Positions 1-34,819 of a stretch of DNA of 34,819 bases are shown in pieces; position 1 is the first letter of the stretch; each line of letters opens with the position of its first letter. The notes under the pieces were generated by a model. That model saw only the letters and a list, made by a program, of their open reading frames with translations, ran no database searches and was not told where the DNA came from. The position numbers were made by a program, and so were the translations under genes. The stretch is from an uncultured Oscillospiraceae bacterium (GTDB lineage Bacteria; Bacillota; Clostridia; Oscillospirales; Oscillospiraceae), in contig CANQZJ010000020.1 of assembly GCA_947628315.1 (NCBI GenBank), forward strand, positions 1 through 34,819, in the 5' to 3' direction.

Positions 1-1221
1 ATCGCCTTTGAGAAGGCGCTGGGCTTTGAGCAGATGCCCCATGTGGACGCCAAGGGCAAAGAGTACGAGCTTTTGAAGCGCATCGGCGCCATCACCATCG
101 AGCTGCGCTATGCCCTGGCCAACCGGCTCATCGAGCAGGCGGGGAACAAGAACGTGCTGGACCTGGCCTGCGGCTATACGCCCAAGGCCAAGTACCTGAT
201 GGACCGGGGCTATAACTACGTGGGCGGCGACCTGCCCGCGGTGGTGGAGGACATGGCCCGGGTGTCGAAGGAGCTGCTGGGCGGCAAGGCGCTGTTCCGG
301 GCGGTGGACGTGACCAACGGCGAGAGCGTCGCGGCCGCGGCCGCGCAGCTGCCGGAGGGGCCCGTCACCATCGACTGCGAGGGGCTGGTGGCGTACCTGG
401 ACAAGAACGAGATGACCGCCATGGTCAGGAATTTCGCTTCTCTCCTGGCCCAGCGGGGCGGCTGCTGGGTCACCACGGACTTTGAGAGCGACCACTACTT
501 CCTCGCCATCATCCAGGCGGTCACCGGCGGCCAGGGGGAGAAGTTCCTGAAGCTGGTGAATTCCCAGGTGAACAAAAAGACCGCCGACGCGGACCACGCG
601 CCCGTGTTCGCAAACGATGAGGAGAAGGTCACGTTTTTGGAGAGCATGGGCCTTTCTGTAGAGCGGCGGCCCATCACCGGCGTGGCCAACATGGGCCTGC
701 GGACCCTCTGCGCCTGCACGCCGGAGCAGAGAGCGGCCATCGCCGCCGCCCTGGAGAAGATCAACGTGTGGATCATGACCCCCAGCGGCGCGAAGGCGGC
801 CCAGCCCGCCGGAACGGGGGCCGGCGGGCTCGCCATCGACCAGGACCTGAACGGGGACGCGCTCACCGTACGTCTCGCAGGCCGGATGGACTCCATCAGC
901 GCCCCGGCGCTTTTGAACGCGTTCTGGGACATCCCCACCGCCGTGAAGGACATCACCCTGGACCTCAAGAACCTGGAATACACCTCCTCCGCGGGCCTGC
1001 GGGTCATGCTCATCATGTATAAGCAGATGGGCGAGGGCCACTTCCGGCTCACGAATGTGAACGCCGCCGTCGCCGCCATATTGGAGGACACCGGCTTCAG
1101 CCAGTTCTTCGTGTCCGCCGATGGCGCGCTGTCCGACGACGACGTGGAAGCCGTTGCCGGCGGCAGCGGTGATACAGGAGGGCAGATCATCTTCGGGACC
1201 CTGAGTGACTGGCGGCCCTGA
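1..1221 (+). CDS. SAM-dependent methyltransferase fused to a C-terminal STAS domain (5' end outside window)
   Basis: The reading frame is open from base 1, so the true start lies upstream; the first in-frame ATG is at 34. Counting from that ATG, residues about 10-200 look like a leucine-carboxyl-methyltransferase-type class I methyltransferase: the SAM-binding motif VLDLACG, a following GGDLP acidic strand end, and the family-like IDCEGLVAYLD segment. Residues about 270-360 form a STAS domain (anti-sigma-factor-antagonist fold), with LTVRLAGRMDSISAP and the LEYTSSAGLRVM loop, whose serine is the usual phosphorylation position. The family methylates small molecules or proteins; the substrate here is unknown. 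The STAS domain suggests regulation by a kinase/phosphatase partner. It is separated from the next gene by two hairpins, so it is not part of the polysaccharide operon. Confidence 0.85.
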   Translation: MAFEKALGFEQMPHVDAKGKEYELLKRIGAITIELRYALANRLIEQAGNKNVLDLACGYTPKAKYLMDRGYNYVGGDLPAVVEDMARVSKELLGGKALFRAVDVTNGESVAAAAAQLPEGPVTIDCEGLVAYLDKNEMTAMVRNFASLLAQRGGCWVTTDFESDHYFLAIIQAVTGGQGEKFLKLVNSQVNKKTADADHAPVFANDEEKVTFLESMGLSVERRPITGVANMGLRTLCACTPEQRAAIAAALEKINVWIMTPSGAKAAQPAGTGAGGLAIDQDLNGDALTVRLAGRMDSISAPALLNAFWDIPTAVKDITLDLKNLEYTSSAGLRVMLIMYKQMGEGHFRLTNVNAAVAAILEDTGFSQFFVSADGALSDDDVEAVAGGSGDTGGQIIFGTLSDWRP

Positions 1222-1227
1222 CACACA

Positions 1228-1259
1228 GCAAGAGGCTCCCCGGATGGGGGGCCTCTTGC
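1228..1259 (+). terminator. hairpin after the methyltransferase-STAS gene
   Basis: Arms GCAAGAGGC (1228-1236) and GCCTCTTGC (1251-1259), with more G/C pairing inside, start 7 bases after the stop codon. There is no T-run behind it, so it may act together with the stronger hairpin at 1295-1340. Confidence 0.6.
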
Positions 1260-1294
1260 TTATGCGCCGGAGCCGGTTAAGAAGAAAAACGCAC

Positions 1295-1340
1295 CCGAGG
1301 GAGACATTTCGCAAAGAAATCGTCTCCCTCGGCTTTTTTA
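1295..1340 (+). terminator. intrinsic terminator
   Basis: Arms CCGAGGGAGAC (1295-1305) and GTCTCCCTCGG (1322-1332) pair perfectly. The inner ATTTC/GAAAT extends the stem past a one-base bulge, and the hairpin is followed by CTTTTTTA. Second of two tandem hairpins; it insulates the recombinase gene from upstream transcription. Confidence 0.85.
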
Positions 1341-1405
1341 TCAGCCCACCGTGCGGGCCCTGCGGATTGGCGGGTATACTGTATGCCATGAAGGAGGAAG
1401 CGAAC

Positions 1406-2017
1406 ATGACATACGGATATATCCGTGTATCCAGCCGGGACCAGAATCTGGACCGGCAGCGGCTCGCCATGGAGAGCTTCGGCGTGGAGGACGGGCGCGT
1501 CTACGCCGACAAGCAGTCCGGCAAGGACTTCGACCGCCCGGCCTACCGGCGGCTGCTGCGAAAACTGAAACCGGGCGACACCCTTGTGATCAAGAGCATC
1601 GACCGGCTGGGACGAAACTATGAGGAGATATTGGAGCAGTGGCGGATACTCACAAAGGAGAGGCGGGTGGCCGTCGTCGTGCTGGACATGCCCCTTCTGG
1701 ATACCCGGCGGGACAGGGACCTGACGGGGACGCTCATCGCGGACATCGTCCTGCAGCTTTTGTCCTACGTGGCCCAGACGGAGCGGGAGTTCATCCGCCA
1801 GCGTCAGGCGGAGGGCATCGCGGCGGCAAAGGCCCGGGGCGTCCGGTTCGGGCGGCGGCCATTGGAGCCGCCGGAAGGGCTGGAGGAGATGGGCGACGCC
1901 TGGGCGGCGGGGGCCATCTCGGCCCGGGCCGCGGCAAAGCGCCTGGGCGTGTCCCGGCAGACCTTCATCCGGTGGATGGAACGCCGCCGGCCGGCCCCGA
2001 AAGTAGAGGTTTTGTGA
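1406..2017 (+). CDS. small serine recombinase (resolvase/invertase family), probable switch enzyme for the adjacent invertible promoter
   Basis: A 203-residue protein, close to Hin/Gin-type invertases and Tn3-type resolvases in length. The N-terminus YIRVSSRDQNLDRQ carries the catalytic serine (Ser9) and its arginine (Arg7). The conserved IDRLGR arginine motif is near residue 70, the long E-helix (QTEREFIRQRQAEG) near 130, and a C-terminal helix-turn-helix (ARAAAKRLGVSRQTFIRWM) about residues 170-190. The start is ATG 1406 because AGGAGG lies 8 bases upstream at 1392-1397; a longer in-frame reading from about 1205 crosses a terminator and is rejected. A -10-like TATACT lies at 1375-1380, but no good -35 is visible. 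Its last five codons and stop lie inside the left 19-bp inverted repeat. That position, directly beside a repeat-flanked promoter, points to local DNA inversion, although resolution or control of other sites is possible. Confidence 0.92.
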   Translation: MTYGYIRVSSRDQNLDRQRLAMESFGVEDGRVYADKQSGKDFDRPAYRRLLRKLKPGDTLVIKSIDRLGRNYEEILEQWRILTKERRVAVVVLDMPLLDTRRDRDLTGTLIADIVLQLLSYVAQTEREFIRQRQAEGIAAAKARGVRFGRRPLEPPEGLEEMGDAWAAGAISARAAAKRLGVSRQTFIRWMERRRPAPKVEVL

Positions 2018-2018
2018 C
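2000..2018 (+). repeat. left 19-bp inverted repeat of the putative invertible segment
   Basis: AAAGTAGAGGTTTTGTGAC, the exact reverse complement of 2211-2229. It encodes the last residues KVEVL and the stop TGA (2015-2017) of the serine recombinase, so recombination within the repeat would leave that gene intact in either orientation. Identity stops abruptly on both sides of the 19 bases. Confidence 0.9.
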
Positions 2019-2085
2019 GGGACGTTTTTGGGCAGAGCGGAGGATCAACGCCGTGCAGAAAGTTTACATAATTTTTTTCGAACAG

Positions 2086-2119
2086 TACCAAATAAGCAAA
2101 AAAACTTACCAAATAAGCA
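2086..2119 (+). repeat. two 13-bp direct repeats spaced 21 bp (regulator site candidate)
   Basis: TACCAAATAAGCA occurs at 2086-2098 and 2107-2119, exactly 21 bases (two helical turns) apart, and the similarity continues a few bases 3'. A weak third match (TAC..AAT) lies one more period upstream at 2065. The second copy ends 7 bases before the -35 candidate, an activator-like position. The 21-bp direct-repeat spacing recalls LytTR-type binding sites, but the bases do not fit that consensus. Confidence 0.6.
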
Positions 2120-2126
2120 GAAACTA

Positions 2127-2155
2127 TTGAATTTTTAGCTGGCGTCTGATAAGCT
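2127..2155 (+). promoter_or_regulatory. promoter candidate for the polysaccharide operon
   Basis: -35 TTGAAT (2127-2132), 17-bp spacer, -10 TAAGCT (2150-2155) preceded by an extended -10 TGA. An alternative -10, TATTAT (2164-2169), has no matching -35 and would need an activator, for which the direct repeats just upstream would be suited. Transcription from here would pass the right inverted repeat and reach the first gene after a leader of about 130 nt. Confidence 0.55.
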
Positions 2156-2210
2156 CTAAATAATATTATTGTATCTGTTACGCCCGGACGGGCTCCATGG
2201 CTGAATGGGT

Positions 2211-2229
2211 GTCACAAAACCTCTACTTT
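2211..2229 (-). repeat. right 19-bp inverted repeat of the putative invertible segment
   Basis: GTCACAAAACCTCTACTTT, the exact reverse complement of 2000-2018. With flanking bases it forms an imperfect dyad at 2211-2235: arms GTCACAAAA and TTTTGTTAC (8 of 9 pair) around a 7-base centre. This is the size and shape expected for a serine-recombinase crossover site. Confidence 0.9.
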
Positions 2230-2291
2230 TGTTACCATGTTCCCGGAGATGCGGAACGAGCTGGAAAAAGATATGGCAGGCAGGAGAAGAC

Positions 2292-3173
2292 ATGTATAAC
2301 GACCGACCGGAAACAGATGAGATCGAGATCGACCTTTTGAAGCTGGGGCAGATATTGCTGCGCAAGGCCGGGGCGATCATCGCCGTCACGCTTTTGGTGG
2401 CGGCGGCCGCCTTTGGCATCAGCTATTTCCTCATCACGCCCCAGTACACCTCCACGGCCATGATGTACGTCAACAACTCCAACATCTCCGTGGGCGGGTC
2501 CTTCAGCATCTCCTCATCCGAGCTGACGGCGGCCCAGAGCCTGGTGGACACCTATGTGGTCATCCTCAAGAGCCGCACCACCCTGGAGGACATCATAGCC
2601 CGGGAAAACCTGGAATACGACTATGAAGAGCTCTATGACATGATCGAGTCCGGGCCGGTCAACTCCACGGAGATATTCGACATCAACGTCACCAGCCCGG
2701 ACCCCTATGAGGCAGAGCGCATCGCCAACACCATCGCCCAGGTGCTTCCGGAGCGCATCGCGTCCATTGTGGACGGCAGCGACGTGCGCATCGTGGACTA
2801 CGCGGTGGTGCCGTCGGAGCGGACGTCTCCCAGCTTTACGCTGAACACCGTGATCGGCGCGCTGGTCGGATTCATCGTCGCGGCGGCCGTGGTGATCCTG
2901 CGGTATCTGTTCGACGACCAGATCCATGAGGAGGGCTATCTGACCCAGACCTATCCTGACGTCCCGCTGCTGGCGGTGGTGCCGGATATGCTGGCGGAGG
3001 ACGGCGGCGGGGACAGCTACTATTCCCGCGGGCCCGCGTCCGGCGGCCGGCCCAGGCGCACCGGCGGGAGCGGACAGCCCCGCCGGCCCAAGACACAGGC
3101 CGCGCCGGCTCAAAGACGTGAGCGGATAAAGGAACAGGAAAAGGAGGGCGCAGGTCATGGCCAGGAGCGATAA
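2292..3173 (+). CDS. cpsC: polysaccharide co-polymerase / chain-length regulator (CpsC/Wzz, YveK-like)
   Basis: A 293-residue membrane protein of the Wzz family, which sets polymer length and activates the partner tyrosine kinase. There is an N-terminal acidic cytoplasmic stretch (IEIDLLKLGQILLRKAG), a first membrane helix about residues 29-50 (IIAVTLLVAAAAFGISYFLI), an extracytoplasmic domain beginning TPQYTSTAMMYV, and a second helix about residues 195-220 (LNTVIGALVGFIVAAAVVILRYL). The C-terminus is a long basic, proline/glycine-rich tail in the cytoplasm. ATG 2292 is preferred because AGGAG (2282-2286) lies 5 bases upstream; an earlier ATG at 2205 would put the right inverted repeat inside the coding region and has no SD. 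It overlaps the kinase gene by 17 bases and is the first gene after the invertible promoter. Confidence 0.9.
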   Translation: MYNDRPETDEIEIDLLKLGQILLRKAGAIIAVTLLVAAAAFGISYFLITPQYTSTAMMYVNNSNISVGGSFSISSSELTAAQSLVDTYVVILKSRTTLEDIIARENLEYDYEELYDMIESGPVNSTEIFDINVTSPDPYEAERIANTIAQVLPERIASIVDGSDVRIVDYAVVPSERTSPSFTLNTVIGALVGFIVAAAVVILRYLFDDQIHEEGYLTQTYPDVPLLAVVPDMLAEDGGGDSYYSRGPASGGRPRRTGGSGQPRRPKTQAAPAQRRERIKEQEKEGAGHGQER

Positions 3174-3933
3174 GAAAGCGCTGTCGGCGTCTGCCGGCAA
3201 GTACACGGCCGAGCGCCGCTATATGATCGGGCCGAAGCTGAACTTTGCGGCGGCGGAGGCCTATAAGCTGCTGCGCACCAATGTGATGTTCTCCTTCCCC
3301 GGCGGCAGCGGGTCCCACATCCTGGGCGTGACCAGCTCCTTCCGCGGGGAGGGTAAGAGCCTCACGGCCATCAACCTTGCCTACACCTTTGCCGAGACGG
3401 GACGGAACATCCTGCTCATCGAGGGGGATATGCGCATGCCCACCATGGCGGGCCGCCTGGCCCTCCCGGCACGGCCTGGCCTTTCCAACGTGCTGGTGGG
3501 CGCGGAGAGCGCCTCCGACGCCATACGGCAATACCGGGTGACGGCGGGGGAGCGGGAGGTCGCCTTCGATGTGATGGTGGCCGGGGACATCCCGCCCAAC
3601 CCCTCGGAGCTGCTGGGCTCCGTCCGGGCAAGGACATTTTTGCAGAAGGTCAGGGAGCGGTATGACGTCATCATCCTGGACCTGCCGCCTGTGACGGCGG
3701 TCACGGACGCCATCGTGGCCTCGCGGCTGGTGGACGGCGTGATCGTGGTGGTCCGGGCGGGACACGCGGTCCGGGGCGGCCTGGCGGACACCATGCGCCA
3801 GCTGCGCCTGGCGGAGGCCCATGTGCTGGGCTTCGTGTTCAACGGCGCGGCCTCCGGCGAGAGAAAATACTACAAAAAAGGCTATTACAGGAAGGGCTAT
3901 TACGCCTCCGGCCAGTATGGCGGCGAAAGATGA
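3157..3933 (+). CDS. cpsD: CpsD/CapB-type bacterial tyrosine kinase
   Basis: A 258-residue BY-kinase that autophosphorylates and controls polysaccharide assembly with the CpsC partner encoded just upstream. Walker A SFRGEGKS is at residues 61-68, Walker A' LLIEGDMRMP at 86-95 and Walker B YDVIILDLPP at 169-178. The C-terminal tyrosine cluster (YYKKGYYRKGYYASGQY, seven tyrosines in residues 238-254) is the expected autophosphorylation tail. The start ATG follows AGGAGGG at 3141-3147. The gene lies inside the 3' end of the preceding one and its stop overlaps the next start (ATGA), indicating tight translational coupling. Confidence 0.95.
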   Translation: MARSDKKALSASAGKYTAERRYMIGPKLNFAAAEAYKLLRTNVMFSFPGGSGSHILGVTSSFRGEGKSLTAINLAYTFAETGRNILLIEGDMRMPTMAGRLALPARPGLSNVLVGAESASDAIRQYRVTAGEREVAFDVMVAGDIPPNPSELLGSVRARTFLQKVRERYDVIILDLPPVTAVTDAIVASRLVDGVIVVVRAGHAVRGGLADTMRQLRLAEAHVLGFVFNGAASGERKYYKKGYYRKGYYASGQYGGER

Positions 3934-4646
3934 CGGACTTCCACATGCACGTCCTGCCGGGCATGGACGACGGGAGCCGGGACGTTGAGACCTCCCTGGG
4001 CATGCTGGAGCGCAGCGCCGCCTGCGGTGTGGATACCGTGGCGGCCACGCCCCACTTCTATGCCGCGGAAAACAGCATCGCCCAGTTCCTCCGCCGGCGG
4101 CAGGAGGCTTACGAAAAGCTCAGGGAGGCCATGGACGGCAGGGACGGCCTGCCCCGGGTGCTGCCGGGGGCGGAGGCGCTGTATTTCAGCGGCATGAGCG
4201 CCGCGGACGGACTGGACGGGCTGTGTCTGGAGGGGACGGACCTGCTTTTGCTGGAGATGCCCTTCGCGCCCTGGACCGACAGGGTCCTTCAGGAGGTGCA
4301 GAGCCTCCAGCGGGACGGTCTGCGCGTGGTGGCGGCCCACATCGAGCGGTACCTGGCCATACAGCCCCGGCGGACCATGGAGGCCTTTTTCGACCTGGGC
4401 ACGCTCATCCAGTGCAACGGGGCGTTCTTTCGCTCCCGCCGCACGGCCCATCGGGCCATGGGGATGCTCCGCCGGGGGCAGGTGCAGCTTCTGGGATCGG
4501 ACGCCCATGACCTGACGGACCGGCCGCCGGACCTGGGGCAGGCCATGGCGTGCATAGAGAAAAAGCTGGGGCGGGACGCCCTGGCGCGGTTTGCCGCCGG
4601 GGGAGACGCGCTCCTGGGCGGAGACGAAGGATGTTTCGATGAATAG
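3930..4646 (+). CDS. cpsB: CpsB-type PHP-domain tyrosine-protein phosphatase
   Basis: A 238-residue manganese-dependent PHP phosphatase that dephosphorylates the CpsD tail. The PHP metal motifs are visible: FHMHVLPGMDDG (residues 4-15), a TPHFY segment (about 46-50), AAHIERY in the middle and LLGSDAHD near residue 190. The start overlaps the kinase stop as ATGA; the end overlaps the sortase start. The kinase-then-phosphatase order completes the phosphoregulatory trio of Wzy-dependent polysaccharide loci in Firmicutes. Confidence 0.93.
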   Translation: MTDFHMHVLPGMDDGSRDVETSLGMLERSAACGVDTVAATPHFYAAENSIAQFLRRRQEAYEKLREAMDGRDGLPRVLPGAEALYFSGMSAADGLDGLCLEGTDLLLLEMPFAPWTDRVLQEVQSLQRDGLRVVAAHIERYLAIQPRRTMEAFFDLGTLIQCNGAFFRSRRTAHRAMGMLRRGQVQLLGSDAHDLTDRPPDLGQAMACIEKKLGRDALARFAAGGDALLGGDEGCFDE

Positions 4647-5445
4647 ACGGCGTGTGTTCCTGGTTTTGGGCTGCTTTTTCCTGCTATGCGCCATCGGCTG
4701 CGGCGCCTATATATATAGCCGGACCCTCTATGCGCCGCCGGTGCAGTCCAAGACCATGGCGCCGCCTGCGTCGGCCGCGCCCACGCAGGCGCCGACCCCC
4801 ACCCCGGGACCGACACCGACGGCCACAGCGGCGCCCACCGCCGTGCCGAGCCCCACGCCGGAGCCCTATATGAGCCCCGTGGACTTTGAGGCGCTGCGGG
4901 CCGTCAACGGCGACATCTATGCTTGGCTTCAGGTGGAGGGAACGCCCGTCGACTACCCGGTGGTGCAGCATGGGAGCGACGACTTCTACCTGACCCATGA
5001 CAGCGACGGCAATTATTCCGCCAACGGCGCCATCTTTTCCCAGAAGACCTACAACGGCACGGACTTTTCCGACCCAGTCACCGTTCTGTACGGCCACCGC
5101 ATGGCCTCCGGCACCATGTTCGGCGCCCTCCGGGACGATTTTTCCGACCCCGCGTTCTTCGCCGAACACCGGTCAATCACCGTCTATACCCCGGAGAGGG
5201 AGCTGGACTACAGGATATTTGCCGCGGTGCCCTATTCCAACGAGCACATCCTGTACGCCTACGATTTTTCCGATAAAGAGGACTTTGATGCCTTCTTTGA
5301 CGGCATATACGCCATCACCGACGGGGACGCCCAGCTGGACAGGGACGCCCGGCCCGCGTTCGGCGACAGGATCATCATTTTGTCCACCTGCCTGAAGGTG
5401 GACAGGACCAGGCGCTATCTGGTCATGGGAGCGCTGCTCCCGTGA
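4639..5445 (+). CDS. class B-like sortase with a Pro/Thr-rich stalk
   Basis: A 268-residue membrane transpeptidase that cleaves a sorting motif and attaches the protein to the cell wall. An N-terminal signal anchor (residues 6-28) is followed by a Pro/Thr/Ala-rich spacer (about 40-77, repeated PT units), then the catalytic domain. The catalytic triad is visible: His153 in LYGHRMA, Cys251 in ILSTCL, and an arginine in RTRRYLV (residues 256-262). GAIFSQKTYNG fits the class B sortase family. ATG 4639 has GAAGGA 7 bases upstream and overlaps the phosphatase end. The gene directly downstream encodes a small protein with a matching sorting signal. A sortase inside a polysaccharide operon between CpsB and LCP genes is unusual. 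Confidence 0.92.
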   Translation: MNRRRVFLVLGCFFLLCAIGCGAYIYSRTLYAPPVQSKTMAPPASAAPTQAPTPTPGPTPTATAAPTAVPSPTPEPYMSPVDFEALRAVNGDIYAWLQVEGTPVDYPVVQHGSDDFYLTHDSDGNYSANGAIFSQKTYNGTDFSDPVTVLYGHRMASGTMFGALRDDFSDPAFFAEHRSITVYTPERELDYRIFAAVPYSNEHILYAYDFSDKEDFDAFFDGIYAITDGDAQLDRDARPAFGDRIIILSTCLKVDRTRRYLVMGALLP

Positions 5446-5488
5446 CCGTGCCAATAAAAGCGTTATTTATGAATGGAGGACCCAGACT

Positions 5489-5851
5489 ATGAAGAAATTT
5501 CTCGCGATCATGATCGTGCTGACCATGCTGTTCGCGCTGGCCATCCCCGTGCTGGCGGCCGGCGACGGCGCCAGCGTGGGCCCCGGCGGCGCTGTTGACG
5601 GCCCCGGCGGCGAAGGCGGTAACCCCGGCGGCGAGGGCGGCGGCACCGGCGGCGAAGGCGGCGGTACCGGCAGCGGCGATACCGGCGATTTCGATAACTG
5701 GAACAGCGGCAACGGCGGCGCTTCCGGCTCCGTCGCGCCCACGTCTCCCCAGACCGGTTTTGAATGGGCAGGCTGGGCCGCGGCCGCGGCCATCGCCATC
5801 CTCTGCGCCGGCTGCTGCTTTGCTTTCGCCCGCACCAGAAAGACCCGGTGA
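5489..5851 (+). CDS. small Gly-rich secreted protein with an SPQTG sorting signal (probable substrate of the adjacent sortase)
   Basis: A 120-residue protein with a signal peptide (MKKFLAIMIVLTML..., cleavage after about VLAA), a low-complexity middle of Gly/Glu/Thr (residues about 28-80, containing three 7-residue repeats), then SPQTG (about 86-90), a hydrophobic helix and the basic tail RTRKTR: a complete cell-wall sorting signal. SPxTG-type motifs are used by clostridial class B sortases such as that of Clostridioides difficile. GGAGGA (5475-5480) precedes the start. It has no recognisable enzymatic domain. Its position suggests a wall-anchored scaffold, or an acceptor for the glycan made by the operon (inference). 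Confidence 0.85.
   Translation: MKKFLAIMIVLTMLFALAIPVLAAGDGASVGPGGAVDGPGGEGGNPGGEGGGTGGEGGGTGSGDTGDFDNWNSGNGGASGSVAPTSPQTGFEWAGWAAAAAIAILCAGCCFAFARTRKTR
5606..5668 (+). repeat. three 21-bp tandem repeats in the Gly-rich protein gene
   Basis: Units at 5606-5626, 5627-5647 and 5648-5668, each GGCGGCGARGGCGG plus seven variable bases, encoding GGEGGNP, GGEGGGT and GGEGGGT. They are in frame, so copy-number change would alter protein length without breaking it. Confidence 0.85.
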
Positions 5852-5861
5852 CAGTCCCGGC

Positions 5862-6875
5862 ATGAAGCGGTCCACGCTGAAAGCCATACTGACAGCGCTG
5901 GCCGTGGCCGTGCTGGCCGCAGTGGGCGTCGCTGTCCTCTCCCGGTTGGAAAAACGCATAGAGGCCCCGCCGGAGGGGGCCGGCACCCGCTCCGTCCAGA
6001 CGGAGGACGCCGGCGTTTCCGACGGGGAGGATGCCTATGTCATGACGGTGGACGGCAAGCGGTACCGGCGCAATGAGGAGCTGTCCACGCTCCTCATCCT
6101 GGGTACGGACGACAAAATGCCGGACGAGGACGAGGGCGCGTTCGTGTCCAGCCAGGCGGACCTTATCGTGCTGGCCATATTCGACCGGAGCGCCAGGACA
6201 TGCACGCTGCTGCAGATCGACCGCAACACCATGGCCGAGGTGACCGTCCTGGACGGGAACGACCGGCCCGCGGGCACGGCCCTGGAGCAGATATGCCTGG
6301 CCCATGACTACGGGACCACCCCGGAGATACGCTGCCGGAACACCGCCGACGCAGTATCCCGGCTCCTCTACGGGGCGCGCGTTGACAACTACGTCAGCCT
6401 CGCCATGGGCGGCGTCACCGCCCTCAACGACGCCGTGGGCGGCGTGACGGTGACGGTGGAGGACGATTTCACCGGTGTGGACGACACCCTTATAAAGGGC
6501 GAGACGGTCACCCTCATGGGGGAGCACGCCTTCAACTACGTCCACGCCCGCTATACGATGACGGACGACGCCAATACCGCCCGCATGCGCCGGCAGCGGG
6601 AGTATATGGAGGGCCTCACGGAGGCCCTGCGGGACGGCGTGAAGGAAGAGGCCGGCTTCGTACTGACAGTCTTCGACGCTATCGCGGACTATCTGGTGAC
6701 GGACTGTAAGGCGGACGAGCTGTCCGCCTATGCCGAAGGCCTGGCGGACTATGCCCTGGCCGGTTTCATCGTGCCGGAGGGGGAGATCCTTCACAGAGAA
6801 TATACCGAGTTCCACCCGGATGAGGACGCGCTCCTGGATCTGGCGCTGGAGCTGTTCTACCTGCCGGCGGAGTGA
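5862..6875 (+). CDS. LytR-CpsA-Psr (LCP) family glycan-to-wall ligase
   Basis: A 337-residue membrane protein. LCP enzymes move undecaprenyl-linked glycans onto peptidoglycan outside the cell. A single N-terminal helix (residues about 7-27) is followed by the LCP domain: LLILGTDDK, SSQADLIVLAIFD, LQIDRNTMAEV, a VDNYVSLAMGGVTALNDAVGG core, and RMRRQREYMEGL. The acidic and arginine residues that bind pyrophosphate-lipid in this family are present. ATG 5862 is chosen because it starts just before the membrane helix and follows the Gly-rich gene by 10 bases; the longer frame upstream overlaps that gene. It is the likely final step for attaching the operon's polysaccharide. Confidence 0.93.
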   Translation: MKRSTLKAILTALAVAVLAAVGVAVLSRLEKRIEAPPEGAGTRSVQTEDAGVSDGEDAYVMTVDGKRYRRNEELSTLLILGTDDKMPDEDEGAFVSSQADLIVLAIFDRSARTCTLLQIDRNTMAEVTVLDGNDRPAGTALEQICLAHDYGTTPEIRCRNTADAVSRLLYGARVDNYVSLAMGGVTALNDAVGGVTVTVEDDFTGVDDTLIKGETVTLMGEHAFNYVHARYTMTDDANTARMRRQREYMEGLTEALRDGVKEEAGFVLTVFDAIADYLVTDCKADELSAYAEGLADYALAGFIVPEGEILHREYTEFHPDEDALLDLALELFYLPAE

Positions 6876-6904
6876 GCCGGAAATACGAGCATCGGAAAGA
6901 GACC

Positions 6905-8131
6905 ATGGAGAAAAGAGAGAAAGACATCCGGAAAATAGCAGTTGCTGGCATCGGGTATGTGGGGCTGAGCCTGGCGGTGATGCTGGCCCAGGAGCACAGG
7001 GTATACGCCGTGTGCAGGCATCAGGAAAAGGCAGACCTAGTGAACGCCGGGAAAAGATCGCCCATCCGCGATGCGGAGCTGGAGCGGTTTCTGGCGGAGA
7101 AAGAGCTGGACCTGACGGTGACGGTGGATGAGCGGGAGGCCTATACGGGGGCCGATCTGGTCATCGTGGCGGCCCCTACCAACTACGACCCGCAGACCCG
7201 GCGCTTCGATACCTCCGCGGTGGAGGACGTGGTGCGCAAGGCCGCGGCGTATGCCCCAGAGGCGCTCATCGTGATCAAGTCCACCGTACCGGTGGGCTAT
7301 ACGAAGAGCCTGCGGGAGAAGACGGGGCGCCGGAACATCCTGTTCAGCCCGGAATTTCTCCGGGAGGGCAAGGGCCTGTACGACAACCTCTATCCCCGGC
7401 GGATCATCGTGGGCACGGATATGGCCGACGAAGAGATGGTGAAGGCCGCGGAGGGGTTCGGTGAACTTCTGAAGGCTGCGGCCCTGAACAGGGACGTGTC
7501 CGTGCTGGTGATGGGCTCCACGGAGGCGGAGGCGGCAAAGCTGTTTGCCAACGCCTACCTCGCCATGCGGGTGGGCTTTTTTAACGAGCTGGATACCTAC
7601 GCGGAGCTGAACGGCCTGAACGCCCGGGAGGTCATCCAGGGCGTGTGCATGGACTGGCGGATCGGGGACCACTACAATAACCCCTCCTTCGGCTACGGGG
7701 GCTACTGCTTCCCCAAGGACACGAAGCAGCTGCTGGCCGGCTGCGCGGATATGCCCCAGCGGCTCATCCGGGCCGTCGTGGAGACCAACGACGCGCGCAA
7801 GGACCACATCGCCGCCCAGGTGATGAAGCACCTGGCGGGGAAGGACAAGCCCGTGGCGGGCGTGTACCGGCTCATCATGAAGTCCGGCAGCGACAACTTC
7901 CGGGACAGCGCTGTGCAGGGCGTCATGGAACGCCTGGCCGGCGAGGGCGTGAGTATCGTCGTCTATGAGCCGACACTGGCAGGACAGACCAGCTTCAACG
8001 GCTATGCGGTGAACAACGACCTGGACCGCTTCCTGGCCGGGTGCGACGTGATCCTCGCCAACCGGTATGAGGAGGAACTGGCGCCGGCGGCGGATAAGCT
8101 CTATACCCGGGACCTGTTCCGGCGGGATTGA
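6905..8131 (+). CDS. ugd: UDP-glucose 6-dehydrogenase
   Basis: A 408-residue NAD-dependent enzyme oxidising UDP-glucose to UDP-glucuronate. The N-terminal Rossmann motif GIGYVG is at residues 15-20; [20 protein letters not shown] is typical of the family; the catalytic cysteine is Cys268 in [14 protein letters not shown]; the C-terminal UDP-binding domain includes [14 protein letters not shown] 6905 has GGAAAGAG 4 bases upstream; a GTG at 6872 overlapping the LCP stop is possible but has no SD. It supplies the substrate for the decarboxylase encoded next. UDP-ManNAc dehydrogenase is a less likely alternative. Confidence 0.9.
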
Positions 8132-8142
8132 GGACGGCGCGT

Positions 8143-9102
8143 ATGCGGATATTGGTGACCGGCGGCGCGGGTTTTCTGGGGTCCAACCTGTGCAAGCGGC
8201 TGGCGAAGGACCCGGAGAACTATATCATCTGCCTGGATAACCTCCAGACGGGACGGATGGAGAACATCCGGGAGCTGATGGGCCTGCCCAATTTTCAGTT
8301 CATCGAACACGACATCGTGGAGCCCATCGGCCTGGCGGCGGACCAGATCTACAACGCAGCCTGCCCGGCCAGCCCGCAAGCCTATCAGACGGACCCGGTG
8401 CACACCCTGAAGACCAGCGTCTTCGGGATGCTGAACATGCTGGAGCTGGCGCGGCAAAATGACGCCGCGGTGCTGCAGTTCTCCACCTCGGAGGTCTACG
8501 GCGACGCCCAGGTCCACCCCCAGCCGGAGACATACCGGGGCAATGTGGACCCGGACGGGCCCCGGGCCTGCTACGACGAGGGAAAGCGGGTGGCGGAGAC
8601 GCTGTGCTTCGACTACCACCGCCTGTACGGGACGAAGGTCAAGGTGGTGCGCATCTTCAACACCTATGGCCCCGGGATGGACCCCAACGACGGGCGGGTC
8701 ATCAGCAATTTTGTGAATCAGGCCCTGCGGGGCGAGCCCATCACGGTATACGGCGACGGGAAACAGACCCGGAGCTTCTGCTATGTGGACGACCTTCTGG
8801 AGGGGATATGCCGGATGATGGCCGCCCCCGGGGAGGTAACGGGCCCGGTGAATCTGGGCAATCCGGAGGAGTTCACGATGCTCCAGCTGGCGGAGGAAGT
8901 GCTGCGCCGGACCGGGAGCCAGTCAAAACTGGTGTTCCGGCCGCTCCCGACGGACGACCCGAAGCAGCGCCGGCCGGATATCACCCTGGCGAAACAGCTG
9001 CTGGACTGGGAGCCAAAGGTGCCTCTGCGTGAGGGCTTGGCAAGGACCATCGAGTACTACAGAGAAAACGGCCGGACAGATTATTCAGAGGCACTTGCGT
9101 AA
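8143..9102 (+). CDS. uxs: UDP-glucuronate decarboxylase (UDP-xylose synthase)
   Basis: A 319-residue extended SDR converting UDP-glucuronate to UDP-xylose. The NAD-binding TGGAGFLG is at residues 6-13. The strongly conserved family segments [29 protein letters not shown] and [10 protein letters not shown] are present, with catalytic Tyr144/Lys148 in YxxxK. ATG 8143 follows GAGGA at 8130-8134. Together with the upstream dehydrogenase this gives the route UDP-Glc to UDP-GlcA to UDP-Xyl, so the glycan probably contains xylose and/or glucuronate. Confidence 0.92.
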
Positions 9103-9111
9103 AAAACCGAT

Positions 9112-9801
9112 ATGACCGAGTTTCATAAAAAGATACAAAAGACACATATCCGTGATCACTCGCGGGTGGACATGAAAAGTGTTTATGCGAATAAAAGCAA
9201 GGCATATTTAATGATAAAACGCATCTTTGATGTCGTTTTATCCTGTATTGCGCTGATATGTCTCTCTCCCGTTTTCCTTGTAACGGCCCTGGCGATCCTG
9301 TTAGAGGACGGCGGCCCGGTCATCTTTTCTCAGCCGCGGATGGGAAAGGATATGCAGCCGTTTACATTCTACAAGTTCCGAAGCATGTATAAAGGCGCGG
9401 ATAAAAAACTTGGGGAATTGCTCAAGGACAGCGAACAGACCGGCCATGCATTTAAAATCAAAAACGATCCACGTATTACAAAGGTGGGCAAGTTTATTCG
9501 CAAGACGTCGATCGATGAACTGCCGCAGCTGTTGAACGTTATCAAAGGCGACATGAGCATAGTTGGGCCCAGGCCTATCCTGGACTGGCAGATGCTGGAA
9601 TGCGATACTTATGAGCAGCAGCGGCAGATTGTAAAGCCGGGGTTAACATGTTATTGGCAGGTGATGGGCCGCTCCGCTATCCCTTGGAATGAGTGGGTAG
9701 AACTGGATTTGGATTACATAGAGGATATGAGCGTGCGGACGGACCTGAAAATTATGATAAGAACGGTGCCGGCACTCTTGAGCAGGAGTGGCGGTTACTG
9801 A
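9112..9801 (+). CDS. initiating sugar-1-phosphate transferase (undecaprenyl-phosphate, WcaJ/CpsE C-terminal type)
   Basis: A 229-residue polyprenyl-phosphate hexose/glycosyl-1-phosphate transferase that starts repeat-unit synthesis on undecaprenyl phosphate in the inner leaflet. One membrane helix about residues 38-63 (FDVVLSCIALICLSPVFLVTA) is followed by the family motifs PVIFSQPRMGKD, FYKFRSMY, KTSIDELPQLLNV and GDMSIVGPRP, then WQVMGRS. Short form without the N-terminal multi-helix domain. The start is uncertain: ATG 9112 has no clear SD, and ATG 9172 would also keep the helix. The sequence becomes visibly AT-richer from here on. Confidence 0.92.
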   Translation: MTEFHKKIQKTHIRDHSRVDMKSVYANKSKAYLMIKRIFDVVLSCIALICLSPVFLVTALAILLEDGGPVIFSQPRMGKDMQPFTFYKFRSMYKGADKKLGELLKDSEQTGHAFKIKNDPRITKVGKFIRKTSIDELPQLLNVIKGDMSIVGPRPILDWQMLECDTYEQQRQIVKPGLTCYWQVMGRSAIPWNEWVELDLDYIEDMSVRTDLKIMIRTVPALLSRSGGY

Positions 9802-9810
9802 CGATAAGGG

Positions 9811-9825
9811 AGGAGGGAAGGCATG
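9811..9825 (+). promoter_or_regulatory. strong ribosome binding site and start reading into the poly-G tract
   Basis: AGGAGGG (9811-9817) lies 5 bases before ATG 9823. This start reads a 22-residue frame through the G tract and stops at TAG 9889-9891. With one G fewer, the same frame would continue into the radical SAM protein. This is by far the best SD near the 5' end of that gene. Confidence 0.75.
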
Positions 9826-9841
9826 GGCGTTGGCTTGACCG

Positions 9842-10735
9842 ATGTCGTATATTTTTTTGCGGAGCGTTTTAAGCATGCGGGGGGGGGGTAGAGAAAAAAT
9901 AAAGGCGATGCTCTTCCCGTATTACAAATTGGTCTGTAAGTTGTTATGGGATTTTAATAACAAGTTGTATCTTTATCACGTTGAACTGCCTGTCACGCTG
10001 AGGTGTTCGCTGCGGTGCAAAAAATGCGTGTTCATGATGCCGTATTTTGAAAAACCGGTGGACTATGATGTGAACGACCTGCTTTTATATATGGACAGGT
10101 TATTTGACTGCGTGGATGCGATCCAAATTTTCCGCATTTTAGGAGGGGAGCCCTTTCTGTATCCCGAGCTGGGGAAGATTGTTGACAAGGCATTGTCCAG
10201 CGATAAAGTAAAAACCGTGGAGGTCATCACGAATGGGACCATCCTGCCGAAGAATGAACTGCTTGAAAAGATGAAAGATCCCAAGCTGACGGTGCAGATC
10301 AGTGATTATGGGAGATATTCCACGCATAAGACAGAGCTTAAACAAGCATGCGACGAAACAGGCGTCCGGTGCATTCTGCGGGATGAGAAGGAAAAGAATT
10401 GGTTCGATTCCGGAGGACTGGAGTTCCGTGGACGATCTGCAAAAGAATTGAAAAAGCAGATGCGTCATTGCGGGAACATTTGCCGGAACTTTCTGGACGG
10501 CAGGCTCTATTATTGCCCGAGGGCCGCATTCGGCGCGAAACTGGGCATTCCCGATCCTGAACGTGAATACGTCGACTTTACGTCAGAAAAGACGCGGGAA
10601 CAGTTAAGAAACGAATTATACGATCTGAATCGCCGTAAGAGCTTATCTGCGTGTAATTACTGCAATGAGGGGACAAAACTGTATGTCCCCATACCTGTGG
10701 CTGAACAGATGGAGAGTAAACAGAGGCTGACCTGA
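9842..10735 (+). CDS. radical SAM protein with C-terminal cysteine cluster, behind a poly-G tract
   Basis: A radical SAM enzyme of about 297 residues and unknown substrate. The [4Fe-4S] motif CSLRCKKC (CxxxCxxC) is Cys55/Cys59/Cys62 counted from ATG 9842, followed by RILGGEPFLYPE (the GGE motif) and VITNG. Further cysteines near the C-terminus (HCGNIC, YYCPR, ACNYC) suggest a SPASM/twitch-type auxiliary cluster. The start is the oddity. In the sequence as given, ATG 9842 and ATG 9875 are in frame but have weak SDs. ATG 9823, with AGGAGGG 5 bases upstream, is out of frame because of ten Gs at 9879-9888; nine Gs would fuse it in frame to this gene. The gene may therefore be phase-variable and currently OFF or weakly expressed. 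It may modify a sugar or peptide in the glycan pathway (inference). Confidence 0.8.
   Translation: MSYIFLRSVLSMRGGGREKIKAMLFPYYKLVCKLLWDFNNKLYLYHVELPVTLRCSLRCKKCVFMMPYFEKPVDYDVNDLLLYMDRLFDCVDAIQIFRILGGEPFLYPELGKIVDKALSSDKVKTVEVITNGTILPKNELLEKMKDPKLTVQISDYGRYSTHKTELKQACDETGVRCILRDEKEKNWFDSGGLEFRGRSAKELKKQMRHCGNICRNFLDGRLYYCPRAAFGAKLGIPDPEREYVDFTSEKTREQLRNELYDLNRRKSLSACNYCNEGTKLYVPIPVAEQMESKQRLT
9879..9888 (+). repeat. homopolymeric G10 tract (slippage switch candidate)
   Basis: Ten consecutive Gs in the 5' coding part of the radical SAM gene, the longest mononucleotide run noticed in the window. Reading from ATG 9823: 10 Gs end in TAG, 11 Gs end in TAA a few codons later, and 9 Gs (or 12) read through into the full protein. 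A T7 run lies just upstream at 9852-9858. Confidence 0.85.
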
Positions 10736-10791
10736 GGGGGATTTTGGCAGCAAAACAGTTGGGATAAGACATACGAACGGGAGAAGATTTC

Positions 10792-11901
10792 GTGAAGCGA
10801 TATAACTACCTCATCGTCGGCGCGGGCATTTTCGGCGCGGTGTTTGCCGAACGCATGACCGCCGCCGGAAAGCGCTGCCTGGTCATTGACCGGCGGGACC
10901 ATATCGCCGGGAACGCGTATACATATGAACAGGACGGCATCGTCGTCCACAAATACGGACCCCATATCTTCCATACCAACGACGAAGAGGTCTGGGCCTA
11001 TGTGAACCGCTTCGCCCGGTTCAACCGCTTTACCCTGGGGACCGTCGCTAACTACAGAGGGGAGATATATTCCCTTCCTTTCAATATGTACACCTTCAAT
11101 AGGATGTGGGACGTGACCACGCCGGAGGAAGCGGAGGCGATGATCACCGCTCAGCGGGAAGCGGTCTGTATCAACGAGCCGAAAAACCTGGAGGAGCAGG
11201 CCATCTCTTTGGTGGGGACGGATGTCTATGAAAAGCTCATCAGGGGCTACACGGAAAAACAGTGGGGCCGGTCCTGCAGAGACCTGCCCGCATTCATTAT
11301 AAAGCGCCTGCCGGTGCGGTACACCTACGACAACAACTATTTTAATGCTCTGTATCAGGGTATCCCCATAGGCGGCTATACGAAGATGATTGCCAATATG
11401 CTGGCAGGTGCCGAGGTGCGGTTGGGCATAGACTATCTGGCCAACAAGGCGGAGCTGGACGACCTGGCGGAAAAGGTGGTCTATACCGGACCCATTGACG
11501 CCTATTTCAGCTATCGCCTGGGGGCGCTGGAATACCGCTCGCTGCGCTTTGAGACAGAGACGCTGGATAAACCCAATTATCAGGGAAACGCTGTGGTGAA
11601 TTATACGGACCGGGAGACGCCCTGGACACGTATCATTGAGCATAAATGGTTCGAGTTCGGCGCGGGCGATCCGAACAAGACGGTCATCACAAGGGAGTAT
11701 CCCCAGACGTGGACACCGGGGGATGAGCCATATTACCCAATGAACGATGAGAAAAATGGGTCGCTGTACGCAAAATACCAGGCCCTGGCAGATAAGGAAA
11801 AGAACGTGATTTTCGGCGGCCGCCTGGGAGAATATAAGTACTACGACATGGACCAAGTGATACGGGCGGCACTGGATGCTGTAAAATCATCAACGGCTTG
11901 A
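10792..11901 (+). CDS. glf: UDP-galactopyranose mutase
   Basis: A 369-residue FAD enzyme converting UDP-galactopyranose to UDP-galactofuranose. The N-terminal dinucleotide-binding motif YLIVGAGIFGAVFAE (GAGIFG, residues 10-15) and the family segments HKYGPHIFHT, YEKLIRGYTEKQWG, RLPVRYTYDNNYF and TREYPQ are present. GTG 10792 follows GGGAGAAG by a short spacer. It is the closest match in the window to a textbook family, and implies galactofuranose in the glycan. Base composition is higher in GC than the flanking radical SAM and GT2 genes. Confidence 0.96.
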   Translation: MKRYNYLIVGAGIFGAVFAERMTAAGKRCLVIDRRDHIAGNAYTYEQDGIVVHKYGPHIFHTNDEEVWAYVNRFARFNRFTLGTVANYRGEIYSLPFNMYTFNRMWDVTTPEEAEAMITAQREAVCINEPKNLEEQAISLVGTDVYEKLIRGYTEKQWGRSCRDLPAFIIKRLPVRYTYDNNYFNALYQGIPIGGYTKMIANMLAGAEVRLGIDYLANKAELDDLAEKVVYTGPIDAYFSYRLGALEYRSLRFETETLDKPNYQGNAVVNYTDRETPWTRIIEHKWFEFGAGDPNKTVITREYPQTWTPGDEPYYPMNDEKNGSLYAKYQALADKEKNVIFGGRLGEYKYYDMDQVIRAALDAVKSSTA

Positions 11902-11905
11902 AGAG

Positions 11906-12031
11906 TTGATCGTTATACTTAGAAAGATACGGCGAACGATAGAGAAAAACTGGCTGTTGAACAAGCTGGTACCAAATAGGTCTTGTCCGAAATGCTGTGT
12001 GCTGAAGAACGTCGCTGCCGGCCAAATGTAA
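11906..12031 (+). other. 41-codon open frame, possibly the tail of a lost gene
   Basis: A TTG-initiated frame (or the remnant of a longer one) between glf and the first GT2. It reads LIVILRKIRRTIEKNWLLNK followed by LVPNRSCPKCC... and ends at TAA 12029. It begins 5 bases after the glf stop, has no strong SD, and I recognise no family. It could be chance or the end of a deleted gene. The rest of the 173-base gap only holds the AAGGAG SD of the next gene. Confidence 0.2.
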
Positions 12032-12074
12032 ATTATTTAGATGCAGTGGAGATTAATGAGCGTAAGGAGACGGT

Positions 12075-13115
12075 ATGGATACAATCAGTGTTATCATCCC
12101 CGTTTATAACGTAGAGCCATACATCCGGCAGTGCTTGGACAGCGTGGTACATCAGACATATAAAAACCTGGAGATCATCATCGTAGACGACGGTTCGCCG
12201 GATAACTGCGGCGCCATATGCGACGAATATGCCGCGAATGATGAGCGGATCCAGGTCATCCATAAGGAGAACGGGGGACTTGCGTCTGCTAGAAATACCG
12301 GGATCGAATACGCTTCCGGAGAATGGATCGCATTCGTAGACTCAGATGATTGGTGTAAGACCGACTATTATGAACAGTTGATGTCCCATATGTGCAAAGA
12401 TCCGGTGGACATATTTTGGGCCGGGGGATGCTATAGGGAGCGGCCTGACAGGCAAATTGTTAAGAGGACCATTGATGCACCGTTTGTGTACCGAGAGATG
12501 GACTTGAATGACAGGTCGGTGTTCATAGAAAAAATACTGTGCTTCGGCCCGCCGTGGGAAAAGATATTCAGAAGATCTTTCCTGAACGAGTATCAACTTC
12601 GCTTTGACAGCTCAGATAAAGCCAACGAAGATGTATGGTTTAATTTTATAACGCACTATAACGCGGGAAGTATCGCAGGATATCCATATATAGGATATCA
12701 TTGGCGTTTTATTCCAACATCTATCACAAAAGGATATAACCCGCAAAAAGCGGAAATTTGTTACCGTCTAATCCAAAAATGTCATGACTATTTGAACGGG
12801 CGGGAAACAAATGAGCGTATTTACAACGCCCTCAAATGCAGATGCCTGATACAAATCAGTTCGACGCTGCAATGCAGCCTGTTTCATCCGAACTGCCGGA
12901 TGACAAATACTGAGAAGAAAAAAAGAATAAGCGAGATAAAGCAATGGCAATACTATGAAGAAGCAATAAATGATGACATAGTTAACGGTTTAAGCTTTAA
13001 AATGTGTGTGTTGAGGTCACTCCTTCGGTTGCCATGGCTATGGCCAATGAAACTAGCATATCACATTAAAAATATGTTGCTGCATAAGAGAATTAACAAT
13101 GGAGTCTGTAACTGA
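12075..13115 (+). CDS. family 2 glycosyltransferase (EpsJ/CpsJ-like)
   Basis: A 346-residue inverting GT-A transferase, likely adding one sugar to the lipid-linked repeat unit at the cytoplasmic membrane. ISVIIPVYNVEPYIRQCLDS is at the N-terminus; the nucleotide-binding DDGSPDNC is near residue 39, the metal motif DSDDW near 92, and a KANEDVWFNF segment corresponds to the ED catalytic region. AAGGAG at 12063-12068 precedes the start. Its first 90 residues are strikingly like those of the GT2 at 14327 (shared PYIRQCLDSVV and DDGSPDNCGAICDEYA), pointing to a duplication. It overlaps the next gene by 17 bases. AT-rich. Confidence 0.92.
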   Translation: MDTISVIIPVYNVEPYIRQCLDSVVHQTYKNLEIIIVDDGSPDNCGAICDEYAANDERIQVIHKENGGLASARNTGIEYASGEWIAFVDSDDWCKTDYYEQLMSHMCKDPVDIFWAGGCYRERPDRQIVKRTIDAPFVYREMDLNDRSVFIEKILCFGPPWEKIFRRSFLNEYQLRFDSSDKANEDVWFNFITHYNAGSIAGYPYIGYHWRFIPTSITKGYNPQKAEICYRLIQKCHDYLNGRETNERIYNALKCRCLIQISSTLQCSLFHPNCRMTNTEKKKRISEIKQWQYYEEAINDDIVNGLSFKMCVLRSLLRLPWLWPMKLAYHIKNMLLHKRINNGVCN

Positions 13116-14298
13116 AATGTATAAATTAAACGGGCAAGATGTTGATAATATTACGCCAAAAAAATTGCTAGTAGTAAGTCCTTCTAATGTTACTTTTGGC
13201 GGTATAGAAATATATTTGATCAATGCATTTAGTCGGATAGAGATGTCATTCTTTGATATAACTTTTCTCTCATCTGGGAAGAGCATTGCAGAAGAACTTG
13301 CAAAAAAGATAAATTGTGTCGTCGATAGATCGATATATCTGGGACTTGACAGTTATCGTCATAAGTCGATCCTTTCCAAATGCAAGTGCGCATATATTAC
13401 AAGTAATAACATTATACGTTTGCAGAAGGAAGAAAGATTTGACATAGTCTACATCAATTCCGTCTCATTTATATCTCTAGCAAATCTGCTGGTGGCGACA
13501 AAGTGGTGCGGCATTCCCCGGCGGATCGCCCATTCTCACATTGCAAAGATCCCGGGAAGTGCGTTAAAGGAGCTTGTTCGCGGTTTCTTCAGAAAGATCA
13601 TTGTGAACAACGCGACGGACTTTCTGGCCTGCTCCCGACCGGCGGCGGAGCACCTGTTCGGAAAAGAAGCCACCCAAAAGACGGTCATCCTGAAAAATGG
13701 GATCGACACGAGGCGGTTTGCCTTTTCTGCGTCTATGAGAGAGTATTGCCGGAAAGAGCTTGGCTTTGATGTGCCTGACTATGTGATAGGCCACGTCGGG
13801 CGTTTTGAGGAGCAGAAAAATCATCGGTTCCTAATAGATATTTTCTCTGAGGTCAGCAAGGTATGCCCCGAGGCTAGGCTCCTCCTGCTGGGTGAGGGAA
13901 CACTACAGGAGGAGATCCGGCAGAAAGTGGTCCAATACGGTCTGGAAGACAAAGTGATCTTTGCGGGTGTGAAAGAGCGGACGGAGCGGTATTACTGCGC
14001 AATGGACGTGTTTGTACTGCCAAGCCTTTATGAAGGGCTTGGCATCGTGAACATGGAGGCGCAGGCGTCGGGCCTTTCCTGCGTCGTTTCAGATGTGGTG
14101 CCGCGGGAAGCAGACGTGTCCGGCCGGATGGAGTTCCTGCCGCTGGGGGACGCCACGGTATGGCGGGACAGCCTTTTGAAGTACAAGGGGCTGGCCCATG
14201 AGCGCGAGGGCGATTGGCGGGACGTATACGACGCGGGATATGACGTGGAAAAGACGGCGCAGGCGCTGACGGAATTGTTCGGTAAGGGGAATGCGTAA
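13099..14298 (+). CDS. family 4-type glycosyltransferase (GT1/GT-B fold)
   Basis: A 399-residue retaining GT-B transferase. The N-terminal domain begins KLLVVSPSNVTFGGIEIYLI with the Gly-Gly acceptor loop. The C-terminal nucleotide-sugar domain includes GHVGRFEEQKNHRFLI and the EX7E motif in LYEGLGIVNMEAQASGLSCVVSD. ATG 13099 overlaps the upstream GT2 stop; ATG 13117 is an alternative. The gene is itself mosaic: the first 400 bases are AT-rich, while the C-terminal half is GC-rich. Confidence 0.9.
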   Translation: MESVTEMYKLNGQDVDNITPKKLLVVSPSNVTFGGIEIYLINAFSRIEMSFFDITFLSSGKSIAEELAKKINCVVDRSIYLGLDSYRHKSILSKCKCAYITSNNIIRLQKEERFDIVYINSVSFISLANLLVATKWCGIPRRIAHSHIAKIPGSALKELVRGFFRKIIVNNATDFLACSRPAAEHLFGKEATQKTVILKNGIDTRRFAFSASMREYCRKELGFDVPDYVIGHVGRFEEQKNHRFLIDIFSEVSKVCPEARLLLLGEGTLQEEIRQKVVQYGLEDKVIFAGVKERTERYYCAMDVFVLPSLYEGLGIVNMEAQASGLSCVVSDVVPREADVSGRMEFLPLGDATVWRDSLLKYKGLAHEREGDWRDVYDAGYDVEKTAQALTELFGKGNA

Positions 14299-14326
14299 CT
14301 CTCTCCTGCGTGACAGGAAGGAAAAT

Positions 14327-15421
14327 ATGGGGCCTCTGATATCCGTTATCATACCGATTTATAATGTAGAGCCCTATATCCGACAGTGCCTGGACAGCGT
14401 GGTAAATCAGACGTATAGCGACCTTGAAATTATATTGATCGACGACGGTTCACCGGACAACTGCGGCGCTATTTGCGATGAATACGCGGGCCGTGACCAA
14501 AGGATACATGTCATTCACAAGCGCAATGGCGGCGTCGGAGCGGCCAGGAACGACGGTATCCGGGCGGTGGCGGGAGAGTGGATCGCTTTTGTCGATCCGG
14601 ATGACTGGTTAGAACTGAATTATTTTGAGAAGATGGTCAGCGCGATTCCGTTAGATAGTGTTGATGTGATCTGCGCCAGTGGGAATTATATAGAACGGTC
14701 TTCTAATCCAGTAGTTGCGCGTATTTTTGATGCTTGGGATGTGGGCATCGTTGACAGACAGACGTTGATCAAAAAAACGCTGGTGCTTGGGTATGGGTTG
14801 AAAGGAAAGCATAACAAGGTATTCCTTGGCGTTCCCTGGAATAAATTGTACTGTTCAGCTTTTTTGAAAAAAGAGCACATAGAATTTGATCAATTGCTGC
14901 ATGCATGTGAGGATATCCTTTTCAATCTGTCTGTTTTTGATAAGACCAATGTCGTAGTAGCTTGCGAGTACATAGGCTACCATTATCGAACAAATGTTGA
15001 AACAGCATCCACGCAGCGCTTTAATCCCAATTGGCCAGGTATGAGCGAGAGATACATAAAAGGATTGACTGAGTTTTTGTCAAGACAGCCCGACAAGGAG
15101 GCCTATCAGTCGGTTGTTGCTATCAACATCTTCAGATTGATGAAAGCTAATCTTCGATGTTATTTTTTTCATCCGGCGAACCCAAAGCCCTATTCAGAAG
15201 TGGCGGCGGAGTTCCGCGCGATGAAACATGAGCCGGTGTTCCACGCCGCTGTTTGGAGCCGTGATAACGCATATCTTAGCAGGAAAGAGATTTTTCTGAA
15301 ATACTTGCTTCGCCTGCCATGGGTTTGGCCGTTAAAGCTTTGCTATACGGGAAAAAGGATCATTGATGGAGGACGGCATATTGAGACAAGTCAAAATCAG
15401 CATCATCGTTCCGATCTATAA
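14327..15421 (+). CDS. family 2 glycosyltransferase
   Basis: A 364-residue GT-A transferase. LISVIIPIYNVEPYIRQCLDS, DDGSPDNCGAICDEYAG and DPDDWLELNYF (metal motif, DPDD in place of DSDD) are visible, and HACEDILFNL supplies the ED motif. ATG 14327 has AGGAAGGA upstream and starts right before the first beta strand; an earlier ATG at 14291 overlapping the GT4 end is less likely. It is paralogous to the 12075 gene, the similarity being greatest in the donor-binding N-terminal domain; the C-termini also share LRLPW.WP.KL.Y. It overlaps the next gene by about 40 bases. Confidence 0.92.
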   Translation: MGPLISVIIPIYNVEPYIRQCLDSVVNQTYSDLEIILIDDGSPDNCGAICDEYAGRDQRIHVIHKRNGGVGAARNDGIRAVAGEWIAFVDPDDWLELNYFEKMVSAIPLDSVDVICASGNYIERSSNPVVARIFDAWDVGIVDRQTLIKKTLVLGYGLKGKHNKVFLGVPWNKLYCSAFLKKEHIEFDQLLHACEDILFNLSVFDKTNVVVACEYIGYHYRTNVETASTQRFNPNWPGMSERYIKGLTEFLSRQPDKEAYQSVVAINIFRLMKANLRCYFFHPANPKPYSEVAAEFRAMKHEPVFHAAVWSRDNAYLSRKEIFLKYLLRLPWVWPLKLCYTGKRIIDGGRHIETSQNQHHRSDL

Positions 15422-16445
15422 AGTTGAGCCCTATTTGGAGCAGTGCATCCGCAGTCTGATCGAACAAACGTACAAGGACATAGAGATATTTCTAGTCGAC
15501 GACGGCTCACCGGACAGATGTGGAGAAATATGTGACGCTTTCGCCGCGGAAGATGAGCGCATCCGCGTCATACATCAGGAAAACATGGGCGTGTCCGCAG
15601 CACGGAACGCGGGACTGAAAGCGGCGATCGGTGAATATGTCATGTTCGTTGACGGAGATGACTGGGTGGAAAATGACTGCTGTGAAAAGGCCTTACGAGC
15701 CGCAGAAGAACAGGGATTTGATGTCGTCTTTTTCAGGGAAGAAGTGAATGATGATGCAGGGGCTCCGGTCAGAAGGCTGCCCTCAAATGGTTCTTTTTCG
15801 GTGGATAAGATAGTACTGCGGAAAATACAGAAAGATATTATCGCCAGAAGAACCAGTTCAGAGGGAAAACACTTTCCGTTAGGTACGATTTGGGCAAAGT
15901 TGTACCGAAGGCGTGTGTTAGTTGATAATGATCTCCGTTTTTCTGTCGGAATCAAAAAAAGACAGGATGTGATTTTTAATATATACTGTCTTGAATACCT
16001 GAACGGCGCGTACTGTCTGGATTATGTGGGATATCATTATAGGATCAATCCTGAGTCGATCTGCAACAAATATAACGAAGCTATTATCGACATTATGTTG
16101 TCGGGCACACATGAGATCGACCGCTTTATGTGCGAAAAGCATCCTGGCGAGCTGGACTACGAGAAGGCATTGGGCGTTGGGTCAGTAAATCATGAGAAAG
16201 AAATTAGAGATATCCTGTTTTTTCATCGAGATGGTCACTTGCCATATAAGGAGTACCTGCCGCAAATGCGGCGCTACTGTGAAGATCCCATTGTTGCGGA
16301 GTATATTGGGGCGTGCCGGCTTTCCGATTTCGAGACGATACGGGAGAAGATCAAGTATCTTCTTATTTTAAAAAGACATTATTTTCTATACTATTACATT
16401 TATGCTGTGTGGAACAAAATTAAATCGATCCTAAAATTAAGATGA
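15381..16445 (+). CDS. family 2 glycosyltransferase
   Basis: A 354-residue GT-A transferase. ISIIVPIYKVEPYLEQCIRS, DDGSPDRCGEICDAFA, the metal motif DGDDW and KKRQDVIFNIY are visible. TTG 15381 is taken as start because GGAGGA (15368-15373) lies 7 bases upstream and the protein then begins MRQVKISIIVPIY; ATG 15366 and TTG 15363 have no spaced SD. It overlaps the preceding GT2 by 41 bases, and 86 non-coding bases follow before the polymerase gene. The C-terminus is rich in basic and aromatic residues, as often seen in membrane-associated GT2s. Confidence 0.9.
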   Translation: MRQVKISIIVPIYKVEPYLEQCIRSLIEQTYKDIEIFLVDDGSPDRCGEICDAFAAEDERIRVIHQENMGVSAARNAGLKAAIGEYVMFVDGDDWVENDCCEKALRAAEEQGFDVVFFREEVNDDAGAPVRRLPSNGSFSVDKIVLRKIQKDIIARRTSSEGKHFPLGTIWAKLYRRRVLVDNDLRFSVGIKKRQDVIFNIYCLEYLNGAYCLDYVGYHYRINPESICNKYNEAIIDIMLSGTHEIDRFMCEKHPGELDYEKALGVGSVNHEKEIRDILFFHRDGHLPYKEYLPQMRRYCEDPIVAEYIGACRLSDFETIREKIKYLLILKRHYFLYYYIYAVWNKIKSILKLR

Positions 16446-16531
16446 CGCAAAACATAACGTAGAATGAACAAAGACCTTAGCGGGATCGTTTGATATTTTA
16501 GAGACGGACCGATATACAGGGAGGGAGTTTT

Positions 16532-17767
16532 TTGAGCGTAAGACATACATTGCGGATCCTGAATAACCCCCTTGTTCTGACCCTCGCCATCCTGCCGTTT
16601 TTCTGGCCAGCTGCGGTCAGCGAACTTTATCCGTCACTCAATATGGTGCATAATGTTTTGAGGCTCTGTTCTTTTGCCGCCATATTTGCCATTTTTCTTG
16701 TCGATCGGATGCTTACAAAGATCGTCATAGCTGTTTTTGCCTATGAGGCGACGCTTTTGTTCAGCACATTGATCAATAATGGGGATTATTGGGGCTGGGC
16801 AATCAGTGCCGGTTCTTCTCTCGCGGTGTGCATGTTTGTGGATCTGATGTCCCGCAGGAACGCCCGGGCCATGGTCAGGGCGTTTTTATATCTCTTTGCT
16901 CTTGAGGTCATCGTAAATCTGGCCACAGTCGTGGCCTTCCCGGGGGGCATGTATAGAACTCAGTATTTTGGGGAGAACTGGTTTTTGGGATATGACAACG
17001 GCCATCATCTCATTATTATGCCCCTATTGTGCATCTTTGCCGTTTATGCAGAAACGACACGGCTCCCGACTATTGTAAAGTTTATCATTATTCTTATATT
17101 TTCCGCGTCAGTATATATCACCTGGTCTGGCGCGTCTATGGTCGCGGTGGCCGTTTGGATCGTTTTGTGGCTCGTCGCAGAAACGAGACCGAGGCCGAGT
17201 ATGCTGAGCGCTCGTAAAGTCATCATTTTGCACGGTGGCTTTTTCTTTCTGGTCGTAATCGGAAGGATGCAATACCTGTTCAAATGGCTCATCGTGGATA
17301 TTCTGGGCAAGAGTCTTACGTTCAGCAACCGGACGAGCCGGTGGGACATAGCCCTTGAGTTGTTCAGGGAAAAGCCGCTGCTCGGCTGGGGAATCGTGGA
17401 TACAAACCTTACCCGCATGCGTCTTGCGGGTTTTTCCCACTGCCATAACCACTTTCTTCAGGTATTATATCAGTCTGGGCTTTTGGGGATGGTCCTCTTT
17501 CTGATCCAAATACTGATGCTCGACAGGCCATTGAAAAAAGTGAGAAACAAAAAGTATAGTGCATACTTCTTGATCACGATATTCTGTGTACTTATGATCG
17601 GACAGGTCAATGGCATTACAGATTCGGTGTCACTGTTTGTGCTCATAACAATGGCGTACCACGCGCCGCAGATCGAAAGAGCGCTGGCAGATGGCCGGCG
17701 GGCGGGCGTGCGGTTTGTTTTGAAAAGAGAGAAGACCCATTTGGTGGGGGAGAAACGGATATGGTGA
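16532..17767 (+). CDS. wzy: O-antigen ligase/polymerase family protein (Wzy-like polymerase)
   Basis: A 411-residue polytopic membrane protein that probably polymerises the flipped repeat units outside the membrane. About ten hydrophobic segments are spread over residues 14-385. A large outside loop with NRTSRWDIALELFREKPLLGWG and FSHCHNHFLQVLYQSGLLG matches the conserved O-antigen ligase (Wzy_C) region, including the HNHFLQ histidines. TTG 16532 follows GGGAGGGAG (16519-16527). It overlaps the next gene by 7 bases. Its neighbours, a Wzx-type flippase and initiating transferase, support a polymerase rather than a ligase role. Confidence 0.85.
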   Translation: MSVRHTLRILNNPLVLTLAILPFFWPAAVSELYPSLNMVHNVLRLCSFAAIFAIFLVDRMLTKIVIAVFAYEATLLFSTLINNGDYWGWAISAGSSLAVCMFVDLMSRRNARAMVRAFLYLFALEVIVNLATVVAFPGGMYRTQYFGENWFLGYDNGHHLIIMPLLCIFAVYAETTRLPTIVKFIIILIFSASVYITWSGASMVAVAVWIVLWLVAETRPRPSMLSARKVIILHGGFFFLVVIGRMQYLFKWLIVDILGKSLTFSNRTSRWDIALELFREKPLLGWGIVDTNLTRMRLAGFSHCHNHFLQVLYQSGLLGMVLFLIQILMLDRPLKKVRNKKYSAYFLITIFCVLMIGQVNGITDSVSLFVLITMAYHAPQIERALADGRRAGVRFVLKREKTHLVGEKRIW

Positions 17768-18792
17768 TAGGCATCTGCGGATACGGCTACAGCGGCAGCG
17801 GGGCGTTGCAGGACTATCTTCGCCAGTGGGATGAATGTAGCTGCAGCTTGACTGGGTATGAATTTAATATATCATATGTCCCTCATGGGCTCCAGAATCT
17901 GGAATACCAACTCATGGAGAGACGGACGCGGTTCTTATCCTCCCATGGCGCCATCCGGGACTTTAAAAAGATGATACGCGGGATGGACACGCCGAGAAGT
18001 TGCTTCCGAAAGCTCACAGGGAACAAGTTCCGGGTCCGCTCTTTTCGGTTCGTTGACGAGCTCGTTCAGGTCTCTTGGCGGGGAATTACTGTTGTTGACC
18101 GGTATAGTATGAGCTTTATACCTCGTGTCATCGACGGAAGAAAGCGCACTCTGATCCGCTTTTATGAGCGCGTCAGCGGCAAAAGGTGGCCTTATTCCAA
18201 GCGCGACACTATGTATCTGTCCGTCGCGCCGGAGAGCTTTTATGACAGTGCGCGCAGCTATCTCCGGGACGTGATGGCGCTGCTGGGATATGACTTGAGC
18301 AAGACGGTGTTGCTCAACCAGCCCTTTGACGTATACGACCCCAGGCGGAGCATGAAGTTTTTCGACGATCCGAAGGCGGTATTGGTGGACCGGGACCCGC
18401 GGGATATCTACGTTTTGGCCAAGTGCTATTTGAAAAGCAAGGGCAGCTTCATCCCGACGGATGATGTGGAGGACTATATCCGCTATCACCGCCTCGTCAG
18501 GAACGACGCGCTTCCTGCGGACCCTGATATCATGCGGATGCGGTACGAGGACCTGATATACGACTATGAGCAGACCGGGAAAAGGCTGACGGACTTTCTC
18601 GGCCTGGGGGATATTGGAAGCGGCGAGAAGAAGTATTTTGACCCGGCGGTGTCCATAGACAATACCCAGCTATTCCTCAAACACCCGGAGCTGGCCGGCG
18701 ACATACGGCGGATAGAGGAGGCCCTCCCGGAGTACCTCTATCCTTTTGAGAAGTTTTCATTAAGGCCAAGGCACAGCCAGGAACCGTTCTGA
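17761..18792 (+). CDS. sulfotransferase-like protein
   Basis: A 343-residue protein resembling PAPS-dependent carbohydrate sulfotransferases. The N-terminal 5'-phosphosulfate loop is GYGYSGSGALQDYL (residues 7-20). The 3'-phosphate site is VDRDPRDIYVLAKCY (Arg211, then the DPRD motif at 212-215), and MRMRYEDLIYDYEQT resembles the late conserved helix. No membrane helix is seen, so it would act in the cytoplasm on lipid-linked units. The start overlaps the polymerase end, within the Wzy-sulfotransferase-Wzx block. PAPS supply genes are not in the window. The acceptor is unknown. Confidence 0.75.
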   Translation: MVIGICGYGYSGSGALQDYLRQWDECSCSLTGYEFNISYVPHGLQNLEYQLMERRTRFLSSHGAIRDFKKMIRGMDTPRSCFRKLTGNKFRVRSFRFVDELVQVSWRGITVVDRYSMSFIPRVIDGRKRTLIRFYERVSGKRWPYSKRDTMYLSVAPESFYDSARSYLRDVMALLGYDLSKTVLLNQPFDVYDPRRSMKFFDDPKAVLVDRDPRDIYVLAKCYLKSKGSFIPTDDVEDYIRYHRLVRNDALPADPDIMRMRYEDLIYDYEQTGKRLTDFLGLGDIGSGEKKYFDPAVSIDNTQLFLKHPELAGDIRRIEEALPEYLYPFEKFSLRPRHSQEPF

Positions 18793-18805
18793 CAGAGAGT
18801 GATCA

Positions 18806-20233
18806 GTGTTGAGTATACGGAAACAGCTTGAAAATGTGCCCCGCGGGATAAAAGCCTCCGCAGCGCTGTTTTTCGCGACGGTCGTCACGAAGGGGATCGC
18901 ATACCTCACCACCCCGATCTTTACCCGCCTCCTGACGGCGGAGGAATACGGCCAGGTCTCCGTATTCCAGACGTGGATGGGTTTTTGGGGGATCGTGGCC
19001 ATGTTCAGCCTCTCGGCGGGCGTATTCAACAACGGCATGTCGGACTACCCCGATGACCGGGATGAATACTCCTTTTCGATGCTGATGCTCTCCAACCTTA
19101 TCACCGTCGCTTCCTTTGGCCTGTTGCTGTGCCTTTTCCCCCGTCTCCGGCGGTGGATCGGGCTCGACTGGCCGCTCATGCTCCTCATGGGGGCCGTTTT
19201 TCTGTTTCAGCCAGCTTATAATTTCTGGGTGAGCCGGCAGAGATATGAGCTGAAATATAAAGCGACAGCCCTTTGGGCCGTAGGCTGCGCGCTCATCTCC
19301 CCGCTCACGGCGCTGCTGTGTGTCCTGCTCACCGACGGGAACAGGACATACGCGCGGATATTCGGCGCGGAGCTTCCGCTGATCGCCGTATACATCGGCT
19401 TTTATATCTATCTCGGCCTGAAGGTAAAGGGCCGGGTGCGCGTGGACTACTGGCGGAGCGCGTTCTTCTTCAATCTTCCGCTTATCCCGCACTATCTGTC
19501 CGGGAGCCTTCTTGGCGGCTCCGACAAGCTGATGATAGCAAAGCTCGTGGGTGACGCCGCCACGGCCCATTACAGCGTGGCGTATTCGGTGGCGTCCATC
19601 GCGAATATAGTGTGGTCCTCCGTAAACGCCTCGCTCATACCGTACACATATGAGAGGTGTAAGGAGAACGACCATAAGGCGGTTTCTGATGTGACCATGC
19701 CTATCCTGACAGGCGTGGCGGTACTCTGCGCCGCGGTGATCATGCTGGGGCCCGAAGTCGTGGCCGTCATGGCCACGAAGGAGTACATGGAGGCGGTCTA
19801 TGCCATTCCGCCGGTAGTGGCCGGCGTGTTTTTTCAGGTCCAGTATTTCATTTATGCCAATGTCATCTACTATTACAAAAGACCCAGGTACGTCATGTAC
19901 GCCAGCGTGAGCTCCGCGGTCCTGAACATCGCGCTCAACTATGTGTTCATTCCCCGATGCGGATACATCGCCGCAGGGTATACCACGCTCGTCTGCTATC
20001 TCCTGCAGGCGGCGGCCGACTATTGGGCTATGAAAAAAGTGGTGCAGAGCCCGGTCTACGACATGAAGCATGTGGGGCTGCTGTCGCTGATATTGGTGGG
20101 CGTCGCGCTGGCATGCAATTGGATATACAGATATCCTGTTATCCGCTATGCACTGTGCCTGGCGGTCCTCATTTTTGCGGCATTGTTCTTCACGCGGTAT
20201 GCCGGGTCCCTGAAGAAGAACAAAAGGCCCTAG
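18806..20233 (+). CDS. wzx: oligosaccharide flippase (Wzx / RfbX-type MATE-like transporter)
   Basis: A 475-residue polytopic membrane protein with 12-14 hydrophobic segments. It starts with the family-typical KASAALFFATVVTKGIAYLT.PIFTRLLTAEEYGQVSVFQTW and has a central FFNLPLIPHYLSGSLLGGSDKLMI segment. It moves undecaprenyl-linked repeat units across the membrane. The start is GTG 18806 or TTG 18809, both shortly after AGAGAGTGA. Together with the sugar-1-phosphate transferase and Wzy-like gene it defines a Wzx/Wzy-dependent pathway. The composition is GC-rich, matching the genes at either end of the operon. Confidence 0.92.
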   Translation: MLSIRKQLENVPRGIKASAALFFATVVTKGIAYLTTPIFTRLLTAEEYGQVSVFQTWMGFWGIVAMFSLSAGVFNNGMSDYPDDRDEYSFSMLMLSNLITVASFGLLLCLFPRLRRWIGLDWPLMLLMGAVFLFQPAYNFWVSRQRYELKYKATALWAVGCALISPLTALLCVLLTDGNRTYARIFGAELPLIAVYIGFYIYLGLKVKGRVRVDYWRSAFFFNLPLIPHYLSGSLLGGSDKLMIAKLVGDAATAHYSVAYSVASIANIVWSSVNASLIPYTYERCKENDHKAVSDVTMPILTGVAVLCAAVIMLGPEVVAVMATKEYMEAVYAIPPVVAGVFFQVQYFIYANVIYYYKRPRYVMYASVSSAVLNIALNYVFIPRCGYIAAGYTTLVCYLLQAAADYWAMKKVVQSPVYDMKHVGLLSLILVGVALACNWIYRYPVIRYALCLAVLIFAALFFTRYAGSLKKNKRP

Positions 20234-20273
20234 CGGCGAAGTGACCGTGCGAGGTGTGAATGGGGTGATATCC

Positions 20274-22283
20274 TTGAAAGCTCTTATTCTAAATTCCGGC
20301 CTGGGGCGGCGGATGGGCGTCCTGGCCTCGGAGCATCCGAAGTGTATGACGGAGCTGGGCGGCGGGGAGACGATCCTCAGCCGGCAGCTTCGGCTGCTGG
20401 CAGAGGCCGGGATCAAAGACGTCGTGATGACGACGGGATACTGCCACGAGGTGCTGGAAGGTTACTGCCGGTCCCTTGGACTGCCGGTCCGCGTCACCTG
20501 CGTCAACAACCCGGACTATGCCTCGACCAACTATATCTATTCCATTTACTGCGCCCGCGGATATCTGCGGGACGACGACATACTGCTTTTGCACGGGGAC
20601 ATGGTCTTTGAGACGCATGTGCTGGACGCGGTGCTGGCCGGCGCCGGAAGCTGTATGGCGGTCAGTTCAACCAAGCCCCTGCCGGAAAAGGACTTTAAGG
20701 CCGTCATGAGCGGCGGCCGCATCCGGAAGATCGGCGTTGATTTTTTCCGGGATGCGCTGGCGGCCCAGCCGCTGTATAAGCTGAAAAAGGCCGACTGGGC
20801 GGTCTGGCTCGACGCTGTCTGCTCTTACTGCGAAAGCGGCAGGCGGAGCTGCTACGCGGAGGACGCCTTCAACGAGGTTTCGGACAGGTGCGAAATCCGC
20901 GGACTGGACGTAAAGGACAAGCTCTGCGCGGAGGTCGATATGCCGGAGGACCTGGCCGCGGTATCGGAGGAGCTGCGAAGGGTCAACAGCCGCATTGTGT
21001 ACATGTGTTTTTCGGCGGATATCCTCCATGGCGGCCATATCGCCATCATAAAAAAGGCGGCCCGCCTGGGCAGGCTCGTCATCGGCGTGCTGTCCGATGA
21101 GGCGGTAGCAAGCTATAAGCGCTTCCCGCTGATCCCCTGCGAGGAGCGCAAGGCGCTGGTAGGGAGCATCGCCGGCGTGGCGGAGGTCGTGGAGCAGAAG
21201 ACACTGAGCTACGCGGACATGCTCCGGCAGCTCCGGCCCGCCTATGTGGTCCACGGGGACAACTGGCGGGGGGGCTTCCAGAAGCCCATCCGGGACGAGG
21301 TGATCTCCGTGCTGGCCGAGTATGGCGGCGAGCTGGTGGAGTTCCCGTATTCCGCGGATAAGAAATATGAGGAACTGGATAAGATGGGCCGGCAGCAGCT
21401 GGCCATGCCGGATTACCGCCGGGGGCGGCTGAAAAAGCTCCTGTCCATGAAGGGCCTGGTCACGGCCATTGAGGCGCACAGCGGCATCACAGGCCTTATC
21501 GCCGAGAAAACGACGGTGCTCAAGGACGGCAGGACCTTCCAGTTCGACGCCATATGGTCCAGCTCCCTGTGCGACTCCACGGCGAAAGGAAAGCCCGACA
21601 TCGAGCTGGTGGACATGACCAGCCGCCTGCGGACCGTAGACGACATCATGGAGGTCACCACCAAGCCTATCATCTTCGACGGGGATACCGGCGGGCTCAC
21701 CGAGCATTTTGTATACACGGTCCGTACATTGGAGCGCATGGGCGTGTCCATGGTCATCATTGAGGATAAAACAGGCCTCAAGAAGAACTCCCTTTTCGGC
21801 ACGGAGGTGGAGCAGACCCAGGACAGCGTCGAAGATTTCTGCGCAAAGATCGCGGCGGGAAAGCGTGCCCAAAAGACAAAGGATTTTATGATCTGCGCCC
21901 GCATCGAGAGCCTCATCCTGGAGCGGGGCATGGACGACGCGCTGACCCGCGCCCGTGCCTATGTCGGGGCGGGCGCCGACGCGGTCATGATACACAGCCG
22001 GAAGAAGGACCCGGCGGAGATATTTGAGTTTCTCAGACGTTTCCGGGAAGAGGACGGCGTGACGCCCGTGGTCGTGGTGCCTACGACGTTCAACACGGTG
22101 ACGGAGGAGGAGTTCAAAGCCCGTGGCGCGAACGTCGTCATCTACGCCAACCAGCTGACACGGGCAGGATTTCCCGCCATGCAGAACGCGGCGCGGCTCA
22201 TCCTGGAAAACCACCGGGCGAAGGAATGCGACGACATCTGCATGCCCATCCGGGATATCATAACCCTCATCCCCGAGGAGTGA
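20274..22283 (+). CDS. aepX: three-domain fusion: LicC/PntC-like nucleotidyltransferase + cytidylyltransferase-like domain + phosphoenolpyruvate mutase
   Basis: About 669 residues. Residues 1-235 are a MobA/LicC-type nucleotidyltransferase (KALILNSGLGRRMG, EHPKCMTEL, the ASTNYIYSIYCAR segment, LLHGDMVFE) of the kind that makes CMP-phosphonates or CDP-choline. Residues 240-380 are a cytidylyltransferase-like domain with HGGH at 252-255. Residues about 385-669 are PEP mutase, with the diagnostic EDKTGLKKNSLFG at 497-509 and SSSLCDSTAKG; this domain makes phosphonopyruvate, the first step of all known C-P biosynthesis. The start is ambiguous: TTG 20274 (GGGGTGAT SD, family-like MKALILNSG) or GTG 20265 (GAGGTG at 20251-20256); GTG 20241 is less likely. 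The fusion joins C-P bond formation to activation of the end product. A degraded second PEP mutase lies at 26973. Confidence 0.9.
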   Translation: MKALILNSGLGRRMGVLASEHPKCMTELGGGETILSRQLRLLAEAGIKDVVMTTGYCHEVLEGYCRSLGLPVRVTCVNNPDYASTNYIYSIYCARGYLRDDDILLLHGDMVFETHVLDAVLAGAGSCMAVSSTKPLPEKDFKAVMSGGRIRKIGVDFFRDALAAQPLYKLKKADWAVWLDAVCSYCESGRRSCYAEDAFNEVSDRCEIRGLDVKDKLCAEVDMPEDLAAVSEELRRVNSRIVYMCFSADILHGGHIAIIKKAARLGRLVIGVLSDEAVASYKRFPLIPCEERKALVGSIAGVAEVVEQKTLSYADMLRQLRPAYVVHGDNWRGGFQKPIRDEVISVLAEYGGELVEFPYSADKKYEELDKMGRQQLAMPDYRRGRLKKLLSMKGLVTAIEAHSGITGLIAEKTTVLKDGRTFQFDAIWSSSLCDSTAKGKPDIELVDMTSRLRTVDDIMEVTTKPIIFDGDTGGLTEHFVYTVRTLERMGVSMVIIEDKTGLKKNSLFGTEVEQTQDSVEDFCAKIAAGKRAQKTKDFMICARIESLILERGMDDALTRARAYVGAGADAVMIHSRKKDPAEIFEFLRRFREEDGVTPVVVVPTTFNTVTEEEFKARGANVVIYANQLTRAGFPAMQNAARLILENHRAKECDDICMPIRDIITLIPEE

Positions 22284-22360
22284 ACACCGGCCGTCTGGAA
22301 AGAGGATGCGGAAAATGAAAGCGGATATGCAGGCAGCGAGACAATTGTGAGGTGCACTTG

Positions 22361-23233
22361 GTGGAAGAAACAAAAAATCCAACAGTTGGAATCAGCAAGG
22401 CTGAGAAAAGAGCTGAAGTCCAAAACATTATTTGGGAAATTGTCAAGATCATCAAGCTGTTTTTGGATGAAACTAACATCAGATATTATATTCTCGGTGG
22501 TACTTTGTTGGGGGCAGTTCGCCATAAGGGATTTATTCCATGGGACGATGATTTTGATATAGGAATTCCGCGCGAGGATTACGATCGTTTTATAAAAGGC
22601 GTTGCGAAGATCCTTCCTGAGCACATACGTATTATCACAAATGACCCTGATGACGGCAATCTGAACCATCATTATTATTTTTCGCGGATTGCAGATACCA
22701 GATATAAGGTAAAACGGGCTGGCACCATGGTGGAACGCGAGGAGTTTGTCTGGGTCGACATCTACCCGCTGGACGGAATGCCTGGAAACTGGATAAAGCG
22801 CAAGATACATATGCTGAGAATTCTGTGTACGCGGGCGATGTACCACTTGTCAACCATAGAGAAAGTAAACATGAAGCGGCATCTAACGTTAGTGGAAAAG
22901 TTCATTATCAAAGTTGCGCTGCTTACTGGGTTCGGTCTGAACGGCGACACACATAAATGGATCCGAAAACTGCACGAGCTATTTACAAAATATCCGTTTA
23001 GTACATCTGCATGGATCATCAATGGAATGGGCGCCTATAAATTCAAAGAGATGTTCCGGCATGAGGTGTTCGCAACCGGTGTTCCTTATGAATTCGAGGG
23101 TGAGTTGTTGATCGGACCGTCTGACGCAAACACTTATCTGAGGCAGTTATATGGAGATTATATGAGAATACCTCCGGAATCAGAGAAAAATATGCATGTG
23201 GATAAGCCTGAGCTAATATGCGTAAAGGAATGA
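22361..23233 (+). CDS. licD: LicD family phospho-group transferase
   Basis: A 290-residue protein of the LicD/fukutin family, which transfers phosphocholine or related phospho/phosphono groups from CDP/CMP carriers to glycans. GGTLLGAVRHKGFIPWDDDFDIGIPREDYDRF (residues about 46-77) contains the metal-binding DDD motif; EFVWVDIYPLDGMP corresponds to the second conserved block. GTG 22361 is chosen because GAGGTG (22349-22354) lies 6 bases upstream; GTG 22352 overlaps that SD. With the PEP mutase-nucleotidyltransferase fusion upstream, the likely donor is a CMP-phosphonate. AT-rich, unlike the preceding gene. Confidence 0.88.
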   Translation: MEETKNPTVGISKAEKRAEVQNIIWEIVKIIKLFLDETNIRYYILGGTLLGAVRHKGFIPWDDDFDIGIPREDYDRFIKGVAKILPEHIRIITNDPDDGNLNHHYYFSRIADTRYKVKRAGTMVEREEFVWVDIYPLDGMPGNWIKRKIHMLRILCTRAMYHLSTIEKVNMKRHLTLVEKFIIKVALLTGFGLNGDTHKWIRKLHELFTKYPFSTSAWIINGMGAYKFKEMFRHEVFATGVPYEFEGELLIGPSDANTYLRQLYGDYMRIPPESEKNMHVDKPELICVKE

Positions 23234-23238
23234 GAAAA

Positions 23239-23640
23239 ATGGAAAAGACTCTATTAAGAAAACTCCAGCTTGCAGAGCTTGGGATGGCAAAGAAATTTGT
23301 GGCGTTTTGCGATGAACACGACCTTAGATATTACATGCTGAGCGGAACGTTTTTAGGCGCGGTTCGGCATAAGGGCTTTATACCTTGGGATGATGATATG
23401 GATTTTGGTATGCCCAGGGAGGATTATGACCGGTTGCTGGAGATGTGCCAGAATAAGAAGGTTCAGTTTGAAGCGCATAATTGGTTTGTTGATCATGCTG
23501 ACTTAAATCATTACCGATACATTCTGCGAATCGAAGATCCTTCCATAACGTTACAAAGGTCATTTGCAGAAAATGATGAAATCTCCTCAGCGTGGATCGA
23601 CATCCTTAAATATCGGTCATTGTTCTCGTGTATAATATAG
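23239..23640 (+). pseudogene. truncated second LicD-family gene
   Basis: 133 residues, about half the usual LicD length. The N-terminal half is well kept (YYMLSGTFLGAVRHKGFIPWDDDMDFGMPREDYDRL) and is closely related to the preceding LicD. The frame ends 10 residues after SAWIDI, the point corresponding to the WVDIYPLDG block, with an unrelated tail (KYRSLFSCII) and stop 42 bases before the next gene. The C-terminal half is absent from all frames downstream, so this is a deletion rather than a simple frameshift. ATG 23239 has AAAGGA 9 bases upstream; ATG 23230, overlapping the licD stop, is an alternative. It could still be translated. Confidence 0.75.
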
Positions 23641-23681
23641 AACTATTGATGTTTTACCGCAGTTAAAAGGGAGGCAGTCGC

Positions 23682-24407
23682 ATGCGATATGCTGTTGTAA
23701 CAGGTTCAACAAAAGGCATTGGGAAAGCTGTCGCCGAGAAACTTTTGAGCGAGGGCTGGTATGTGTTTGTCAATTACGCGAAAGACGATATTGGCGCCAA
23801 AGAATTTGCAGAAGCACACAAAGGGAATAGAGACCAATTTAAAATAATAAAGTGTGAACTGTCAAGCTATGACAATGCCCAAGCGTTTGTTAAAGAGGTC
23901 CTCGATACTGTGACATGCATTGACTGTCTTGTGCTCAATTCCGGAATCACAGATGTTAGCCCCGTTGAAGAGATCACCAAGGAAAAATGGGAACATGTTA
24001 TGAACACGAATGTCAATGTTCCTTTTTATATCACACAGGGCTTATACAATAACATAGCCGCAGATAGAGGAAGAGTCATATTCATCGGTTCGATATGCGG
24101 CGTATATCCTCATGCGCGGTCTTTGGCATATGGGGTCTCTAAGGCGGCTGTCCACCAAATGGCAAAGGAGCTTGTAAAATTCTTTGAACCCAAACGGATA
24201 ACGGTAAACGCCGTGATAACAGGCTTTGTTGAAACATCATGGCAAAACGCTAAGTCGCCTGATCACAGGAAAAGGATAGAAGACAAAATAGCGCTCCATA
24301 GATTTGCGCATCCCGAGGAGATCGCGAGTTTATGCTGGGAAATGATCAATAACCCGTACATCAACGGCGCAAATGTCAGGATCGACGGCGGATATTGTTA
24401 CTGTTAG
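23682..24407 (+). CDS. short-chain dehydrogenase/reductase
   Basis: A 241-residue classical SDR. The NAD(P)-binding TGSTKGIG is at residues 7-14; the NSG motif is near 86-88; the tetrad is Asn110, Ser137, Tyr150 and Lys154 (YGVSK); and the C-terminus NGANVRIDGGYC is typical of FabG-like members. GGGAGG precedes the start. The substrate is unknown. It lies between LicD genes and a LicC-like nucleotidyltransferase, within the AT-rich cassette. It may reduce a keto intermediate made by the adjacent split transketolase before activation and transfer (inference). Confidence 0.92.
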   Translation: MRYAVVTGSTKGIGKAVAEKLLSEGWYVFVNYAKDDIGAKEFAEAHKGNRDQFKIIKCELSSYDNAQAFVKEVLDTVTCIDCLVLNSGITDVSPVEEITKEKWEHVMNTNVNVPFYITQGLYNNIAADRGRVIFIGSICGVYPHARSLAYGVSKAAVHQMAKELVKFFEPKRITVNAVITGFVETSWQNAKSPDHRKRIEDKIALHRFAHPEEIASLCWEMINNPYINGANVRIDGGYCYC

Positions 24408-24416
24408 GAGAAGGAT

Positions 24417-25130
24417 ATGAGAGCACTTATTATGGCGGCGGGAGTAGGAAGCCGTATTGCTGACAAGATCAACGGAATCCCTAAATCCACACTGCCATTG
24501 GATGATGGTACGCCGATAATAAGACGCAGCGTTATAAATATGCTCGAAAAGAATATCCAAGTTGTTGCATGCATCGGTTATAAAAAGGAACGCATCAAAG
24601 AAGCGTTAAAAGGACTTCCGGTAAAATACTATGAGAATCCTTTTTACTCTATTACGAATAACATAGTAAGCCTCTGGTTTGCAAGAGAAGAATTTGGGAA
24701 TGACGATATTCTGCTTACGAGCGCAGATCTCTATTATCCAAAAGAATTTCTTGATATGGTCGCTGATTCAAATGAAATGATATCCATGGTAGTTGCAAGC
24801 GACAGAATAAAAAACGGGGATTTTTATTTCTCAGTCGACAGCGACGGGATAATAACGGAATACGGTCCTGATATCCCTTACGAAAATAGAACTTTTGAGT
24901 ACATGGGGATAACCTGTATACGAAAGGAAATGGCCCCGGATATCAAATCATTAACAGAAGAGTATATTGAAAATGAACGTTTCAATAAATACTTTGAAGA
25001 TATGGTTATTTCTCTCAATATGCAGAAGAAAGTGAAAATTGACTTCATAGACGCCAAAGGCCACTTCTGGAGAGAATTCGATTATTATGATGACTACCAG
25101 GCTATCTTGGACTATGAGAGGGGCAAATAA
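24417..25130 (+). CDS. LicC/PntC-like nucleotidyltransferase
   Basis: A 237-residue MobA-fold nucleotidyltransferase. The N-terminal loop is MRALIMAAGVGSRI, followed by PKSTL (Lys23). The YYENPFYSITNNIVSLWFA segment is characteristic of choline-phosphate and phosphonate cytidylyltransferases, and Asp104 in LLTSADLYY is a metal-ligand candidate. GAGAAGGAT precedes the start. It is a second, free-standing relative of the first domain of the 20274 fusion. Two such enzymes in one operon suggest two different activated non-sugar groups, or an imported duplicate. Nucleotide and substrate cannot be read from sequence. Confidence 0.85.
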   Translation: MRALIMAAGVGSRIADKINGIPKSTLPLDDGTPIIRRSVINMLEKNIQVVACIGYKKERIKEALKGLPVKYYENPFYSITNNIVSLWFAREEFGNDDILLTSADLYYPKEFLDMVADSNEMISMVVASDRIKNGDFYFSVDSDGIITEYGPDIPYENRTFEYMGITCIRKEMAPDIKSLTEEYIENERFNKYFEDMVISLNMQKKVKIDFIDAKGHFWREFDYYDDYQAILDYERGK

Positions 25131-25132
25131 GT

Positions 25133-25969
25133 TTGGATATATATAAAATATCAGATGTTGCTCATGGCATGCGGGAGGACATAGTCGAAATGTGCTATCG
25201 CCTGGGAAACAACGCCGCTCATTTAGGAGGCTGCATGTCCTTGGTAGAGTTGCTGGCGGTCTTGTATTCTGAATATCTCAGCTTTGATATAAATGATCCC
25301 AAAAGTGAATTCAGAGACAGAGTGATCATGAGCAAAGGCCAGGGTTCTATAGCAATGTACGCGGCTATGCACCGTGTGGGCATCATTAAAGATCTGTCCG
25401 AAATCGGCGATTTGCTGGGAGACGGTAATATTTACTATAAGCAAACCACGCGTAATACAGACTACGGCATAGAGTTTTCATCGGGAAGTCTTGGTCAGGG
25501 CCTTGCATATGCTGTAGGTGTTGCTTGGGCTTTAAAAAAGAAGAATAACAGGGCATCAAAGGTGTACGTTTTTTTGGGCGACGGCGAATGCGACGAGGGG
25601 TCTGTATGGGAGGCGGCTTCCCTCGCAGGACATTTGCAGCTTGACAATATTGTTGTGATAATTGATAGGAATAATTTGCAGATAGACGGATTTACTTATG
25701 ACATAAACAGAATGGATATGATGGAAGAAAGATGGTCGGCATTTGGCTTTGATGCCGTTACCATAGATGGTCATAAGATCATCGAGATCGACAGGGCGTT
25801 ATCCTTTGCCGGCGCAGGAAAGCCATATGCTATTGTCGCCAATACAGTAAAAGGAAAGGGTATAAGCTTTGCTGAAAACGAGCCGGAATGGCATCAGAAT
25901 GTTCTGACAGATGATCTTTACAATAGAGCGATACTTGAAATCAGAGGTAACAATAATGTTGCGTTATGA
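25133..25969 (+). CDS. transketolase-like N-terminal subunit (ThDP-binding)
   Basis: A 278-residue protein equivalent to the N-terminal third of transketolase. HLGG (residues 30-33), MSKGQGS, the FSSGSLGQGLAYAVG signature, and the thiamine-diphosphate motif GDGECDEGSVWEAA...IDRNN (149-181) are present. TTG 25133 starts two bases after the nucleotidyltransferase stop, with GAGGGG upstream. It overlaps the C-terminal subunit gene by 14 bases, so the two are translated together and form a split transketolase. In this context a dedicated two-carbon transfer onto an unknown acceptor is more likely than a pentose-phosphate role. Confidence 0.92.
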   Translation: MDIYKISDVAHGMREDIVEMCYRLGNNAAHLGGCMSLVELLAVLYSEYLSFDINDPKSEFRDRVIMSKGQGSIAMYAAMHRVGIIKDLSEIGDLLGDGNIYYKQTTRNTDYGIEFSSGSLGQGLAYAVGVAWALKKKNNRASKVYVFLGDGECDEGSVWEAASLAGHLQLDNIVVIIDRNNLQIDGFTYDINRMDMMEERWSAFGFDAVTIDGHKIIEIDRALSFAGAGKPYAIVANTVKGKGISFAENEPEWHQNVLTDDLYNRAILEIRGNNNVAL

Positions 25970-26924
25970 TGAGGGTCTGATAGGCGAAATACATGCGCAG
26001 GGAAGCAGAGGCATCGTTGGCTTTATGCTCGGAAAACTAAGTAAGCTGGATCCACGTATTATAGCAGCTTATGCGGATGTGGGAAGCAGGTTCGGGCTGA
26101 TACAGATAATGGGCGAATCAGGTCTGCAAGTAAGTATTGCAGAGCAAAGTCTTGTCGGCATAATAAGCGGGATCTGCCACGAAGGCTTTATTCCATTCGG
26201 AGTTGCATATGCTCCTTTTATAACCTTGCGTGCCGCTGACCAAATTAAAATGAGCATAGGTGAGATGGGTTTAGGGATCAAACTCATAGGCGGTTCTGCC
26301 GGCCTGGCAACAGGTGATCTGGGAGCTGCGTCTATGGCGCTCGACGATATAGCCATGATGAGGGCAATTCCGAATATCATGATACTTTCACCCGCAGATT
26401 GTTTTGAAGCCGCAAAAATGATCGAGGCCGCATCCACCACGGACGCACCATTCTATATAAGGTTGACAGGTGGAAACAATATTCCCCGCATTTATAACAA
26501 AGATTATGATTACCGGATCGGTAAAGGCGATGTTGTAGCGGAAACCGGCAGAGATGTCGTGATATATGCCACAGGGATGCAGGTCCACAGTTCGATCAAG
26601 GCGATTGAAATGCTCAGAAAAGACGGGATAGGTTGCACTGTAGTGAATATGGGTTCGATTAAACCTATTGATGAGGAAATCATATGCAGCTTTGCCGATA
26701 TTCCATTGGCCGTAAGTGCGGAGGAACATAACGTTGTGGGAGGATTGGGCAGCGCGGTGGCAGATGTCTTGGCAGCGCATGCAATGCATCAGAAGCTTGT
26801 AAAAATAGGCATAAGCGATGAATATCCCCAGCCTGACACATATGATAATCTTTTGAATAAATACGGTCTGACGCCGGAGAAAATATATACAAAAATCATG
26901 AATCTACTTTTTAATGACCGATGA
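25956..26924 (+). CDS. transketolase-like C-terminal subunit
   Basis: A 322-residue partner of the preceding subunit, carrying the pyrimidine-binding and C-terminal domains. The catalytic glutamate for ThDP activation is Glu63 in VSIAEQSLVG. YAPFITLRAADQI, MSIGEMGLGIKLIGGSAGLATGDLGAA and the C-terminal VSAEEHNVVGGLGSAVAD are family-typical. ATG 25956 follows AGAGGT (25943-25948) by 7 bases and lies inside the end of the previous gene. Split transketolases occur in several secondary-metabolite and surface-sugar clusters; substrates here are unknown. Confidence 0.92.
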   Translation: MLRYDEGLIGEIHAQGSRGIVGFMLGKLSKLDPRIIAAYADVGSRFGLIQIMGESGLQVSIAEQSLVGIISGICHEGFIPFGVAYAPFITLRAADQIKMSIGEMGLGIKLIGGSAGLATGDLGAASMALDDIAMMRAIPNIMILSPADCFEAAKMIEAASTTDAPFYIRLTGGNNIPRIYNKDYDYRIGKGDVVAETGRDVVIYATGMQVHSSIKAIEMLRKDGIGCTVVNMGSIKPIDEEIICSFADIPLAVSAEEHNVVGGLGSAVADVLAAHAMHQKLVKIGISDEYPQPDTYDNLLNKYGLTPEKIYTKIMNLLFNDR

Positions 26925-26972
26925 GATAGAAAAAGGCACCAAGTATTCCACGATGAGATTTCTGATCCTTAG

Positions 26973-27111
26973 TTCACCACCAAGCCTAACATCTTCAACG
27001 CGACACGGGCGGACCGACTGAGCTTTTTGTCTACACGGTCAGAACACTTGAACGCATGGGCACCTGATTATACCGATCAAAGATATTATCACACTGATCC
27101 AGGAGGAGTAA
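26973..27111 (+). pseudogene. remnant of a second PEP mutase gene
   Basis: The gap between the transketolase and dehydrogenase genes still encodes pieces of PEP mutase. 26973-27063 reads TTKPNIFN, then (after a one-base deletion) [20 protein letters not shown]. This matches [29 protein letters not shown] in the fusion protein, at roughly 70% base identity by eye. After an internal deletion, 27071-27111 reads PIKDIITLIQEE-stop, matching PIRDIITLIPEE-stop, the C-terminus of the fusion. The retained last codons (CAGGAGGAGTAA) supply the SD of the next gene, whose ATG follows immediately. The divergence shows this is an older or foreign copy, not a recent duplicate. Confidence 0.88.
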
Positions 27112-28218
27112 ATGGCACAGAAAACTATTTGTGGAAAGGGCTCGTGTGCCGAAATAAGCGGGATAATCACGAAAATTAGTATCAAAAATGCCTTGCTTGT
27201 CTGTGATTCTTCTTTTCCTTATCTTGGCATTAAAGATACTGTTGAACAACTCCCATGTGAGCTTGTGAAGTTTGATAGATTTACTTCGAATCCGGTTTAT
27301 GAGGACGTTTGCTATGGCGTCGAGCTATTTAGAAACGGTCAGTGCGATGCTATAATCGCTGTCGGCGGCGGGAGCGCTATAGACGTTGCCAAATGCATTA
27401 AGCTTTTCAGCGGCATGGATCGCACCCGAAACTATCTCGAACAGGATTTTAAGAATACGAACATACCGATACTTGCCGTTCCCACGACAGCCGGAACTGG
27501 AAGCGAATCCACGCGCCACGCGGTTATATACTTTAACGGGCAAAAGCAATCTGTTTCACATGCAAGTATAGTTCCAGACTATGCGATTCTTGACAGCAGT
27601 GTGCTGAAAACTCTTCCGATCTACCAGAAAAAATGTACGATGATGGACGCGCTCTGCCAGGGAATAGAATCTTGGTGGTCAATAAATTCGACTGAGGAGA
27701 GTGTGAAAGATTCAGAACAGACGGTCAGCCTGATCACTGAGGAACTTGAGAACTATATTTTTAAGAATGAGGAGGATTCTGCCGAAATAATAATGCGTGC
27801 GGCGAATTATTCAGGGCGGGCGATCGACATCACGCAGACGACTGCGCCCCATGCCATGAGTTACAAGCTGACGTCGATGTATGGCCTCCCTCACGGCCAC
27901 GCGGTCGCGATATGCCTGCCGGAAGTCTGGAGATATATGCTTGACCATCCTGAAAATTGTGCCGATAATAGGGGCGTAGAGCACTTGAGCAGTGTATTTA
28001 ACGAGATCGCAAAATGTATGAAGACTGCTTCTCCCAAACAGGCGATAGATAAGTTTGAAGAGCTATTGCATAGACTTGAACTCAGTTCTCCATGCTCCGA
28101 AAACAAGACGGAAGACCTTAAGATCCTTGCCGATTCAGTTAACGAAACAAGGCTGAAAAACAACCCGGTGAGGATTCCCAAAGACGATATGAAGACAATT
28201 TACGATAGGATAATTTGA
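27112..28218 (+). CDS. iron-containing alcohol dehydrogenase, probable phosphonoacetaldehyde reductase (PhpC-like)
   Basis: A 368-residue group III alcohol dehydrogenase. NAD-binding GGGSAIDVAK is at residues 85-94 and VPTTAGTGSE near 123-132. Metal ligands by family spacing are Asp179, position 183, His247 and His261; position 183 is glutamine (DALCQGIESWW) where most family members have histidine. Placed beside PEP mutase and phosphonopyruvate decarboxylase genes, it most likely reduces phosphonoacetaldehyde to 2-hydroxyethylphosphonate, as PhpC-type enzymes do. AGGAGG at 27101-27106 is inside the tail of the decayed PEP mutase. It is followed after one base by the decarboxylase gene. Confidence 0.85.
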   Translation: MAQKTICGKGSCAEISGIITKISIKNALLVCDSSFPYLGIKDTVEQLPCELVKFDRFTSNPVYEDVCYGVELFRNGQCDAIIAVGGGSAIDVAKCIKLFSGMDRTRNYLEQDFKNTNIPILAVPTTAGTGSESTRHAVIYFNGQKQSVSHASIVPDYAILDSSVLKTLPIYQKKCTMMDALCQGIESWWSINSTEESVKDSEQTVSLITEELENYIFKNEEDSAEIIMRAANYSGRAIDITQTTAPHAMSYKLTSMYGLPHGHAVAICLPEVWRYMLDHPENCADNRGVEHLSSVFNEIAKCMKTASPKQAIDKFEELLHRLELSSPCSENKTEDLKILADSVNETRLKNNPVRIPKDDMKTIYDRII

Positions 28219-28219
28219 T

Positions 28220-29344
28220 ATGAAAGCAACATCGCTGATCGAAACCATCGGCGCTGATTTCTTCACCGGCGTGCCGGACTCACAGCTGAGGCCCTTTTGC
28301 GACTGGCTCATGCAAAAATACGGCACGGACCCGGCGCATCATGTCATCGCGGCCAACGAGGGTAATGCGGCGGCGCTGGCGGCGGGGTACCATCTGGCCA
28401 CGGGGAAGGTGCCGGTGGTCTATATGCAGAACTCCGGCGAGGGGAATATCATCAATCCCGTGGCGTCGCTGATGAACGACAGGGTGTACGGCATCCCGTG
28501 CCTGTTCGTCATCGGCTGGCGGGGCGAGCCGGGCGTCCATGACGAGCCCCAGCATATCTACCAGGGCCAGGTGACGGTAAAGCTCCTGGAGGACATGGAT
28601 ATCGCCAGCTTCATCATCGGCCAAGAGACCACAGAAGAAGAGGTGCGCTCCAAGCTCGGGGAATACCGGGCGCTGTGGGAGAGGGGAAAGCAGTGCGCCT
28701 TCGTCATCGGCAGGGGCGCTCTGGAATTTGACGCCAGGGTGGAGTATAAAAACGCCAACACGATGCGCCGGGAGGAGATCATCCGGCACATCGTGGCTGT
28801 GACGGGAACGGACCCGGTGGTCTCCACGACGGGCAAGGCCAGCCGTGAGCTCTTTGAGATACGCCAGGCGGGCGCCCAGAGCCATGGGACCGACTTTCTG
28901 ACGGTCGGCTCCATGGGTCACAGCTCTTCCATCGCCCTGGGCGTCGCGCTGCAAAAGCCGGAGAAAAAGGTGTGGATCATCGACGGCGACGGGGCCGTGC
29001 TGATGCACATGGGGAGCATGGCGGTGATGGGGGCCGTGAGACCAAAGAATGTGGTGCATATCGTCGTCAATAACGGCGCCCATGAGACCGTGGGCGGCAT
29101 GCCCACGGCCGCCGGAAAGACAGACCTTACGCAGATCGCCCGGGGCTGCGGCTATGAGCATGTGGCCTGCGCGGACAGCTTTGAGACGCTGGACGCGGCG
29201 CTGAAGGAGGCCAAAGCGGGGGAGGGCCTGACGTTCATCGAGGCCAAGTGCGCCATCGGCTCCCGGGCGGACCTGGGCAGGCCCACCACCACGGCGAAGG
29301 AGAACAAGGAGGCGTTCATGGCCATGCTGAGAGGACAGCCTTGA
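28220..29344 (+). CDS. aepY: phosphonopyruvate decarboxylase
   Basis: A 374-residue ThDP enzyme converting phosphonopyruvate to phosphonoacetaldehyde, the step that pulls the unfavourable PEP mutase reaction forward. FFTGVPDSQLRPFCDWL at the N-terminus, catalytic Glu47 in AANEGNAAALAAG, QNSGEGNIINP, and the ThDP motif GDGAVLMHMG...NN (256-285) are all typical. The length matches the family. The gene is GC-rich like the fusion gene at 20274, whereas everything between them is AT-rich, so these two may be the original pair that was later split. Its stop overlaps the next start (TTGA). Confidence 0.95.
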   Translation: MKATSLIETIGADFFTGVPDSQLRPFCDWLMQKYGTDPAHHVIAANEGNAAALAAGYHLATGKVPVVYMQNSGEGNIINPVASLMNDRVYGIPCLFVIGWRGEPGVHDEPQHIYQGQVTVKLLEDMDIASFIIGQETTEEEVRSKLGEYRALWERGKQCAFVIGRGALEFDARVEYKNANTMRREEIIRHIVAVTGTDPVVSTTGKASRELFEIRQAGAQSHGTDFLTVGSMGHSSSIALGVALQKPEKKVWIIDGDGAVLMHMGSMAVMGAVRPKNVVHIVVNNGAHETVGGMPTAAGKTDLTQIARGCGYEHVACADSFETLDAALKEAKAGEGLTFIEAKCAIGSRADLGRPTTTAKENKEAFMAMLRGQP

Positions 29345-29823
29345 AAAGCCCGTCCGGGAACATGAGACGTAAACTCTCCGCGGCCGTGCTGTGGCTGCTG
29401 GCACTGGGATGGGCGGGGTTCAGCCTGTTTCTGTCCTGGCAGCCGGGGGAGGATACCGGGGCGCTCAGCATGGAGCTGGCCCGGTTCCTGCTGGGGCTGC
29501 TGGCCCGCGTGGGCATATATCCGGACCAGGCGGCGTTTCATATGGGCCTGCGCCTGGCGGCCCATCTCGGCGTGTTTTTCATAGACGGCCTCCTGGCCGC
29601 CGCGGCGCTGGCTGTGAGCCTGCCCCGTGCAGAGCGCCGGGCCTGGCCTTATATCATGGCGGCGCTGGCCTGCTCCGCGCTGGCCGTGGCGGCCGAGGTG
29701 GGAAAGCTGTACGTACCGGGGCGGCATCTGCAGTGGGATGAGACCCTTTTGAACGTGGCAGGCTCCGTCCTGGGCGTGGGTCTGGTCGTGGCTGTATCAG
29801 CCCTCCGTCGCCGGCAGGGATAG
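29341..29823 (+). CDS. VanZ-like membrane protein
   Basis: A 160-residue protein with four hydrophobic helices and the VanZ signatures RLAAHLGVFFIDGLL (after the first periplasmic stretch) and QWDETLLNVAGSVLG near the C-terminus. VanZ relatives are linked to teicoplanin resistance and surface-glycan loci, but their activity is not defined. TTG 29341 is favoured because GAGGA (29331-29335) lies 5 bases upstream and the codon overlaps the previous stop; ATG 29362 is the alternative. Last gene of the long operon; a hairpin follows. Confidence 0.82.
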   Translation: MKSPSGNMRRKLSAAVLWLLALGWAGFSLFLSWQPGEDTGALSMELARFLLGLLARVGIYPDQAAFHMGLRLAAHLGVFFIDGLLAAAALAVSLPRAERRAWPYIMAALACSALAVAAEVGKLYVPGRHLQWDETLLNVAGSVLGVGLVVAVSALRRRQG

Positions 29824-29835
29824 AGTGAAAGAAAA

Positions 29836-29869
29836 CAGGGGAGCGGCACGCTCATGCGCCGCTTCCCTG
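29836..29869 (+). terminator. hairpin at the end of the polysaccharide operon
   Basis: Arms CAGGGGAGCGGC (29836-29847) and GCCGCTTCCCTG (29858-29869) pair with one G-T wobble. It lies 12 bases after the last stop. There is no T-run, so it is an imperfect intrinsic terminator, but its position and the new promoter just beyond it support an operon boundary. Confidence 0.5.
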
Positions 29870-29892
29870 CGTCATTCAGCGGCCCGGATGGC

Positions 29893-29921
29893 TTGTAATG
29901 GCGGCGCGGGGATGTTACAAT
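29893..29921 (+). promoter_or_regulatory. promoter for the GH5 gene
   Basis: -35 TTGTAA (29893-29898), 17-base spacer, -10 TACAAT (29916-29921), leaving a leader of about 25 nt with GGAGGG before the start. Four of six and five of six consensus bases match. Confidence 0.7.
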
Positions 29922-29954
29922 TGATCCAATGCAAATGAACTTGGAGGGAGCCAT

Positions 29955-30932
29955 ATGAAAAAGAAACTCATTTCCATCCTGACCGCCATGACGCTGGCGG
30001 CCATGGCGCCGGGTCCCGCCCTGGCGGCAGAGGCGGGGACGCCGGGGCCGCTCCATGTGGAGGGGGCCCGGCTCTGCGACGGGAACGGGCCGGTGCAGCT
30101 GCGGGGCGTCAGCACCCACGGCTTGGCCTGGTATCCGGATTATGTAAACATAGACTGCTTCCGTGAGCTCCATGACTGGGGCGCGAACGTCATCCGCCTG
30201 GCCATGTACACGGCCGAGTACGGCGGCTACTGCGAGGGCGGGGACCAGGAGGCGCTGAAAAAGCTCGTAAAGGACGGCGTCAGGTATGCCACGGAGGCGG
30301 GGATGTACGCCATCGTGGACTGGCACATCCTCTCCGACTTTGACCCCAACACCCACAAGGACGAGGCCATTGCCTTCTTTGAGGAGATGTCCGCCGCCTT
30401 CGCCGGGCAGGACAATGTGCTCTATGAGATATGCAACGAGCCCAACGGCGGCGTTGACTGGGCGGCGGTGAAGGCCTACGCCCTGGAGGTCATCCCCGTC
30501 ATCCGGGCCAACGACCCGGACGCGGTCATCATCGTGGGCACGCCCAATTGGAGCCAGATGGTGGACCAGGCGGCGGCCGACCCCATCACCGGGTACGACA
30601 ACATCATGTACGCACTGCACTTTTACGCCGACACCCACCGGGACGACCTGCGCCAGCGGATGAAGGCGGCGGCGGAGGCGGGACTGCCCATATTCGTCAC
30701 GGAGTACGGCACCTGCGACGCCAGCGGAAACGGCGCGGTGAACGAGGAGCAGGCGGATATATGGGTGGCGCTGATGGACGAATTGGGGATAAGTTATGTA
30801 AACTGGAACCTGTCCAACAAGGACGAGTCCAGCGCCATCCTCCAAAGCGGCTGCACGAAGACGTCCGGCTTTGCGCCGGAGAACCTGTCCCAGTCGGGGA
30901 AGTGGCTTTACAGGCTGCTCACCGGGGAGTAG
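29955..30932 (+). CDS. secreted glycoside hydrolase family 5 (endoglucanase-like)
   Basis: A 325-residue protein with a signal peptide (KKKLISILTAMTLAAMAPGPALA, cleaved near residue 25) and a single GH5 (cellulase, BglC-like) domain. RGVSTHGLAWYP, GANVIRLAMYTAEYGGYC and YAIVDWHILSD are typical. The acid/base glutamate is Glu162 in YEICNEPNG and the nucleophile is Glu250 in IFVTEYGTCD. GGAGGG precedes ATG 29955. It has no carbohydrate-binding module or wall anchor. It probably cleaves beta-1,4-glucan or a related glycan outside the cell; whether it acts on the operon's own polysaccharide is unknown. Confidence 0.93.
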   Translation: MKKKLISILTAMTLAAMAPGPALAAEAGTPGPLHVEGARLCDGNGPVQLRGVSTHGLAWYPDYVNIDCFRELHDWGANVIRLAMYTAEYGGYCEGGDQEALKKLVKDGVRYATEAGMYAIVDWHILSDFDPNTHKDEAIAFFEEMSAAFAGQDNVLYEICNEPNGGVDWAAVKAYALEVIPVIRANDPDAVIIVGTPNWSQMVDQAAADPITGYDNIMYALHFYADTHRDDLRQRMKAAAEAGLPIFVTEYGTCDASGNGAVNEEQADIWVALMDELGISYVNWNLSNKDESSAILQSGCTKTSGFAPENLSQSGKWLYRLLTGE

Positions 30933-30946
30933 CCGCCCGGCGGGGA

Positions 30947-30975
30947 TTGCGGGCGAGGGGGATTTGGTATATACT
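30947..30975 (+). promoter_or_regulatory. promoter for the membrane-protein gene at 31013
   Basis: -35 TTGCGG (30947-30952), 17-base spacer, -10 TATACT (30970-30975), followed by a short leader with GGAGGTGA before the GTG start. Confidence 0.7.
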
Positions 30976-31012
30976 GCTGTCATGAGCATGGAACGGCGGA
31001 GGTGACGGCAGC

Positions 31013-31825
31013 GTGTTTCCCTTTCTGAGATTTGACCGGCCCGGACCGGGCGTGGACCCCAACGCGCCCCGGAAGAAGGGCTTTGCCCGCTGGCGGGAGA
31101 TAGCCGGGCGGGACTTCGGGGCGTTCTGGATCAGCGGCCTCGCGGCCTTCGTGGCCATGATCCCCTGGTTTTTCGGCATGTACTTTTCCGTGAACAGCCA
31201 CCTGCTGCTGGTGCTGATAGTTGTATGTATCCTGGGCGGGATGCTGGCGGGGCCCTTCTGGAGCGCGCTGATGGACATGCTGCTGCGAAGCCTCAGGGAC
31301 GAGCCGCTGATGTTCTCCTACAACTGGCGGGACGCCCTTAAGAAAAACGCCCGGCAGAGCCTTCTTCCGGGGGCGCTGTGCGCGCTGGTGTTCGGCCTGC
31401 AGTACTTCATCTTCCGCCACGTGGCCCCCGGCGGGTCCGGGATGCTCATCCTGGCATTGCTTCTGGCGGGGACGGTGCTCACCACCGGGTTTTTCCTGTG
31501 GATGTGGGCGCTCATACCGCTTTTTGACCAGCCCTTTTCCTACGTCGCGAAAAACGCGCTGTTTCTGACGCTGGGCCATCTGCTCCCCACCCTGGGGGCG
31601 TCGCTTATCTGCCTTGTCTATCTCGCGCTGGTGATGGTCTTTCTCCCGGTGAGCATGCTGGTGGTGGTCATCACCAACCTGTGGCTGCCCCTGTCCGGCG
31701 GGCTCATGGTGATATACCCCCATCTTGACAAGGCCTTCGACCTGGAAAACGCCATCCGGGCCCTGCATGAACAGCGGGCGGAGGAATACGCCGCCAGCCT
31801 CAGGGACGACGAGACAAAAGAATAA
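31013..31825 (+). CDS. polytopic membrane protein of unknown function (DUF624/YesL-like at best)
   Basis: 270 residues with about six hydrophobic segments (roughly residues 38-56, 63-85, 118-135, 143-172, 185-205 and 210-238) and charged ends. GTG 31013 is set by a very strong SD, GGAGGTGA (30998-31005), 7 bases upstream. The N-terminus (PFLRFDRPGPGVDPNAPRK) and the GPFWSALMDMLLRSLRDEPL motif recall small Clostridium-type DUF624-like proteins, but I cannot assign a function. Monocistronic: it has its own promoter and ends 5 bases before a palindromic terminator. Confidence 0.75.
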   Translation: MFPFLRFDRPGPGVDPNAPRKKGFARWREIAGRDFGAFWISGLAAFVAMIPWFFGMYFSVNSHLLLVLIVVCILGGMLAGPFWSALMDMLLRSLRDEPLMFSYNWRDALKKNARQSLLPGALCALVFGLQYFIFRHVAPGGSGMLILALLLAGTVLTTGFFLWMWALIPLFDQPFSYVAKNALFLTLGHLLPTLGASLICLVYLALVMVFLPVSMLVVVITNLWLPLSGGLMVIYPHLDKAFDLENAIRALHEQRAEEYAASLRDDETKE

Positions 31826-31829
31826 AAAG

Positions 31830-31859
31830 GGACCTCTTGTGTACGTACACAAGAGGTCC
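31830..31859. terminator. bidirectional terminator, perfect 30-bp palindrome
   Basis: GGACCTCTTGTGTAC (31830-31844) is followed directly by its exact reverse complement (31845-31859). The plus side is followed by TGTTTCAGTTTT; the minus side by CTTTTTATT. It lies between convergent genes 31013-31825 and 31864-32532 and serves both. Confidence 0.9.
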
Positions 31860-31863
31860 TGTT

Positions 31864-32532
31864 TCAGTTTTCGAGGGGTACGGCACCCTGGGTGAGGGCC
31901 GCCCACAGCCCGTCGATGGCCGCCGCGTAATCCGGGTCGGCCCGGCTCCCCGGGGCGCACCGGCCGATGTACAGCCCCTCCGGCAGGTCCAGCCCCGCCA
32001 GCACGGGACAGTCGGCCACGGCATAGACCATCTTCCGCCAGTTCGCCGCGTCGTAGGCGTTCGCCTCATCGGGGGCGGTGCCGTCCAGATACCGCAGGGC
32101 GCCGGTCCGGCGCTGGAAGCCCTCCGGGTCCTCCAGGAAGAACAGATTTGCCCCGCCGGCGTCATAGATGAACCCGGTCATGAGGGTGATACCGGCCATC
32201 TGGGCGTTCATGTCCGCCGGGGCGGCATTTCCTCCCAGGTCCACGGCGAACTGCTCCAGCGCCACTGTTACCTCGCCGTCCCCGTCCCTGTCGGGGCAGA
32301 GGACCGCCAGCGCTTTGGCGAGCGCGGCGGCGGTGTCCGGCGGCAGCTCCTCCCGGGCCGCATAGCCCACGGACATATCCGGCTCCTTTTGGCCCAAAAA
32401 CTGTGCGGCGCATACGGCGCCGATGACGGCCAGCACCAGGAGGAGCAGCACGATCTTCCAGTGATAGTACCACCAGTTTTTGGCCCGCGCCCCGCGGGCG
32501 TTTTTTGTGCCCTCATGGCGTTCAGCCGCCAT
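31864..32532 (-). CDS. membrane-anchored protein of unknown function
   Basis: About 222 residues. A short basic cytoplasmic stretch ending NWWYYHWK is followed by one membrane helix (IVLLLLVLAVIGAVCAAQFL) and an extracytoplasmic domain of about 170 residues. The domain contains CPDRDGDGEV, an aspartate pattern resembling an EF-hand/dockerin calcium loop, and later FFLEDPEGFQ. ATG 32532 is chosen because AAAGGAG lies about 9 bases upstream; ATG 32562, overlapping the DUF2264 stop as ATGA, is possible and would add ten residues. I recognise no family. It is probably transcribed with the DUF2264 and GH88 genes. Confidence 0.7.
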   Translation of the reverse strand: MAAERHEGTKNARGARAKNWWYYHWKIVLLLLVLAVIGAVCAAQFLGQKEPDMSVGYAAREELPPDTAAALAKALAVLCPDRDGDGEVTVALEQFAVDLGGNAAPADMNAQMAGITLMTGFIYDAGGANLFFLEDPEGFQRRTGALRYLDGTAPDEANAYDAANWRKMVYAVADCPVLAGLDLPEGLYIGRCAPGSRADPDYAAAIDGLWAALTQGAVPLEN

Positions 32533-32558
32533 AGACGCGCTCTCCTTTGCCATGTCGT

Positions 32559-34289
32559 TCATCCCACATGGGAGTTTACATAAGTCTCTATCTCCGCCGT
32601 GCCCGGGCGGATATCGTACCGCACCGCCGGAATGACGGTGTTGGGGCTGTAGAGGCTGGTGTTGGGCCAGGCCTCCAGGATGACGCCCTCGCCGCCGCCC
32701 ACCTGGGACCGGACACAGCAGGCGGCAGAGTCGTTGCGGGCCTCGGCCTCAACTCCCTCCGCCCGCTGGGCGAAACCGGGGGCGAATTTGGGCACGGCAA
32801 AGCCGCAGTCATAGGCTTCGCAGGCGATGTCGCTCTGGACGGTGTGACGGCGGATGTGTCCGCCCTCCCGGGGGATGAGTTCAGTAGTGACCCGCACGCC
32901 GGGCATGGGCCGCCATACGCTGACCAGGCGGTCGGCATAGAGCTGAAAGCTCTCGCTGTGGCGGCGGACGAAGGTCCAGCCCCCGTCCTTTCCCGGCAGG
33001 ACGAAGGCCAGCATGCTGTCCGGCGCGGCCTGCTCTAAGTTTACATAACTTCTACTGGCGGAGAAACCGAAACGGGTGTTGTAGCAGAACTTGGCGTATT
33101 TCTCCGCGAACTGGCCGTGCTCGGAATATTCCACCTCGCCGGCGGCGTAGGCATTGAGCTGGCCGTCGGGCAGGCGCTGTAAAAGAAGCCCCGTGGCGGG
33201 CTGGGGGTATACGCCCGGGGCGGCGATGTCCGCCGGGAGGATTGCGGCCTCCGCCCGCCAGAAGGGATGGTCCTCCGGCAGGGCCAGCAGCAGGAAGCTC
33301 TTCATGCCCCAGTAGGGGCTGCCGGGGGCGTTGTACCGCTCGGACATGTAAAGGTCGGGATAGCAGTAGCCGATGGTGAGCACCCCGTCCCGGTCCAGGA
33401 TGGGCCTATCCAGCCACCACTGGAGATTTCGCACGATGATGCCCTTCATCACGGGAAGGGGCAGGGGCTCCAGCCCCGCCCAGACGCAGGCGGAATAGAA
33501 CGCGCACTGGCCGAAGCGGTAGGTGAGGCTCCGGCCATAGGGGAGGGCGGCGCCGTTTTCATCGAACCAGGCGGCGAAGCTGACGCCGAATTCCATGGCC
33601 CGCCGGCGGTAGACTGCCGCCCGCGCCGGGTCCTTTTCCGCGGCGAACACGCTGTAGAGGAGGCCGTAGTACTGCAGCGCCCAGGGGATATAGTAGTCCT
33701 TCTGGGGCTTTTGGTCCGCCGGGCCGTCGGTGTACCACCCGTCGGAGACGTACCAGCCGTCCATCTCGGCAAGGTCCTTTTCCACGGCCCCGCCGTCGAA
33801 GGGCATGCCCACCCGCTCCAGGGCCAGGTTCACCAGCACCCGGAAGAACAGCCAATTGCAGTGGGGGACAAAGTGCTCGTTGATGGAGTAAAGCCACCGG
33901 GCAAGGTCTCGCTTTGCCCCGTCCTCCAGGGGCTCCCAGACGAGCTTGGGCACCTCCAGGATGGCGCAGGCGATGGCGGCCATCTCCACGAAGCACTGGT
34001 CGTAGTCCTTCGTGTCTCCCCAGTACTCCGGGCCCGCCGGGTCCGTCCCGGCGGCCAGGCCCTTCTGGTAAATGGCCTCCATCTCCGGCCAGCGGCCCCC
34101 ACCCAGCCAGAAGGGAGCCAGGGCCCACAGGGGCCGGGAAAAGCCCTCCAGACCGATGGCGGGCTTATCGTAGGTGACGCCCGTCTCGCCCAGCATCAGC
34201 CGCGCCCCGCCGGGGGAATAGAGAGGCACCAGCGGGTCCAAGAGCTTATGCATCAGGGCGGCAAAGTCTTTTCTGTCGTTCAGTTCCAT
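32559..34289 (-). CDS. DUF2264 family protein
   Basis: A 576-residue protein. The N-terminal two-thirds looks like the alpha/alpha-barrel DUF2264 domain (FSRPLWALAPFWLGGG, NWLFFRVLVNLALERVG, SDGWYTDGPADQKPQKDYYIPWALQYYGLLY). The C-terminal third is rich in beta-strand-like segments (YNTRFGFSASRSYVNL). There is no signal peptide, so it is cytoplasmic. Members co-occur with pectin, uronate and glycosaminoglycan utilisation genes; the activity is poorly defined. ATG 34289 follows GGTGAG, which contains the stop codon of the GH88 gene; a longer upstream frame is a shadow of that gene. Confidence 0.85.
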   Translation of the reverse strand: MELNDRKDFAALMHKLLDPLVPLYSPGGARLMLGETGVTYDKPAIGLEGFSRPLWALAPFWLGGGRWPEMEAIYQKGLAAGTDPAGPEYWGDTKDYDQCFVEMAAIACAILEVPKLVWEPLEDGAKRDLARWLYSINEHFVPHCNWLFFRVLVNLALERVGMPFDGGAVEKDLAEMDGWYVSDGWYTDGPADQKPQKDYYIPWALQYYGLLYSVFAAEKDPARAAVYRRRAMEFGVSFAAWFDENGAALPYGRSLTYRFGQCAFYSACVWAGLEPLPLPVMKGIIVRNLQWWLDRPILDRDGVLTIGYCYPDLYMSERYNAPGSPYWGMKSFLLLALPEDHPFWRAEAAILPADIAAPGVYPQPATGLLLQRLPDGQLNAYAAGEVEYSEHGQFAEKYAKFCYNTRFGFSASRSYVNLEQAAPDSMLAFVLPGKDGGWTFVRRHSESFQLYADRLVSVWRPMPGVRVTTELIPREGGHIRRHTVQSDIACEAYDCGFAVPKFAPGFAQRAEGVEAEARNDSAACCVRSQVGGGEGVILEAWPNTSLYSPNTVIPAVRYDIRPGTAEIETYVNSHVG

Positions 34290-34294
34290 GGTGC

Positions 34295-34819
34295 TCACCA
34301 GTAAGGCTTCCAGTCCCGGGTATAGCGGGTCAGGGCCTCCATATAGAAGTAGTCGCCCCAGCTGACACACTCGTCCACGCCCTCCTGGGTGCAGGTGTTG
34401 TAGGGGCTCTTTTTGCTGTAGGTGCCGTGGCGCACAAGGCCGATGCCGGCGGGGCCTTCCTTGACCGCGCACAGGCTGGCAACGCTGGAGAGCATCTGCC
34501 CGGCCAGGGTGCGGAAGGTCTCGGCTTCCTCAGCGGGGACGAATTTGGCCGCCTCCAGCAGGCCGCAGGCTACGATGGAGGCCGAGGAGGAATCCCAGGG
34601 CTCGTCGTCGCCGGTGGTGAAGGTCATGTCCCAGTAGGGGATCATGTTCGCGGGCAGCTGGTCCAGATAATAGGCCAGCACCCGGCGGAAGGCGTCCAGG
34701 TACTCAGGCCGGCGGGTGTAGGTGTAGCTGATGGCCGTGCCGTACACGCCCCAGGCCTGGCCCCGGGCCCAGCAGCTGTCGTCCTTATAGCCCTGGCAGG
34801 TGACGCCCCGGACGGGCGC
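34295..34819 (-). CDS. GH88-type unsaturated glucuronyl hydrolase (5' end outside window)
   Basis: The frame is open to the window edge, giving the last 174 residues or so. DDSCWARGQAWGVYGTAISY and YLDQLPANMIPYWDM, followed by DDEPWDSSSASIVACGLLE, are hallmark segments of GH88 (UGL), which removes the 4,5-unsaturated uronate left by polysaccharide lyases. KSPYNTCTQEGVDECVSWGDYFYMEALTR ends the protein. It is likely intracellular, acting on imported oligosaccharides. It is translationally coupled to the downstream DUF2264 gene (5 bases apart). Confidence 0.93.
   Translation of the reverse strand, partial: APVRGVTCQGYKDDSCWARGQAWGVYGTAISYTYTRRPEYLDAFRRVLAYYLDQLPANMIPYWDMTFTTGDDEPWDSSSASIVACGLLEAAKFVPAEEAETFRTLAGQMLSSVASLCAVKEGPAGIGLVRHGTYSKKSPYNTCTQEGVDECVSWGDYFYMEALTRYTRDWKPYW

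Follow-up and report, generated by a model that had tools for sequence, protein, structure and literature searches.

The window, that is the whole stretch of 34,819 nucleotides that was analysed, is the entire contig C20 of a host genome of 2.69 Mb that is 77% complete. It holds a gene for a small serine recombinase, followed by a short intergenic segment between inverted repeats and by a long co-directional glycan locus (Table 1).

Table 1. Features of the proposed switch and the adjoining glycan locus in the window.
Feature	Position	Strand	Basis and remarks
Small serine recombinase, resolvase/invertase type, 203 aa, proposed invertase	1406-2017	+	PF00239, E 6.5e-32
Left recombination site arm	2000-2018	+	Overlaps recombinase stop codon; core AAAGTAGAGGTTTT, core also in L081
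Invertible segment, 192 bp	2019-2210		40.6% GC; operon-side end flipped in sister species G149
Direct repeat 1, TACCAAATAAGCAAAAA	2086-2102	+	Repeat family D5; possible activator-binding site
Direct repeat 2, 94% identical	2107-2123	+	Repeat family D5; putative function as for repeat 1
Candidate outward promoter, TTGAAT-17-TAAGCT, extended -10 TG	2127-2155	+	p = 0.185, not above chance
Right recombination site arm	2211-2229	-	Repeat search
Wzz-type chain-length regulator, first operon gene	2292-3173	+	PF02706, E 8.3e-16; TIGR01006 below cut-off
Rest of co-directional glycan locus	3157-29823	+	Profile matches and names given by eye

The recombinase has the layout of the small serine recombinases, with an N-terminal resolvase domain of about 145 residues (PF00239, residues 3-146) and a short C-terminal helix-turn-helix (HTH_23, residues 171-193, E 4.5e-4, below the model's own cut-off). 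It contains the sequence YIRVSS, which we take to be the catalytic-serine motif and from which cleavage activity is predicted. The best match in NCBIfam is the Mpi family (NF009949), at 63.7 bits and thus short of the cut-off of 272, and the best solved relative is Sin (2r0q, E 4.8e-29). The host genome encodes a paralogue of 73% identity on contig C114 and four more distant matches; the genes adjoining this paralogue look phosphatase- and kinase-like by eye. The TGA stop codon of the recombinase (2015-2017) falls within the left arm of the inverted repeat, and since the arms are identical, inversion would leave the enzyme intact in both states.

The inverted repeat is a perfect match over 19 bp (AAAGTAGAGGTTTTGTGAC on the left, GTCACAAAACCTCTACTTT on the right) with 192 nt between the arms. 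The window has no other perfect 19-mer inverted pair with separate arms lying within 1 kb of each other, and none arose when the window was shuffled 30 times (mononucleotide shuffles). The other exact 19-mer inverted matches in the window belong to one palindrome (31830-31859); the perfect palindromic hairpin at 31829-31860 lies between convergent genes and is called as a terminator on both strands. As in an inverton, the inverted repeats flank a short intergenic segment, and its GC content of 40.6% is well below that of the recombinase gene (67.7%) and of positions 2230-3173 (61.9%). With up to three mismatches allowed, the repeat was found in the host genome, as far as it is complete, at no place beyond the two arms, so that no multi-site regulon is seen. 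Among 42 genomes of the genus the segment was found in its own genome only, and the species yielded no flipped strain. The direct repeats within the segment measure 17 bp each and lie 21 bp apart, the second ending 3 bp before the -35 element of the promoter candidate.

The Wzz gene starts 62 bases past the right arm. The locus that it opens includes a tyrosine autokinase, a CpsB phosphatase, Wzy (16532), a flippase (18806) and a PEP mutase fusion (20241), and further two LicD proteins, transketolase halves, Fe-ADH and a TPP decarboxylase; sortase-like, LCP and VanZ-like proteins, sugar-nucleotide enzymes and glycosyltransferases were named by eye only. Wzz, flippase, Wzy and PEP mutase are thus found together in one co-directional locus, as befits a Wzx/Wzy locus with phosphonate genes. 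The combination of PEP mutase, LicD and decarboxylase presumably yields a phosphonate-decorated glycan, as we judge from what is known of the pathway. In the fusion protein (20241-22283, 680 aa) PEP mutase is linked to an NTP transferase and a cytidylyltransferase-like domain, and to go by these domains phosphonate synthesis and activation may be combined in one polypeptide. Counted on both strands, terminator-like sites number 24 between 2200 and 20000 (17.8 ± 4.2 expected) and 20 between 20000 and 34819 (13.5 ± 4.1 expected); the corresponding counts of promoter-like sites are 21 (12.2 ± 2.9) and 14 (9.7 ± 3.1). Because both kinds of site are somewhat above expectation, a single 27-kb transcript is possible, and internal promoters are possible too. 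The initial annotation had described an exact 19-bp repeat bracketing 192 bp of AT-rich DNA, a recombinase gene ending inside the left arm and the first gene of a 27-kb glycan operon behind the right one, and this picture of the locus was borne out.

Evidence for inversion comes from a sister species, an Oscillospiraceae MAG (G149, Lapin-022__bin25; locus L041 on contig C38, CANRNF010000038.1), in which the recombinase and Wzz genes are 91.6% and 90.9% identical in DNA to those of the window. The repeat is exact at both arms in G149, and a backwards control pattern gave one chance match there at up to three mismatches. The 58 segment bases beside the Wzz gene of G149 align in reverse to the recombinase-side end of the window's segment with a score of 30, reached in none of 2000 shuffles, whereas the same bases taken in the window's orientation score 12 (p = 0.965). 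Judged by these 58 bases, the segment is therefore oriented oppositely in the two species; the remainder of the G149 segment is on no matching contig.

The contig ends of G149 may also reflect inversion. The outermost 77 bases of contig C38 consist of the 58 segment bases and the 19-bp repeat, and contig C120 ends 1 base past its own repeat. At three further contig ends of this assembly the terminal 77 bases recur exactly in another contig (C106 overlaps C96 end to end, and C106 and C115 match the interior of C96), and further overlaps between G149 contigs measure 92, 44 and 20 bases, the last being the repeat plus one base. With k = 77, these breaks are the graph forks expected if both orientations were present in the sample. 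Co-existing orientations could thus account for the breaks, and a second, unbinned copy could be another source of the forks. For the other Wzz heads of G149 (on C4, C106, C115 and C96) the stretches retrieved contained no match to the recombinase, and directly before the heads there was no switch-like pair, which means that glycan expression need not depend on a switch; two weak 14-match pairs lying far from a recombinase were set aside. On C106, C115 and C96 (L145-L147) similar Wzz heads stand, without a switch, behind genes that look like helicase-associated-repeat genes by eye. A further copy of the recombinase, with 98% identity over 151 aa, lies at the far end of C38 together with the STAS gene, the operon being between it and the switch; it is cut short by an apparent transposon. 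The copy next to the switch is intact and has 90.6% identity.

The recombinase belongs to a large family. Matches at E <= 0.001, distant serine recombinases included, occur in 100 of 149 related genomes, and close relatives at E <= 1e-60 in 54 of the 149 (counted by hand, own genome included). A species-wide scan kept 80 loci, some of which are the same places. From 111 located loci 98 were kept after removal of identical proteins and of loci with fewer than 250 bases around the stop codon; 42 of them have an inverted pair with at least 18 matches near the stop and with centres at least 80 apart, and the window is included in both numbers. Most loci come from Clostridia-type records. A site pair is also present at L100, which is from a Selenomonadaceae MAG, and L114, likewise with a site pair, is from Merdibacter massiliensis. 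Around the stop codon, 28 of 98 loci have an inverted 24-mer pair that reaches 19 or more matches, compared to 5 of 96 stretches upstream of the gene and 1 of 98 shuffled sequences; the other 70 loci have no inverted pair at this level. Direct pairs at the same level, which partly palindromic sites give as well, occur in 14 of 98 loci. The contrast shrinks at 17 matches (61/98 inverted, 35/96 upstream, 5 shuffled, 37 direct).

Typical site cores are AAAGTACACCTTT and GTGTACGTTCC, and a Peptococcaceae MAG (L081) has the same core as the window. Inspection by eye gave no single motif for the whole family; the sites differ and follow the recombinase. This relation was quantified with 38 of the 42 loci, L026, L028, L066 and L086 being dropped as they have no site-like core; at L062 the best pair reported by the program is not the family-type site, which lies within that pair. 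Site similarity correlates with identity of the DNA-binding domain at r = 0.42 (permutation p = 0.0005) and with identity of the catalytic domain at r = 0.18 (p = 0.007), shared ancestry contributing to both values. The co-variation of the sites with the DNA-binding domain, together with their adjacency, makes the neighbouring recombinase the likely actor.

Flipped states are also observed within the family. An all-against-all comparison of the sequence around and after the stop codon gave opposite-strand segment matches of at least 60 bp in ten locus pairs (L004/L042, L013/L059, L017/L018, L018/L019, L018/L020, L023/L062, L062/L083, L062/L078, L078/L085 and L105/L117), compared to none in the 400 bp upstream of the gene and one at +400 to +800. 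These pairs form about five groups of related loci and are not ten independent events. In seven of the ten the direction of the flank is kept, as seen from a same-strand match. Matches on the same strand cross the point directly behind the stop codon in 23 cases; one of them (L013/L059) is the flank of a flipped pair, and the rest are mostly pairs in one orientation. An absence of flipped relatives had been set beforehand as the outcome that would speak against inversion, and the comparison of related genomes found flipped relatives, with both orientations observed between the two species as well as in the family. Contig ends within 300 bp were considered as a family-wide sign of mixed orientation, but with 7 downstream and 2 upstream among 111 loci they are too few, and two of the seven cut the recombinase gene itself. 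At five loci (L013, with recombinase stop at 2139 and left site at 2082-2110, and L039, L043, L051 and L059) the left site precedes the recombinase stop. There the C-terminal tail is coded in the segment and would change on inversion, and feedback on the enzyme is possible.

The promoter candidate of the window consists of a -35 element at 2127-2132 and a -10 element at 2150-2155, with a start expected near 2162. Promoters were scored with custom weights and compared to mononucleotide shuffles of each segment. By this measure 29 of the 42 segments contain a promoter at p <= 0.05, often with a TTGACA-like -35, a 17-bp spacer and a TATAAT-like, extended -10, as for sigma-A; 21 of these face inward to the recombinase, which would correspond to the off state, and eight face outward. 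Six of the flipped pairs have both partners in the set of 42 segments (L013/L059, L023/L062, L062/L083, L062/L078, L078/L085 and L105/L117), and in each of them the promoter directions are opposite. The window is one of the 13 segments without such a promoter, and a stricter sigma-70 scan of positions 1200-2400 found none. Yet the candidate faces the operon, has the spacing and the extended -10 of the family, and by eye resembles the L013 promoter in its -35, its spacing and its extended -10. Its score of 16.5 can be compared to 14.9 in the opposite direction, 14.7 for the stretch from the right arm to Wzz and 13.9 for the operon-facing sequence of the flipped state in the sister species. The rightward promoter of the initial annotation is therefore present as a candidate, but not above chance, and the claim that the operon is ON in this orientation is weakened, since it draws on this candidate and on the promoter polarity across the family. 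The two direct repeats just upstream would suit an activator-dependent promoter.

The genes behind the family's switches are diverse and often surface-related. Of the 40 loci that list a first ORF past the switch, 36 have it directed away from the switch. Pfam was run on this ORF for 30 of the 42 loci, some matches being below cut-off only and five ORFs matching no Pfam family. BspA-like leucine-rich proteins were found at L037, L114 and L117, a pilin-type N-methylation motif at L013 and L059, SpaA at L089, NPCBM at L080, Listeria-Bacteroides repeats at L078, transposases at L026 and L034, a dicarboxylate transporter at L042, and further families elsewhere. The first ORF at L074 is the AAA-type autokinase of a glycan operon, so that a switch of this type precedes a second glycan operon, L074/L151. 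The cassettes at L051, L086 and L110 precede Eco57I-type methylases that PADLOC places with the type II methyltransferases, which suggests phase-variable restriction-modification; the L086 pair has no family-type core. At L166 (G022:C12) a PEP mutase lies about 9 kb past a recombinase relative; this case was not counted because other genes, by eye flagellin-, CsrA- and transposase-like, lie between. The flagellin- and CsrA-like genes near the PEP-mutase/decarboxylase pair are hinting at phosphonate-modified flagella. Because the same cassette precedes so many kinds of gene, the window switch is one member of a wide family, and the suggestion in the initial annotation of a distinct system for phosphonate glycans was too narrow.

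In view of the above, we propose a self-contained phase-variation switch, to which we assign a probability of roughly 0.8. The recombinase would bind the two inverted sites, cut both, and rejoin them with the 192-bp segment reversed. In the window's orientation an outward promoter in the segment would drive the 27-kb phosphonate-glycan operon, probably aided by an activator acting at the direct repeats; after inversion the promoter would aim back at the recombinase and the operon would be off. That the element is invertible is well supported, and its role as the ON/OFF promoter of the glycan operon is moderately supported. Some room is left for a scenario in which the segment flips, but the window's orientation is the OFF state, or inversion changes read-through or an RNA element rather than a promoter. 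The chance-level score of the window promoter would fit such a scenario, as would the action of Rho on the flagellar switch of C. difficile (PMC7446863). Since the best promoter of the segment nevertheless faces the operon, with a higher score than any of the three alternatives and a likeness to the L013 promoter, we regard this scenario as unlikely.

The segment could also be flipped by a recombinase encoded elsewhere, given that the C114 paralogue and the more distant matches could act in trans and that Mpi, a master invertase, works on dispersed sites (PMC5903667). With the repeat found at this locus only, as far as the host genome is complete, sites that co-vary with the DNA-binding domain of the adjacent enzyme, and the same arrangement of gene plus site recurring in other genera, a distant actor seems quite unlikely. 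Another option is that the repeats form a res-like site of a mobile-element resolvase, which would resolve or excise DNA without inverting a promoter. It would account for a plasmid resolvase, Sin, as best solved relative and for partly palindromic sites with direct pairs in 14 loci, but not for segments that are flipped between relatives, including the sister species, and that have same-strand flanks in seven of ten pairs, for the excess of inverted over direct pairs, or for the enrichment of promoters in the segments; it is very unlikely. That the repeat is an inactive product of chance or history is scarcely credible: the evidence in the window itself is a single contig, yet no shuffle reproduced the pair and both arms are exact in the sister species, with the segment flipped.

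Comparison of the proposed self-contained switch with characterized systems shows partial similarities. Sin, which among solved structures is nearest in sequence, is a resolvase of plasmid dimers acting at a res site, whereas flipped states are seen here. Hin of Salmonella is a small serine recombinase that switches a promoter by inversion between short inverted sites, and it uses a Fis-bound enhancer. The hin gene lies inside its own invertible segment (PMC5903667), in contrast to the window gene, which is outside the 192-bp segment and overlaps one of the sites. Small inversions are common in the Clostridia, which made up 14 of the 15 inversion-positive Firmicutes samples in the survey of PMC5903667. 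In this class, RecV of Clostridioides difficile acts on invertible switches before surface genes (cwpV, flagellar and others), but this enzyme, which has a role at several loci, is a tyrosine recombinase (PMC5903667). A recurrent Clostridia family with a nearby invertase is also represented by inverton group 139 of a defined gut community; unlike the window switch it is tied to a tyrosine-type recombinase, and the word serine is absent from the main text of that report (PMC11892184). The recombinases that these two sources name for clostridial switches are tyrosine-type enzymes. The cps1 inverton of Akkermansia adjoins a capsule operon and goes with an ON/OFF capsule, much as proposed here for the glycan operon, but it belongs to another phylum and has another motif (CGGATT..AATCCG), and the main text of the report does not use the word recombinase (PMC13343947).

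Self-contained serine-invertase switches form a widespread family, mainly in Clostridia, to which the window switch belongs. Searches of CC-licensed papers in PMC gave no description of such a family, which does not establish its absence from print. On balance we think it probable that these are one-gene switches placed before unrelated surface, pilus, glycan and restriction-methylation genes in Clostridia and beyond, with DNA-binding domain and sites diverging together, which would allow several independent switches to function in one genome. The breadth of the family points to a large and little described layer of on/off control in Clostridia, and at the window locus such a switch would turn surface-sugar genes on and off in single cells. 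As each recombinase stands beside its own sites, the family also offers ready recombinase/site pairs for studying DNA recognition by serine invertases. Control of surface glycans by such enzymes is best known from Bacteroides. Mpi of B. fragilis, whose family is the best NCBIfam match of the window recombinase, is similar in that surface polysaccharide operons have promoters flipped by a serine-type invertase. The regions inverted by Mpi are scattered and number at least thirteen, polysaccharide loci making up seven of them (PMC5903667), whereas the window recombinase has a single adjacent site pair and would represent a dedicated version of this type of control in front of a phosphonate-glycan operon.
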